A DNA stretch of 64,000 nucleotides from Prochlorococcus sp. AG-347-J06. Lineage in GTDB: Bacteria > Cyanobacteriota > Cyanobacteriia > PCC-6307 > Cyanobiaceae. The DNA lies in assembly GCA_003281525.1 (NCBI GenBank), contig QCBT01000002.1, positions 1 to 64,000 on the forward strand. The letters run 5' to 3'. Both the position numbers and the translations under genes were made by a program. The notes beneath the pieces are model-generated. The model saw only the letters and a list, made by a program, of their open reading frames with translations, was not told the DNA's origin and searched no databases. The stretch's first letter is position 1. Each line of letters starts with the position of its first letter. Below are positions 1-64,000 of this stretch, one piece after another.

Positions 1-700
1 TTTTTCTTTCGGCATTAGAGCCCTTTCTACCCTCATTTATGGCATCTGCAAGTCTTCCTAAAATAAGCTGCACAGATCTAACGGCATCATCGTTACAGGG
101 GATTGGAACTTCACACAAATCCGGATCGCAATTTGTATCCAACATTGATACTAATGAGATATCTAATTTTCTTGCTTCTAATACTGCATTAGATTCTCTT
201 CTTTGATCAACCAATACAACTACATCTGGTAATCTTCTCATCCCCTTAAGTCCACCTAAGTATTTTTGTAATCTTTCGAGTTCTCTCCTTAGTACTGCAG
301 CTTCTTTTTTCGGCCTCATTGCTATTGAACCACTACTTTCCATTCTTTCTAGATCCTTTAATCTTTCAATCCTAGCTTTCATTGTTGTCCAATTGGTCAA
401 CATCCCTCCAAGCCATCTTTGATTTACATATGCAGCTCCACAGCGTGTAGCTTCCTGAGCTACTACATCTGAGGCTTGTTTTTTTGTACCGACGAAGAGG
501 AAACGTTTACCACTTTTCGCAGCGTTTCTCGTCCATTTATATGCATTGTTCATACACAATGCTGTTTTTACGAGATCAATAATATGCACTCCATTTCTAG
601 CGCAATATATATACTTAGACATCTTGGGATTCCAACGTCTAGTTTGATGCCCAAAATGAGCACCAGCTTCCATCATTTCTGATAGTGATACAACAGCCAT
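1..700 (-). CDS. rpsB: 30S ribosomal protein S2 (3' end outside window)
   Basis: Reverse-strand reading from ATG at 698-700 gives [46 protein letters not shown]..., typical S2 N-terminus. Confidence 0.95.
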
Positions 701-776
701 AATTTAAAAGGGTTTCGGGTTAGCCTCCATCTGACGGGGAATCAATATAAATGAATCACCCGAAACTGTCAGATGT
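701..776 (-). promoter_or_regulatory. Putative structured rpsB leader (pseudoknot)
   Basis: Two interleaved perfect inverted repeats: GTTTCGGGT 712-720 / ACCCGAAAC 758-766 and CATCTGAC 728-735 / GTCAGATG 768-775. Confidence 0.6.
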
Positions 777-828
777 GTGGATTTAATTCCAACGATTCTA
801 GCAAGTGATGTGTATTTCTAAAAGTTTT

Positions 829-1740
829 TTATCTTGATTTGGTTAACTGTTTAATGTAAATCCTATTTAAAGGGATCCTAAGTATCTCAAGTGCAAGTCT
901 ATTTCTTCTTATATTTACTAGGAATCTTAATAAAGGAAGGATTCTATCAACACTGATTAGTCCTCCCAAGCAAAGAATACGCCAAAGTAAATTATGGAGA
1001 GGAGTTAATTGAATCATAAATCTAACTCTTAAATTTGGATGTTTCTTATAAAACACTAAAGCCATTTTTGCCCTCTCTTTTTCTTGAGTTATTAATGAAT
1101 CTATTTGTTCGCAATTAAATGGCGGATGCCAATGAAAACCTACTGCTTTTGGGCATTTAATTAATTTTGTCCCAATTTTTTTTAATCTTTCTCCAAGTTC
1201 TAAATCCTCCCAACCGTAAAGACTAAAAGAAGTATCAAATAATCCCACACTCAAAATCAATTCTTTTGATATCGCTACATTCCCAGTAGCAAAGTATGCA
1301 AAAGAAGTGTCCATTATTTTATGTTTTTCACTCTGAGGATCTAGAAAATTAGAAGTATTGACTACCGAGCCATAAGTAAAACATTTTTTGTCATTTTTTC
1401 TCCAAGAGGCAAGTAATTTTTCTACGTGGCAATTTATAAAATTGTCTAAAACAATAAGATCACTATCAATGAATATAATAATTTCATATTTTGATTTGAT
1501 TACTCCCAGATTTCTTCCAAGTGCAGGCCCTCCATGTTCTTGCTGAAATAGAATAACGTGTGGGAGATTTGCATTGTTTTTAGTTATCCATGAGGTTGTC
1601 CCATCAGTTGATCCATCATCAACTACTATTACTTCATAATTACTGATATTTTTATTTAATTTTTGATTCTCAAGCGCAAAGAGACATTTCTCTAATATAG
1701 GTAATCTATTGTAAGTCGGTATAACAATACTTACATTCAT
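829..1740 (-). CDS. Glycosyltransferase family 2
   Basis: MNVSIVIPTYNRLPILEKCL...VVDDGSTDGT motif. Confidence 0.9.
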   Translation of the reverse strand: MNVSIVIPTYNRLPILEKCLFALENQKLNKNISNYEVIVVDDGSTDGTTSWITKNNANLPHVILFQQEHGGPALGRNLGVIKSKYEIIIFIDSDLIVLDNFINCHVEKLLASWRKNDKKCFTYGSVVNTSNFLDPQSEKHKIMDTSFAYFATGNVAISKELILSVGLFDTSFSLYGWEDLELGERLKKIGTKLIKCPKAVGFHWHPPFNCEQIDSLITQEKERAKMALVFYKKHPNLRVRFMIQLTPLHNLLWRILCLGGLISVDRILPLLRFLVNIRRNRLALEILRIPLNRIYIKQLTKSR

Positions 1741-1801
1741 GATTATGTCTTAAATATGCATGATATATTGAATTCCAAAAGATAAAAATAAAAGATATTC
1801 C

Positions 1802-1951
1802 CTAATCAGCTGCACCGCCGTTATTCGCTGTACCTGTAACGTTTCCACCATCAGGTCTTCCATCAGTTCTTAATTTCCTTTTTTTGAATTTTCTAGCATA
1901 GGCTCTATTACGTTCCTGCTTTTCTTTTTTTAGATTCCTTCTCTTAGACAT
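1802..1951 (-). CDS. Small basic conserved-looking protein (49 aa)
   Basis: MSKRRNLKKEKQERNRAYARKFKKRKLRTDGRPDGGNVTGTANNGGAAD; not in ORF track. Confidence 0.65.
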   Translation of the reverse strand: MSKRRNLKKEKQERNRAYARKFKKRKLRTDGRPDGGNVTGTANNGGAAD

Positions 1952-1969
1952 AAAATTTTTAACTTTTAA

Positions 1970-2698
1970 TTATTTTAGCTCACTATGAGCACTATATATT
2001 TTACCATCTTCCATATTTAATATCCTATCAGCCATATCAGAAATTCTTGGATCATGCGTCACCATAAGTACAGAACAATTTTGCTCTTTTGCTAGTTTCC
2101 TTAAAAGGGTTACTATTTCTCTTCCTGTGACGCTATCTAAAGCAGAAGTGGGCTCATCAGCTAATAAAAGTTTTGGGTTAGCAGATAAAGCTCTAGCAAT
2201 TGCTACTCTCTGTTTCTGACCACCAGACAAGTCATTTGGCAACTTTTTATAATGATCTTCTAGTCCTACTGCTGACAACCAATTCCGTGCTATTTCACGT
2301 CTTTGCAAATATGTTAAACCTTTTATTAAGTCGGCGCCCATCTGGACATTTTGTTCTGCTGTTAAACATCTCAGAAGATTGTGACCTTGAAAAATCATTC
2401 CAATACTTCTTCTAAGAATCTGACGAGTTTTCCTTGATGCTCCATTTAACTGATTATTTAATACAGTTAAATCTCCACTTTGACAGGTTCTCAAGGCACC
2501 AATTAATGTTAAAAGAGTAGTTTTACCACATCCAGAAGGTCCTTTCAAAAGAACTAACTCTCCTTTATCAATATTTAAATTAACGTCATTAAGAACTTGT
2601 TTTTTATTCTCATTTTTTCCATAAAAGTGACTCAAATTATTTATTGAGACTGTTTTAAAATTTTTAACATTATTTTTTGATTTATTAGCTTTAACCAT
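1970..2698 (-). CDS. devA: DevA-like ABC exporter ATP-binding protein
   Basis: Walker A GPSGCGKTTLL, LSGGQKQR signature, downstream of DevC/DevB-like genes. Confidence 0.85.
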   Translation of the reverse strand: MVKANKSKNNVKNFKTVSINNLSHFYGKNENKKQVLNDVNLNIDKGELVLLKGPSGCGKTTLLTLIGALRTCQSGDLTVLNNQLNGASRKTRQILRRSIGMIFQGHNLLRCLTAEQNVQMGADLIKGLTYLQRREIARNWLSAVGLEDHYKKLPNDLSGGQKQRVAIARALSANPKLLLADEPTSALDSVTGREIVTLLRKLAKEQNCSVLMVTHDPRISDMADRILNMEDGKIYSAHSELK

Positions 2699-2711
2699 TT
2701 ATGTTTAATTG

Positions 2712-3884
2712 TTAAAAAATTTCGGCAGGGTCAGCGTCAACTAATTTACGCATCGCAACAGCGGCGGACCCCATGCACATAACTAAAACTAATACGAAAA
2801 TTAAAATAGTTTTACCTGCGTCCATTATTATTGGAAGTTTAGTAGAACTTCTTATAACTGAGTAAAGTATTTGACCAGAGAAATAAGCAGGCAAATAACC
2901 AAACAATGCCAACAAAAACCCTTCTCTAGCTACGACAAAGAAAAGGGACTTAAGTCTGTACCCCATGGCCAATAAGGTGGCGTACTCTGGGAGGTGATCT
3001 GTAACGTCACTATAAAGAATTTGATAAACGACCACACACCCAACAACAAAACCCATCAAGGCTCCCAAACTAAATATAAAACCTATCGCAGTGCTATTTT
3101 TCCAATAATTCTTTTCAAATTCTATAAATTGTTTTTTTGTAAGAACCCTAACATCATTTGGGAGTGAGTTGTTTAATATCCTTGAAATCAATTCAGGATC
3201 AGATCCTTTTTTTAGCTTTACCAAACCAATTTCTATACTGCCAGGGGGATTAGCAGGAAAAAGTCTTAAGAAGGTTTCTCGACTAGTTATCAAATTACCA
3301 TCTGCACCAAAAGATGGACCCAACTCCACAAGGCCCTCAACAATTACTCTTTTTCCAGCAACCTCAGTCTCAACTTTTTTTTCAGATAAGAACCATTCTT
3401 CAATCGGTCCAAATTCAGGTCTGGATAGTTTGTCAAAAAGAACTCTTGATGGATTCCTCAATTTATAAGCTTTCTTTGAGAATCCCTCATCTAAAAGAAG
3501 TGAATCGGAGGGATTAAAACCTAATGCAAGTATTGATCTAGTTTTAAGATTTTCTGGATTTCTCCAAAGTAAATAATTTAGATTAACGGGAGTAGTTTTT
3601 TCAACATCTTCTAATGCGAGAGTTTGAATTAATCTTCTTTTGGGGAATCCACTCATGCTTATAGAACTTTTTGATCTGGGACTTATCAAAACAAGATCGG
3701 CATCTAGAAGTTTATGAATAGTTACGCTCGTGTCAAATAAACCATCTCTAAAACCTAATTGCATAAACATCAAAATCCCTGCAAAACTGATCCCAGCTAT
3801 TGCAACTGCAAGCCTTAATGGTTGCCTAGTTAATAACAACCAAGCTAATGGTATTTTTCTAAATTTTAAGAAAGAAAAACTCAT
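2712..3884 (-). CDS. devC: DevC-like ABC transporter permease
   Basis: FtsX-like permease layout, 390 aa, ends SAAVAMRKLVDADPAEIF. Confidence 0.85.
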   Translation of the reverse strand: MSFSFLKFRKIPLAWLLLTRQPLRLAVAIAGISFAGILMFMQLGFRDGLFDTSVTIHKLLDADLVLISPRSKSSISMSGFPKRRLIQTLALEDVEKTTPVNLNYLLWRNPENLKTRSILALGFNPSDSLLLDEGFSKKAYKLRNPSRVLFDKLSRPEFGPIEEWFLSEKKVETEVAGKRVIVEGLVELGPSFGADGNLITSRETFLRLFPANPPGSIEIGLVKLKKGSDPELISRILNNSLPNDVRVLTKKQFIEFEKNYWKNSTAIGFIFSLGALMGFVVGCVVVYQILYSDVTDHLPEYATLLAMGYRLKSLFFVVAREGFLLALFGYLPAYFSGQILYSVIRSSTKLPIIMDAGKTILIFVLVLVMCMGSAAVAMRKLVDADPAEIF

Positions 3885-4797
3885 TAGGGAATAAATTTTG
3901 CAATCACTTTCATTCCTGCATAATTTTGAACGATATCTATAGAATCTTGATCTAGTTTTACTAGTACCTCAATAATTCGTGAATCAGCATCCCCTGTTGG
4001 ATCAGTCGATAGAACTTTTCTTTGTTTTACTTGTGGACTAATCCTAATCACCTTTCCCTTAAGAATTTTTTGAAAACCTCCATTCTCACTGCTCAATTCA
4101 ACATTCTGAGAGATAAAAACTCTATCGATGTCAGATTCATAAACTTCTATCAAAGCTTCCATTTTTTGACTAGAACCAATATCCAAAATCCCTTCATTTT
4201 GAGGCCTTTCACCAACTCTCGTGTTTATTCCAAGGATAAAACCATCAATTGGACTCCTTAGTTTTGAATTAAATAAATCTATCTTGATATTTTTTTGATC
4301 TCCGATAAGGTTTATTTTCTGTTTTTGCAATTTTAATAATTCATCTTTTCTCTGTGAAAACTCTACAAAAGAATATACTTCTTTACTCAAAGCTAATTCA
4401 TACCTTTGAATTTGATCTTTCTTGAGGTTAATTTCTTGGTCAATAGTATTAATTAGATTTTCATTTCTTTCAAGATCAGCAATTAATTTTTCTCCATTTT
4501 CAAAGATTGCTAGGATATCACCTTTTTTTACGAAATCTCCTTCATTCACTAAAATTTTGACAATTCGGGGGGAAGAGCCAAACTGACTTGTTGGAGCTGC
4601 CAATTGTCTAATCTCTCCCGAAGGAGAAAGTTGACCAAGTGCGGCAACAGCTGTAATAGGAGGTATGAAATCTGAGGTTATTTCCTCTTTAAATTTTGAA
4701 CTTGATTTATTATTTCCAGAACAGGAAATAACACCAAGAGATAATGGTATAAAAAATAAAAAATAAATAAATAAATTTTTTAATATTTTTAATTTCA

Positions 4798-4798
<1 letters not shown>
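3884..4798 (-). CDS. devB: DevB-like HlyD-family membrane fusion protein
   Basis: Signal/lipobox-like N-term, biotinyl-lipoyl-like G..V.KGD.LA, coiled coil. Confidence 0.85.
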
Positions 4799-5547
<749 letters not shown>

Positions 5548-5564
5548 TTAAAGAGAGAACCAAA

Positions 5565-6812
5565 ATGAACGTAGGAGATGTTAACTACTACACCCATTCA
5601 AGCAAAACTAGATGTGTGTTTGTGGATAATAAAGAATTGCCGCTTATAAGCATTGATATTTGGTGCAAAGCAGGTTCTTCATTTGAGGATTTTGATAAAA
5701 ACGGCACTGCTCATTTTCTAGAACATATGATTTTCAAAGGATCTAACAAAATAATGCCAGGTGAGTTTGACCATAAAATTGAATCCCTAGGCGGATTAAG
5801 TAACGCTTCAACAGGTTATGATGATGTACATTACCATGTCCTAGTTCCACACAGTAACTTTAAAGAATCACTTGCTCTTTTGACAAATATTGTCGTTGCA
5901 CCAGATTTTAATCCTGATGAATTTATAAAAGAAAAAGGAGTAGTTATTGATGAAATAAAACAACAAAATGATCAGCCTGAAGAAAGACTATTTAATTATT
6001 TTTTGAAAAGAGTTTGGTTAAGTCCGAATTATGCCAATTCGATTCTGGGAACTGAACATAGTATTGAAAACTTAGAGATAAATGACCTTGTGAAATTTCA
6101 TAGCAAACACTACACTACCGAAAAAATTTGTATTGCAATTGCGGGGAATCTCACTGAAGAAATTTATAAAATTTTTGAAAAAAGTGATCTATCTGGCATA
6201 AAAGAAAGTCCAAATTTAATAAATCTAAAAAACAAACCTTCTTTAAAAATTAGGAATGGTAGAGAGTCAGTTAAGTTTGATGATTTAGAGTTTTCAAGAA
6301 TATTTATGGCTTGGTTTATTCCAAACCTAAATGATCAAAAGAATATTATTGGACTAGAGATATTGGCATCAATACTCTCTGTTGGAAGAAACAGCAGACT
6401 AGTTAAAAATTTAAAAGAAGATAGTAATCTTGTTGAATCTGTTTATGTAGATGTAAATGCTGGAGAATTAGGAGGCTTATTTATAATGGAAGCAAGTTGT
6501 GAGTCTAAAGATATTGATTTAGTAGAAAAGCAAATTAATAAAACAATTGATGAGATCTTAAATTACAAAGCCTTGGCCTTGGATGAAATAAAAAAAGCAA
6601 TAAATATTGTGAAAAGTAATTATATTTTTAATTTAGAGACATCCACACAACTCACTTCATTCTTTGGGAATGAACTTCTTTGGGGGAGAAAATCTTCAAT
6701 TAATAATTTAGAAAGTCATTTAAATTATTGGAATAACTTGGATAACTTCAAAGAGATCACAGAATATATCAGTGGAGAAAAATTTACTTTAGTTGCATCC
6801 CCTAGTAAATGA
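5565..6812 (+). CDS. M16 family zinc peptidase
   Basis: HFLEHMIFKG (HxxEH) motif. Confidence 0.9.
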   Translation: MNVGDVNYYTHSSKTRCVFVDNKELPLISIDIWCKAGSSFEDFDKNGTAHFLEHMIFKGSNKIMPGEFDHKIESLGGLSNASTGYDDVHYHVLVPHSNFKESLALLTNIVVAPDFNPDEFIKEKGVVIDEIKQQNDQPEERLFNYFLKRVWLSPNYANSILGTEHSIENLEINDLVKFHSKHYTTEKICIAIAGNLTEEIYKIFEKSDLSGIKESPNLINLKNKPSLKIRNGRESVKFDDLEFSRIFMAWFIPNLNDQKNIIGLEILASILSVGRNSRLVKNLKEDSNLVESVYVDVNAGELGGLFIMEASCESKDIDLVEKQINKTIDEILNYKALALDEIKKAINIVKSNYIFNLETSTQLTSFFGNELLWGRKSSINNLESHLNYWNNLDNFKEITEYISGEKFTLVASPSK

Positions 6813-8026
6813 TAAAAAGATATTTTTTAAATAATAAAAAAAGGAATTTTTCAACAGCTTCAATTTGGATTAAAGGAGGGAGTGATATGGATAGTATTGG
6901 CAAAAAAGGGATAAACAAGATCCTTTGTTCATTACTTACCAGAGGATGTGAAGGTTTTAGCAATTTCACTCTCTCTGAGTATATTGAGTCCTATGGAGCA
7001 GAATTAAATCAAGAAATATTTGAAGATGGTATTTCAATAAGTATTAAATCCCTAAATGAACATTTCAGCAATTTATACCCCTTACTAGATTTAATAATTA
7101 ATAAGCCAACTTTCTCGGAAATTGAATTTCAAAAAGTAAAGAAATCTTCTATTGATTTTATAAAAAAAGATAGAGAGAATCCATTTAATATGTGTTTTGA
7201 AAAATGGAGAAAAAAAGTTTACTCAAATCATCCTTATGCCTTTAGTACAATAGGCATAGCAGATGATATCTCAAAGATTACCCGTAAAGATGTTTTAGAC
7301 GAGTTTAATAATTTCAAAAGTAGAGAAAAATATTTAATTTCTAATAATACCGAAATAAATGGAGAAAATTTTGGAACATTAGAAAAAAAAATCTTAACTA
7401 AAAAATTAGATACTTTAAATCATAATTTAAATGCTAGGAATAGATTTGACTACATTAATAATAATTCAAATCAAACAATAATAATGATGGGGGACCAAAC
7501 TTGCTCGCGAAGAAGTAGTGAATATTTTCCTCTTAAGGTTTTGGAGTCATATTTATCTTATGGAATGAGCGCTGCTTTATTTAAACTTTTTAGAGAAAAA
7601 CATGGTATCACTTACGATTTAGGTGTTTATTATCCTATTAGGAGTGGGAATGCCCCATTTTTGATTTATTTATCTGTATCCAATGAACAAGCACTTTTCG
7701 CTTTTGAACTTTTATCAACATTATGGAAAAATTTGCTTTTTAATCCGTTAAATGATGCTGAAATCTTTTTAGCAAAAGAAAAACTAAAAGGTTCTTTTCT
7801 ATTAGGAAATCAATCACTAGATGAAATTTTACAGAGAAAGATACAGTTAGTTAGTTATGGTGTTTCACCAATTTCTGAGATCGATTTAAATTCAAAAATA
7901 GAGGAAATATCATCGTTAGATATTTTTAAATTAACTAATAAATATTTTTCAAAACCTTTTCTGAGCATTTCTGGAAATAAAAAAATATGTTTAGAAATTT
8001 CTACTAGGTGGAAGAAAAACTTTTAA
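6809..8026 (+). CDS. M16-like peptidase, probably non-catalytic partner
   Basis: M16-like fold pattern; no HxxEH motif seen; overlaps upstream M16 gene by 4 bp. Confidence 0.8.
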   Translation: MIKRYFLNNKKRNFSTASIWIKGGSDMDSIGKKGINKILCSLLTRGCEGFSNFTLSEYIESYGAELNQEIFEDGISISIKSLNEHFSNLYPLLDLIINKPTFSEIEFQKVKKSSIDFIKKDRENPFNMCFEKWRKKVYSNHPYAFSTIGIADDISKITRKDVLDEFNNFKSREKYLISNNTEINGENFGTLEKKILTKKLDTLNHNLNARNRFDYINNNSNQTIIMMGDQTCSRRSSEYFPLKVLESYLSYGMSAALFKLFREKHGITYDLGVYYPIRSGNAPFLIYLSVSNEQALFAFELLSTLWKNLLFNPLNDAEIFLAKEKLKGSFLLGNQSLDEILQRKIQLVSYGVSPISEIDLNSKIEEISSLDIFKLTNKYFSKPFLSISGNKKICLEISTRWKKNF

Positions 8027-8027
8027 G

Positions 8028-8237
8028 TTAGTTTTTCTCAATCTTATCAATATCGATTAAAAACGAACCTCTTCTAAACTTTACTTCAACAGTATCAGGG
8101 GATTTAATTGAAAGGATTTCACCAATTTCATCAATTGCCACTAGATCAGGTGGTCTTAACATCGGCATATTATCTGAAGTCTTTAAGTAAGAGACTGGTG
8201 CAATCAACTTAACCTTATCGTTGATCTCAAATTTCAT
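8028..8237 (-). CDS. SipA/CRR42-like DUF3148 protein
   Basis: MKFEINDKVKLIAPVSYLKTSDNMPMLRPPDLVAIDEIGEIL. Confidence 0.7.
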   Translation of the reverse strand: MKFEINDKVKLIAPVSYLKTSDNMPMLRPPDLVAIDEIGEILSIKSPDTVEVKFRRGSFLIDIDKIEKN

Positions 8238-8344
8238 TTATAAATTATATACGTTAAAGAGTAGTATAAGCATAAAGTTAGGGAAAATTTCAACGAAATG
8301 CACTGATTCATTCTAGAATCCTAGAATTAACTTTCTACAAATTA

Positions 8345-10258
8345 ATGAATCAGAAATTTAAAACATTAATTTTATGGGCTTTACCTATACTTTTAGTCAT
8401 AGCACTTTCCTATCAATTTTTATCTTCAAGCAATATTGATTCACTTAAATCTAATGGGACTACTGTAGCACCAAGAAATTCAGCGGTAGCAAGAGTTAGT
8501 TACGGCAGATTTTTAGATTACATTAATTCAGGAAGGGTTACATCTGTTGATATTTTTGATGGAGGCAGAAATGCAGTTATAGAGACAGTAGATTCGGACT
8601 TAGATAACAAAGTTCAAAGGTTACGTGTAGATCTTCCGGGTTTAACACCAGAACTTATAAATATCTTAAAAAATGAGGGAATCAGTTTTGACGTTCATCC
8701 AGTTAAAACGGCCCCTCCAGCATTAGGAATTCTGGGTAATTTACTCTTCCCAGCTATCTTAATTGGAGGTTTAATTTTGTTAGCGAGGAGATCAAATGGA
8801 ATGCCTGGAGGTCCTGGCCAAGCAATGCAGTTTGGAAAAACAAAGGCAAGATTTGCAATGGAAGCTGAAACAGGAGTTGTTTTCGATGATGTCGCAGGTG
8901 TTAATGAAGCTAAGCAGGATTTGCAAGAAGTTGTCACTTTTCTGAAAAAACCAGAAAAATTTACTTCTGTAGGAGCAAGGATTCCAAAAGGTGTCCTATT
9001 AGTAGGACCTCCTGGGACTGGTAAAACGCTTTTAGCAAAAGCTATTGCAGGTGAAGCAGGTGTACCATTCTTCTCATTATCAGGTTCTGAATTTGTTGAA
9101 ATGTTTGTTGGAGTTGGTGCTAGTAGAGTTAGAGACCTTTTTAAAAGAGCCAAAGAGAGTAGTCCTTGTTTAATTTTTATTGATGAAATCGATGCTGTCG
9201 GAAGGCAAAGAGGTGCAGGTATTGGAGGAGGTAATGATGAGAGAGAACAAACCCTCAACCAATTACTTACTGAAATGGATGGCTTTGAAGGTAATAGTGG
9301 CATAATAATAATCGCAGCCACAAACAGGCCAGATGTTCTAGATTCGGCTCTAATGAGACCTGGCAGATTTGATAGACAGGTAACTGTAGACGCTCCTGAT
9401 ATCAAAGGGAGACTATCAATATTGAAAGTTCATGCTAGGAATAAGAAACTTCAAGAGGATCTAACACTTGAAAGTATTGCGAGAAGAACACCAGGTTTTA
9501 CTGGTGCAGATTTAGCAAATTTATTGAATGAGGCTGCTATATTAACCGCTAGGAGGAGAAAAGAATCAATAAGTATTTCAGAAATCGATGATTCTGTAGA
9601 TAGGATTGTCGCAGGGATGGAAGGTTCTCCATTAACAGACGGTAGAAGTAAAAGATTAATTGCTTACCATGAAGTTGGCCATGCTCTCATAGGTTCACTT
9701 GTGAAAGCACATGATCCCGTTCAAAAAGTAACTGTCATTCCAAGAGGACAGGCTAAAGGATTAACTTGGTTTACCCCAGATGATGAACAAACCCTTGTTA
9801 GTAGAGCTCAACTAAAAGCCAGGATAATGGGTGCTTTAGGTGGAAGAGCTGCTGAAGATGTAGTTTTTGGAAAAGGTGAGATTACTACAGGAGCTGGTGG
9901 TGATTTTCAACAAGTTGCTTCAATGGCTCGCCAAATGGTTACAAGATTTGGAATGAGTAATTTAGGTCCGATAGCTTTGGAAAGTGGAAATCAAGAAGTA
10001 TTTGTTGGTAGAGATTTAATGACTAGAAGTGAAGTATCTGATTCAATCTCTAAACAAATAGATGAAAGTGTAAGATTAATGGTCAAGGATTGTTATAAAG
10101 AAACTTACGATATAGTTAACAAAAACAGAGAAGCTATGGATAAGATAGTTGACCTCTTAATCGAAAGAGAAACACTAGATGGTGATGAATTTGTAAGTAT
10201 TCTCTCCAAATACACTAAAATTCCAGAGAAAGAGAGAACACCTCAATTGTTAACCTAA
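8345..10258 (+). CDS. ftsH: ATP-dependent zinc metalloprotease FtsH
   Basis: AAA Walker [19 protein letters not shown] protease motif. Confidence 0.97.
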
Positions 10259-10842
10259 ACTTTAATAGGTTTTTTTTCTAATACTAGATCAATTAAACCA
10301 TACTCAACAGCCTCGTTTGGGGACATATAAAAGTCTCTATCAGTATCTTCCTTGATAGTGTCATAATCCTTTCCAGTTCTTTCTGACAATTCAGTATTTA
10401 GTCGCTCTTTTAAGAACAAAATTTCATCAGCTTGAATCCTTATATCACTGGCTTGGCCTCTAGCACCTCCAAGTGGTTGATGAATCATTATTCTTGAGTG
10501 TCTAAGGCTACTTCTTTTACCTTTAGTGCCTGCCGCAAGCAAAAATGCGCCCATACTAGCTGCTAAACCTACACAAACTGTATGGATGTCAGGCTTAACA
10601 TGTTGCATTGTGTCAAAGATACCCAATCCATCATATACGGACCCGCCTGGTGAATTTATGTACATATAAATATCCTTGTCTGGATCCTCTGCTTCAAGGA
10701 ATAATAATTGAGCAACAATTCTATTAGCAGTTTCACTAGTAACTTGTTCTCCTAAAAAGATTATTCTTTCTCTTAATAGTCTCGAATAAATATCAAAGAC
10801 TCTTTCACTACCGCCAGATTCTTCTAATACTAATGGGATCAT
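10255..10842 (-). CDS. clpP: ATP-dependent Clp protease proteolytic subunit
   Basis: [37 protein letters not shown]. Confidence 0.97.
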
Positions 10843-10877
10843 AATAATATTTATTTGTTTATTAGATATTAACGATA

Positions 10878-11534
10878 TTGAGTCAACATACGCTAACCTT
10901 ATTAAGGTTTACATATAAAAAATTGAAAGAAAAATTGACTGTTTCAGATAGCAAAAAGTTATTTCATGAAAAATTCCCTTACGTGATTCCAGGTTTATAT
11001 AAAAGAATAGTTGATGAAATGCTTGTCGAGCTTAATCTTCTAAACCATCAAAAAGAATTTAAGCAAGATTATCTCTTTTGTGTCGGTCTCACCGAAACAT
11101 ACAAAGAATTAATGAAAGGATACAAACCTGAAAAACATTTAGATTTACTTTTTGACTCTTTATGCAGTTCTACAAATTTTGAAGCGAAGGACATTAATGA
11201 AATATCTCAAAAATCTCAAAAGGAATTTAAGAATAAAACATCTATGGATATTTTGAAAATATTAATAGAAAAAAGCAATTCTAAACTCTATCCCTCCAGG
11301 ATATTGAACTTAGCGATATTTATATTAATTTCAAACGCCCAAGATCTTAAAGAGAAAGACGAATCAGAGACAACTAAGATGATTTCTGAAATTTTTGAAA
11401 AATTAAACTTATCTGCTAATAAAGCAGAAAAAGATATTGGAATTTATAAAAGTAGTATCTCAAAAATGGAACAAGCTAAAGAATTAATTGAAGAGCTGAA
11501 GACTAAAGAAAAGAAAAAAGAACAAAAAAAATAA
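10878..11534 (+). CDS. thf1: Thf1/Psb29 photosystem II biogenesis protein
   Basis: Full-length Psb29-like sequence, TTG start at 10878. Confidence 0.85.
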
Positions 11535-11537
11535 TAC

Positions 11538-11678
11538 CTATTTTTTTAATCTTTTTTTATCTTTCCAAGAGACATAGGATATATAGAATACAGCTAATGT
11601 TATGAATATGAGTAAGACGAACGATGATAGGATAAGAAAATTACTTAAATAGACTTCATAAGTTAAAAATGAAATCAT
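11538..11678 (-). CDS. Small single-TM protein (46 aa) overlapping petN stop
   Basis: [46 protein letters not shown]; start overlaps petN stop as ATGA. Confidence 0.6.
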
Positions 11679-11776
11679 ATATCAATGGAACCATCACCAT
11701 TTCTTCCCCAAACAACCATAGCAATTGAAAAAGTAAAAATTGCAGCTAATGCTGCCCAACCTATTTGAAAGATCAT
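11675..11776 (-). CDS. petN: Cytochrome b6f complex subunit PetN (33 aa)
   Basis: [33 protein letters not shown]; not in ORF track. Confidence 0.95.
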
Positions 11777-11892
11777 TAAATTTAACTGTCTAATATAAAT
11801 ATAACAGAACTTCAAATCTTTTAATCATTTTTAAAGCTAAAGTTAATTTCTCAGAAACAAAATTTTAGCAATAGAATAGAGATAAATCTAAA

Positions 11893-12168
11893 TTGGGAAG
11901 GTTAGTTCTAAATCATAGTACAAATATAGAAGGTCTAATTCCAATCCTCCAAAAGTTAGCACTGGACATACATATCAAAACAATAACTCCAGCTGCTATT
12001 TCAAGAGCGAGGGGAAGATCTTCTAAATTAATAATTAGATTATCAGTCAAAACTATAAACGGATATAAAGCAATAGCAAGAAAGGGTAAAACAGCCCAAG
12101 AAGTTTTTATTTCAACAGAATTAAGTAAAGATGAATTAAAAGAAATAATAGATATTTATAATAAATAG
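11893..12168 (+). CDS. DUF2103-like conserved cyanobacterial protein
   Basis: GRLVLNHSTNIEGLIPIL...TPAAISRARGRSSKLIIRLSV; TTG start. Confidence 0.65.
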   Translation: MGRLVLNHSTNIEGLIPILQKLALDIHIKTITPAAISRARGRSSKLIIRLSVKTINGYKAIARKGKTAQEVFISTELSKDELKEIIDIYNK

Positions 12169-12199
12169 AAATTAAACTTAAGAGAATTAGAAAATAATC

Positions 12200-12418
12200 A
12201 TGAGAGAACAAATAAAATTGATATCAAATTTTTCTATGTTTTTATTGGCCTTTTTTTCATTTAGTAATGAATCATTCTCACTTACTAACTACCAAATAAA
12301 AAAATTATGTGCAAAGGAGAAAAGGTTATCTTTATGTATCAAAAACTTACAAGAGAAAAGATCTGATCTCCAAAAAGGAAATTTAATTGAAATACCTGTA
12401 ACACCTTACAAAGGGTAA
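12200..12418 (+). CDS. Hypothetical small protein with signal-like N-terminus
   Basis: Hydrophobic N-term, 72 aa. Confidence 0.5.
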   Translation: MREQIKLISNFSMFLLAFFSFSNESFSLTNYQIKKLCAKEKRLSLCIKNLQEKRSDLQKGNLIEIPVTPYKG

Positions 12419-12431
12419 TTAGAAATTGAAT

Positions 12432-12701
12432 TTAAATTTCAAATTCTGACTCGAAAAGATTAAAAGCGTTTTTGTAGCTTGTGAGAAGTTCCTCAGAATT
12501 ATCAGAAAATCCTTTTTGATCGTAATCTTCTTTTAATTCATCATATAAGTAAACCACTTTGTTAAAGGCACTCATATATTCTTTTTGTATGTCTTCATCA
12601 TCGATATCATAGATTTTTGCCAGTACTAATTCGACATTTTTTTTGGATGAATATATTTTTCTCTCAAAATCTTTATTTAACTTCCTTCTTTTTTTTGCCA
12701 T
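12432..12701 (-). CDS. Hypothetical protein
   Basis: 89 aa ORF with plausible composition. Confidence 0.55.
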   Translation of the reverse strand: MAKKRRKLNKDFERKIYSSKKNVELVLAKIYDIDDEDIQKEYMSAFNKVVYLYDELKEDYDQKGFSDNSEELLTSYKNAFNLFESEFEI

Positions 12702-12829
12702 TTAAAATTACTAGATACAGATTAACAATACTAAAATTGATAGATAAATTAAATTAAAACTTATAAAATAAAAATATAGTTTTCAAATCAAAATAAAACC
12801 TCTACTTTCCAAATAAATCAATCGATGAT

Positions 12830-13267
12830 ATGAGTAAAAAAGAAACAACTAATCCTAAAGAGGATAGAAACCAAAACTATGAAACCAAGAAAATGAATAC
12901 TTCCGAAAACTTTAGGAAAAAGAAAGATAAGGATCTTCCATGGTGGGTAGAGTTATTATTTGTTCAGATAGGGTTACCAGATAAATTATTAATAAAAATA
13001 TTAAAATCCAAAAAAACATCTAAAGAATTTATTAAAAATGAAAAAAAATCAATAATAATATTTTTCTTTGTAATTATTGCATTGTCATATTTTTATCCAG
13101 TTATTAAACATGCAAAAAACAAATTAGATTGTGAAGCGATTGCTAAAAATTATATTATTAAAAATAAAAATATAATCGGAATTAATAATAGGGAAATAAA
13201 AATGATATCTACAAATTTTTGTAATGGTGGTGAAGAAATCTATGAAATAGAAAATTTAAAAAATTAA
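12830..13267 (+). CDS. Hypothetical single-TM protein with two C-terminal cysteines
   Basis: TM IIIFFFVIIALSYFYPVIKHAK then C...CNGG. Confidence 0.6.
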   Translation: MSKKETTNPKEDRNQNYETKKMNTSENFRKKKDKDLPWWVELLFVQIGLPDKLLIKILKSKKTSKEFIKNEKKSIIIFFFVIIALSYFYPVIKHAKNKLDCEAIAKNYIIKNKNIIGINNREIKMISTNFCNGGEEIYEIENLKN

Positions 13268-13349
13268 ATTTTGAATTATTCTCTATAAATAAGCGACATA
13301 ATATTATGATAGTAATTTTAAAGTTTAGTAAAGTTTAAATTTTATTCCC

Positions 13350-13526
13350 ATGACTGATATAAAACAAAAGAAAGAAAACGTGAAAATGCATTTAAAAGAT
13401 TTAAGGCAAAACTTAAAGAAAATGCATTTAGAAGTTACGGAAGAATTAATATTACCGAAGCCAGGTGACATAAAAGACTTGATGAATAAAATGGATAAAC
13501 TATTAAAATTAATAGAATCAAAATAA
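13350..13526 (+). CDS. Hypothetical coiled small protein (58 aa)
   Basis: MTDIKQKKENVKMHLKDLRQNLKKMHLEVTEELILPKPGDIKDLMNKMDKLLKLIESK; not in ORF track. Confidence 0.55.
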   Translation: MTDIKQKKENVKMHLKDLRQNLKKMHLEVTEELILPKPGDIKDLMNKMDKLLKLIESK

Positions 13527-13566
13527 ACTATAATTTAAATAATTTAATATAATTAAAAGTTAAAAA

Positions 13567-13917
13567 ATGAAGATAATAAAACAATTTCCACTAATAATTC
13601 TAATTGCAATTTTCCTGATTTCTTGTAGATCATCCACTAATAAAGAGTATCCCATAAATAATTCGGAAAAAAATATTGATGAGAATCCTAATTCAGAAAA
13701 GAAAAAAATGGAAATAAAGTTTTCTTGTGGAGATGATGGTATCTCAGAATACTTAGATGATGGATGGAATATTATAAAAGAAGATTCCCAAGAAAAAATT
13801 TGTACTTGGAAATCTGTTCCTGCTACAAAAGATTGTAATATGGAAAAAGATAAAGGCTGTAAAATAACAAAACCAGATAAAATAGGTGAAGAAAAAATTT
13901 ATATATTGGAAAAATAA
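13567..13917 (+). CDS. Putative small lipoprotein
   Basis: MKIIKQFPLIILIAIFLISCRSS lipobox-like. Confidence 0.6.
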   Translation: MKIIKQFPLIILIAIFLISCRSSTNKEYPINNSEKNIDENPNSEKKKMEIKFSCGDDGISEYLDDGWNIIKEDSQEKICTWKSVPATKDCNMEKDKGCKITKPDKIGEEKIYILEK

Positions 13918-14227
13918 ATTTAATATATGACTCCAAAATCAGATCACTTGGTTGATTTAATTTTTAAGAAATTAAAAACCTATAAGAAAAAAAAAATATT
14001 TTTAGAAAAAGAAAGTTTGCATAAGTTTATTCTTTCACTTTTCAAAGAAAACTGATCCAGGACTTAATTAAGTTAACTGCTATAGTTATATAAATTTTTA
14101 ATTAGTAAAGAAATGGATAGTTTTTCTGCATTAACTATTATCCTGACAATTATTTTTATCGTAAGTCTTTATTTTTTATTAAGGGTTACTTCTAGTAAAA
14201 AGAATTAGAAAATATTTTAAATAATTG

Positions 14228-14410
14228 TCAGATGATTGGATCATCTCTTAGAAGTAAAATTGTATGTTTATTTAATCCATCATTGATCCATTCTTTATAT
14301 TCTTCTAGGACACACTTTTTATCAGAATTATCTAGTAGATTAATTCTTTTTTTTGCATTTTCTAAGGCCAACTTAATACAGAATTTATAATCACTGGAGT
14401 TTTCTTGCAT
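14228..14410 (-). CDS. Hypothetical protein
   Basis: 60 aa ORF. Confidence 0.45.
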   Translation of the reverse strand: MQENSSDYKFCIKLALENAKKRINLLDNSDKKCVLEEYKEWINDGLNKHTILLLRDDPII

Positions 14411-14550
14411 TTGTTTTTTTTAAATTTAATTAAAAATAATTTCTTATTCTGTATTGAAAATTACAATAATAAGCGTTGATTTAATAAGAGTATCAAGCAA
14501 TACGGAAGAATTTTTAATATATTTGGATAATCATATTTTATAAAAATCCT

Positions 14551-14745
14551 ATGTCATACGAAGCAGGCAGTAAAGAATGTAGACATTTAATTGAAGCTAA
14601 AGAGAGCCTTCTATCAACACTAGATGCGTTAAGTAATATACATTCGACCGATCTAATACAAATCCAAATTAAAGAAATTTACAATGAATTAGAACAGATG
14701 CATGATAATAGAAAAAAAATAGAATCAGCTACAAATTATCTTTAA
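14551..14745 (+). CDS. Hypothetical protein
   Basis: 64 aa helical ORF. Confidence 0.5.
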   Translation: MSYEAGSKECRHLIEAKESLLSTLDALSNIHSTDLIQIQIKEIYNELEQMHDNRKKIESATNYL

Positions 14746-14769
14746 TATATTCAAATTAACCGAAAGTTT

Positions 14770-14967
14770 TCAAAAATGACTTTTTATCTTAGTTACCTTT
14801 TTTTCTGATAATAAATCTAATAAAGCATCGAGCTGTGCGAGTACTTCCTTTGCTTCATTAAGATCTGGCAACAAATCTTCTTTGATAAGCATTTGATGCA
14901 TTTCTCTTAGCTCTAACCTTATATATCTAAGGTGAGAACATACTTCCTCTCTCTTAGCTGCACTCAT
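14770..14967 (-). CDS. Hypothetical protein
   Basis: 65 aa helical ORF. Confidence 0.5.
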   Translation of the reverse strand: MSAAKREEVCSHLRYIRLELREMHQMLIKEDLLPDLNEAKEVLAQLDALLDLLSEKKVTKIKSHF

Positions 14968-15103
14968 ATTTCCTTTATATTCTTTATATTATACAACACG
15001 ATCTTTTTTGAATCCCATAACAACCTTTTCAAGTTGAAAAATTATTTCAAAACCAATTACATATCAAAATCTTTTAAAGTTGCGTTGTAGTAATATATCA
15101 TTT

Positions 15104-15277
15104 ATGAAAAAGAAAAAATCAAAAAAAAATCAAACTTATTCAAATTTAAAAGATCAAAAATTAGGTCAAACAAAAAATTCTGCGAAAATAGTATTATTTG
15201 TTTTTGGGATAGGTCCAATTATTGGCATAATAATATTTTTATACAGTAAGGGATTTTTTACTTCACCAACCATTTAA
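15104..15277 (+). CDS. Small single-TM hypothetical protein
   Basis: ATG-started form MKKKKSKKNQTYSN... within track ORF 15080-15277; TM KIVLFVFGIGPIIGIIIFLY. Confidence 0.5.
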   Translation: MKKKKSKKNQTYSNLKDQKLGQTKNSAKIVLFVFGIGPIIGIIIFLYSKGFFTSPTI

Positions 15278-15334
15278 ATCTTGAGTAATAAAGATTAATT
15301 TTAAAAGATTAATTTTTTGATAAATTCAAAATAA

Positions 15335-15538
15335 TTATTGAAATTTTTTTAATGAAAATATCCTAAATTCTGACATTTTTCTAGCATTTTCTGGATTAGA
15401 TATTAAAAAAGGATGGTCTGATAAAAGTTCAAATACCTTATCTATCTTTAATCGCAAATCATCACAATCAATATTTTCCCATTCCTCATCAAATGACATT
15501 GCAAAGCTATCAGCGTTATCATAAAGTTTGTCTTTCAT
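15335..15538 (-). CDS. Hypothetical protein
   Basis: 67 aa ORF. Confidence 0.45.
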   Translation of the reverse strand: MKDKLYDNADSFAMSFDEEWENIDCDDLRLKIDKVFELLSDHPFLISNPENARKMSEFRIFSLKKFQ

Positions 15539-15767
15539 AATACTTGGAATTTAAATTAAAAAAATTTCAGAAATCCGAATCAATCTGAAAGAGTAATTAG
15601 AAGATACATACAAAACTATCCTCATGACTATTTGAGAAATAACATTATATAAGTTTTCTTTAAAATTATACTTTAATTTCATTATTTAAATTTATAAATA
15701 AGTGCTATTTATTAAACTCTGAAATCATTTGACAGAAGTGTTACAATATTGACATATGTAAGAACTC

Positions 15768-16136
15768 ATGGAAAATAAAGTCAAAAGAATAGGATATCTC
15801 CCTAGAAAAAGAGTCCTTGAAATTATCGATGAAATATCCAAGAGCGAATCAATAAGTAGATCTAAGGTAGTTGGAATTTTAGTTGAAGAAGCATTAGATG
15901 CCAGAGGAATTGCGAATTTTGGATATAGTAATACTAATAAGTCAAATATATACAAGTCAGATAATTTTAAAGATCTCCAAAATGAGAATGCACACTTAAA
16001 AGATACTGAAGACGAATTTGTTGATGATAGTGGTTATACAGTTTCATCTCACAAAAATTTAGACCGCTCAATATCTTCTGCAGATATTGAATTAGCAAAT
16101 AAAATAAATATTCTTAAGAAATCAGGATTAATATAA
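15768..16136 (+). CDS. Ribbon-helix-helix-like protein
   Basis: RKRVLEIIDEISKSESISRSKVVGILVEEAL resembles an RHH/CopG segment. Confidence 0.5.
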   Translation: MENKVKRIGYLPRKRVLEIIDEISKSESISRSKVVGILVEEALDARGIANFGYSNTNKSNIYKSDNFKDLQNENAHLKDTEDEFVDDSGYTVSSHKNLDRSISSADIELANKINILKKSGLI

Positions 16137-16267
16137 CTCTTATTGCGTATTTATTTTATTTTTTAATGCATAACATTGGATCATTGTTTATTCTTAGTCA
16201 GGAATAATATTCTTTTTACATAATTTGAATATTAAATCCTTTCTAATATTGATTTTGTAATTTAAAA

Positions 16268-17587
16268 ATGAAAGATATTAAATGTCCTTCATGCGGCAAA
16301 ACTTTCCGAATTGATCCCAGCAGCTTTGAAGAAATACTTCTTCAGATAAAAGACGAAGAATTTAATAAACAAATAAAAGAAAGACTTATCTTGGCTGAAG
16401 AAGATAATAAAAAAGCATTGGAAATTTTAAAACGTGAGTTAAAAATACAGTTAATAGAGCAGAATCGGATTAAAGAGTCTGAGATCCAAACTCTTGAATC
16501 TAAATTAAAAATAGCTGATGAAAAGAAAACAAATGCCCTTAATGATTTAAAAAATCAAGCAACAAATAAAATTAATTCATTGAATAATGAATTAATCAAG
16601 TTGAAAGACGAAATTAAAAACCAGTCTTTAATTTCAGAATTATCTTTAAAAAACAAAATTAGTGAAGCTGTTACTAATTTAGAAAAAGAAAACTCATCTT
16701 TAACAAATTCCATTGAGAAGATGAAGCTTGAACATTCAATTAATGAAAAATTAATTGAAGAAAAGTTTAAAAGCAAAATTAATGAAAGGGACCTAACTAT
16801 TCAGGAGTTAAGAGAAATGAAATCTAGATTATCTACAAAGATGATAGGAGAAACATTAGAAATCCATTGCGAAACTCAATTTAATCTGAATCGTGCCTCT
16901 GCATTTAAAAACTCATATTTCGAAAAGGATAATGATGCCACTTCAGGAAGTAAAGGTGACTATATATTTAGAGAATTTGATGAAAATAAAACCGAAGTCG
17001 TATCCATAATGTTTGAGATGAAGAATGAAAGTTTAAACGGAGCTAATAAAAGAAAAAACGAAGATTTTTTAAAAGAATTAGATAAAGATAGAAGACAAAA
17101 ATCTTGTGAATATGCAGTTCTCGTATCCCTTCTAGAACCAGATAGTGAACTATATAATGCTGGCATAGTAGATGTTTCTCATAGATTCCCAAAAATGTAT
17201 GTCATAAGACCTCAATTTTTCTTGCCCATTATTTCTCTGCTAAGAAATGCATCTATGGAAACCTTAAAATACAAATCTCAAATAGATTTAATGAAACGTG
17301 AGAATTTTGACATAACTAATTTTGAAAGTACTCTTGAGCAATTCAAAAATGCAGTTGGTAAAAATGTTTCACTTGCCCAGGATAGATTTAATGATGCAAT
17401 TTCAGAAATTGATAAATCAATAACCCATTTACAAAAAACTAAAGAGGCTTTAGTTCTCTCAAAAAAACATCTTTTATCTGCTGACAGCAAATCTCAAGAT
17501 TTGACAGTAAAGAAATTAACTAGAAATAATCCAACCATGAAGAAGAAGTTTAATGATTTAAATAATTTTGAAGATGAAGTAGCCTAA
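16268..17587 (+). CDS. DUF2130 protein: zinc ribbon + coiled coil + nuclease-like C-terminal domain
   Basis: CPSCGKTF N-term; GDYIFREFDENKTEVVSIMFEMKNE fits a (P)D-(D/E)xK-like pattern. Confidence 0.75.
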   Translation: MKDIKCPSCGKTFRIDPSSFEEILLQIKDEEFNKQIKERLILAEEDNKKALEILKRELKIQLIEQNRIKESEIQTLESKLKIADEKKTNALNDLKNQATNKINSLNNELIKLKDEIKNQSLISELSLKNKISEAVTNLEKENSSLTNSIEKMKLEHSINEKLIEEKFKSKINERDLTIQELREMKSRLSTKMIGETLEIHCETQFNLNRASAFKNSYFEKDNDATSGSKGDYIFREFDENKTEVVSIMFEMKNESLNGANKRKNEDFLKELDKDRRQKSCEYAVLVSLLEPDSELYNAGIVDVSHRFPKMYVIRPQFFLPIISLLRNASMETLKYKSQIDLMKRENFDITNFESTLEQFKNAVGKNVSLAQDRFNDAISEIDKSITHLQKTKEALVLSKKHLLSADSKSQDLTVKKLTRNNPTMKKKFNDLNNFEDEVA

Positions 17588-17683
17588 TTAAAAAAAGTAT
17601 TAAATTAATAATAATTAAAAATATATTTAATTTCTAACTTATAAATATACTATAAAATAATAAATTTCATAGTAAAGAAAATA

Positions 17684-17965
17684 ATGTCCATCAACACTCC
17701 TATTTTCAGTATTGCCAAAGATCTTAATGTCGAGAGTAATAGAATATTACTAGCCTGCAAGAAACTTGGAATCAATGCAAAAGGTGCAACAAAAAGATTA
17801 AATAAAGAAGAATTAGAAAAAATTAAAAGTTATTTTGAAACGGGCAAAAATGTGTCAGATGAAGTGATCAATTTAAATAAAGTTAAAACTAAAAGTAGTT
17901 CAAAAAAAATTGTAGAAAAGGTAAAGATAAAATATTTTGCTAACAGACTTATTCGTAAATCTTAA
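17684..17965 (+). CDS. Standalone IF2_N-domain protein
   Basis: FSIAKDLNVESNRILLACKKLGINAKGATKRLNKEELEKIKSYF. Confidence 0.65.
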   Translation: MSINTPIFSIAKDLNVESNRILLACKKLGINAKGATKRLNKEELEKIKSYFETGKNVSDEVINLNKVKTKSSSKKIVEKVKIKYFANRLIRKS

Positions 17966-18049
17966 ATAAAAATAATTTTTTTTAATTACTTAAAGGATTA
18001 AGCCACAGAAGAAAAAAATAATAATTTATCATAAGTAAAAATACTTAAA

Positions 18050-18463
18050 ATGAGCATAAGTAAAATCTTAAATTCTCTTGAAAAATCCTGGGAAAGAGAT
18101 GATATTCTTTTAAATATAAAGAAGGGGTTAGGGACAGATGAGATAGTTAATGAATTTCTTATGAAAAACGAAAGACAAATTAAAGAATTGAATTCTTTAT
18201 TAAGGCCAGAAGATATTGAATTCTTAAATCAAGTAGAAAAACTCTCAACTTGCGAATCTAAATTAATAAATGAGATTAAAAATTTAAATTACTTAGAAAA
18301 TAATGAAAATAATCACATTATGAATAAAAAAAAGATTGTGCCATCTAATAGAGTTTCTTTAAACAAAATTAGTTCATTCATGATTAATTGGAGTAACAAA
18401 TTTGTAGTTATTGCTTTATTAACAATTTCAGCCATAGCTTTATCAAAACAAGCTTGGGCATAA
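18050..18463 (+). CDS. Hypothetical C-tail-anchored-like protein
   Basis: Helical N-term, C-terminal TM FVVIALLTISAIALSK. Confidence 0.5.
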   Translation: MSISKILNSLEKSWERDDILLNIKKGLGTDEIVNEFLMKNERQIKELNSLLRPEDIEFLNQVEKLSTCESKLINEIKNLNYLENNENNHIMNKKKIVPSNRVSLNKISSFMINWSNKFVVIALLTISAIALSKQAWA

Positions 18464-18498
18464 TTAGCTAAATTAATTTCATTGTAAGAGATATAGTT

Positions 18499-19485
18499 TT
18501 GAGAACTAAACAAGAATATTTAATTAGATATAAAGATGGAAATCTTTATTGTGAACTTGCTGATATTTGGATTGATCCAAGCAAGCCGGTAAAAAAGGCA
18601 TTAATAACTCATGCTCATTTTGATCACTTTACATTTGGCTGTGAAGAATACATTTCTACAAAGGAAACTGCGATCCTTCTTAAAGAAAGAGTTGGAGATA
18701 ATATCAAAATTAAGACTTTTGAATATGGAGAAGAATTTAAGATAAATGGCATTAATATTTCTTTTCATCCATCCGGTCACATCCTAGGATCTAGTCAAAT
18801 AAGGTTTATTTTTGCTGAAGAAAAATGGCTAATTTCAGGTGACTTTAAGCTTCAAAATGATGAGACTTGCAAACAATATGAAATAGTAAAAACTGATTAT
18901 TTAATAAGCGAATGTACTTTTGGTTTACCAATATTTAAGTGGGATGAATCAAATAAAATAGCAAATGATATTTCAAAATGGATAACTAATTCACCAGAAA
19001 AAACTTCTTTACTTTTCTGCTATTCACTTGGAAAAGCTCAGAGATTATTAAACGAAATTAGTCAAACAAATTTTAAAGGCAATATTTATTCCCATAGCAG
19101 TATTCACAAAATGAACAATAGTTATAAAAAACTTGGAATTGATATTCAAGATACTATAAAAATTGAAAATAAAAAAAAGATAGATGAACTTAAAGGAAGT
19201 CTAATATTATTACCGCCATCTTTAAGTAAAGGCTCTTATCTAAAAAATTTCAAAAATATTCAAACAGCTTTCGCGAGTGGATGGATGTCAATAAGAGCTC
19301 TAAGAAAAAGATCAGGATATGATAAAGGATTCGCAATCTCTGATCATGCGGATTGGGATGGAATTCTAAAAGTAGTAAAAATATCTGAAGCAAAAAATGT
19401 ATTTTTTCATCATGGAGATAGTGAAGCCTTAAGAAAATATTTAGTTGAAAAGAAATCAATAAATGTCCTTTTATTCGGTAAATAA
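18499..19485 (+). CDS. Ligase-associated DNA exonuclease (metallo-beta-lactamase fold)
   Basis: THAHFDH motif; FHPSGHILGSSQ; start of ligase/helicase/PdeM operon. Confidence 0.88.
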   Translation: MRTKQEYLIRYKDGNLYCELADIWIDPSKPVKKALITHAHFDHFTFGCEEYISTKETAILLKERVGDNIKIKTFEYGEEFKINGINISFHPSGHILGSSQIRFIFAEEKWLISGDFKLQNDETCKQYEIVKTDYLISECTFGLPIFKWDESNKIANDISKWITNSPEKTSLLFCYSLGKAQRLLNEISQTNFKGNIYSHSSIHKMNNSYKKLGIDIQDTIKIENKKKIDELKGSLILLPPSLSKGSYLKNFKNIQTAFASGWMSIRALRKRSGYDKGFAISDHADWDGILKVVKISEAKNVFFHHGDSEALRKYLVEKKSINVLLFGK

Positions 19486-19487
19486 AT

Positions 19488-21128
19488 ATGAGCTTAAAAA
19501 AGTTTTCTGAATTATTTGGCGATCTAGATTCTATTAATAGTACAAATAATAAAATTGAAGTTTTAAAAAGATATTTTTTGTCAAATGAACCAATAGATAA
19601 TTCATGGGCAATATATTTACTAACTGGAAAAAGTAATAAGAGATTTATTAGTGGAAGATATTTAAAAAATCTTTTTTCTCAAATATATGAATATCCTCAA
19701 TGGTTAATTGATACATGTTATTTAAAAGTTGGAGATTCGGCTGAGGTAATAACCTTATTACTTAAAAATAAAACTATTTCCAGGGATAAGAAATTATCAA
19801 ATATAAGTCTCAATGAATTACTAAGCGAAACAATACCTGCATTATCAAAACTTAATGAGGAGGAGAAAAATTTAGAAATTAAAAATCTATGGGAAACATT
19901 GCCTGAAGATAACCATCTAATTTTCAATAAAATTCTTACAGGAACTTTTAGAGTAGGAGTCTCTATCGGATTAATCACAAAATCTATATCAAAACTAATT
20001 AATGTTGATGAAGGGATTATTTCCCATAGGTTGATGGGGAATTTTGAGCCTTCAATTAACTCATATAAATTTTTAGTTAACAAGAATATCAATCTACAGG
20101 AGTTAAATTCCAAACCATTTCCATTTCTTCTTGCGAATACTATTGAAGATAAAATCTTCAAAGATTCAATAAATGATTTTCAATTTGAATGGAAATACGA
20201 CGGTATAAGGATGCAATTAATTAAAAGATCAGGAAATGTTTCGTTATGGACAAGAGGGCAAGAATTAGTCAATGAATCTTTCCCAGAATTAGTAGAGAAA
20301 ATGTCGCAAATAACAGATGATTTTGTTCTTGATGGGGAATTATTAGTTTGGAATTTTAAAGAACAAATTGCCTTTGATTTTTCTTTACTTCAAAAAAGAA
20401 TAAATAGAAAGTCTCCTACTAAATCAATCCAAATAAAATATCCAATTATTTTTATTGCTTATGATCTTTTAGAGATTAATGGAAGAGATATAAGAGAAAT
20501 TAAATTAGAAAATAGAAGAATTGAGTTAGAAAAATATTTTTCAAAATGGCAAATTAAAACTGAGAATAATATCTCTGATATTTTCAAAATATGTGATTTG
20601 ATCTTTCCTAAAAATTGGCCTGATGCTTTAACTTTTAAAGAAAAATCTCGAGAAAATAATACTGAAGGATTGATAATTAAGAAAAAGACTTCTATTTACT
20701 CCTCTGGTAGAAAGAAAGGTATTTGGTGGAAATATAAAGTTGATCCTATGCAACTGGATGCTGTTCTAATTTACGCTAAGGGCGGTAGCGGTAGAAGAGC
20801 TGGCCTGTATACAGATTACAGTTTTGCATTATGGAAAGACAAAGAATTAATTAAATTTGCAAGTGCATATTCTGGTTTAACGAATATTGAGATTAAAGAG
20901 CTAGATAAATGGATAAGAAAAAATACAATAGAAAAATTTGGTCCTGTTCGATCGTTAAAACCAGAAATGGTATTCGAAATATCATTTGAGAAAATACAAA
21001 TTTCTAAACGTCATAAGTCAGGCATAGCAGTACGATTTCCAAGAATAACAAAATGGAGAAAAGATAAAAAAATTAATGATGCAGATAGCCTAGAGAATGC
21101 TTATGAACTAATGAAAAAAATATCATGA
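19488..21128 (+). CDS. ATP-dependent DNA ligase
   Basis: EWKYDGIRMQL (KxDG), DGELL, EGLIIKKK motifs. Confidence 0.92.
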   Translation: MSLKKFSELFGDLDSINSTNNKIEVLKRYFLSNEPIDNSWAIYLLTGKSNKRFISGRYLKNLFSQIYEYPQWLIDTCYLKVGDSAEVITLLLKNKTISRDKKLSNISLNELLSETIPALSKLNEEEKNLEIKNLWETLPEDNHLIFNKILTGTFRVGVSIGLITKSISKLINVDEGIISHRLMGNFEPSINSYKFLVNKNINLQELNSKPFPFLLANTIEDKIFKDSINDFQFEWKYDGIRMQLIKRSGNVSLWTRGQELVNESFPELVEKMSQITDDFVLDGELLVWNFKEQIAFDFSLLQKRINRKSPTKSIQIKYPIIFIAYDLLEINGRDIREIKLENRRIELEKYFSKWQIKTENNISDIFKICDLIFPKNWPDALTFKEKSRENNTEGLIIKKKTSIYSSGRKKGIWWKYKVDPMQLDAVLIYAKGGSGRRAGLYTDYSFALWKDKELIKFASAYSGLTNIEIKELDKWIRKNTIEKFGPVRSLKPEMVFEISFEKIQISKRHKSGIAVRFPRITKWRKDKKINDADSLENAYELMKKIS

Positions 21129-23611
21129 AAAATATTACGAAAAATAATAAGCAAAATAATTTAATTTCTAAAATTAAAAAGTTTTTCTCCACAAATGGAT
21201 GGCAGCCACTACCCTATCAGATCGAATCTTGGGAAGCATTTTTAAATGGAGAGAGTGGAATAATACAAGTTCCTACTGGATGCGGCAAAACTTATGCTGC
21301 ATTAATGGGCCCTCTATCAAAGATAGAAGATCCCAAAAATAATAAAAGTGTGAATATATTATTAATAACCCCTTTAAAAGCACTAAGTAGAGATCTAAAA
21401 AATTCCATACAATTAGCAGCTTTGCATTTTAATAAAGAAATCACTGTTGAAATTAGGAACGGCGATACAACCCCATATGAAAAGAAAAAGCAACTAGCTA
21501 AACCACCTAATATTCTTATTACCACTCCAGAGTCTTTATCTCTTTTACTTTCTAATAAAGAATCTAATAATCTGTTCAAGGAGTTGTCATCAATAATTAT
21601 TGACGAATGGCATGAATTGATGGGTAGTAAAAGAGGAAACCAGTGCGAGTTATCTTTAAGTTGGCTAAGAGGCAATATAAAAAATTTACAAATTTGGGCA
21701 ATGTCTGCAACTATTGGAAATATTGAAGAAGCAGCAAGAGCAATAGTTGGGATGAGCGCTATTAAACCCAAAATTATAAGTACAAATATTCAAAAAGAGA
21801 TCGAAATTATAAGTGTTTTACCAGATGAGGAAACTACCTTTCCATGGAGTGGGCATCTTGGGATTAGAAGTCATTCTTCACTATTAAAAATCCTAGATAA
21901 AAATAAAAGCACCTTATTATTCACCAATACGAGAAATCAATCTGAAAGATGGTATCAATGTTTAAAATTTTTTCTCCCAGAGATGGAAGACAAAATTGCA
22001 CTTCATCACGGTTCCCTGGATAAAGAAGATAGAAAAAGAGCTGAAGAAGGGGTTAAAGACGGATTAATAAAATGGGTAGTCTGCACCAGCTCGTTAGATT
22101 TGGGAGTTGACTTCCAACCTGTAGATCAAATAGTTCAAATTGGTAGTGCAAAGAATTTAGCTAGACTGATCCAAAGAGCGGGAAGAAGTGCACATAGACC
22201 TGGTGGAAAATCAAAAATAATTTTTATGCCTACTAATTCTTTAGAGTTATTAGAGATAAGTGCAATGAGAAGAATAATAAAAAGTGGTATATCTGAGGAA
22301 ATTAGACTTCCTGAATTATCTTATGATGTGCTTCTTCAACATCTAATAAGTTTGGCATGCGGAAATGGCTTTGATCCAAGAATTGAGAAAGAAAGAATTA
22401 AAAGTTGTTGGAGTTATAGAAACTTAAATGATCATGATTGGAATTGGTGTCTTGACTTTTTAGAGTATGGAGGAAAATGTCTTAAAGCATACCCAAAATA
22501 TAAAAAGATAGTTAAAGAAGAATCACAAAATAATAATGAAAACTTTAAATATTTTGTAAAAGACAAATCTTTAATAAGAATGCATAAGTTCAATATTGGG
22601 ACAATTACAAGTGACAAATTTGTGAATGTCAAATATATGAAAGGGAAATCCTTGGGAAATTTAGAAGAGAATTTTGCCTCAAAATTAAATCCTGGAGATA
22701 CCTTTTACTTTGCTGGTAAAATGCTTCAATTTATAAGAATCAGAGATATGATTTTATACGTTAAAAAGTCAACAAAAAAAAGTTCTCTAATTCCTGCATG
22801 GGTTGGAGGTCAAATGGCAATTTCTGATCTACTTTGTGAGAGTTTGAGAAAAGAAATAGATATATGCAACGAACTAGAAAATTATGATTACTTAAATCCT
22901 GAACTCAATTCATTACGCCCAATATTGAAGAAACAAAAAGTTCTTTCAAATATTCCAAAGAAGGATGAATTCCTTATAGAAATATATAAAACCAAGGATT
23001 TATCAAATCTTTTTGTTTTTACACTTGATGGTAAATTTGTAAATGAAGGAATTGCATTTTTATGGGCTTTGAGATTAGCAAAATTAAAACAATCTACATT
23101 TAGTATTACTGCTAATGATTTCGGGTTCAGCTTAACTACTTCAGAAGATTATGATTTTTCTATAATAAAAAAAGAAGCTGATTACTTTTTGAATAACAAA
23201 AAATTAGAAGAAGATCTAGAAAATGCAATTAATTTTTCAGAATTAACAAAACGTAGATTTAAAAATATTGCCCAAATAAGTGGACTAGTAAATCAAAATA
23301 ATCCAACCAAAACAAAAACTTCTTCACAACTTCAAATAAGTTCAAGTCTTTTCTACGATGTCTTTACTAAATATGAAGAAGACCATCTTTTGATAAAACA
23401 ATCGCATCAAGAAGTTAAAGAATATCAATTAGAAAATAAAAGAATATCTAGATCATTAGAGAGATTAAAAAATTTAAAAATGCTACTAAACGAGATAACA
23501 ACTCCAACTCCTTTTGCTTTCCCTTTACTAGTTGAAAGACTTAAAAATACTTTAAGCAATGAGCCAATAGAAAAAAGAGTAGAAAAACTTATAAAAAAAT
23601 ATAGTGATTAA
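21125..23611 (+). CDS. Ligase-associated Lhr-family DEAD/DEAH-box helicase
   Basis: VPTGCGKTYAAL, IIDEWHEL, QRAGRSAHR. Confidence 0.92.
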   Translation: MKNITKNNKQNNLISKIKKFFSTNGWQPLPYQIESWEAFLNGESGIIQVPTGCGKTYAALMGPLSKIEDPKNNKSVNILLITPLKALSRDLKNSIQLAALHFNKEITVEIRNGDTTPYEKKKQLAKPPNILITTPESLSLLLSNKESNNLFKELSSIIIDEWHELMGSKRGNQCELSLSWLRGNIKNLQIWAMSATIGNIEEAARAIVGMSAIKPKIISTNIQKEIEIISVLPDEETTFPWSGHLGIRSHSSLLKILDKNKSTLLFTNTRNQSERWYQCLKFFLPEMEDKIALHHGSLDKEDRKRAEEGVKDGLIKWVVCTSSLDLGVDFQPVDQIVQIGSAKNLARLIQRAGRSAHRPGGKSKIIFMPTNSLELLEISAMRRIIKSGISEEIRLPELSYDVLLQHLISLACGNGFDPRIEKERIKSCWSYRNLNDHDWNWCLDFLEYGGKCLKAYPKYKKIVKEESQNNNENFKYFVKDKSLIRMHKFNIGTITSDKFVNVKYMKGKSLGNLEENFASKLNPGDTFYFAGKMLQFIRIRDMILYVKKSTKKSSLIPAWVGGQMAISDLLCESLRKEIDICNELENYDYLNPELNSLRPILKKQKVLSNIPKKDEFLIEIYKTKDLSNLFVFTLDGKFVNEGIAFLWALRLAKLKQSTFSITANDFGFSLTTSEDYDFSIIKKEADYFLNNKKLEEDLENAINFSELTKRRFKNIAQISGLVNQNNPTKTKTSSQLQISSSLFYDVFTKYEEDHLLIKQSHQEVKEYQLENKRISRSLERLKNLKMLLNEITTPTPFAFPLLVERLKNTLSNEPIEKRVEKLIKKYSD

Positions 23612-24262
23612 ATGAAAAAAAGTTCTTTTAAATTTTGTTGGGAAGATACATTGTTAGAGATGCTTCCTTCAAGAGCGTTATTTCTACCGGAAACAAAAGA
23701 GTTGTTAATATGCGATATTCATCTTGGGAAAGCTGAGTATTTTCAACAAAATGGTATACCTCTTACTAATAATTCAGATAAAAACAATTTTGCAAGAATA
23801 AAAAAAATAGTAAAAAAATATAGTCCTGAAAAGTTAATAATATTAGGAGATTTATTCCACAGCAAATATTCAATAGATAAAACTCTTCAAAAAAAAGTTG
23901 AGGATCTTCCTGAACTACTAAAAACTAACGTTGAACTAGTCCTAGGAAATCACGATGTAGGTTGCAATATCAAAAATATTAAAATTTTTGATATTAGAAA
24001 AACTAAAAATATCACTTTTAGTCATGAACCAGTTAATTTATCAGATAATAGAACTTTGAATATTTGTGGACATTATCATCCAAAAATCTATATAAAAAAC
24101 AATGGAGATAAATTATCATTTAGGTGCTTTGCAATTGATAAGAATAAAAATACTTTATTTTTACCTGCATTTGGAGACCTAACAGGAGGATATCCCTGCA
24201 AAAAGTCATTTAAAAAATGGGCAATTGTTTCTGAAGAAGAAATTATCGAAATAAAATCTTAA
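23612..24262 (+). CDS. pdeM: Ligase-associated metallophosphoesterase/endonuclease PdeM
   Basis: CDIHLGKAEYFQQNGIPL, LGDLFHSK, LGNHDV; abuts the helicase. Confidence 0.88.
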   Translation: MKKSSFKFCWEDTLLEMLPSRALFLPETKELLICDIHLGKAEYFQQNGIPLTNNSDKNNFARIKKIVKKYSPEKLIILGDLFHSKYSIDKTLQKKVEDLPELLKTNVELVLGNHDVGCNIKNIKIFDIRKTKNITFSHEPVNLSDNRTLNICGHYHPKIYIKNNGDKLSFRCFAIDKNKNTLFLPAFGDLTGGYPCKKSFKKWAIVSEEEIIEIKS

Positions 24263-24464
24263 AAAATCCTATTTAAGTAACTTAAATTTTTCATTTAGAT
24301 ATACCAATTTATACTTAAAAGTCTCGTTTATTTTATTTATCTATTAATTTATGTCTATCCATATTTTTATAAGTAAAAATAGATATTAAAAAATATATAC
24401 AGACAATGTCCCTTTCTTTAGCAGTCAATCCACGTTATAAAAAAAATAAACACATATTGTAGAA

Positions 24465-24767
24465 ATGAAAAAATTTATAGCCTTGATTTTATTTCCATTT
24501 CTTGTAATACCATTTGGGGCAAAAGCAAATGATAATTTTTCTGTTGAAATAGAAGCACTTACACTAGTAATGGAGCAATATAAGGAAGGTACTGAATCCA
24601 GTACTGGATTAGATATAGAAGATAAAAAGCCAAGTTACATGGCTCTTAAACAAGACGAATGTAATGCCACTGTTGAAGTTACAGAAAAAACAGGATTAGA
24701 AGTTGTAAATACTGAATCTTTCGATGTAAATGTCTGCTTGAAAGAAATTTATAAAGTAATCAACTAA
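24465..24767 (+). CDS. Secreted hypothetical protein
   Basis: Signal peptide MKKFIALILFPFLVIPFGAKA. Confidence 0.6.
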   Translation: MKKFIALILFPFLVIPFGAKANDNFSVEIEALTLVMEQYKEGTESSTGLDIEDKKPSYMALKQDECNATVEVTEKTGLEVVNTESFDVNVCLKEIYKVIN

Positions 24768-24948
24768 ATAAGCAGATTATAAAAATATAATAAAAAAACA
24801 AATTAAAGAGATCTTTTACTTAAAGAAGGTAAGACCTCGAGACCTAACAGAAAACTTTGGAACGGGTTCTGCATACCCAATTAATAACTACAATGAAATT
24901 GTAGAGGTGTAATTAAAAGTACAAAAACTAAAATTACTTTTTAAATAA

Positions 24949-25095
24949 TTATTTCTTCTTTGATAATCTTTGTGATTCTTCTCTAGACATTAAAGCTTCG
25001 ATTTGAGCAAGAACTTTTTGAAGTTCATCCGTTTTTGTAAGAGATGCTTCTGCTACTTCTCTTAATTTTTCTAACTGTTCTTTAGTTTTATCCAT
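24949..25095 (-). CDS. Small coiled protein (48 aa)
   Basis: MDKTKEQLEKLREVAEASLTKTDELQKVLAQIEALMSREESQRLSKKK; not in ORF track. Confidence 0.5.
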   Translation of the reverse strand: MDKTKEQLEKLREVAEASLTKTDELQKVLAQIEALMSREESQRLSKKK

Positions 25096-25488
25096 GATAA
25101 ATAAATTAGAAATAAACCACTTTTAAAAATGGTTTTAATACAGATTTTTCACTCCCACACAGATTCATATTCTCTCTTTTTTTTATAAAGTCAAATAAAT
25201 TTCCCTTTATTAAGGTTTTATGAGGACTTCCAATTAATTCTTTATTTATTATTGAAACCATAAGATTACCTCAAATAGAAATACTCTTAAATTATGAAGT
25301 AAATACAGGCAATCCGATTGTTGCAGTTGTTATGAGAGCTCCTGCGAAAATCAAGAAAGGTATAAAAGGATAGTTTTTCAAAGATAAACTTACTAATTCG
25401 AAATAACTATATAGGTATTTATACTGTTTGTCTACCCTTTATCCGTTTTAAAGCTAAAAATCTTTCTTTTATAAGTAAAAATTAAACA

Positions 25489-26298
25489 TTAACCAAATTT
25501 ACCAGATATGTATTCCTGAGTAGTTTTTTCTTTTGGAGAGTTAAAAATTTTCTTTGTCGAATTAAATTCTGCAAGATAACCAACCTTTCCTCCATCACCA
25601 TCTTCATATTCAATAGCATTAAAAAATGCAGTCATATCACTAACTCTTAATGCCTGTTGCATATTATGAGTAACGATAATTATTGTGTAATTCTTCTTTA
25701 GTTCATGCATCGTCTCTTCTATTTTCAAAGTAGAGATTGGATCCAAAGCTGAGCATGGCTCATCCATTAAAATTATTTCAGGTTCAATTGCAATAGTTCT
25801 AGCGATACATAGTCTTTGTTGTTGTCCGCCAGATAAGGAGTAACCACTATCGTTTAATTTATCCTTACATTCGTCCCATAAAGCAGCCTTTCTTAATGAA
25901 CTTTCCACTAATTCATCCATATCTCCCGTAAAGCCATTAATTCTTGCTCCAAATGCAATATTTTCGTAAATAGATTTAGGAAAAGGATTAGGTTGTTGAA
26001 AAACCATCCCAATTCTTCTTCTTACTTCAACTGGATCTACTCTTTTGTCGTAAATATTAGTTCCATCAAACAGGACAGTTCCTTTCAAGCAACAATTAGG
26101 AATCAGATCATTCATCCTATTTAAAGATCTAAGAACCGTTGATTTTCCGCAACCAGAAGGGCCAATAAGAGAAGTTATATTTCCATTTTTAAAATTACAA
26201 AAAACATTCCTTACTGCTTCAAAGGTTCCATAGCTAATTGAGACATTCTCAAGAGATAAAATGATATTCTTTGGTATTTTTTTATTAGTTTTAATCAT
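25489..26298 (-). CDS. pstB: Phosphate ABC transporter ATP-binding protein
   Basis: PstB sequence with GPSGCGKST and [13 protein letters not shown]. Confidence 0.96.
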
Positions 26299-27192
26299 TT
26301 ATACTCTCTTTGTTTTCTCAGTGAAAGCGGCTAATACCCTTGAAAATATATTTACTGATAGTATCGATAAAACAAGAATAAAGGAAGCTGCCCAGGCTAA
26401 TTTATTCTGTGCATCGTATGGTTCTAGAGCAAAATTATATATCAATACAGCCAAAGAACCCATCTCATAAAACAAGTCTTCAAAGCCTGTTATGTAGTAA
26501 TAAGAGAATAAAGCCGTAAATATCAAAGGTGCTGTTTCGCCTGCAGCTCTTGCGATTCCAAGTACAACGCCAGTAGCAATAGACCTAAAGGCAGAGGGCA
26601 AAGTAACTTTCAATATGGTTGTATACATACTTGCTCCAACACCAAGAGATGCATATCTCAACTCATTAGGCACAAGCTTTAAACCTTCGTCAGTGGTCTT
26701 AATCACAGTAGGCAACATCAATATTGAAAGTGCCATACCTCCGGCCAAGCCACTGTACATACTTCCAAATAAGATCTTTGTTGAAACAATTAAGGCATAT
26801 ATAAATACTCCAGCAATAATTGAAGGGACTCCCGCTAAAACATTTACCCCGAATCTGATAAATCTTGAAAAAGCACCGTCTTTAGAATATTCCGCTAGAT
26901 ATATCCCCCCACCAACACCTACTGGTATCGCAATAATTGAAGCAATGGTAGTTATTATTAATGTCCCGATCAATGCAGGATTAATACCTCCTGCATCTAA
27001 ATCATCTCCAGGTGGATTTGGTTCTAAAGTAAATAGTTCTGGTGTGATTTGAGATCCACCTTTGTAAAGGATATAAGTCACTAGAAAAATCAAAGGAAGG
27101 ATTGCTATCAGTGCACAAATTACTGATAAAGAAGTAAAGAATTTATCTCCTATATTTCTTGATAATCTTTTCTGGTAATAAAGTGAATTCAT
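26299..27192 (-). CDS. pstA: Phosphate ABC transporter permease PstA
   Basis: PstA-type permease adjacent to pstB. Confidence 0.95.
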   Translation of the reverse strand: MNSLYYQKRLSRNIGDKFFTSLSVICALIAILPLIFLVTYILYKGGSQITPELFTLEPNPPGDDLDAGGINPALIGTLIITTIASIIAIPVGVGGGIYLAEYSKDGAFSRFIRFGVNVLAGVPSIIAGVFIYALIVSTKILFGSMYSGLAGGMALSILMLPTVIKTTDEGLKLVPNELRYASLGVGASMYTTILKVTLPSAFRSIATGVVLGIARAAGETAPLIFTALFSYYYITGFEDLFYEMGSLAVLIYNFALEPYDAQNKLAWAASFILVLSILSVNIFSRVLAAFTEKTKRV

Positions 27193-27198
27193 AATTAT

Positions 27199-28146
27199 CT
27201 AATATTTGAGACTAAATTTCTTAACTAGCCATTGAGCAAAGATATTAACCACTAAAGAAAGGATCATCAGTACAAAAGCTGCATAAAAGAGTGATGAAAC
27301 CTGACTTCCATCAGCTTCACCGAACTGGTTTGCAAGCATGGAGGAAATGGTATATCCAGGAGATAATAGAGACCAACTAAATGCATTAGAATTACCAATA
27401 ATCATTGTGACAGCCATAGTTTCTCCCATTGCCCTGCCTAAAGCCAATAAAACACCTGCCATAATTCCTGATAACGATGCTGGCAAGATTACTGAAAATA
27501 TTGTTTTCCATCTGCTAGCTCCAATTCCATAAGCTGCATTTCTTAACTTTTTAGGAACTTGATTAAGAGAATCTCTAGCTATGGAAGTCACTATTGGCAA
27601 AAGCATTACTACTAAAATCAATATCGCTAACAAGGAATTCCTACCTGTAGGTTCTGTACTGAATAAAGGTATCCAACCAAAGAAATTATGTAAAAAGACA
27701 AAAAAGGCTCGAAAAAAAGGTTCCATAACAAATATTGCCCAAAGTCCCAATACAACTGATGGTATAGCCGCTAGTAATTCAACAAAGGAACCTATTATTT
27801 CTCTAACAACTTTAGGTACAAAGTCCTCGGTAATAAATATTGCAGTTCCAACTCCCAAAGGAATAGTTATTAATAACGAAAGAAATGAGGTTACTAATGT
27901 GCCATATATTGCGGTAAAAGCTCCGTATTCATCTTTTACAGGATTCCATTCAGAGGTTACTAGAAACTTCAAGCCATACCTTGAAAATGATTCAAATGAC
28001 TGGAAAAAGACTACTAAAATGATTCCTAAAAGTATTATTGCTACGAAACTAGACAAGACTAGGGCAGTATTCTTGAAGATAATATCTATATTTTTTTCGA
28101 TACCGAATCTTTTACGATTCTTGAAAAGAGTTAATTTCTCTTCCAT
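27199..28146 (-). CDS. pstC: Phosphate ABC transporter permease PstC
   Basis: PstC-type permease; ALGRAMGETMAV. Confidence 0.95.
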   Translation of the reverse strand: MEEKLTLFKNRKRFGIEKNIDIIFKNTALVLSSFVAIILLGIILVVFFQSFESFSRYGLKFLVTSEWNPVKDEYGAFTAIYGTLVTSFLSLLITIPLGVGTAIFITEDFVPKVVREIIGSFVELLAAIPSVVLGLWAIFVMEPFFRAFFVFLHNFFGWIPLFSTEPTGRNSLLAILILVVMLLPIVTSIARDSLNQVPKKLRNAAYGIGASRWKTIFSVILPASLSGIMAGVLLALGRAMGETMAVTMIIGNSNAFSWSLLSPGYTISSMLANQFGEADGSQVSSLFYAAFVLMILSLVVNIFAQWLVKKFSLKY

Positions 28147-28251
28147 TAAAAAAAGAATATCTCTATAAATCTACTACTAAATGTTGTAAAAGACTTTAAG
28201 AGGGGTTAAAGGTATATGAAAGTCATGATAATTTGACATGGATTGAAAAAT

Positions 28252-29223
28252 TTATCTACCTATTTTTTTTACGGCGGCTCTTGATTTTTTTAAAATTTCT
28301 CCTTTCAAGGGAACGAAACCTAAGGCAGGAGCTTTTGATTGGTATTCATCGCTGAGCAATTTATAGAATGTGTCTTGAATTGCATTAGTATTCCTACCAT
28401 TACCTTTTTCATAAGCGAGTATCCAAGTTAAGGTTGCTATTGGATATGCTCCTTTGGCAGTAGGGTTTGGATTTTTACCAGCCAAGTTCTTATCAAGATT
28501 TATTCCATTTAAAGCTATTGCTCCTGCTTCAGTATTCGGAGTAACGAATTCGCCAGAGAGATTTTGTAAAGCTGCAGCTCTTACCTTCCCTTTTATATAT
28601 GATTGGTTGACATAACCAATTGCTCCGGGAGTATTTTGAATAACACCCGCAACGCCAGAATTACCTTTTGCTCCAACTCCCGAAGGCCATTTAACAGATT
28701 TACCAGTACCTAAATTCCAGGTTTTAGAGAAGGCTTCCATAGAATTAGTAAAAGCTTTAGTTGTACCTGAACCGTCGGAACGATGCGTCCAAGTTAATTT
28801 TCCTGATTTACATCCTAATTCCTTCCAATCTTTTATCATTCCCATTGCTACTTGAACAGCCTGCTCTTGAGTTAGTTTCAAGTCGCAATCATAGTTATAT
28901 CCAAACGCAATTGTTCCGCCTACCATCGGTATTTGAACAAGTCCTCTAGTAACTTTTTTTATATCAGCTTCTTTCATTGGATCGTCAGAGGCTCCAAAAT
29001 TTACAGTTTCATCTATGAAAGCTTTTCTTCCAGATCCAGAACCTACTGCCTGATAATTAACTCTAGGACCTCCAGATTTAGCTAAGTCAAAAAACCACCT
29101 GGTATAAATTTTCGAAGGAAATGATGCACCAGCTCCACTCAATCTTTTTGAAGCCATCGCAGATGGAGAAAGTATTAATGAAATTGCAGAAGATAAAATT
29201 AGGGTTTTTTTGAAAATGCCCAC
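28252..29223 (-). CDS. pstS: Phosphate-binding protein PstS
   Basis: SGAGASFPSKIYTRWF, GSGSGRKAFI, HRSDGSGTTKAF. Confidence 0.96.
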   Translation of the reverse strand: MGIFKKTLILSSAISLILSPSAMASKRLSGAGASFPSKIYTRWFFDLAKSGGPRVNYQAVGSGSGRKAFIDETVNFGASDDPMKEADIKKVTRGLVQIPMVGGTIAFGYNYDCDLKLTQEQAVQVAMGMIKDWKELGCKSGKLTWTHRSDGSGTTKAFTNSMEAFSKTWNLGTGKSVKWPSGVGAKGNSGVAGVIQNTPGAIGYVNQSYIKGKVRAAALQNLSGEFVTPNTEAGAIALNGINLDKNLAGKNPNPTAKGAYPIATLTWILAYEKGNGRNTNAIQDTFYKLLSDEYQSKAPALGFVPLKGEILKKSRAAVKKIGR

Positions 29224-29323
29224 TTTGTAATGAGAACTAGGTTTGTTATTTTATAAAGATAATTTACAGCCCTCAAGAAATTAAAAGATTGAAAGATTTA
29301 TATATCAAACTATTTAGATATAT

Positions 29324-30379
29324 CTATTTTAATAGCTCTACCGCTACGACAAGATTTCCTAATAATCCGTTCAAAATATTTAGCTGTTCTTTACTACCAA
29401 AGGCTATTAATACCTGACCTGGTTGAAGTATGAAATTACCCCCAGGATTAGTAAACAACTTTTCATTTTCTTTAATAGCTAAAATTTTTGCACCACTTTT
29501 TTTACCTATTCCTAGTTCAGAAAGTGATCTTTTCTCTGCTGTTTCAAAGAGACTAATATCATTACTTAATTCAAATTCTTCAATTTCACATTCACTTCCT
29601 GCAAGCAGATCAAGAAAGTCAATAGCGATAGGTCTTAAAGCCATTGATGCCATAGCTCGCCCTGCTGCAATATAAGGACTTACTACTATACTTGCTCCAG
29701 CTAATCTCAATTTACTTGCGGCTTCTTCAGTTCCAGCTCTTGCAATTACTCTTATAGAACTTCTTATCCCTTTAGCGCTTAAAACCACATATAAATTAGC
29801 AGCATCATTGGGCAAAGTAACAACCAAACTTTTGCATTTTTCTAATCCTGCCAGTTTTAAAGTCTCATCAAGAGTTGCATCAGCACAAAGCACTTCTAAA
29901 CCATTTTCTTCAGCAATCTTTTTTCTATCTTCGTCACTCTCAACCACAATAATTGGAATATTTTGCGTCTTTATTTGGTTAGATATTTCCTGACCTACCC
30001 TCCCATATCCACACAAAATTACATGATTTTCCATTTTTCTAAGAAGTCTTTTAAAACGTAATTCGTTTACTCTTTGAAAATAGCCGGATTCGAATAATCT
30101 AACAGCTTTTTGAAAGGTAAATTGAATAAAGATCAATCCGCCAACGATTACTAAAACAGTTACGATCCTGCCTTCAGGACTTAAAGGTTGAACTTCTCCA
30201 AAACCAATAGTGGTTATTGTGATAAGAACCATCCATAAGCAATCACTCCATTCCCATCCTTCTGTTATTCGATAGCCAATTGCACCTAAAAAAAACAGAA
30301 AGAATAAAGAATAAATAAGACCAAACCAAGGCCTTAAATAGTCTTTAATAAAATAGAACTCAAATAATCTAAGCTTCAT
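29324..30379 (-). CDS. Potassium channel with TrkA-N/TrkA-C domains
   Basis: TTIGFGE selectivity filter; CGYGRVGQEI nucleotide-binding motif. Confidence 0.92.
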   Translation of the reverse strand: MKLRLFEFYFIKDYLRPWFGLIYSLFFLFFLGAIGYRITEGWEWSDCLWMVLITITTIGFGEVQPLSPEGRIVTVLVIVGGLIFIQFTFQKAVRLFESGYFQRVNELRFKRLLRKMENHVILCGYGRVGQEISNQIKTQNIPIIVVESDEDRKKIAEENGLEVLCADATLDETLKLAGLEKCKSLVVTLPNDAANLYVVLSAKGIRSSIRVIARAGTEEAASKLRLAGASIVVSPYIAAGRAMASMALRPIAIDFLDLLAGSECEIEEFELSNDISLFETAEKRSLSELGIGKKSGAKILAIKENEKLFTNPGGNFILQPGQVLIAFGSKEQLNILNGLLGNLVVAVELLK

Positions 30380-30562
30380 ATCCCTTATTATCGTTAACTA
30401 TTCAAAAATTTCAAAAAAATTTTCTATTATGTTCCTAAAACTATTTATTTGTTTAAGTGAAATACATATTGAGCAGGATAATAATATTTATTTTCGTAGC
30501 TGTATGCATTAAACAAATGATTACTGTCTCAGGTCTTTTTTAATGCTTCATTAAAAATTAAT

Positions 30563-30694
30563 TCAAGGTTTTACTTGTACTGATTCAATAAGAAAATCAG
30601 AAGCTGCTTTTAACCAATCAGCGACTGTAAGACGAAGGTCAGGTTGAGAATATACAAGCGCGACAATAATTCCAACTAAGATTATCTTTACCAT
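30563..30694 (-). CDS. Small single-TM protein (43 aa)
   Basis: MVKIILVGIIVALVYSQPDLRLTVADWLKAASDFLIESVQVKP; not in ORF track. Confidence 0.55.
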   Translation of the reverse strand: MVKIILVGIIVALVYSQPDLRLTVADWLKAASDFLIESVQVKP

Positions 30695-30771
30695 GGCATT
30701 TCAAATATTCTTATGAATTAAAGCACACCTATTTAGTAAAAAGAACCTTAAATTTATAAAAAATAGATTAA

Positions 30772-31170
30772 TTAAAATTTTTCTAATTGATTAAACAAGT
30801 ATTCCACTCTTCTTAGATTAACGCCTAAATCTGATTGCCCTAATCTTGCTGCAGATCTTATCTGAATAATTCCTTTTGATCTATCTACATAACTTCTTAC
30901 ATCAAGCTTTAAAATTTCAAGATCGTCAGGAAATCTAAAAATCAAGCTTCTACAAACACCTCTCCAATAATACCTTCCACTTTCAATAACTTCTGTACGA
31001 GGTAAGCCTTCTGCCAGAGAAACAAGTTGAATAAACTTTTGATCAACATTTATTAGTTTCTTTTCTACTAAGACACTATTTAATGGATTAGTTATTGGAG
31101 CAAGACCTTGAATGGAGGAAACCATATTTTTTAAGAACGATGTAGATGTTCTAACCGATTTCACATACAA
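30772..31170 (-). CDS. DUF1499-like protein (start uncertain)
   Basis: IIQIRSAARLGQSDLGVNLRRVEYLF. Confidence 0.75.
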   Translation of the reverse strand: MYVKSVRTSTSFLKNMVSSIQGLAPITNPLNSVLVEKKLINVDQKFIQLVSLAEGLPRTEVIESGRYYWRGVCRSLIFRFPDDLEILKLDVRSYVDRSKGIIQIRSAARLGQSDLGVNLRRVEYLFNQLEKF

Positions 31171-31246
31171 AGTGAGAGAAAAAAATAAAGAATTTTCCCA
31201 TAAATTTGATCTCTTTATAAAGATTCCCTATTTTGTGATCAAAATT

Positions 31247-31384
31247 CTAAATTTTGAGATTTTTTATTGTTTTTTTTGATAGAGATGGTTGCCTACTTTG
31301 TTTACTATTTAGTTTCCTAACCCATAAAAAAACTCCCACTAACAAAAAAATTTCAACAATAATTCCAACCTTTATTAAACTCAT
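31247..31384 (-). CDS. Small single-TM protein (45 aa)
   Basis: MSLIKVGIIVEIFLLVGVFLWVRKLNSKQSRQPSLSKKTIKNLKI; not in ORF track. Confidence 0.5.
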   Translation of the reverse strand: MSLIKVGIIVEIFLLVGVFLWVRKLNSKQSRQPSLSKKTIKNLKI

Positions 31385-31480
31385 TTTTTATCCTCTTTTT
31401 TCTTATTGGTGCCCTCTATGTATGGCACAAGGATATTTAATAACCACTTTTTAAATGCATTTAACGGTTTCATAATCTAT

Positions 31481-31864
31481 TTACTTGCCTTTTCTCCACA
31501 TACTCCTCCCTTTAATGAGATCCTCTACATTTGGCCAAGCTGCTATTAATTCTTTAAGTGCCTTTCTATTAGGAGTATAGAAAACACATGACAATGCACT
31601 TATTACATAAAGTATGAACCATAACTTACTTTCTGAATAAGCTAAAAACAAAGAGAAAAGAAAACTTCCAATAAAGAAAAAGAAAAATGACCTATTTAAT
31701 ATTTCTAATGGAGTTCTTTTGAGTCTGTAAAATTTAGTCTTTTTTTTGTCTGTTCCAGGATCTTTCTGAAATTTACTTTCATACGAATTAATTATTTCTT
31801 CTTCTAGAACTTTTTCATACTCTAAATTATTAATTGGATCGCTTTGATCCTTTTTATTTATCAT
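31481..31864 (-). CDS. Two-TM hypothetical protein
   Basis: Hydrophobic hairpin FFFFFIGSFLFSLFLAYS / LWFILYVISALSCVFY. Confidence 0.6.
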   Translation of the reverse strand: MINKKDQSDPINNLEYEKVLEEEIINSYESKFQKDPGTDKKKTKFYRLKRTPLEILNRSFFFFFIGSFLFSLFLAYSESKLWFILYVISALSCVFYTPNRKALKELIAAWPNVEDLIKGRSMWRKGK

Positions 31865-32147
31865 TGGTATCTATACAGTACAAATATGGTAACTAATTTA
31901 AGGTATTTTAAAAAGTATCAAATTTTATCTATTAAATGAAGCTATACGAACAGATCATGGTTTTGGAAATACTTCAAGATTGTCTTATTTATAAAAGATA
32001 AATTAGTCAAAATATTCTTTTTAATTTTCCCAAATCTTTCGATCATTTAAAACAATCACTTCTATAAACTTCATAGCATTAATTAAATTCGGAGGCAATA
32101 TCTAAATCTAGAGTTAAAATAGTTTAGAGATTTTAATAATAATCTAT

Positions 32148-32459
32148 ATGCAAAGGTATTTGATTTCCTACGAATTTACTGATGGCGAGGATCAAGAAGA
32201 AGGGGCAGAAATGCTAATTAATTGGTATGAATCAGGTGGGCCCCAAAATAGGCCTGAAAACTATGAGGTTCATTCTTGGATTTTTATGGTTCAAAATGGG
32301 ATTGGACATTCTGTAGTGAGTGCAGATTCTCTTGAGACAATTTGGAAGCAATGGCATCCCTGGAGAAGGTTAATGGATATAAGTATTCAGCCTTGTATGG
32401 ATCTTGATGAGACAGTCGGATTATTCAAAAAACAAAAAATGAATACACGGATAGTCTAA
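32148..32459 (+). CDS. DUF3303-like protein
   Basis: YLISYEFTDG...GAEMLINWYESGGPQNRPENYEVHSWIF. Confidence 0.7.
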   Translation: MQRYLISYEFTDGEDQEEGAEMLINWYESGGPQNRPENYEVHSWIFMVQNGIGHSVVSADSLETIWKQWHPWRRLMDISIQPCMDLDETVGLFKKQKMNTRIV

Positions 32460-32554
32460 AAGTATTTCTAAATTCTAAATATAAATTTCTTTTTAGTAGC
32501 ACCTAATACTACATGCATATTTCACTGCGTTAAAAAGGAAAAGATTAATTTTCC

Positions 32555-32749
32555 ATGATGAATGATTCTTATCACATTTACTTCAAAGGAGAAATTCTTT
32601 TCAAGAATTTAAGTAAAGATGAATTTGAATTTGTTTGGGGAAAACTTTATACATCTTATATAAATGCCCTAAATAATGAACTAACCTACGAATTAGTTAG
32701 CGAAAGCAATATAATTGAGCCGGCCTTTAACCTTGAGCCATCTTACTAA
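32555..32749 (+). CDS. Hypothetical protein
   Basis: 64 aa ORF. Confidence 0.5.
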   Translation: MMNDSYHIYFKGEILFKNLSKDEFEFVWGKLYTSYINALNNELTYELVSESNIIEPAFNLEPSY

Positions 32750-32769
32750 ATCAAGAAATAAATCCTAGA

Positions 32770-33012
32770 TTATGAATAAAACAAGAAAAGCTGTCTCTCT
32801 TTTATTTTGAGGTACTCTTTCTCTTCTTTAGTTATATCTATATAAATTTTATTTGCCTCCATTTCGACATTCGAACTATAAGTTTCAAAGTTTTCATCTC
32901 TTTTAAATAGGGCAACGATGCCAATATCTGTTATAAACCAAATAAAATGATCAGTTTCTCCAATTGGCTCCTTTTTTAAAGAGTCAATAATCAAATCACA
33001 GGTTGAGTCCAC
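32770..33012 (-). CDS. Hypothetical protein
   Basis: 80 aa ORF. Confidence 0.5.
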   Translation of the reverse strand: MDSTCDLIIDSLKKEPIGETDHFIWFITDIGIVALFKRDENFETYSSNVEMEANKIYIDITKEEKEYLKIKERQLFLFYS

Positions 33013-33031
33013 TTAATTATTCTGAGAGATT

Positions 33032-33268
33032 TTAATTGCCCCCGTTGCAATACCTTACAGCCTCAGAATTGGTACCACCATCTTCAATAATTTCTGCAAC
33101 ACATTTATTGAAAAGTTTAGACTCTTTTTTTACTGCACAGAATCCAAAAGCGATTGCAGCTAAAGCTATTGCAGATACGAAGCTAGAACCAAGTTGTATA
33201 AAACCATAGGCAAACATAATGTTTTTCTTTCCAGAACATTTTTTTGAATCCTTTTTTTCTTCTGTCAT
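33032..33268 (-). CDS. Single-TM protein with C-terminal Cys pair (CNGG)
   Basis: TM FVSAIALAAIAFGFCAV then KC...YCNGGN. Confidence 0.55.
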   Translation of the reverse strand: MTEEKKDSKKCSGKKNIMFAYGFIQLGSSFVSAIALAAIAFGFCAVKKESKLFNKCVAEIIEDGGTNSEAVRYCNGGN

Positions 33269-33456
33269 TTAGATTTTTAAAACTTAGTCAACCCTATTTG
33301 ATTAGCTTTAGGTTTGAGAAATATTTGCATAGAGAAAACCGAATTAAACATTTTTTAACCATCTAAGACAAAAATTAAAAATTTCAAGTTTAGATTGATT
33401 TTTCTTCACTTTAATTTTCAAATTGATACATCATGAATAAAAACTTTTTAAATTCT

Positions 33457-33741
33457 TTATCAACATGTGCTCTTGGAATAGATATTTTATCTTTTTATTA
33501 AAAGTAATGATCCCACAGTTATAACAAGAGATTATGATACTTTTTAAACTACATTTTATTTTTTTTTGATGAAGTATTAATACTTAAAATTTTTCTAGAA
33601 AAGCTTGTTTTGATAATGCTCCCGAAGAGTTATCCACTTTTTAAGCGTTTTTCAACAGGGTTTTCCACAATATGTTGATTAAATTTGAATTTCTATGTGC
33701 AAAATCAAATATTATCTTCTTTTGAGAAAAAAATATCCACA
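33457..33741 (+). other. Cluster of DnaA-box-like 9-mers
   Basis: TTATCAACA 33457, TTATCCACT 33630, TTTTCAACA 33649, TTTTCCACA 33661, ATATCCACA 33733, all on + strand. Confidence 0.5.
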
Positions 33742-33801
33742 ATTTTTTTTTGGGATCACTATGATTTCTTTTGTCTTTTAATAATTTCCAGTTCAAATTC
33801 C

Positions 33802-33927
33802 ATGAATTTAAAGGAGACAAAAAAGGATTTAAATCCCGAAATAAAAAAAGAGTTGGAAAAATCTAAGCTCGAAGTTCTTACTAATGAAAATGATTTTTTA
33901 GTCAAAAATTTAAAAAAGGCTGGATGA
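33802..33927 (+). CDS. Small hydrophilic protein (41 aa)
   Basis: MNLKETKKDLNPEIKKELEKSKLEVLTNENDFLVKNLKKAG; ATG inside track ORF 33685-33927. Confidence 0.5.
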   Translation: MNLKETKKDLNPEIKKELEKSKLEVLTNENDFLVKNLKKAG

Positions 33928-34220
33928 TCTATTAAAGCTTTAAAAATTTTTAAACATTAGATTATTTAGACTTCCCATCAAAGACAAAATGATATTTTCT
34001 TGAATGATCACCCAAAAAAGTTTAAGTTTATCAAATATAAAATTTCTATTAAATATACAAACTAATACTCCTGTTACTAAACATATAAAACAAATACTAG
34101 TTATATTATTCAAATCTCAGTAAGAGATCAGATTAGAAATATAAATGGGAAATTGAAAGTTTTTAAAATTATTTGAACATTTATTTTTTTCCTGTACTTG
34201 CACAATAGTTTCTAAAAAAA

Positions 34221-34472
34221 ATGAATATCCAAGAACTTAAAGTCAACTACAAAAAGCTTTTAAACAAAGCTGACAAAGCAAACGGTCGTAAAGAAACAGT
34301 TTCTTACTTAAATCGTGCTGCTAAAATTAAATCAAAAATCTATGCAAAAACTAAAGTAAACTGCTTTAGATGTAATGGAGCAGGTTTTCTAAGAATTTCA
34401 TTAGATGAGACTAAAACGTGTCTATCTTGCTATGGGAAAGGTTTTTTAATTAAAGAAATTCAGCAGGTTTAA
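34221..34472 (+). CDS. DnaJ-type zinc-finger microprotein
   Basis: Two CxxCxGxG repeats: CFRCNGAGF and CLSCYGKGF. Confidence 0.65.
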   Translation: MNIQELKVNYKKLLNKADKANGRKETVSYLNRAAKIKSKIYAKTKVNCFRCNGAGFLRISLDETKTCLSCYGKGFLIKEIQQV

Positions 34473-34487
34473 AAAATTTGATTGTTC

Positions 34488-34643
34488 ATGAAAGATCTCA
34501 TTCAAGCTCACAAAAAAATAATTAAAACAGTAAAAGAACAAATGGGATTTTCTGATTATGGGATGTACTGGTTGGCTTTCCTAGAAGGGGGTTTAACAAT
34601 ATGGTTGCTGGATAGAATATTTTTCCACTGGTTAAAGTTTTAA
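34488..34643 (+). CDS. Small hydrophobic protein (51 aa)
   Basis: MKDLIQAHKKIIKTVKEQMGFSDYGMYWLAFLEGGLTIWLLDRIFFHWLKF; not in ORF track. Confidence 0.5.
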   Translation: MKDLIQAHKKIIKTVKEQMGFSDYGMYWLAFLEGGLTIWLLDRIFFHWLKF

Positions 34644-34734
34644 TTTTTATTTAAGTCAAAAAAATTTCTGCAAGTATTAAATGAATTAATTTATCGAAAC
34701 CATTTGAAAAGTTGTAGGATGGTAAAAAACTAAT

Positions 34735-34962
34735 ATGCAAGTACTCGGATTAATTCTTCTTCTAGCTAGTAGCTGGTATTTATGGAAATTAACATCAAAC
34801 TTTCTTGATGAACCAACAAAAAAAGAACTGACTAATAGTTTAAATAACCTTAAAAACAAATTCTCTGAGGGAAAACAAAATTTCTCTAAAGCAAAAATAA
34901 GCGAAGCTTGGGAAAAATACAAAGCAGAAGGTGGAGCTTTATCTAATAAAGAAAAAAGCTAG
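34735..34962 (+). CDS. Small TM-anchored helical protein
   Basis: N-terminal TM LGLILLLASSWYLW then charged helix. Confidence 0.6.
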   Translation: MQVLGLILLLASSWYLWKLTSNFLDEPTKKELTNSLNNLKNKFSEGKQNFSKAKISEAWEKYKAEGGALSNKEKS

Positions 34963-35216
34963 TGGACTTTTTTATTATTACAAGTCTCACTAAAGATATT
35001 TCTAGAATTGATCTAATTGGTATTTTGATTGGTCATTTAATTTTTGGTGTTGCATTGACACAGCTTTTAGATTGGACGTGGTTAAAAAAACTTATGAGTG
35101 AAGAAGATAAAACAAGGATGCTCAAAAGCTATACATGGAAAGACTTATTAGTAGATGGAGCAATTATTACGGTAGTTCTAGGAGTAATCTTTTTGATAAT
35201 TAGTATTTTTCTATAA
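34962..35216 (+). CDS. Two-TM hypothetical protein
   Basis: GTG start overlaps preceding TAG stop; two hydrophobic segments. Confidence 0.55.
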   Translation: MDFFIITSLTKDISRIDLIGILIGHLIFGVALTQLLDWTWLKKLMSEEDKTRMLKSYTWKDLLVDGAIITVVLGVIFLIISIFL

Positions 35217-35306
35217 ATGAACGTAACTTATATCCTTTTAGTTTTTTTAATGATGTCAATTGTGATTTTCACTCAAATAATCAATTCCTACGATAAATCA
35301 AAATAA
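35217..35306 (+). CDS. 29-aa single-TM microprotein
   Basis: MNVTYILLVFLMMSIVIFTQIINSYDKSK; ATG directly follows upstream stop. Confidence 0.55.
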   Translation: MNVTYILLVFLMMSIVIFTQIINSYDKSK

Positions 35307-35408
35307 ATGACAGAAGTAACAAGCAACTCCTCAACTGGGTGGTACTTAATCGCTTTGGTAAGCACTTTATCTTTTTTAGCCTTAATTTACTTTGGCCAAA
35401 AAAGATAG
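35307..35408 (+). CDS. 33-aa single-TM microprotein
   Basis: MTEVTSNSSTGWYLIALVSTLSFLALIYFGQKR; ATG directly follows upstream stop. Confidence 0.55.
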   Translation: MTEVTSNSSTGWYLIALVSTLSFLALIYFGQKR

Positions 35409-35441
35409 ATTAAATTTTAAAAGACTATTTAAATTCATTAA

Positions 35442-35476
35442 AAAAGCTCTGCAACTACTTGAGATGCAGAGCTTTT
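35442..35476. terminator. Intrinsic terminator, perfect 12-bp stem
   Basis: AAAAGCTCTGCA ... TGCAGAGCTTTT with 11-nt loop, following the microprotein stack. Confidence 0.85.
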
Positions 35477-35513
35477 GATTTTTAAGTGATTGATTTATAT
35501 AAATCTATTAATT

Positions 35514-35648
35514 ATGAAACCTTTTTTCTTAATTAAAGAAAAAGAGACCGATGAATGTGATGAAGATACTGAATTCACGGTCCCTTTGATAACCGCATTT
35601 TTCGGTAGATACGACAATGAATCACCTCCTTTACTAATGTTTTTTTAA
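35514..35648 (+). CDS. Small acidic hypothetical protein (44 aa)
   Basis: MKPFFLIKEKETDECDEDTEFTVPLITAFFGRYDNESPPLLMFF; not in ORF track. Confidence 0.45.
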   Translation: MKPFFLIKEKETDECDEDTEFTVPLITAFFGRYDNESPPLLMFF

Positions 35649-35749
35649 AGATAACTAAAAGAATTAAACAAGGAAAGAAATATGTTAAAAATTTAAAAGT
35701 TTTTTAACAAATCTAAGATATAAATCTCTTCAATATAAAGGTAAAGATA

Positions 35750-36415
35750 TTACCAGGGCAAAATTTCTCCGTTAGAATGCCAAAACATCCCCGAGTTATT
35801 TTTATTTAAAGAATCAATACGTTTTAAGAGGCCATTTGCTGATTCTTCAGGACTAATTCCATTTCTTGTAAAGCCAGTCATTCTTGTACTCACTAACCCA
35901 GGATGCAAAATAGCTACATAAATATCTTCTCTTGATAAATCTATGGAAAGTGATTTTGCTGCCATAGACAAGGCTACCTTAGACATCCTGTAACCATAAG
36001 AACTTCCTGATGTATTATCTTCAATAGATCCCATTCTACTTGTGATAAAAGCAACTTTAGAAGATCTCTTTAAAAGATGTTTAAGTGATTGAGTCATACA
36101 TATTGGGCTCAATGCATTGACTTCAAATTGACGCATAATACTTTTCTTATCTAAGTTTTCGAAGGAATTAAATTCATAAATTCCTGCATTATGAATTAAG
36201 CAATCTAAATTAACTCCAGATAGTTTTTTACACAAATTTGTTATCGACTCATTTGAAGAAATTTCTATATTCTCTTCAATTCTCACTCCTAAATCTCTAA
36301 GTTCTTTTGAAGCTTTCCTACACGTTGCAATTACATTATCTCCCCTCTCGTGAATTTGCCTACATAATTCTAATCCAATACCCCTATTTGATCCTGTAAT
36401 TAGAAAAGTCGACAT
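35750..36415 (-). CDS. Short-chain dehydrogenase/reductase
   Basis: TGSNRGIGLEL, HNAG, SSYGYRMSK (YxxxK). Confidence 0.92.
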   Translation of the reverse strand: MSTFLITGSNRGIGLELCRQIHERGDNVIATCRKASKELRDLGVRIEENIEISSNESITNLCKKLSGVNLDCLIHNAGIYEFNSFENLDKKSIMRQFEVNALSPICMTQSLKHLLKRSSKVAFITSRMGSIEDNTSGSSYGYRMSKVALSMAAKSLSIDLSREDIYVAILHPGLVSTRMTGFTRNGISPEESANGLLKRIDSLNKNNSGMFWHSNGEILPW

Positions 36416-36588
36416 CTCTAAACTAAAAATAAAAAATTAATCTAAATCCAAATATAAAAGAAAACGAACTAGAAAAAGAAAAAATTTATAAAATTCCTTA
36501 TTAGATTTTTTAAGGTTATGATGGGTTATGAAATCTAAAAGAATTTATAAAAGAAAGCAAAGATACTTTTATCATCAAAATTTAATGT

Positions 36589-36795
36589 ATGGAAATGTTC
36601 AATCAAGAATTTATACAAGAGATTATTAGGTTAACGTGGAGAAATCCTGCTTTTATGGCTATAGCTATTGCGTTAGTTTGGCTTATCCCACAATTATTTA
36701 TCAGAAAAATAATGGCAAAAAAATATGAACAAAGAAAAATAGAAATTCAGAAAAATAAAATTCAGAAGCTTTATCCAACTACTACTTCTAAATAA
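36589..36795 (+). CDS. Small single-TM protein
   Basis: TM FMAIAIALVWLIPQLFI. Confidence 0.5.
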   Translation: MEMFNQEFIQEIIRLTWRNPAFMAIAIALVWLIPQLFIRKIMAKKYEQRKIEIQKNKIQKLYPTTTSK

Positions 36796-36854
36796 GATTT
36801 TTATTTATAAGATGATCCAGTGAATCAAAAAATACTTTTTGCATCTAAGTAAAT

Positions 36855-37046
36855 ATGACCTACAAAATAATTAGAATTGATGGGAAAGATGACGAATTAA
36901 CAGCTCAAAGTTTTGATAAGTATTCAGATGCTTACGATTTATTAGAGGAAATATATGGAGATTTATGTTGTTCAGATGCTGATTATGGAGACATAACCTA
37001 TTACGATATTGTGGAAAATAATTTAAAAAATATTAATGGAGAATAA
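36855..37046 (+). CDS. Hypothetical acidic protein
   Basis: 63 aa; overlaps next ORF by 11 nt. Confidence 0.55.
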   Translation: MTYKIIRIDGKDDELTAQSFDKYSDAYDLLEEIYGDLCCSDADYGDITYYDIVENNLKNINGE

Positions 37047-37245
37047 AAAATGGGCTCCCTCCCAAGAAGAAAATTTAGGGGTAATAACGAATGTATATGA
37101 ATTCATTAAAGAAGAACTTTCAGAACTTCAAAAAGAAACTGGATGTCCTGATTCATTTATTTATGATTTTATTGGCAAAATTCAGAATGAATGGCATCCT
37201 GAATCTTGCCACTCCATAGTTAGAAATAAAAAAAGGAAAAATTAG
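37036..37245 (+). CDS. Hypothetical protein
   Basis: 69 aa, EWHPESCHSIV. Confidence 0.55.
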   Translation: MENKKWAPSQEENLGVITNVYEFIKEELSELQKETGCPDSFIYDFIGKIQNEWHPESCHSIVRNKKRKN

Positions 37246-37315
37246 AAAATATTAAATCTTCAACTCAAATTTATAAAACTTCTTTAATATAATCTGAATT
37301 TAAAAATATTAAAGC

Positions 37316-37402
37316 ATGATTATTAGAATACTAGGTATCGTACTTATCCTTGGTACGATTGCTTATTATGGTTTAGTTTTGACTGGGCAAAGCAACCTTT
37401 AG
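37316..37402 (+). CDS. 28-aa single-TM microprotein
   Basis: MIIRILGIVLILGTIAYYGLVLTGQSNL; not in ORF track. Confidence 0.5.
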   Translation: MIIRILGIVLILGTIAYYGLVLTGQSNL

Positions 37403-37425
37403 TTTTTTCAACTTTTAAATTTCTT

Positions 37426-37638
37426 ATGAAATGGCCTCCTACTCTTTGTTGGACAGCACCAAAAACTATTAATGGTAATAGGCATTTTGAAGTGAAAGCA
37501 TATGGTGGTAAAAATGAAGATAGATGGGTTGATATTTTTCCTACCAAAAATAAAAAAGATATTAAAAGGATCCCATGGATAAAACTAAAATCAGAATGGA
37601 CTTCTGGATGGTTAAGGCTCCCAAAAGATAAAGATTAA
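37426..37638 (+). CDS. Trp-rich small protein resembling TIGR02450
   Basis: CWTAPKTINGNRHFEVKAYG...WIKLKSEWTSGWLRLP. Confidence 0.6.
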   Translation: MKWPPTLCWTAPKTINGNRHFEVKAYGGKNEDRWVDIFPTKNKKDIKRIPWIKLKSEWTSGWLRLPKDKD

Positions 37639-37737
37639 TTTGTCTATGTAAACAAATATTATTAACCAGAAAACTGTAAAAAATAATACCTAACGAAAAA
37701 AAAATAACTTCTAAAATTTTTAAAATGCTTCGTTAAT

Positions 37738-37911
37738 ATGCAGCCAGAACCGAAGAAAAAACTCCCTAATAAAAAAGTTATAAGTTCAGCAAAATTTGAG
37801 GCTAAAGAGCAATTCACAAAATCTGCATTAGAAAATTTAAAAACAGAAAATGAAAGGCTTGTTAATTCACTAAAAAAATCTGGGGAAATTAAAGAATCAA
37901 AAAGAAAATAG
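37738..37911 (+). CDS. Small hydrophilic protein (57 aa)
   Basis: MQPEPKKKLPNKKVISSAKFEAKEQFTKSALENLKTENERLVNSLKKSGEIKESKRK; not in ORF track. Confidence 0.5.
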   Translation: MQPEPKKKLPNKKVISSAKFEAKEQFTKSALENLKTENERLVNSLKKSGEIKESKRK

Positions 37912-37962
37912 ACTTACGGTATTAAAAAATTTTTATTATGATGTTAATTTATAGACTGGGAA

Positions 37963-38082
37963 ATGATTGAAAAAATCTCTCTAGCAAATTCTCATTTACC
38001 TCAACTAATTGGGTTCGTACTCATGTCGATTGGTTATACATTAGGCAATAAATTTTACCTTCCTGAAATCAAACAAAAATAA
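37963..38082 (+). CDS. 39-aa hydrophobic microprotein
   Basis: MIEKISLANSHLPQLIGFVLMSIGYTLGNKFYLPEIKQK; not in ORF track. Confidence 0.45.
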   Translation: MIEKISLANSHLPQLIGFVLMSIGYTLGNKFYLPEIKQK

Positions 38083-38429
38083 TAATTCCTATTTATTGAA
38101 CATTTTAAATAAATTATATTAAATTTATATTCCTAGTAAAAAATTAATACATTATCTGATTTGACGAAGCAAATTTTAAAGCTTTCTGAAATTCAATTAA
38201 GAAAAGTCATAGGATATAACTAACACATTACTGTAACACTTTAGTTTTTACAAGTGTCAAATCCAAAGAAAAAGTAAGAATTCATACTATTTTTTTTTAA
38301 ATATGTTACATTTATTAATAATTCAGCTTAAGTTTTCCTCTGTCAATAAAGCAGAAATAAGGAAATGTTTGATACATACAAATGTCTTTACTCTTTGGCT
38401 TACTAATTGATCACACATGAAATATAAAA

Positions 38430-38684
38430 ATGGATGCTCTTACTAGTTTTATAGTTGTTATCATCGCAATTACTATTCAATTCTCTTTATACGCCATCAA
38501 AAGGTTGCAGGAACCTTTAGAACCAAATTATTTGATTGATAAAAATTCGAAAAATATAAAAAACTACATGGGTAAATTTTGGAAAAATGCCGAAATAACA
38601 AATGGGAGATTAGCTATGATTGGTTTTTTAGCTTTGATAATAAACTACGGTTTTTTTGGGTGGATAATACCTGGTTTTATTTAA
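38430..38684 (+). CDS. High-light-inducible (Hli) protein
   Basis: AEITNGRLAMIGFLAL chlorophyll-binding motif. Confidence 0.85.
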   Translation: MDALTSFIVVIIAITIQFSLYAIKRLQEPLEPNYLIDKNSKNIKNYMGKFWKNAEITNGRLAMIGFLALIINYGFFGWIIPGFI

Positions 38685-38777
38685 AAATAAATACATTAAA
38701 GTTTTAAATAAAATAAATCTCTCGTTCAAAACAAACTCTCCTTTTAAAAAAAAAATTTTTATTATGAATAAAAACAA

Positions 38778-38975
38778 TTGAGTAATTCTGATTTTGATAA
38801 AAATGGATTAGACAGCTATGGAATACATTGGCTTCAATACGCTGCTTTTGCTGTCTCTGGTTTTGCTATATTTACAACCTGGGCATTTTTTTATGATGAA
38901 AGATTCCACAACTTTGTAATGAATATTTTTAGGGTTATTAACTGCAGCGGGTTCAACTGTAATGGAGCATTTTAA
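38778..38975 (+). CDS. Small single-TM protein (TTG start)
   Basis: TM YAAFAVSGFAIFTTWAFF. Confidence 0.45.
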   Translation: MSNSDFDKNGLDSYGIHWLQYAAFAVSGFAIFTTWAFFYDERFHNFVMNIFRVINCSGFNCNGAF

Positions 38976-38981
38976 AATTCT

Positions 38982-39164
38982 ATGGCTAACCCAGATCAAA
39001 AAACAATATTAATTGATAATGCTTTTGAGGAAATAAAAAACATTTGTATAAATCTTCAAAAAGATACTGATGCTTCGAATTTGGAAGTTAAAAGTTTACT
39101 AAAACTAATTATTAATGAATGGGAAGAAAAAGAAGAAAAAAAAACTGGTTTTGGATTCAGGTAA
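38982..39164 (+). CDS. Hypothetical protein
   Basis: 60 aa helical ORF. Confidence 0.5.
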   Translation: MANPDQKTILIDNAFEEIKNICINLQKDTDASNLEVKSLLKLIINEWEEKEEKKTGFGFR

Positions 39165-39458
39165 AGTTAGCCACTATCTAAGAAAATACTTAGGCCTCAA
39201 ATCATTTTATTATGATCAGATTTTTTACTTCTAAAATTTAATATTTATAATTTACATTTTTTAGGAAGAAATTGAGAAGGAATGAATCTCAAAAAGAAGA
39301 TTCATTCCAGATTTAGCATTAGTTTTATCTAGATTTAAATTTTATAATTTAACTCCTCTGGTGGACTGTCAATCATTAGATCCCTCCTATTCAACAAGTT
39401 AAACCTACGCCTTACATATTAATAAAGTAAATCAGTAAAAATGCTGATTTATTATTTT

Positions 39459-39560
39459 CTAAAATGTTTGAATTAAAGATGCCAATTCTGGTGCATCTAA
39501 TAAAAGTGCAAAAAATGTAAGCACAACTAATAAAAATATGGAAAAGTAGAATTGAATCAT
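39459..39560 (-). CDS. 33-aa single-TM microprotein
   Basis: MIQFYFSIFLLVVLTFFALLLDAPELASLIQTF; not in ORF track. Confidence 0.5.
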   Translation of the reverse strand: MIQFYFSIFLLVVLTFFALLLDAPELASLIQTF

Positions 39561-39660
39561 GATCCAAAATTACTTAAAAAGAATTTTTTAAGTTGTATAA
39601 AATAATGCTTTGTTTACATAATTAAATATCTCTACCTAGAGAAGTTTAATTAGAGAATAA

Positions 39661-39894
39661 TTAAGATGCTTCAGGAGAAAATATCGTCCTATTTTTTTGC
39701 CAATACTCACAGCCTTTAAGTAAATGATCACCCTGTGGTATGAGTTTTTCGTATTTTGGACAGATCAAGATAGTAGCAAAAGTTTCTGTAGTGCTGTAGC
39801 GAAAGTGATTGCAAGTAATACAAATCTTTGTTCGTTTTCGTTTTAGGGTAGATTCTTTTAAATATTCCCATTTTGACGGATTTACCTTGATCAT
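39661..39894 (-). CDS. Small Cys-containing protein, possible zinc-binding
   Basis: CITCNHF...CPKYEKL...GCEYW. Confidence 0.55.
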   Translation of the reverse strand: MIKVNPSKWEYLKESTLKRKRTKICITCNHFRYSTTETFATILICPKYEKLIPQGDHLLKGCEYWQKNRTIFSPEAS

Positions 39895-39896
39895 GA

Positions 39897-40187
39897 TTAC
39901 TGGAATTTATTAGTAACAATTTGCCAACCTCCTGAAATTAATTCATTCCATGTTTCACAAGCACACTCAATAGAATGAAGTCTTGAATTTTTAATTTGGG
40001 CTGGTTCACCTAATTCATTTGCATAGAAAAGATGAGTATATACTTTTAAGTTATTAGATACAGATTTCTTATAACTCTCAAATAAAATTAATAAACCACT
40101 TTTTTTGTTAAACAACCAGCCAGTTGGGGGGTCAATAAGGCTGCCACGATAAAAATAAGCCCGAACATTAGCAACTCCTGAAGTCAT
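39897..40187 (-). CDS. Hypothetical protein, paralog of 42334-42633
   Basis: GWLF...LILF...YANELGEPAQIKNS...W shared with second copy. Confidence 0.65.
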   Translation of the reverse strand: MTSGVANVRAYFYRGSLIDPPTGWLFNKKSGLLILFESYKKSVSNNLKVYTHLFYANELGEPAQIKNSRLHSIECACETWNELISGGWQIVTNKFQ

Positions 40188-40210
40188 TAAGATAATACAG
40201 TTGTACTATT

Positions 40211-40239
40211 AATATAAATGTACTACTCCTGGACGTCAA
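40211..40239 (-). promoter_or_regulatory. Sigma70-type promoter of 39897-40187 gene
   Basis: TTGACG (-35) and TATATT (-10), 17-nt spacer, duplicated at the paralog. Confidence 0.6.
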
Positions 40240-40379
40240 GTATTCATCAAATAAATTATTTAAATACGAAATTTATTTCCCAGAAATAATCTGCTGTAAA
40301 CTTCTTATTTGGTAATAGTGTATACAAGTAACACCTTAAAAAGGAAAATAACATTAAAGAGTATATTCGGAAGAATGCA

Positions 40380-40616
40380 ATGTATCGAAATCCCTTTTAT
40401 TTAGGATGGAATAAAGGTTGGTCTTTTTTATTTTTTTTAGAGGGTGGCATTGCAAAAATTGAAGCAAAAGGTTTTGGTATATCTATTACAACAAAAGTTG
40501 AGAAAGGAGAATCACCCCTAGAATCTGCGGATAGATTAGTCTCGAAAGAGCAAAGAATTAGAAAATCAAGATATTATTCATGGATTAAATCTATTAATGA
40601 AAAGACAATAAATTAA
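40380..40616 (+). CDS. Hypothetical protein
   Basis: 78 aa ORF. Confidence 0.5.
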   Translation: MYRNPFYLGWNKGWSFLFFLEGGIAKIEAKGFGISITTKVEKGESPLESADRLVSKEQRIRKSRYYSWIKSINEKTIN

Positions 40617-40685
40617 GCAATCCTTCAATTACTAAAGTAATTTGTTGACAATCAATTTAAAATAGAAATTAATTATTTATTTTTC

Positions 40686-40943
40686 GTGTCTAATAAATTT
40701 TATGAATGGTGGAAAAACCATAGAAAAGTTGTAACCTATGGAGCTTTTATAATCTTGTTTGGTTCTTATTTATCTCCTATTGTCAAAGAAGCAAAATACA
40801 AAAACCTATGTATTAAGTACTCTACTAAAGGAGCTTTAACTAAATTTAATAAGGACGATATAGGGGAAACTTTACTAGAGGAGACAGGTTTGAACGTTGA
40901 TGAATTAGCAAAGATTGAAGGTTATAAGAATTGCATTAATTAA
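40686..40943 (+). CDS. Single-TM protein with two C-terminal cysteines
   Basis: TM then YLSPIVKEAKYKNLC...NCIN, resembles 12830-13267. Confidence 0.55.
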   Translation: MSNKFYEWWKNHRKVVTYGAFIILFGSYLSPIVKEAKYKNLCIKYSTKGALTKFNKDDIGETLLEETGLNVDELAKIEGYKNCIN

Positions 40944-40974
40944 AAAGTTCACAAAAATTAAGCTGAGTTTCTAA

Positions 40975-41181
40975 ATGATTAAAGCCATATTTAAACTTAT
41001 TTTATTAATTTCATTATTTGGATTTATATCAATAAGTCCAAAAACAAGATATTTGTTTGGCATAACTCTAAAAGAAATTTCTTCATTTCTTTTATGGACT
41101 GTTAAATATGAAGATAGAGAAAAATGGATCATAAATAAACCAAGTTGGATACCTAGCCAAAAACTTAAGCCAACTTATTAA
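40975..41181 (+). CDS. Small single-TM protein
   Basis: TM FKLILLISLFGFISI; stop directly followed by the ligase-like ATG. Confidence 0.55.
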   Translation: MIKAIFKLILLISLFGFISISPKTRYLFGITLKEISSFLLWTVKYEDREKWIINKPSWIPSQKLKPTY

Positions 41182-41931
41182 ATGAAAACTTATTTAGAAG
41201 AACGTATTGAATGGTATGACGATAATTACAGAAATGGTAATGCTTTAATTTCTGATAAGCAGTTCGACCAACTTGAAAAAAATTTATTAAGAACAAACCC
41301 TAATTGTGATTACTTTAAAAAAAAAAATAAACTAGTTTTACCTTCATTAGAAAAGGATTCAATAGATGAATTTTTGAATGGTTTATTGGCAGATACCAGA
41401 TTATTAATTGAACCGAAAATTGATGGTTGTGCTGTTGCTTTGCAATATAGGGATGGCACCTTGGAGAAAGCAATTTCAAGAAAAGGGACAGACGTTACTA
41501 GTAAACTTATTAAAGTCCAAGACATTCCCAATAATCTCCCTTTACGAGGAGTTCTTCAAGTTAGAGGTGAATTATACGTACCCAACCAAAGTCCAAATAT
41601 CTCCCAGAGAATCGCTTCTGGATTTCTAAGATCTAAAGAAGGATTTTCTGAAAGTCTTAGCTTCTGCGCATTTCAAATACTTAATTCAACACTTAACCAA
41701 TATGAGTCCAAAAAGAGTCTTTCAAAGCTTGGCTTCACGATCCCTCAGGATATTTCATGCAACTTTACGAGCCAAGTTGAAGTATTTAGAAAACAATGGC
41801 TAAAAGGGAAGCTTTTTAGGAAATATCCAACAGATGGATTAGTAGTAAAAATAAATTCTAGAAAATTACAATTGATTAGAGAAAAATCAAATTTAGATTA
41901 TCCTTATTGGCAAGTGGCAATAAAACGTTAA
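41182..41931 (+). CDS. NAD+-dependent DNA ligase (LigA-like), adenylation domain only
   Basis: Domain Ia-like N-term WYDDNYRNGNALISDKQFDQL; motifs EPKIDG, VRGELY, TDGLVVKIN, WQVAIK; ends right after motif V. Confidence 0.85.
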   Translation: MKTYLEERIEWYDDNYRNGNALISDKQFDQLEKNLLRTNPNCDYFKKKNKLVLPSLEKDSIDEFLNGLLADTRLLIEPKIDGCAVALQYRDGTLEKAISRKGTDVTSKLIKVQDIPNNLPLRGVLQVRGELYVPNQSPNISQRIASGFLRSKEGFSESLSFCAFQILNSTLNQYESKKSLSKLGFTIPQDISCNFTSQVEVFRKQWLKGKLFRKYPTDGLVVKINSRKLQLIREKSNLDYPYWQVAIKR

Positions 41932-42044
41932 TGGAATTAATACACCAGTTTTTTCCTACTTGGCATATTTACTTGGATATGTTTTTTATTGGCTTTGCAC
42001 TTTACGGTTTTCTAAGAATTAAGAAAAAAATAAAAACTAAATAA
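41931..42044 (+). CDS. 37-aa single-TM microprotein overlapping the ligase-like stop
   Basis: MELIHQFFPTWHIYLDMFFIGFALYGFLRIKKKIKTK; TAATG overlap; not in ORF track. Confidence 0.55.
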   Translation: MELIHQFFPTWHIYLDMFFIGFALYGFLRIKKKIKTK

Positions 42045-42054
42045 ATTTTTTAAA

Positions 42055-42207
42055 TTATCTGTGCTCCTTAAGCATAGATTTAAGTTGTTCGCTATCTAAT
42101 TGCTCAAGATAATTTCTCATAGCCAACCAAGATCTTCTGCTTTCTAACTTTCCACTTTGTTTAAATAAATTTGCGGAAACTTGATCTATCAATTCTTTAT
42201 GAGTCAT
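42055..42207 (-). CDS. Small hypothetical protein (50 aa form)
   Basis: MTHKELIDQVSANLFKQSGKLESRRSWLAMRNYLEQLDSEQLKSMLKEHR; internal ATG of track ORF, overlaps upstream stop. Confidence 0.55.
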   Translation of the reverse strand: MTHKELIDQVSANLFKQSGKLESRRSWLAMRNYLEQLDSEQLKSMLKEHR

Positions 42208-42337
42208 ATTTATATTCTTCATCGAGTTCAATGACAACACCATTAAAAAATTCTGCTAATAATTTTGATGGGTCTTGTATAGATATCTTACTATCTGCTT
42301 TTGATAGTTTCTTTTTGATTGGATTAAAGTTAGTCAT
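42197..42337 (-). CDS. Small hypothetical protein (46 aa)
   Basis: MTNFNPIKKKLSKADSKISIQDPSKLLAEFFNGVVIELDEEYKYDS; ATGA overlap with 42334 stop. Confidence 0.55.
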   Translation of the reverse strand: MTNFNPIKKKLSKADSKISIQDPSKLLAEFFNGVVIELDEEYKYDS

Positions 42338-42633
42338 ACTGATTCAGGTAATTCAAGTTCTTCAAAAGTCCAACCTTCTAATTGAAGGTCATGCCATTTA
42401 TCCCAAGCATTATCCAAATACATCTGAGTTGATGATTTAATTGCCATGGGCTCACCAAGATCATTTGCATAATATGTATGAGCAAAGATTCTCATACTAT
42501 TTCGTGGAGATTTTTTATTTCTTATAAATAAAATTAATCTGCTGCGGTCTGGACTAAGCAACCAACCACTTGGGGACTCATTACGATAACCGTAAGAAAA
42601 ATTAGTCCAAACATTAGCTCCTCCTAAAGTCAT
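42334..42633 (-). CDS. Hypothetical protein, paralog of 39897-40187
   Basis: SPSGWLLSPDRSRLILF...YYANDLGEPMAIKSS...W. Confidence 0.65.
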   Translation of the reverse strand: MTLGGANVWTNFSYGYRNESPSGWLLSPDRSRLILFIRNKKSPRNSMRIFAHTYYANDLGEPMAIKSSTQMYLDNAWDKWHDLQLEGWTFEELELPESV

Positions 42634-42658
42634 TACTTAGTAATACACGTGTACTATT

Positions 42659-42688
42659 AATATAAGTACATTAGAAATGGATCGTCAA
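42659..42688 (-). promoter_or_regulatory. Sigma70-type promoter of 42334-42633 gene
   Basis: TTGACG (-35) and TATATT (-10), 18-nt spacer; 16-nt TGTACTATTAATATAA identical with other copy. Confidence 0.6.
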
Positions 42689-42747
42689 GTATTTTGGCAA
42701 ACAAATTATTTACACTGATATAGAACAAAAACAGCTGAGCTATTCCT

Positions 42748-42800
42748 AAAAAATAAAAGACCCCTCAAAAACCGTTGATATAACAAGCTTTTAAGAGGTT
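42748..42800 (-). terminator. Intrinsic terminator of the 6S-like RNA
   Basis: Minus strand ACCTCTTAAAAGC...GGTTTTTGAGGGGT (13-bp stem with G-U pairs) then CTTTTATTTTTT. Confidence 0.75.
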
Positions 42801-42975
42801 TACCGGATCCCCGTCAGTTCTCTGCTGCATCGACCTGGAAATGCCAGAAGAGGATTCAAAGTGGGCTTTCGTTTCCGATTACAAGATCGGTTTACTACCG
42901 CATCACGACAGTCTCCTCATGTCGAAAGAGAGTCAGATCAGAGCACATAAAGAAGAACTTAACCAAAGATCCAGT
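42800..42975 (-). ncRNA. ssaA: 6S RNA-like (ssaA/Yfr7-type), downstream of purK
   Basis: GC-richer noncoding block next to purK; ends pair (GGATC/GATCC, AGTTCTT/GAGAACT); followed by terminator on same strand. Confidence 0.7.
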
Positions 42976-42997
42976 AACCTAACTCTAACTTATTTTT

Positions 42998-44188
42998 TTA
43001 TGCATTTGGAGATGGCCAAATGTCTCTTACCATAGTTAATAAAACTTGAGCCTCATCATATCTTTCTGAATGCGTTTTACCATTTAATAAAAATGTGATG
43101 TGAGCCATTTTTCTTCCCAGAATTTCACGAGATTTGCCATAACAATGAATATTAGAACCCTTAATTTCAGATAACATTTTAATTCTGGTTTCCATTGAGA
43201 TTGAAAAATTCTTTCTTAATCCCAGTAAATTTATCATAATTGCTCCTTCACAGTTCATTTTAATTTCAGGCGGCATTATCCCAGAAGAAATGCAAACATA
43301 TTGATCAAACTGACTTGAAGTGCAAGCCTCAATAGAAAAATGAGCTGAGTTATGTGTTCTAGGAGCAATTTCATTAATTAAAAGACCATTATCTCCATAG
43401 AAGAATTCAATAGCTAAAACTCCAACATAATTAAGTTCATTGACTATTGAAGAGAATATATTTATTGCAAATAAGTTCAAATCATATTCATTTATTCCAG
43501 GTGCAAGAACCCAATCACAAACGTGGTTTGATTGGAATGTCTCAACTATTGGAAAGAATCTTATCTTACCGGTCCTATCTCTGGAACCAACAAGTGCCAG
43601 TTCTTTTTCATACTCTATCCATTCTTCTATTAACCATTCATCAGAATTATTCTCTGATAAAAAAGAATCTAAATCTTCTCTTGTCTTTATTTTTTTGTTC
43701 CCTTTACCGTCATATCCACCTTTATTTGATTTTGCCATTAGAGGAAAAGTCCAATTTTTGATTTCCTCATCCGAGAGATTTTTAAAATCTTCAATACTTA
43801 TCCATTTTGGACAGGGAATATTCATTCTATCGATTAATTTTTTTTGAGAAAACCTATCTACTAATGGCTTAATTGCATTAAGGCTTGGAACAAAAATATC
43901 GTTATTGCCAATTAAATTTAATTTATCAATTTTTATCCATTCATTTTCAAAAATTATTTTTTCACACTCATTAATTAATGATTTATTACCTCTTATCTTT
44001 AAAGGATCAGCTTCTATGACATGATCTGCTTTTGAACCAGCAGGATCATCACAAGATTTTGTTTGCACGCATACTTCTAAATCTCTTTTTTTTGCTGCCT
44101 CGGTTAACATCAATGCCAGTTGACCACCTCCAATTATTCCTAGGGAATAATTTTTCTTAATATCGTTTATATTTTTTTTTAAACTCAT
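42998..44188 (-). CDS. purK: 5-(carboxyamino)imidazole ribonucleotide synthase
   Basis: GIIGGGQLALMLTEAA; NEIAPRTHNSAHFSIEAC. Confidence 0.95.
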   Translation of the reverse strand: MSLKKNINDIKKNYSLGIIGGGQLALMLTEAAKKRDLEVCVQTKSCDDPAGSKADHVIEADPLKIRGNKSLINECEKIIFENEWIKIDKLNLIGNNDIFVPSLNAIKPLVDRFSQKKLIDRMNIPCPKWISIEDFKNLSDEEIKNWTFPLMAKSNKGGYDGKGNKKIKTREDLDSFLSENNSDEWLIEEWIEYEKELALVGSRDRTGKIRFFPIVETFQSNHVCDWVLAPGINEYDLNLFAINIFSSIVNELNYVGVLAIEFFYGDNGLLINEIAPRTHNSAHFSIEACTSSQFDQYVCISSGIMPPEIKMNCEGAIMINLLGLRKNFSISMETRIKMLSEIKGSNIHCYGKSREILGRKMAHITFLLNGKTHSERYDEAQVLLTMVRDIWPSPNA

Positions 44189-44313
44189 AGCATGATTTTA
44201 TTACCATTTCTAATTCTTAACAACTGAATTTTTAAGTATCTAGAGCTTAGATTTTGCTAATATATAAAATATTTAATACCAAATATTTATAAATTTTAAC
44301 TAGGTAATCAATT

Positions 44314-45405
44314 GTGAATAAGAGAAAAATATTAGTCCCATTAGGTGATAAGTCATACGAAGTAACATTAGAAGCAGGGATACTGAATAATATCAGCGAA
44401 GAACTTTTAAAAATTGGAATAACAAAGAATAGAAAAATACTTGTGATATCAAATGAAGAAATATCAAATTTGTATGGTGAAAAATTCTTAAATAATTTAA
44501 AAGATAATCAATACCAGGCCAAAATGTTCCTTATCAAGGCTGGAGAATCATATAAAAGCTTAAAAACCTTAAGTGAAATATATGATGTAGCATTTGAATT
44601 TGGCTTAGATAGAAATTCAATAATTATTGCCCTTGGAGGAGGAATCGTTGGAGATGTAAGTGGTTTTGCTGCTGCGACTTGGCTTAGAGGTATCGAATAT
44701 ATTCAGATTCCGACAACATTATTATCAATGGTTGATTCATCTGTGGGAGGAAAAACAGGAGTAAATCATCCAAAAGGTAAGAATTTAATTGGAGCTTTCA
44801 ATCAACCTAAAGCAGTTTTTATTGATCCAGAAACTTTAAAAAGTTTGCCCAAAAGAGAATTTAGTGCAGGCATGGCCGAAGTAATAAAATACGGAGTAAT
44901 AAGAGATAAAGAACTTTTCGAATACTTAGAAATTGAAAAAAACAAAAATGAACTTATAAATCTCAAAAATGAATATCTAATTAAAATAATTAATAGTTCA
45001 ATTGAAACAAAGTCTCATGTTGTTTCTCAAGACGAACATGAAAATGGTGTTAGAGCAATATTGAATTATGGTCATTCTTTTGGTCACGTTATTGAAAATT
45101 TATGTGGATACGGCAAATTTCTGCATGGTGAGGCAATATCAATTGGTATGAATATTGCGGGGAAAATAGCAATTGAAAAAGGGTTATGGTCTAAAGAAGA
45201 ATTAGAGAGGCAGCGAATTCTCTTAGAGAGTTATGATCTTCCTACCGAGATCCCCAAAATAAATAAAGAAGACGTTCTAACAATACTTATGGGCGATAAA
45301 AAAGTTCGTGATGGCAGAATGAGATTTATATTACCGAAAGAAATTGGTAGTGTAGATATATATGATGACATAGAAGATTCATTATTTTTAAAGTTTTTTT
45401 CTTAA
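44314..45405 (+). CDS. aroB: 3-dehydroquinate synthase
   Basis: [38 protein letters not shown] start. Confidence 0.97.
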
Positions 45406-46592
45406 CGCAAACAGGTTGAATTTATATTCATTTTCTTCTCATTAAACTTTTTAAAAACAAACCACTTAAAATCACCTAAACAAACAGGATCTACGAGTCT
45501 AAGTAATGCCTCTCTTCTTAAAAGAGCATTTGATAAATTCTCCTTAAATTCTTTCTGAATCCCATAAAGTCTCTCTGCCAATCCAAGCGCCAACAAAGCC
45601 TCTCCTTGTTTAGTTATTCCATCAGTATTAAATCCAAGAGTCTCAGCATCATTAATTAAAGTTTCTATGCATACATGAGATGTTAAATCGCAATTTCCAG
45701 GAGAATCCAGGACATTATTCTTCATTTTTTGATTTTCATATGAAACTATCGTCCCATCAGAATTCTTATAGTTATAGTATTTTTTAGCTTCTTTAGCGTA
45801 ATCAATTATCAATAAAATACCATTATTGATTTTCCCATAAATAGCCTCTAACCATTTTGAGTTATCTACATGCCATTCTGTCGTCCATCCTTCAAGAGCA
45901 TCTTCAGGCGGAATAGTTATTCCCAACTCACTTTTAGCAAGTTCAAAACTTTTTTCCAATTCACGTGTAATTGGCATTTTATCAAAAAATAATTTATGAG
46001 ATTTTTTGTCTATAGAAACTGCTTGTCGAATTAATTTTCCCTTTGAGAAGGTTATTCTCTCTACTGGCAAAGCATCCAAAACCTCATTTGCTAGAACTAT
46101 TCCATTTATATTATTTTCCTCTACTTCATCCAAACCTTTCCATAAAATATCAATACCTAAGTTCAAAAATTCCTCCAATTTATTTTTTTGTTTTTCTACC
46201 ATCCCTTCATTAGGTTCAATAATTACAAAAGAAACTCCTTCTAAAAAATTCTTGCTGTTTTCTAAAAAATATTTAATTAATCCACTCATAAAGCTTCCAT
46301 CTCCAGCTCCAAATTCCGTTACAGATAATTTCTGATTAGATAAAAAACTACTTTTGAACTGAATCAACCAATCTTCTATTTGTTTACCAACCAAAAAAGC
46401 AAAATCATCAGATAAAGATGGCGATGTGACAAAATCTCCTCGAACGCCTAACTCAGCTTTACCGCTGCCGTAATAACCATTAATAGGATCATTTAATGCA
46501 AAATTCATAAAGTCATAAAAACTTATAGTCCCACCCATTTTTATTATTTTTTTTACTAACCAATCTGGATTATTCGCGGGTAAGCTATTCAT
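45402..46592 (-). CDS. SAM-dependent methyltransferase, MidA/NDUFAF7 family
   Basis: [48 protein letters not shown]. Confidence 0.9.
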
Positions 46593-46623
46593 CGGCGAAA
46601 ATATAAAGAAACAAAACTTATTT

Positions 46624-47421
46624 ATGCCTTCAAAGATTAACTATTTATTAGGAATATTTCTATCTATATTAGTTTTAATTTCACATAAACCTGTTTTCGC
46701 TATAAATAATCCAAATCTCCTACCAGAAGAAAAAACACCAGTAATTGATTTAGCTAAAACATTAAGCCCTAATCAGAAAAAATCTTTAGAGGAAAAGCTC
46801 AACAATCTAGAAATTGAAAGTGGATGGAAAATCAAATATTTATCTCAGTTTGAAAGTTCACCTGGTAGTGCAATAAAGGACTATTGGGATTTAGATGAGA
46901 CAAGTTTGTTGATAGTGGCAGATCCTAGAGGGGGAAATTTGCTGAACTTTAACGTAGGAGAGGCTTATTTTAATTTTATGCCAAGGTTGTTTTGGGTTGA
47001 ACTTCAAACAAGATTTGGCAACCAATACTATGTTAAAGATCACGGTGAGGATGGTGCAGTATTAGATGCAATTGATTCAGTAAAGATTTGTCTCGAAAGA
47101 GGAGGATGCCAAGTTGTCCCTGGCCTACCCAAAGAGCAATATGTATGGACTTTATGTACATCGATTCTTGGAGGTTTAGTAGCAGGTTTTGCATCTGCCC
47201 CAAGAAAAGAAGGTCAAGTCATTTCAATTGGATTTTTAGCTCTTCTCTCTCCTTTATGGGGAATGTTATTTGGAATTTTTGGTTTGGCACCGATAATATC
47301 CAGAACAAATGATTTACTACCTTTATTTAAAAATGGTTTAGCTTTTACAGCCGCAGGAATTGCGGGTTATATCTTGTCTCAAACATTATTTTCAAGATAT
47401 GAAAAGCCCAAAAACACTTAA
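46624..47421 (+). CDS. TPM-domain membrane protein (Psb32-like)
   Basis: Signal peptide, TPM-like VIDLAKTLSPNQKKSLEEKL, C-terminal TMs. Confidence 0.75.
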   Translation: MPSKINYLLGIFLSILVLISHKPVFAINNPNLLPEEKTPVIDLAKTLSPNQKKSLEEKLNNLEIESGWKIKYLSQFESSPGSAIKDYWDLDETSLLIVADPRGGNLLNFNVGEAYFNFMPRLFWVELQTRFGNQYYVKDHGEDGAVLDAIDSVKICLERGGCQVVPGLPKEQYVWTLCTSILGGLVAGFASAPRKEGQVISIGFLALLSPLWGMLFGIFGLAPIISRTNDLLPLFKNGLAFTAAGIAGYILSQTLFSRYEKPKNT

Positions 47422-47444
47422 AATATGATCAGAGATATTTAATC

Positions 47445-48278
47445 CTAAAAAAATTTATCTTCTTCACGAAGAACACCAGACTCTGAATACCATCGATGAG
47501 AAACATGACTTAATCCCTTCTTTTCAAACTCAATCCATGAAAAGTTAATTAGCAATTTCCCATCTTCATCAGTTTTATATCTTGGAACTACAGCAGTGTT
47601 GAAATAAATTGTTCCTTTGCTATCAATTTTAAACATCTCTCTTAAACCAAGATTTCTTTTAAGCCGGTTGTGCATATGACCAAAAATTACAAGATCAACT
47701 TTTCTTCTCTTTTGTATTTGAGAAATAGCCACAGACAAATCTCTATCTCCCCAATCTAATGAGGGTAATTTCCAGTCTTTCCCACAAATGCTTTTAGGTT
47801 CTGAACCTAAACCCGAAGGACCAGCATGAGACATAATTATTAAAGGTATACCTTCCACAGTCTCTTCTGAACATTTGATAATTTTATTTATTGAATCTTG
47901 TTCGGTTATAGGTCCATAAACACCTTTAACTTCTTTCGAAAGATAATAGCCGCCGCCAGAACTACATGGTCTAGCAGACAATAAATTTATTTGATTATTA
48001 AAAACTTTCAAATCCCATGCACAATATTTTTCACCAAGAACACGTATCTGCTTTGAAAGAGTTTCGCCTGTAGAATCTTTCCCTCTATCATGATTTCCTA
48101 AAATGACAAAAGTAGGAATTTTGATCTCATTGATTTTTTTAATTATTTTGACACTTCCATCAGAAATATCACCAACAAATAAAACAATATTTGGTTTGAT
48201 AATCGATAAAACTTTCAAGTCTAATTCAGACCATTGACCATGACAGTCACCAACAATAGCAATTTTTAAATTTGTCAG
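47445..48278 (-). CDS. Metallophosphoesterase (proposed extended start; track start 48218)
   Basis: Open frame upstream of TTG 48218 adds (CTG)TNLKIAIVGDCHGQWSELD with GDxHG motif; downstream LGNHDRG and GHMHNR. Confidence 0.75.
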   Translation of the reverse strand: MTNLKIAIVGDCHGQWSELDLKVLSIIKPNIVLFVGDISDGSVKIIKKINEIKIPTFVILGNHDRGKDSTGETLSKQIRVLGEKYCAWDLKVFNNQINLLSARPCSSGGGYYLSKEVKGVYGPITEQDSINKIIKCSEETVEGIPLIIMSHAGPSGLGSEPKSICGKDWKLPSLDWGDRDLSVAISQIQKRRKVDLVIFGHMHNRLKRNLGLREMFKIDSKGTIYFNTAVVPRYKTDEDGKLLINFSWIEFEKKGLSHVSHRWYSESGVLREEDKFF

Positions 48279-48381
48279 AATTTTTTCTGTTTAAAGGCAT
48301 ATAATCTATTTAGAGATATTCTAAATCCTGACCAGTATAACTTCTACTGCAAAACAGAAATCAGTTCAAAATGAAGAGGAT

Positions 48382-49296
48382 TTGATTTCTGAAATAAAGG
48401 AGCGTTGCAAAAAAGCTAATGCAATTATTCTTGCGCACTATTATCAAGCTCCAGAGATTCAGGAAATTGCAGATTTTATTGGCGATTCATTAGATCTATC
48501 TAGGAAAGCTGCAAATAATGACGCAGATATAATAATTTTTTGCGGTGTGCACTTTATGGCCGAAACTGCAAAAATACTTAGCCCTAATAAAACAGTCCTA
48601 TTACCAGATATTGACGCAGGATGCTCATTAGCAGACGATTGTCCTTCAGATAAATTTCAAAAATTCAGGGAAGAGAATCCAGATCACTATGTCGTAAGTT
48701 ATATAAATTGCACTGCAGAAGTAAAAGCTCAAAGTGATCTGATATGTACAAGCAGTAATGCAGTCTCATTAATTAAAAAGATACCAGAAGATAAAAAGAT
48801 AATATTTGCACCAGATCAAAATCTTGGGAGATGGGTACAGAAAAATTCTGGAAGAGATCTTAAATTATGGCCTGGCAGCTGCATTGTTCATGAATCATTT
48901 AGTGAAGAAGCACTTCTAAAATTAAAATATCAAAATCCAGGATCAAAAGTCATTGCTCATCCTGAATGTAGTCAAAATTTACTAATTCTCTCAGACTTTA
49001 TTGGATCAACAAGTAAGCTGCTTGATTTCGTAAGTAAAGATACATCTAAAACTTACATGGTGTTAACTGAACCTGGAATAATCCACCAAATGAAGAAGAA
49101 AGAACCTAACAAAAATTTTATTGAAGTCCCCGACATTGAAGGTTGTAAATGTAACGAGTGTCCATATATGAAATTAAATACCTTAGAAAAAATTCTTAAT
49201 TGTTTAAAAAATAATTCCCCATCTATCGAACTAGACCCAGAGATAATAAGAAGAGCCTATGTTCCGATAAAGAGAATGCTGGATATGAGTAATTAA
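48382..49296 (+). CDS. nadA: Quinolinate synthase A (true start may be CTG at 48328)
   Basis: AHYYQAPEIQEIADFIGDSL; GCSLADDCP; GCKCNECPYMKLNTLEK. Confidence 0.96.
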   Translation: MISEIKERCKKANAIILAHYYQAPEIQEIADFIGDSLDLSRKAANNDADIIIFCGVHFMAETAKILSPNKTVLLPDIDAGCSLADDCPSDKFQKFREENPDHYVVSYINCTAEVKAQSDLICTSSNAVSLIKKIPEDKKIIFAPDQNLGRWVQKNSGRDLKLWPGSCIVHESFSEEALLKLKYQNPGSKVIAHPECSQNLLILSDFIGSTSKLLDFVSKDTSKTYMVLTEPGIIHQMKKKEPNKNFIEVPDIEGCKCNECPYMKLNTLEKILNCLKNNSPSIELDPEIIRRAYVPIKRMLDMSN

Positions 49297-50612
49297 TTTA
49301 ACGCAAATACCTGATCTTTTTTATTAATTTTTAGGAATGCATTAAGGTTTGTGGTGTCGGGCTTAAATTCGCTTATCTGATTCTTTCTATTAATTATATT
49401 TATTAGCTCTTTTTCTCCAGCTCTATATTGTTTATCTTTTCTAGTTCCTATCTCTCTTTGAAGTATAGGGTTTATATTCATTCTTACTTCTATGTCTGGA
49501 ATAATTCCAGATTTGTTTATATCAGTGCCGTTCGGAGTTAAATACTTAGCAACTGTAACAGTTAGACCTGAACCATCAACTAATGTTCTCATAGATTGAA
49601 CTAAACCTTTACCAAACGTTTTCTTCCCAACTAATTTTCCTCTTTTGTTATCCTTTATTGCACCAGATACTATTTCACTAGCACTAGCAGAGCCCTCATT
49701 AACTAAGACAACTAAGGGCTTTTTTGTTAGAGCTTGACCGTTTCCTTTTTTTGTTTCTTTTAAACCATCTTTACTTACTGTACTTACTATTACTCCTTTG
49801 TTAATGAAGTGCCTTGAGATATCAATGCTTGATTCTAATAAACCTCCAGGATTACTTCTCAAGTCAAGAACATATCCTGCGACCTTTTTTGTTTCTAAAT
49901 CGTTAATAGCATCTCTAGTCTCTTTTGATGCATTTGCATTAAATTGTTTAATTCTTACATAGCCAATTAATAAGCCGTTATTGGTTTGATTGACTTTACT
50001 TGATACAGATTTTATTTCAATTTTTTCTCTTGATAAAATCTTAAAAAAGGATTTAGAACCTCTAAGAATTTCAAGCTTTACTTTAGTACCTCTTTGTCCT
50101 CTTATTAATTTCACGGCCTCCTCAATATTCATACCTTCAGTAGAAATATCATCTATGGATAATATTTGATCTCTAGCTTTAATTCCAGCATCAAATGCAG
50201 GGGTGCCCTCTATGGGAGAAATAATTATTAAATCATCAGATTCTTTATCTTTAACTATTTGGATACCAACTCCAGTTAATTCACCAGAGGTATCGATTCT
50301 CATTTGATTAAATTCCTTAGGTTCTAAAAATCTTGTATAAGAATCATTTAAGTTAGAAAGCATATTTCTAATCGCATCATATGCTTCATTGCTATCTGAA
50401 TATTTTTTTGATAAAACTTCTTTTCTTAGATTAATCCAATTGGACTTTTGAAATTTGCCGCTTGAATCAAGAAAATCTCTATATACAATTTGCCAAACAT
50501 GATCAATTACTTCTTTATAACTATTATTTAAAACTGTTGCCTCTGCAAAATTATTTAAAAATAGTCCAGAAAAGGATGTCGCAAATAAAAATATATATTT
50601 TTTTTTAAGCAA
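49293..50612 (-). CDS. Carboxy-terminal processing peptidase (S41)
   Basis: PDZ plus NEGSASASEIVSGAIKDN...GKKTFGKG. Confidence 0.93.
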   Translation of the reverse strand: MLKKKYIFLFATSFSGLFLNNFAEATVLNNSYKEVIDHVWQIVYRDFLDSSGKFQKSNWINLRKEVLSKKYSDSNEAYDAIRNMLSNLNDSYTRFLEPKEFNQMRIDTSGELTGVGIQIVKDKESDDLIIISPIEGTPAFDAGIKARDQILSIDDISTEGMNIEEAVKLIRGQRGTKVKLEILRGSKSFFKILSREKIEIKSVSSKVNQTNNGLLIGYVRIKQFNANASKETRDAINDLETKKVAGYVLDLRSNPGGLLESSIDISRHFINKGVIVSTVSKDGLKETKKGNGQALTKKPLVVLVNEGSASASEIVSGAIKDNKRGKLVGKKTFGKGLVQSMRTLVDGSGLTVTVAKYLTPNGTDINKSGIIPDIEVRMNINPILQREIGTRKDKQYRAGEKELINIINRKNQISEFKPDTTNLNAFLKINKKDQVFALN

Positions 50613-50688
50613 TTTTCTTATATTTAAATAATTCGATATTTTTTATTATAAAAAGAATTTATTTATAATTCAGAATTTTGACAAATCC

Positions 50689-51906
50689 TTAAGGATCAAT
50701 CCACTTCCCATCATCCTTAATAAGTTGGATTAAAGCATTAACCCCCTCATCTTCAGGTACTCTTTTTATCTCTTCTTTCCTTCTATATAAGGCAATAGTT
50801 CCTTTACCTTTCCCAACATAACCATAATCAGCATCTGCCATTTCTCCTGGTCCATTAACAATACATCCCATTATTGCTATATCTAAACCCGTTAAATGTG
50901 AGGTGGCGTTCCTAACTTTATCTACAACTTCTTCTAGATTGAAAAGTGTTCTACCACAACTAGGGCAACTGATGTATTCAACCATTGTTTTTCTTAATCC
51001 TAAAGATTGCAAAATTGAATAGCACACTGGTATTTCCTTTTCTGGAGCTTCTGTTAAGGAAACCCTGATGGTATCTCCTAATCCCTCTGCTAAAAGCGTT
51101 CCAATTCCAGCAGTACTTTTAATCCTCCCATAATCACCATCTCCAGCTTCGGTCACTCCTAAATGTAAGGGATAGTTATATCCTTCTGAGTCAAGCCTAT
51201 CTGCAATCATTCTGTAAGCTGCCATCATGACCGGAGCCCTAGAAGCTTTCATAGAAATAATTATGTTATGAAAATCAAGCTCATCACAAATCTTGACGAA
51301 CTCCATCGCAGATTCTGTCATTCCCAATGGCGTATCTCCATAAGTAAAAAGCATCCTCTCAGATAGAGACCCATGATTAACTCCAATCCTTAGAGCTTTG
51401 TTTTCAGCCTTTAAAACTTCAACTAAGGGGGTAAATCTTTTAAGTATTGTTTGCTTAATAGTTTCAAATTCCTCATCTGTATATTCAGTTCTTGTAGGGT
51501 CTGATTTTTCAAACACAAACAATCCAGGATTAATTCTTACTTTATCAACATGTTTTGCAACTTCCATTGCAATTTTCATACCATTATGGTGAACATCAGC
51601 CACCAAGGGAGTGTTGATATTATTTTCTAATAATTTTGCCTTTATATCTCCTACTGCTTTGGCATGTGCTAAGGAAGGGACAGTTAACCTTACTATTTCA
51701 CAGCCCACATCATGTAGTCTTTTGATAGCTAAGTAAGCATTTTCGACATCCATCGTATCTTCATTTATCATCGATTGAACTCTTACTGGATAATCACTTC
51801 CAATTGCTACATCACCCACCATTACTGTTCTAGTTATCCTTCTCTCAATATGAGTTGAATATCTTTTGGAGAGACTATTAACCTCTTTTGATTGAGTTAA
51901 TGACAT
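50689..51906 (-). CDS. ispG: 4-hydroxy-3-methylbut-2-enyl diphosphate synthase
   Basis: [35 protein letters not shown]. Confidence 0.96.
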
Positions 51907-51941
51907 TAAAATTCTTGATATTCAAAAAGGATTTCACTAAA

Positions 51942-52445
51942 TTATACGGCATATAGTTTACCACTTACATTCTCTAGGTCTTTCAAAGTTAGATGGTAAG
52001 GTTTATTGATTTCTTTTGAAGGAAATCTCAACAAATAAGATGGATGAAAAATTACCATAATTTCTCTCCCATCTTTTTTAATCCATTGACCTCTTAAATT
52101 ACTAATAGGATCTTTAACTTCTAAAATAGCTCTCATAGCAGTAGAACCAGTAAGTAATATGATTTTTGGATCAACAAGCTTTATTTGCTGTAATAACCAA
52201 GGTTTATGAATATTAATTTCTCTAGCAGTGGGTTTTCTATTATTTGGAGGACGACATTTAATTACATTACAAAAATAAACATCCTTCTTATGGTTAATCC
52301 CAGCTTGTATTAATAATTCTTTTAATAACTTACCAGATTTACCTACATAAGGTTTTCCTTCTAAATCTTCCTGTGCTCCAGGTGCCTCACCAATTATTAA
52401 CAAATCTGCAAATACACTTCCTCTTCCAATTACTAACCTTTTCAC
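51942..52445 (-). CDS. Type-4-like uracil-DNA glycosylase lacking N-terminal Fe-S cysteines
   Basis: GEAPGAQEDLEGKPYVGKSGKLL; NVIKCRPPNNRKPT; FHPSYLLR. Confidence 0.9.
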   Translation of the reverse strand: MKRLVIGRGSVFADLLIIGEAPGAQEDLEGKPYVGKSGKLLKELLIQAGINHKKDVYFCNVIKCRPPNNRKPTAREINIHKPWLLQQIKLVDPKIILLTGSTAMRAILEVKDPISNLRGQWIKKDGREIMVIFHPSYLLRFPSKEINKPYHLTLKDLENVSGKLYAV

Positions 52446-52606
52446 CGAAAATAAAACTTTAAATATTTTTATCTTAAGAACTCAAAACATGAAAATAAAA
52501 TAGATTAAGAAAATGAACTAAATTTAACCATAGTGTGATAGTTTTATTTATTCTTAATTTATGCATTTGCCATTATTAAAAGTCATATTTGAAAAGTCAT
52601 AAATCA

Positions 52607-53785
52607 ATGAGTCAAGTTAATTTATCTGATCGGGCACTTTCAATTGAGCCTTCTCTTACATTGCAGATAAGTGCTAAAGCAAATCAATTATCTAAAGAAG
52701 GAGTAGATATTTGCAATTTAAGTGCAGGAGAACCTGATTTTGATGCCCCAAAAGAAGTTATAGAGGCTACAAGTAAAGCTATATTTGATGGATTCACAAA
52801 GTACGGGCCCGCAGCGGGGAATTTAGATCTCCGAAAAGCAATTGCAAATAAACTTCAAATTCAAAACGATTTAAATTATGAAGTTGAAAATGTAATGGTC
52901 ACAAATGGTGCTAAGCAAGCAATATATAATCTTTTCCAAGTCTTGTTAAATACTGGAGACGAAGTTATTATTCCTTCTCCATATTGGTTAAGTTATCCCC
53001 AGATGGTTAGATTGGCGGGTGGGAAGCCAATTTTTACAAATTCCTCTGCAAGAGATGGATTCAAAATAAATATAGAAGATTTGAAGTCTAAAATCTCTTC
53101 AAAAACTAAATTTATAATTATCAATTCTCCCAATAACCCTACTGGAAGAGTTATGTCAAAGGAAGAATTATTGCAAATTGCCGATTTAGCTAGAGAAAAT
53201 CCCAATATCAATATTCTTTCTGATGAGATTTACGAACTAATCCTTAAAAAAGAATTTAAACACTACAGTTTATCTTCATTAGCAAATGACTTAAAAAATA
53301 GGATTTTTATAATAAATGGATTTGCGAAAGGATGGGCTATGACTGGCTGGAGGATAGGTTATTTAGTAGGTCCCAAAGATGTAATCAAAGCTTCCTCAGC
53401 ATTACAAAGTCAAAGTACAAGTAATGTTTGCTCTTTTGTTCAAAAAGGTGCTTTAGAGGCTTTAAAAATTAATAATGAGTTTTTCTCAATGATAAATAGC
53501 CATTATGATCACAGAAGAAGACTTCTCTATGAGGGCCTTAACAATATAAATGGGATTTATATTGAAGAACCTAATGGAGCATTTTACGCATTTCCAAAAT
53601 TACCTAACTCCTCAATTACTTCTATCGATTTCTGCAATAAAGCTCTTCAAGATTACGGATTAGTTGTTGTACCTGGAAAAGCTTTTGGGGATGATCAATG
53701 TGTAAGAATATCTTGTGCAGCTTCAGAAATAAAAATAAAAGATGGACTGCAAAGGTTTGAAAAAGCAATCTCTGAATACTATTAA
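52607..53785 (+). CDS. PLP-dependent aspartate aminotransferase
   Basis: NLSAGEPDFDAP; SPNNPTGR; GFAKGWAMTGWRIGY; ATG at 52607 preferred over track TTG 52589. Confidence 0.93.
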   Translation: MSQVNLSDRALSIEPSLTLQISAKANQLSKEGVDICNLSAGEPDFDAPKEVIEATSKAIFDGFTKYGPAAGNLDLRKAIANKLQIQNDLNYEVENVMVTNGAKQAIYNLFQVLLNTGDEVIIPSPYWLSYPQMVRLAGGKPIFTNSSARDGFKINIEDLKSKISSKTKFIIINSPNNPTGRVMSKEELLQIADLARENPNINILSDEIYELILKKEFKHYSLSSLANDLKNRIFIINGFAKGWAMTGWRIGYLVGPKDVIKASSALQSQSTSNVCSFVQKGALEALKINNEFFSMINSHYDHRRRLLYEGLNNINGIYIEEPNGAFYAFPKLPNSSITSIDFCNKALQDYGLVVVPGKAFGDDQCVRISCAASEIKIKDGLQRFEKAISEYY

Positions 53786-53796
53786 TTTACCAAGTT

Positions 53797-54690
53797 ATGT
53801 TTAATCTAAAAAATTTTCTACTAAGTTCATCTATATTATTTTCTATTTTTTCATCACCTGTATTTTCAAATCCCAAAGTTTTAAAAGTTGGAGCAATCCC
53901 TGATCAAAACCAAGATATTTTGGACAAAAGATTTAATTTATTTTCAAAAGAATTATCCAAACAACTTAATGTAGAAGTTAAATACATGCCTGTTATTAAT
54001 TATGTTGCAGCAGTAACTGGATTTAGAACTAAAGATTTAGATTTAGTTTGGTTTGGCGGTTTATCAGGAGTTCAAGCAAGATTACAAACTCCTAATTCAA
54101 TTGTTATGGCTCAAAGAGATATCGATAAGGAATTTAAAAGTGTTTTTATAGTAAACAAAAATTTAGAACTTAACTCAATTTCAAACATTAAAGGACTTAA
54201 AAAACTAAAGAATTTAAGATTTACTTTTGGCTCTGAAAACTCAACTTCTGGAAGATTAATGCCAGAATATTTTTTAAATCAAGCAGGCGTAGAAATCAAA
54301 CACTTTAAAGGGAAAAAAGCAGGTTTTAGTGGGAGTCATGATGCCACTATAGCTTTAGTTAATAGTGGGGCATTTGATGCTGGAGCTTTAAATAAACAAG
54401 TTTGGGAAAATAATCTTAAAAATAATCCAAAACGAACAAGTAATTTAGAATTATTCTGGATCACCCCAGATTATGTTGACTATCATTGGCTAGCTCAAGG
54501 GGATCTTGAAAATAGATTTGGGGAAGGGTTTACAAAAGAACTTAAATCAATAATTCTAAATTTAGATATAAATAAAAAATCACATAAAAGGATTCTAGAT
54601 ATGTTCAATGCAAAAAGATTTATAAATGCAGAAGCAAAACAGTATAAAAATATAGAGGAAGTAGGGAGGAAATTAAATAAAATTAGATGA
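53797..54690 (+). CDS. phnD: Phosphonate/phosphite ABC transporter substrate-binding protein
   Basis: VGAIPDQNQDIL; ENSTSGRLMPEYFL; adjacent phnC/phnE. Confidence 0.9.
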   Translation: MFNLKNFLLSSSILFSIFSSPVFSNPKVLKVGAIPDQNQDILDKRFNLFSKELSKQLNVEVKYMPVINYVAAVTGFRTKDLDLVWFGGLSGVQARLQTPNSIVMAQRDIDKEFKSVFIVNKNLELNSISNIKGLKKLKNLRFTFGSENSTSGRLMPEYFLNQAGVEIKHFKGKKAGFSGSHDATIALVNSGAFDAGALNKQVWENNLKNNPKRTSNLELFWITPDYVDYHWLAQGDLENRFGEGFTKELKSIILNLDINKKSHKRILDMFNAKRFINAEAKQYKNIEEVGRKLNKIR

Positions 54691-55427
54691 ATAATACTCT
54701 ATTAGAATTAAAAAATATATCTTATAAGTACAAAAATAATCTGATTCTAAATAAAGTAAATTTAAAAATAAATTCAGGGGAGAAAATTGCACTTTTAGGT
54801 AAAAGCGGTTCAGGAAAAACTACACTCATATCAGTACTTAATGGCACTATCAAGCCAACTCAAGGTGAGGTTAAATTATTCAATAAAAGTTACGAGGAAT
54901 TAGATAGAAAGCAGAAGCGAAAGATAACAACTATTTGGCAAGATTTAAGATTAATAGAAGATCTTTCAGCAGAACAAAATGTTAATTGTGGACTACTAGC
55001 GGAAAACAATTTTTATTTCACTTTTAAAAATTTGCTAAATATAAGTTCTTTCAAGAAGGCACATAAATATATGCAATTATGTGGACTTCATAACTCTATT
55101 TATGAAAAAAAAATCAGAAAACTATCTGGGGGACAAAAACAAAGGGTGGCTATAGCTAGATCATTAATTCAAGGATCAAATATATTACTTGCAGATGAGC
55201 CTTTTAATAATTTAGATCCAAAATTGATAACAACAATTAAAAACCTGCTGCTAGAAAATGTAGATAAAAAAAATTCAAAAAAATCCCCAAAGACGGCATT
55301 AGTTGCATTACATAGATTAGATTTGCTGAACGATTTCGATAAAGTTATTGGGATAAGGGAAGGTAAAATTTTTTTCAATATTAAAAGAAATAACTTAAAG
55401 AAGCTTCATTTAGACAAAATATATTAA
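54687..55427 (+). CDS. phnC: Phosphonate ABC transporter ATP-binding protein
   Basis: [29 protein letters not shown]. Confidence 0.9.
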   Translation: MNNTLLELKNISYKYKNNLILNKVNLKINSGEKIALLGKSGSGKTTLISVLNGTIKPTQGEVKLFNKSYEELDRKQKRKITTIWQDLRLIEDLSAEQNVNCGLLAENNFYFTFKNLLNISSFKKAHKYMQLCGLHNSIYEKKIRKLSGGQKQRVAIARSLIQGSNILLADEPFNNLDPKLITTIKNLLLENVDKKNSKKSPKTALVALHRLDLLNDFDKVIGIREGKIFFNIKRNNLKKLHLDKIY

Positions 55428-55431
55428 TTAG

Positions 55432-56934
55432 TTGAATAAATTAAAATTAAACTATATCTCATTATCTTTTCTTCCAATTTTGGTATGCATACCTCTAGGG
55501 TATCAATTAATAAACAATATTCATTTGGGAGGATTTAAATTATTCCAAGAATTCTTAATTTCTGCATTTAATCCCAAGATCGATAATGAAATTATTATTA
55601 CCATAATTAATCGATTAAATGAAACTATCTTAATTGGTTTTTTTAGTTGGTTAGTAAGTATTATTTTTGGAGCAATTTTTGGAATAATATCCTCAAATAT
55701 TTTTTATAAAATCTTTAATATTCCAAATTTTTTCTACCGCATAATAAGGTTTTTCCTAACAATAATTAGATCTATTCATGAAGTAGTTTGGGGAATATTA
55801 TTAATGCAAATATATGGAATAAATTTTTCAATAGGAATAATAGCTATATGTATACCTTATATTGCTGTAAATTCAAAAGTTTTTGCTGAACAATTAGAAA
55901 TTATTGACTACAAAAGTTTTGAATCTATAAATCAAATAAATGCACCTAAATTTTCTTCTTTACTAACTTTAATATGGAATCCAATAATAAATACATTTAA
56001 AAACTTTGGTTTATATCGATTAGAGTGTTCAATAAGAAGTACTGTGATTTTAGGACTTTTTGGGATTGGAGGAATAGGTACCAGTATTTTTTTATCTTTC
56101 CAAACTTTGAATTTTAGAGAGTTATGGACTTATTTATGGTCTTTAGCAATTTTGATAATTCTTTCTGGATTAATATTCAAAAAAATAAAATTTAATACTA
56201 CAAATAAAATCCTATCTATTTTTTTTATTGCAGTTTTTTTCATAACAATTTTATTTTCTTTTTCATATTTTCTTTATTTTATTTTTAATAATAATTTTGA
56301 AAATTTTAATTCTGTTAGTTCTCTATTTAAATCAAGCTCAGATTTAGGATTATTTGATTTCTTAAAACTTATATTAGAAACAATAATTTTAAGTCTTTTA
56401 TCAACAGGAATCGCAATTAGTTTACCTCCATTAGTAATAGGAATTTTTAACAACAATAGTTCTAAATTTTTTATAAAAATTTTTGCATTTTTATTACGTT
56501 TAATACCTACACCTGTAATACTTCTAACTCTATTAACTTTTAATAATCCTTCTTTATCTTTAGCAGCTTTAACATTAGGTCTCCACAACGCTGGTATTAC
56601 TAGCAAATTACTTTTTACAAATCTAGATAGACAAGACAAGAGAAATTATATTGCAATGAAATCTCTAGGAATCTCAAAAAAGACTAGTTGGCTTTTAGGT
56701 TTATTTTCTCAACAAGCAAAAAGTTACTTAGCATATTGCGCTTATAGATCTGACATCATTATTAGAGAAACTGCAATTGTTGGGGTTATTGGAAGTGTTG
56801 GTCTGGGTTGGCAATTGCAAGAATCACTAAGTTCCTTCGCATGGCAAGAAGTCACCATAGTTTTGATAGCTTATAGCTCCATCGCAATAGTTGGCGAATT
56901 AATAAATGGTAAAATCAAAAATAGTTTAACTTGA
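55432..56934 (+). CDS. phnE: Phosphonate ABC transporter permease, tandem PhnE
   Basis: 500 aa with two permease modules; RETAIVGVIGSVGLGWQLQ; TTG start. Confidence 0.88.
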   Translation: MNKLKLNYISLSFLPILVCIPLGYQLINNIHLGGFKLFQEFLISAFNPKIDNEIIITIINRLNETILIGFFSWLVSIIFGAIFGIISSNIFYKIFNIPNFFYRIIRFFLTIIRSIHEVVWGILLMQIYGINFSIGIIAICIPYIAVNSKVFAEQLEIIDYKSFESINQINAPKFSSLLTLIWNPIINTFKNFGLYRLECSIRSTVILGLFGIGGIGTSIFLSFQTLNFRELWTYLWSLAILIILSGLIFKKIKFNTTNKILSIFFIAVFFITILFSFSYFLYFIFNNNFENFNSVSSLFKSSSDLGLFDFLKLILETIILSLLSTGIAISLPPLVIGIFNNNSSKFFIKIFAFLLRLIPTPVILLTLLTFNNPSLSLAALTLGLHNAGITSKLLFTNLDRQDKRNYIAMKSLGISKKTSWLLGLFSQQAKSYLAYCAYRSDIIIRETAIVGVIGSVGLGWQLQESLSSFAWQEVTIVLIAYSSIAIVGELINGKIKNSLT

Positions 56935-56983
56935 TTTGTAAGAATAATTTGTTAAATCAAGTAATTATTTTTTTCCTGTTATA

Positions 56984-57628
56984 GTGATTAGCTTACCAAA
57001 ACAGCTTGTTGTAATTGGAGATAGCTCAGTTTATGGATGGGGAGATAATGAGGGTGGTGGATGGTGTGAGAGGCTTAGAAAAGATTGGGTTAATAACCAA
57101 AATGGGCCAGTTATTTATCAACTTGGCGTTAGGGGAGATGGGATAGAAAAAGTTTCATCTAGATGGGAAAAAGAATGGTCATCTAGAGGAGAAACGAGAA
57201 GAAATAAACCTAAAGCAATCCTACTAAATGTAGGTCTTAACGACACTGCAGCAATTGGTCAGATAAATGGAAGACATCAATTAGATATAGATGGATTTGG
57301 ATATGGATTAGAGAGGCTAATTAATGAAATGAACTCTCAAACAAATGTATTTGTTATTGGTTTGACACCAGTTGACGAGAGCAAAATGCCGTTCGCAGGA
57401 TGTCTATGGTACTCAAATGATTTTTGTAATTCTTATGAAAGGAGAATGGAGGAAGTATGCCTCAATCAGAATGTCCCATTTCTTCCTACTTTTAGAGAAA
57501 TGTACTCTGATAAAAGGAGTAAAAATTGGATTACGCATGATGGAATTCATCTAAATTCCGAAGGTCATTTCTGGCTTTTCCAAAGACTTAAAAGCTGGGA
57601 GATTCTTACAAAATGGAAGGAATCTTAG
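56984..57628 (+). CDS. SGNH/GDSL-family hydrolase
   Basis: VVIGDSSVYGWGD; LNVGLNDTA; HDGIHLNSEGH. Confidence 0.9.
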   Translation: MISLPKQLVVIGDSSVYGWGDNEGGGWCERLRKDWVNNQNGPVIYQLGVRGDGIEKVSSRWEKEWSSRGETRRNKPKAILLNVGLNDTAAIGQINGRHQLDIDGFGYGLERLINEMNSQTNVFVIGLTPVDESKMPFAGCLWYSNDFCNSYERRMEEVCLNQNVPFLPTFREMYSDKRSKNWITHDGIHLNSEGHFWLFQRLKSWEILTKWKES

Positions 57629-57644
57629 GTCTTTCCAAATATTA

Positions 57645-58388
57645 TTAATTTAAAAAATATGAATAAAAAATAAGAGCAAATATAGCAAAAACAGAAGCAA
57701 TACTTGTCTGAATAGCATTTACCAATTCATTACTTAATTTATATTTGTTTTGAAATTTAGCACCAATAATACTTTCAGAAAGTGTTGCCAAAAATCCAGA
57801 AACTACAACAACTATAAAATGATATTTTGTAGAAATAATTGATAGACGAAGCATTATAAAAGCCATAAATATTGATCCCAAAACACTAGCTAATGTTCCT
57901 TCTATACTTATTCCTCCTTCAGTTCCCCTATCCACCTTTTTAAGTGAAGTAATTAAGTATGTGTCTTTACCAAATCTTTTCCCAATTTCGCTACCAAAAG
58001 TATCCGCCAACTTTGCAGCAAAACTTGCAGCAAAACCTACTTTAAACATTACTACATTGGCATCATTAAATTTGGTCAGAATGGCAAGAAATAATCCTGT
58101 AGCTGCTGAGCCCCATACATTCTCAGGGCCTCTTCTCCCGCCTCTTTTTTCAGCAATTCCCTGTGCTTTTTTAAATTTAAAACCTATTTTGGTAACAAGG
58201 GATCCAAATAATAAATAAATTACAACTGACATCCATCCCTGCCAAGACAAACATCCCCACAAAATTGTGCCTAAGATACCGGCACTTACCCAACCACTTT
58301 TGGTCATCAAAGGAATCCTGCAAAATATATAAATCAAAATAAAATTAATGCAAAAACCTGTAAAAAATTGATTTCTAATTAAATCCAT
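57645..58388 (-). CDS. DUF92 membrane protein
   Basis: KRGGRRGPENVWGSAATG; ADTFGSEIGKRFGK; GTEGGIS.EGTLAS. Confidence 0.85.
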   Translation of the reverse strand: MDLIRNQFFTGFCINFILIYIFCRIPLMTKSGWVSAGILGTILWGCLSWQGWMSVVIYLLFGSLVTKIGFKFKKAQGIAEKRGGRRGPENVWGSAATGLFLAILTKFNDANVVMFKVGFAASFAAKLADTFGSEIGKRFGKDTYLITSLKKVDRGTEGGISIEGTLASVLGSIFMAFIMLRLSIISTKYHFIVVVVSGFLATLSESIIGAKFQNKYKLSNELVNAIQTSIASVFAIFALIFYSYFLN

Positions 58389-58394
58389 ATTTAT

Positions 58395-59168
58395 CTAATT
58401 CTTTAATTTCAAATCAATTCTCCACTGATTTAGAATTGATGTTGCGTTAATACTAGCCGTTGAAGTTCTCAAGATAGTGTCGGAAAGCTTAACAAAGGTA
58501 ATATTATTTTTTTTAAAAAAATCAATTTCTTTAGCGGACCAACCTCCTTCGGGACCAATTACATTCCAAAAAATACCTTCTTTTTTATTTCCAAATTCTT
58601 GTTGTTTTCTTAACCATTGATTTAAGTCATATAGTGTTTCTTCTCTAGTTATAGAAATTGAAACTCTTTCTTGATTATCTCTACTTTTTAACCATTCAAT
58701 AATATCCATTCCATTTAAAATAGATGGTTTCCATAATCTCTCACTTTGCTCAACAGCTTCATTAATAATTAAATTCCATCTCAAAAGTTTTCTAGAAAAA
58801 TTTAAATTTTTGTTTACCTGTCTTTCTGAAAATAATGGCTGTATATAATCAATTCCTATTTCAGTACACATTTTTAAAATATCCTCAAAACCACTTTTTG
58901 GTATAACAACAGCTATTCCTAATAAGTGAATTTCTTGTTCTTGAAATAAGTAAGGTTTTTTTGATTTAATTATTTCTAAGCAATCATTTTTAACTTTTAT
59001 AGCTTTCCATAATGAACCCTCTCCGTTAGCTATAAATATTTTTTTACCATTTTTTATCCTCATTACTTTATTTAAATAATGAGCCTCTTCTTTAGAAAGT
59101 TCTAAATTATTGTTCTTAATATTTTCAATTCTTTTATGGGAAATAATTAATCTTGTTAAGTCTTCCAT
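58395..59168 (-). CDS. rsmE: 16S rRNA (uracil1498-N3)-methyltransferase
   Basis: NEAVEQSERLWKP; IGPEGGWSAKEIDFF; LRTSTASINA. Confidence 0.9.
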   Translation of the reverse strand: MEDLTRLIISHKRIENIKNNNLELSKEEAHYLNKVMRIKNGKKIFIANGEGSLWKAIKVKNDCLEIIKSKKPYLFQEQEIHLLGIAVVIPKSGFEDILKMCTEIGIDYIQPLFSERQVNKNLNFSRKLLRWNLIINEAVEQSERLWKPSILNGMDIIEWLKSRDNQERVSISITREETLYDLNQWLRKQQEFGNKKEGIFWNVIGPEGGWSAKEIDFFKKNNITFVKLSDTILRTSTASINATSILNQWRIDLKLKN

Positions 59169-59177
59169 CTAAAACAC

Positions 59178-59621
59178 TTAATCTTTGAAAACTAAATCTT
59201 CATGTTCTTCAACTGACCAATCATTATTTTCACCCCCAATAATTAACTCTTCAATTTTTACATAATTATTTGATATCTCATTCAAAGAATTAATTAATAT
59301 ATCTATCGAAATGGAGTCTGAAGTTCCAAAATCAACCCAACATCTTCCCCAAAGATTTTGATATTCCATAATTCCTAAATTATGCATTAAGGCTGGAAGA
59401 GATGCATTTTTTTGGTCATTATCATATGACATCCAACTTAGATCGGAACCCTCTTCATGAGTTTGCAAATTTTCAGAATTAAATCCACCTAACCTTCCTA
59501 AAACGTACCAACTATCAAAAACACCATCTAAATAATTTTTTTCGTCTTGAGTTGGTGATTCTGAAAACCTGATCCATATCCAACAATTAAAAGGATCAAC
59601 TTCCCTAAAAATAATATTCAT
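59178..59621 (-). CDS. DUF3531-like protein
   Basis: MNIIFREVDPFNCWIWIRFSE...VFDSWYVLGRLGGFN. Confidence 0.75.
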   Translation of the reverse strand: MNIIFREVDPFNCWIWIRFSESPTQDEKNYLDGVFDSWYVLGRLGGFNSENLQTHEEGSDLSWMSYDNDQKNASLPALMHNLGIMEYQNLWGRCWVDFGTSDSISIDILINSLNEISNNYVKIEELIIGGENNDWSVEEHEDLVFKD

Positions 59622-59704
59622 ATTGACTAATATCTTTTTAGATCTACAGCTATTATAAGTAAGTTATTACTAGATTCAAATTCATACCTATAACTTAATT
59701 AATA

Positions 59705-60352
59705 ATGCTTGATTTAAAAGAAATATCTTATCAACCCCAAACTGGTGAAAGAAAAATAATAGACAATTTAAATTTAAAAGTTCATGAAAATGAAATCATT
59801 TTAATTTGCGGCAATAGTGGTTCTGGGAAAACAACACTACTCGAAATAATAAGCGGATTAACAAATCCGCAAAAGGGGAAAATTACTTGGAAGAATAAAA
59901 TTTTGTCCTCTAGACAAAGAAGATGGTTTTGTGGAGTAGTATTCCAATTTCCTGAAAGATACTTTATTGGTACAACCATTGGTAAAGAATTAAAAATAGG
60001 CCATAAATCTTTAAGAGAAAAAAATATAGAAATAGTTTTAAATAAAGTTGGTTTAAAAAAAATTAATCTGACTCAACCACCAGAACAGCTAAGTGGCGGA
60101 CAACAAAGGCGGTTAGCTGTAGCAGTTCAACTACTTAGAAACCCCTCAATTCTTTTACTTGATGAACCAACCGCTGGATTAGACTATTCAATGAGAAATG
60201 ATGTGAAGAATTTAATTCTTGATTTAAAAAATAAAAATACAATTATTATTGTTACTCATGAACCTGCCTTATTTGAGGGAATTCCTTCTAGGATATTATT
60301 CTTGGAAAAAGGGAAAATCAAAAATTTTATGAAAAAAAATCATGCAGGATAG
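59705..60352 (+). CDS. ABC transporter ATP-binding protein
   Basis: [28 protein letters not shown]. Confidence 0.9.
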
Positions 60353-61250
60353 GATAGTTCGGGCTACTGCAGCCAATGGAGGAATAAGATTAGTTGCGGT
60401 CTTAACAACAGAATCTTCTTTAGAAGCAAAAAATAGACACGGTCTTTCTTACTTAACCACCTGTATCTTAGGCAGAGCATTTAGTGCTTCACTGCTTTTA
60501 GCAAGCTCGATGAAAATAATGCATGGGAGAGTCACTTTAAGAGTTAGATCTGACGGGCCTTTAAAGGGATTACTAGTTGATGCAGGTAGAGACGGAAAAG
60601 TTAGGGGTTATGTAGGGAATCCTAATTTAGAATTGGACCTAGTCAAAGTAGACAATAATAAATATTCTTTTGATTTTACAAAAGCATTAGGTACAGGATA
60701 TTTAAATGTAATTAGAGATAGTGGATTTGGAGAACCCTTTACAAGCACCGTTGAATTAGTAAATGGGAATATTGCTGAAGACTTAGCTTCATATTTATAT
60801 CATTCAGAGCAAACTCCCTCTGCTGTATTTATTGGAGAAAAAATTCAAAATAAAAGTGTTATTTGTAGTGGTGGCTTATTAGCTCAAGTTTTACCTAAAA
60901 AAGATACTGACCCTCTGCTAGTCTCACTACTTGAAGAAAGATGCAAAGAAATTAATTCTTTCAGTGAAGATCTATTTAAGTCAAAAGATAATCTTCTTGA
61001 GTTAATTAGAAATATATTTCCCGATATTGACGATAAATCAATCTCTGAAAAAGCTCGTTCTCAACAAGTGAGTTTTAAATGCAAGTGTTCCAAACAAAGA
61101 AGTTTAAATGCGATGAAAATGCTTGATAAGAGCGAGTTAGAGGACATCCTCAAGAAAGATGGCAAAGCAGAGTTGGTTTGTGAATTTTGTAAAAATAAAT
61201 ATCTTATAAATTATGAAGAAATTAAATCTATGATAGAAAATCAATCATAA
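60342..61250 (+). CDS. hslO: Redox-regulated chaperone Hsp33
   Basis: Hsp33 fold; C-terminal CKC ... CEFC cysteines. Confidence 0.92.
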
Positions 61251-61919
61251 AAAAATTACGCCTAGCCATAAAATAACCATAGCTGGAATACTTTGAATTT
61301 TTTGTATTGATAAAGAGTTGTTTGATACTTCCTGAATGAAAGAATTATTTTCAAGCAATCCACCAAATATTAATCCTATAGAGAGAAAGGTAACACTCCA
61401 ACCCAGAGACCCTATAAATCTTTTCCCTGATTTAATTTGAGTATAGGTAAGTATTAATGTTGAGATAGAGAGTAAAAGTCTATTATTAGAGTCTGGACTG
61501 ATAAATAACAAAATTAAAAATAATAGCCCAACAGATATTTTTATTGAAAGATTATCAAATGAGGGGGTAGTAATTTTTGGCAGACTATACTGACTTGAAT
61601 TATTAGAGTTATTATTTAAATTTTTTATCTTAGAAAGAAGTGGGAAGTTATTATTGGTAAATTGATTAATTTGTTTTTCTTTTTTTGAGGCACTCACAGC
61701 TTCATAGCTTACATTTCCTGATTGCCTGGCTTTCAAACTACCCATGAGTAATTGATCAAAGGAAGATTCTATTTTCGCTTTTAAAATTAAGTCTTCACCA
61801 GCCTCTTTAACTTTAATATCTCTAGCCTTCTGAATATCCTCAAAAGCAGCACCTTCTTTTACACCTAAAATTTCATAAGGTGATTTTTCGTTATTATTTT
61901 TATTACTGTTTGATTCCAA
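61245..61919 (-). CDS. CPP1-like/J-like (DUF3353) membrane protein
   Basis: [22 protein letters not shown] then C-terminal TMs. Confidence 0.7.
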
Positions 61920-61970
61920 AATTTTTTACCAATACTAACAGATTAACTAATTTTATAATCCATTAAGACT

Positions 61971-63608
61971 TTATAAAACAATTGGTTCGACTCCACTAAC
62001 AACGGGCGCAACTTTATTTAAATTTAATTGATTATTGTCTTCAACAAACTGATTTAGATTCCACTCATTTTTGAAAAGAATAACTGGCCTATTCCAACAA
62101 TCTTTAACTATTTTACAGTTGAATATTCTGCCTAGTTTTTCAATGGCTGGCCATCCATCAGAAATCCATCTAGCCAATTGATATGGCATTGTTTCAAGAT
62201 TTGCATCTACACCATATTCACTTTTTAATCTGTGAGTTACTACCTCCAGCTGCAATTGACCAACGGCTGCGAGTATAGGGTCTCTTTTACTCTCATCAAA
62301 GTCATAAAGAATCTGAACAGCTCCTTCTTCTCGAAGTTCATTAACACCCTTTCTAAAGTTTTTAAATGCTGAGGGATTTGGATTTCTTAGCCAGCTGAAT
62401 ATTTCAGGACTAAAGGATGGTATGCCCTCATATTCCAGATGAGCACCAGTATAAAGAGTATCTCCAATAGAAAACATCCCTGGATTATTTAAACCAATAA
62501 CATCTCCAGGATAGGCATCATCAACTACTTCTCTATCTTGCCCAAATATTTTTTGTGGTCTTGATAATCTAATTGTTTTCCCAGTTCTGGAATGTTTAAC
62601 TGACATATCCTTTTCAAATTTGCCACTACAAACTCTTATAAAAGCAACCCTATCTCTGTGCTTTGGATCCATATTTGCCTGAAGCTTAAAAACAAACCCA
62701 CTAAATTCATCGCTTGCAGGTTCAATATCCCCTTTATTACTATTTCTTGAAGTTGGTTTTTGTGCCATTTTTAAAAAACTATCTAAAAATGGCCTTACGC
62801 CAAAATTAGTCATGGCAGATCCAAAAAAAACTGGGGTTAAAGAGCCATTAAAAACTTTTTCTTTTTCAAATTTAGATCCTGCCTCATCAAGAACCTCCAA
62901 TTCTTCAAGTGAGTTTTCAAGTAAATCTCTCTCTACATATTTTGATAGCTCTTTATCTTCAAGACTTAATCTTTTCTCATTCGATTGTTTTCCTCTCACT
63001 GCTTTATCAAATAAAATCACCTCTCTAGAAAATCTATCAATAACCCCTCTAAATTCCTCGCCACTCCCAATTGGCCAGTTTATAGGTAAGGTATTTAATC
63101 CAAGTTCTGATTCAATTTCATCAAGTAAAGAAAATGGCTCTCTTCCTGGTCTATCCATTTTATTTATGAAAGTAAATATTGGTATTTTTCGCATCTTGCA
63201 AACTTCAAACAATTTTCTAGTTTGAGGTTCTAGTCCTTTAGCCGCATCTTCCAACATAACTGCATTATCAGCAGCAGCTAATGTTCTATAAGTATCTTCG
63301 GAGAAATCTTGGTGTCCTGGTGTATCTAATAGATTAATTACAGATCTTTCATATTCAAATTGCAATACAGTTGATGTAATAGAAATACCTCTTTGTTTCT
63401 CAAGTTCCATCCAGTCTGAAGTGGCTTTTCTCTGATTACCCCTAGCTTTTACTGCTCCTGCCTGTTGAATGGCACCTCCATACAAAAGAAGCTTCTCGGT
63501 AAGAGTCGTTTTCCCAGCATCTGGATGTGAAATAATAGCAAAATTTCTTCTTTTATTTACAGCATCCAGTATTTCTTTATTATTTAGAATTTTAGTACCT
63601 AAGCTCAT
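61971..63608 (-). CDS. prfC: Peptide chain release factor 3
   Basis: [45 protein letters not shown]. Confidence 0.96.
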
Positions 63609-63639
63609 TTATCTAATATAAGGGCCTTTCACTTAGTTC

Positions 63640-63939
63640 TTAAACATTACCATAGACTATTAAATAATTTTCACCTTCCTCAAACACATCTAAAGAGGAT
63701 AGATCATTCTCTAAGATGAAATTTTTTAACTCTTTAAAAGTATAAGAAGCTCTTAAAGATGCATAATAATCATTAGTTAAAATTTCATTATATTTGGTTG
63801 AACATTGTGCTTTGAGTTCTAAAGCAGACTTTTCATCTAATGGCCTTTTTAAGTCCTTGTGAAAATTTACAGTAATATTACTAGATAAAATTCTTATTGT
63901 GTTGAAGAAATCTTCAAGATTGGTAATGTGATGAATCAA
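63640..63939 (-). CDS. Hypothetical protein
   Basis: 99 aa ORF with plausible composition. Confidence 0.5.
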   Translation of the reverse strand: MIHHITNLEDFFNTIRILSSNITVNFHKDLKRPLDEKSALELKAQCSTKYNEILTNDYYASLRASYTFKELKNFILENDLSSLDVFEEGENYLIVYGNV

Positions 63940-64000
63940 ACTGTTGCTTACTAGTAAACTTATTCTTTTTTTAAATAAAAAATTATTTGATTTAATGTCT

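Follow-up and report, generated by a model that had tools for sequence, protein, structure and literature searches.

A conserved pseudoknot in the rpsB leader of Prochlorococcus belongs to the rpsB motif and probably mediates autoregulation by ribosomal protein S2

The leader of rpsB at the beginning of the window (the whole stretch of 64,000 nt analysed here) probably represents a cis-acting operator RNA, homologous to the rpsB motif and to t44, by which S2 autoregulates the translation of rpsB-tsf; we assign a probability of about 0.82 to this reading. The fold of the leader is demonstrated by covariation, it is conserved, it is located in front of rpsB-tsf, and it is homologous to the leader found in E. 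coli. The element thereby represents the cyanobacterial form of a motif that has been published as the rpsB motif (Meyer et al. 2009; Rfam RF01815, RF00127). RNAs of this kind are already known, also from Cyanobacteria, and the pseudoknot was published in 2009 (PMC2704228).

The truncated product of rpsB (positions 2-700) showed 100% identity to Prochlorococcus S2 in protein matches, and the DNA is therefore regarded as part of a Prochlorococcus genome. Where related loci were tested, rpsB is followed by tsf. Upstream of rpsB, the first-pass annotation had described two perfect inverted repeats of 9 bp and 8 bp which interleave, and both were recovered exactly where it had placed them. Of the interval it had assigned to the element (701-776), the arms were correctly located; the letters, however, had been given as plus strand, whereas rpsB is encoded on the minus strand and the RNA runs from 779 to 701. 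In addition, the conserved CACA motif (779-776), which is located just 5′ of that interval, is also part of the element. In the 5′ to 3′ direction of the mRNA (minus strand), the arms follow each other in the order CAUCUGAC (775-768), GUUUCGGGU (766-758), GUCAGAUG (735-728), and ACCCGAAAC (720-712), followed by 11 nt and the ATG (700-698). Written as mRNA from 779 down to 698, the complete leader reads CACA-CAUCUGAC-A-GUUUCGGGU-GAUUCAUUUAUAUUGAUUCCCC-GUCAGAUG-GAGGCUA-ACCCGAAAC-CCUUUUAAAUU-AUG. The features are summarized in Table 1.

Table 1. Features of the rpsB leader and its surroundings in window coordinates.
Feature	Position	Strand	Characteristics and evidence
rpsB (ribosomal protein uS2)	2-700	minus	start codon 700-698; contig starts within the gene; ORF and S2 matches
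Spacer before start codon, without Shine-Dalgarno motif	701-711	minus	Shine-Dalgarno-like motif in 1/168 leaders of the Prochlorococcus/Synechococcus family
Pseudoknot 3′ arm ACCCGAAAC	712-720	minus	conservation and covariation across cyanobacterial arm sets
Linker GAGGCUA spanning P1	721-727	minus	GAGG kept in 196/203 leaders; present in E. coli
P1 3′ arm GUCAGAUG	728-735	minus	P1 covariation, 8/8 pairs
P3 hairpin GAUUCA-UUUAUAU-UGAUUC	739-757	minus	5/6 pairs; within the long loop
Pseudoknot 5′ arm GUUUCGGGU	758-766	minus	GGGU unchanged throughout the 75 distinct arm sets; both-side changes at 5/9 pairs
P1 5′ arm CAUCUGAC	768-775	minus	both-side changes at all 8 pairs
CRCA motif, here CACA	776-779	minus	borders the element on its 5′ side; invariant C, C, and A in alignment A2; CACA in E. 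coli too
Promoter-like TTTAGA-16-TAGAAT, extended −10	795-822	minus	consensus scan, 9/12

A third stem, P3, which the first-pass annotation did not contain, is formed within the long loop by 757-752 pairing with 744-739. The long loop was more stable than its shuffled counterparts (mean z of −2.6 for 141 distinct loops), and outside the picocyanobacteria P3 often reads GUUUC...GAAAU. Only 0-3 nt separate P1 from the pseudoknot arm in the cyanobacterial leaders, so that P2 is absent. The promoter-like site at 822-795 places the transcript start approximately 8-10 nt 5′ of the CACA motif, and a TAnnnT box is found mostly 15-19 nt upstream of CRCA among 203 leaders. Because of this site and the similarly placed box in most relatives, the data suggest a leader of ~90 nt which would consist almost entirely of the pseudoknot element. 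Biochemical, expression, or transcript-start data on a cyanobacterial rpsB leader were not found in the open-licence literature.

Elsewhere in the window, two further RNAs were detected in full length and above the Rfam cut-off on the minus strand, namely Yfr17, a cyanobacterial functional RNA (33514-33773, 108.6 bits), and 6S RNA (42796-42980, 97.2 bits). Three adjacent genes (1970-4798, minus strand) putatively encode a DevA/DevC/DevB-type ABC exporter comprising ATPase, permease, and membrane fusion protein, and an ORF of 500 amino acids (55432-56934, plus strand) might encode a fused PhnE-type ABC permease for phosphonate or phosphite uptake, both assigned by eye. Among the sampled relatives, one cyanobacterial genome carries a glutamine riboswitch (RF01739) above the Rfam cut-off near rpsB (L145, 2473-2529, plus strand).

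A minimum-energy fold of the leader restricted to nested pairs gave no signal (z = −1.4), and structural support therefore comes from the comparison between genomes. The rpsB loci sampled comprised 80 named Prochlorococcus/Synechococcaceae contigs as well as genomes across the genus, the family, and the phylum. Arms were excised by the sequence anchors YRCAYR, GGGT, the GAGG box, and A(C/T)CC, complementarity not being used, and 203 cyanobacterial leaders were parsed in this way. The resulting alignment A1 contains 75 distinct arm sets, including four rows added by hand (L163, L119, L190, and L191), two of which (L190 and L191) lack an anchor and had their arms assigned visually, the pairing being taken into account; the mis-anchored L197 was left out. 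Standard pairs were present in 94.9% of the A1 cells compared to 83.1% after shuffling of columns, and at most 53% were paired when the partners were slid by 1-3 columns. For P1, double changes were observed at all eight pairs with 97.3% of the cells paired. The pseudoknot alone showed double changes at five of nine pairs and 92.7% paired cells (at most 65.5% with slid partners), one example of a compensatory change being CUACGGGU/ACCCGUAG in L190. Its inner GGGU/ACCC is nearly invariant; as no double change occurs at four of the pseudoknot pairs, these are supported by conservation and not by covariation. The first-pass annotation had named a lack of compensatory changes between the paired arms as the finding that would speak against its pseudoknot. 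The comparison yielded both-side changes at 13 of the 17 pairs among the 75 arm sets, and the pseudoknot survived. On the evidence of these alignments, the rpsB leader pseudoknot is real and conserved and is not a product of chance.

The motif described by Meyer et al. is located before rpsB, Cyanobacteria are explicitly named as its carriers, its P3 varies in length, its P2 is short or absent, and its pseudoknot joins J2-3 to the sequence 3′ of P1 by 5 pairs (PMC2704228). The same features were found here: the element (779-712, minus strand) lies directly upstream of rpsB (start at 700), P1 covaries, P3 lies in a loop that folds better than shuffles, P2 is absent, and a pseudoknot connects J2-3 with the 3′ extension of P1. 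Nevertheless, the leader gave no match at the Rfam gathering cut-offs, which are 40 bits for RF01815 and 44 bits for RF00127 (t44). RF01815 did not score in the window even at E values up to 10, and below its cut-off it matched the rpsB leaders of eight other cyanobacteria with up to 31.5 bits. We regard this shortfall of RF01815 as a limit of the curated model and not of the structure. Matches of t44 below its cut-off were obtained in the rpsB leaders of two other cyanobacteria. The t44 model aligned to the leader in the window with 26.0 bits (E = 0.0015 over 301 bases), which is under its cut-off. A search with RF00127 across the genomes of the phylum gave chance-level matches only, with 0/146 genomes above the cut-off, and for this reason a cyanobacterial covariance model, R1, was built from 54 cyanobacterial leaders, using P1 pairs only and leaving E. 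coli out of the training. R1 detected the rpsB leader of E. coli K-12 (478-554 of L222) with 26.3 bits and E = 1.6 × 10−5 in 78.5 kb. Homology between the two leaders, in sequence as well as structure, is therefore supported in both directions. The first-pass annotation had proposed that the element might correspond, in cyanobacteria, to the autoregulatory rpsB leader of E. coli, and this mutual detection supports its proposal.

R1 identified a single significant site in the Prochlorococcus genome itself, located before rpsB. Across the phylum, exactly one site was present in 88 of 194 sampled genomes, all of which belong to the cyanobacterial class (88/92 genomes of that class), and the sites lay just upstream of rpsB wherever they were compared with gene positions. 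R1 had no match in four genomes of the class; these fall into three families, the sampled leaders of which (L190, L191, and L196) contain diverged yet recognisable versions of the element. No R1 site was detected in the non-photosynthetic relatives except for a weak partial match in one of them (L202, E = 0.008). These four diverged rpsB leaders (L190, L191, L196, and L202) derive from deep or unusual lineages; L190 has neither CRCA nor the GAGG box and retains P1 and the pseudoknot with the compensatory changes mentioned above.

Differences within the cyanobacteria were observed close to the start codon. A Shine-Dalgarno-like motif after or overlapping the pseudoknot 3′ arm was present in 35/35 leaders of cyanobacteria outside the Prochlorococcus/Synechococcus family and in a single leader (1/168) within it. 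In the same family the pseudoknot has a nearly constant length of 9 bp, compared to 6-9 bp elsewhere. We did not find these details, the longer pseudoknot and the family-specific loss of the Shine-Dalgarno motif, in the open-licence literature. As the mechanism of S2 repression is unsettled, the loss of this motif next to a near-constant 9-bp pseudoknot in one family lends itself to comparison with the other cyanobacteria.

Regarding function, P1 (8 bp), the small P3, and the 9-bp pseudoknot form a compact fold with its last base 11 nt before the start codon. Most likely, S2 in excess of free 30S subunits would bind this fold, possibly with S1 as a partner, and stabilise it; ribosome entry would then be blocked by the folded RNA, thereby lowering S2 and, via the downstream tsf, also EF-Ts. 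Because the leader is homologous to that of E. coli, S2 is most likely the ligand in cyanobacteria; translational repression, with occlusion as its mechanism, likewise appears most likely. A fold ending 11 nt before the ATG would fall inside the region normally covered by a ribosome during initiation, which makes occlusion plausible. For E. coli, repression of rpsB-tsf via the leader is described when S2 exceeds the 30S subunits, with S1 assisting; the operator does not include the ribosome binding site there, and how repression comes about is not settled (PMC10931766). Consequently, occlusion may not be how repression works.

A structured leader might also act by RNA stability or by standby or S1-dependent ribosome recruitment, without feedback by S2. 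Family members devoid of a Shine-Dalgarno motif need another route for recruiting ribosomes, and pseudoknots have been reported as high-affinity S1 targets (PMC10931766). However, S2 feedback has been demonstrated for the homologous E. coli leader (PMC10931766), and the sole significant site in the genome precedes rpsB; we therefore consider this explanation unlikely. Quite improbable, in our view, is a two-state switch. In such a switch the P1 5′ arm would have two alternative partners: the P1 3′ arm, giving the pseudoknot state, or GGGUG of the pseudoknot 5′ arm, giving an early hairpin (CAUCUGA/UCGGGUG) that leaves both 3′ arms free for translation. The early hairpin, which excludes both the P1 and the pseudoknot helices, comprises seven pairs in the window, and the first five P1 bases can form 5/5 pairs with GGGUG in 203/203 parsed leaders. 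This pattern may, however, be a by-product of the purine-rich P1 3′ strand, and as GGGUG is invariant, covariation cannot bear on the early hairpin. Moreover, the early duplex has an energy of −6.3 kcal/mol compared to −10.3 kcal/mol for P1 and −13.0 kcal/mol for the pseudoknot, and the hairpin is not kept in E. coli. As a tentative and rather doubtful extension, the operator might have been rebuilt in the Prochlorococcus/Synechococcus family, with the Shine-Dalgarno motif lost, a near-constant 9-bp pseudoknot in its place, and the early hairpin of P1 5′ arm and GGGUG in every leader examined, so that S2 control would operate by switching folds where the start codon lacks a Shine-Dalgarno motif.

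The inverted repeats could further be read as terminating or attenuating transcription of the gene upstream, since a scan yielded one terminator-like site (775-757). Strong terminators typically end in a U run, which the tail of this site, AUUCAUUUAU, does not resemble; throughout the class the structure accompanies rpsB, and the arms reach to 11 nt before the ATG. We consider a terminator or attenuator highly improbable, and it was rejected on account of this tail and the class-wide linkage to rpsB. That the repeats arose by chance was evaluated by dinucleotide shuffling of the 128-nt intergenic stretch, in which perfect arms that interleave and add up to 17 bp or more occurred in 3 of 5000 trials. 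Within the whole 64 kb, one other 80-nt place showed an interleaved pattern of similar size; it is an AT-rich coding sequence at ~56176 inside the ORF of the putative PhnE-type permease. Covariation across the phylum refutes a chance origin, which was rejected as practically negligible.

An S2-type operator known from proteobacteria would be retained in nearly all sampled photosynthetic cyanobacteria, the genome-reduced Prochlorococcus included, and rpsB-tsf feedback becomes testable in a laboratory cyanobacterium. With the rpsB motif (RF01815, PMC2704228), the element shares the position upstream of rpsB, P1, P3, the J2-3 pseudoknot, and the absence of P2 in Cyanobacteria; it differs in the pseudoknot, which has 6-9 pairs in the cyanobacteria studied here versus the 5 published. 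With t44 and the E. coli leader (RF00127), it has CACA, an 8-bp P1, GGGUG, GAGGC, and AACCC in the same order, and the downstream order rpsB-tsf is likewise found in the related cyanobacterial loci tested. The E. coli leader is distinguished by a long P3, a longer junction before GGGGU, a 5-bp pseudoknot, and a ribosome binding site outside the operator, whereas the Prochlorococcus element ends 11 nt before the ATG. A pseudoknot close to the start codon, or 5′ of it, combined with translational feedback is also described for the E. coli alpha operon (S4), E. coli rpsO (S15), and mycobacterial rpsO (PMC10931766), systems which involve other proteins and were compared here with the rpsB leader by position and mode of control.
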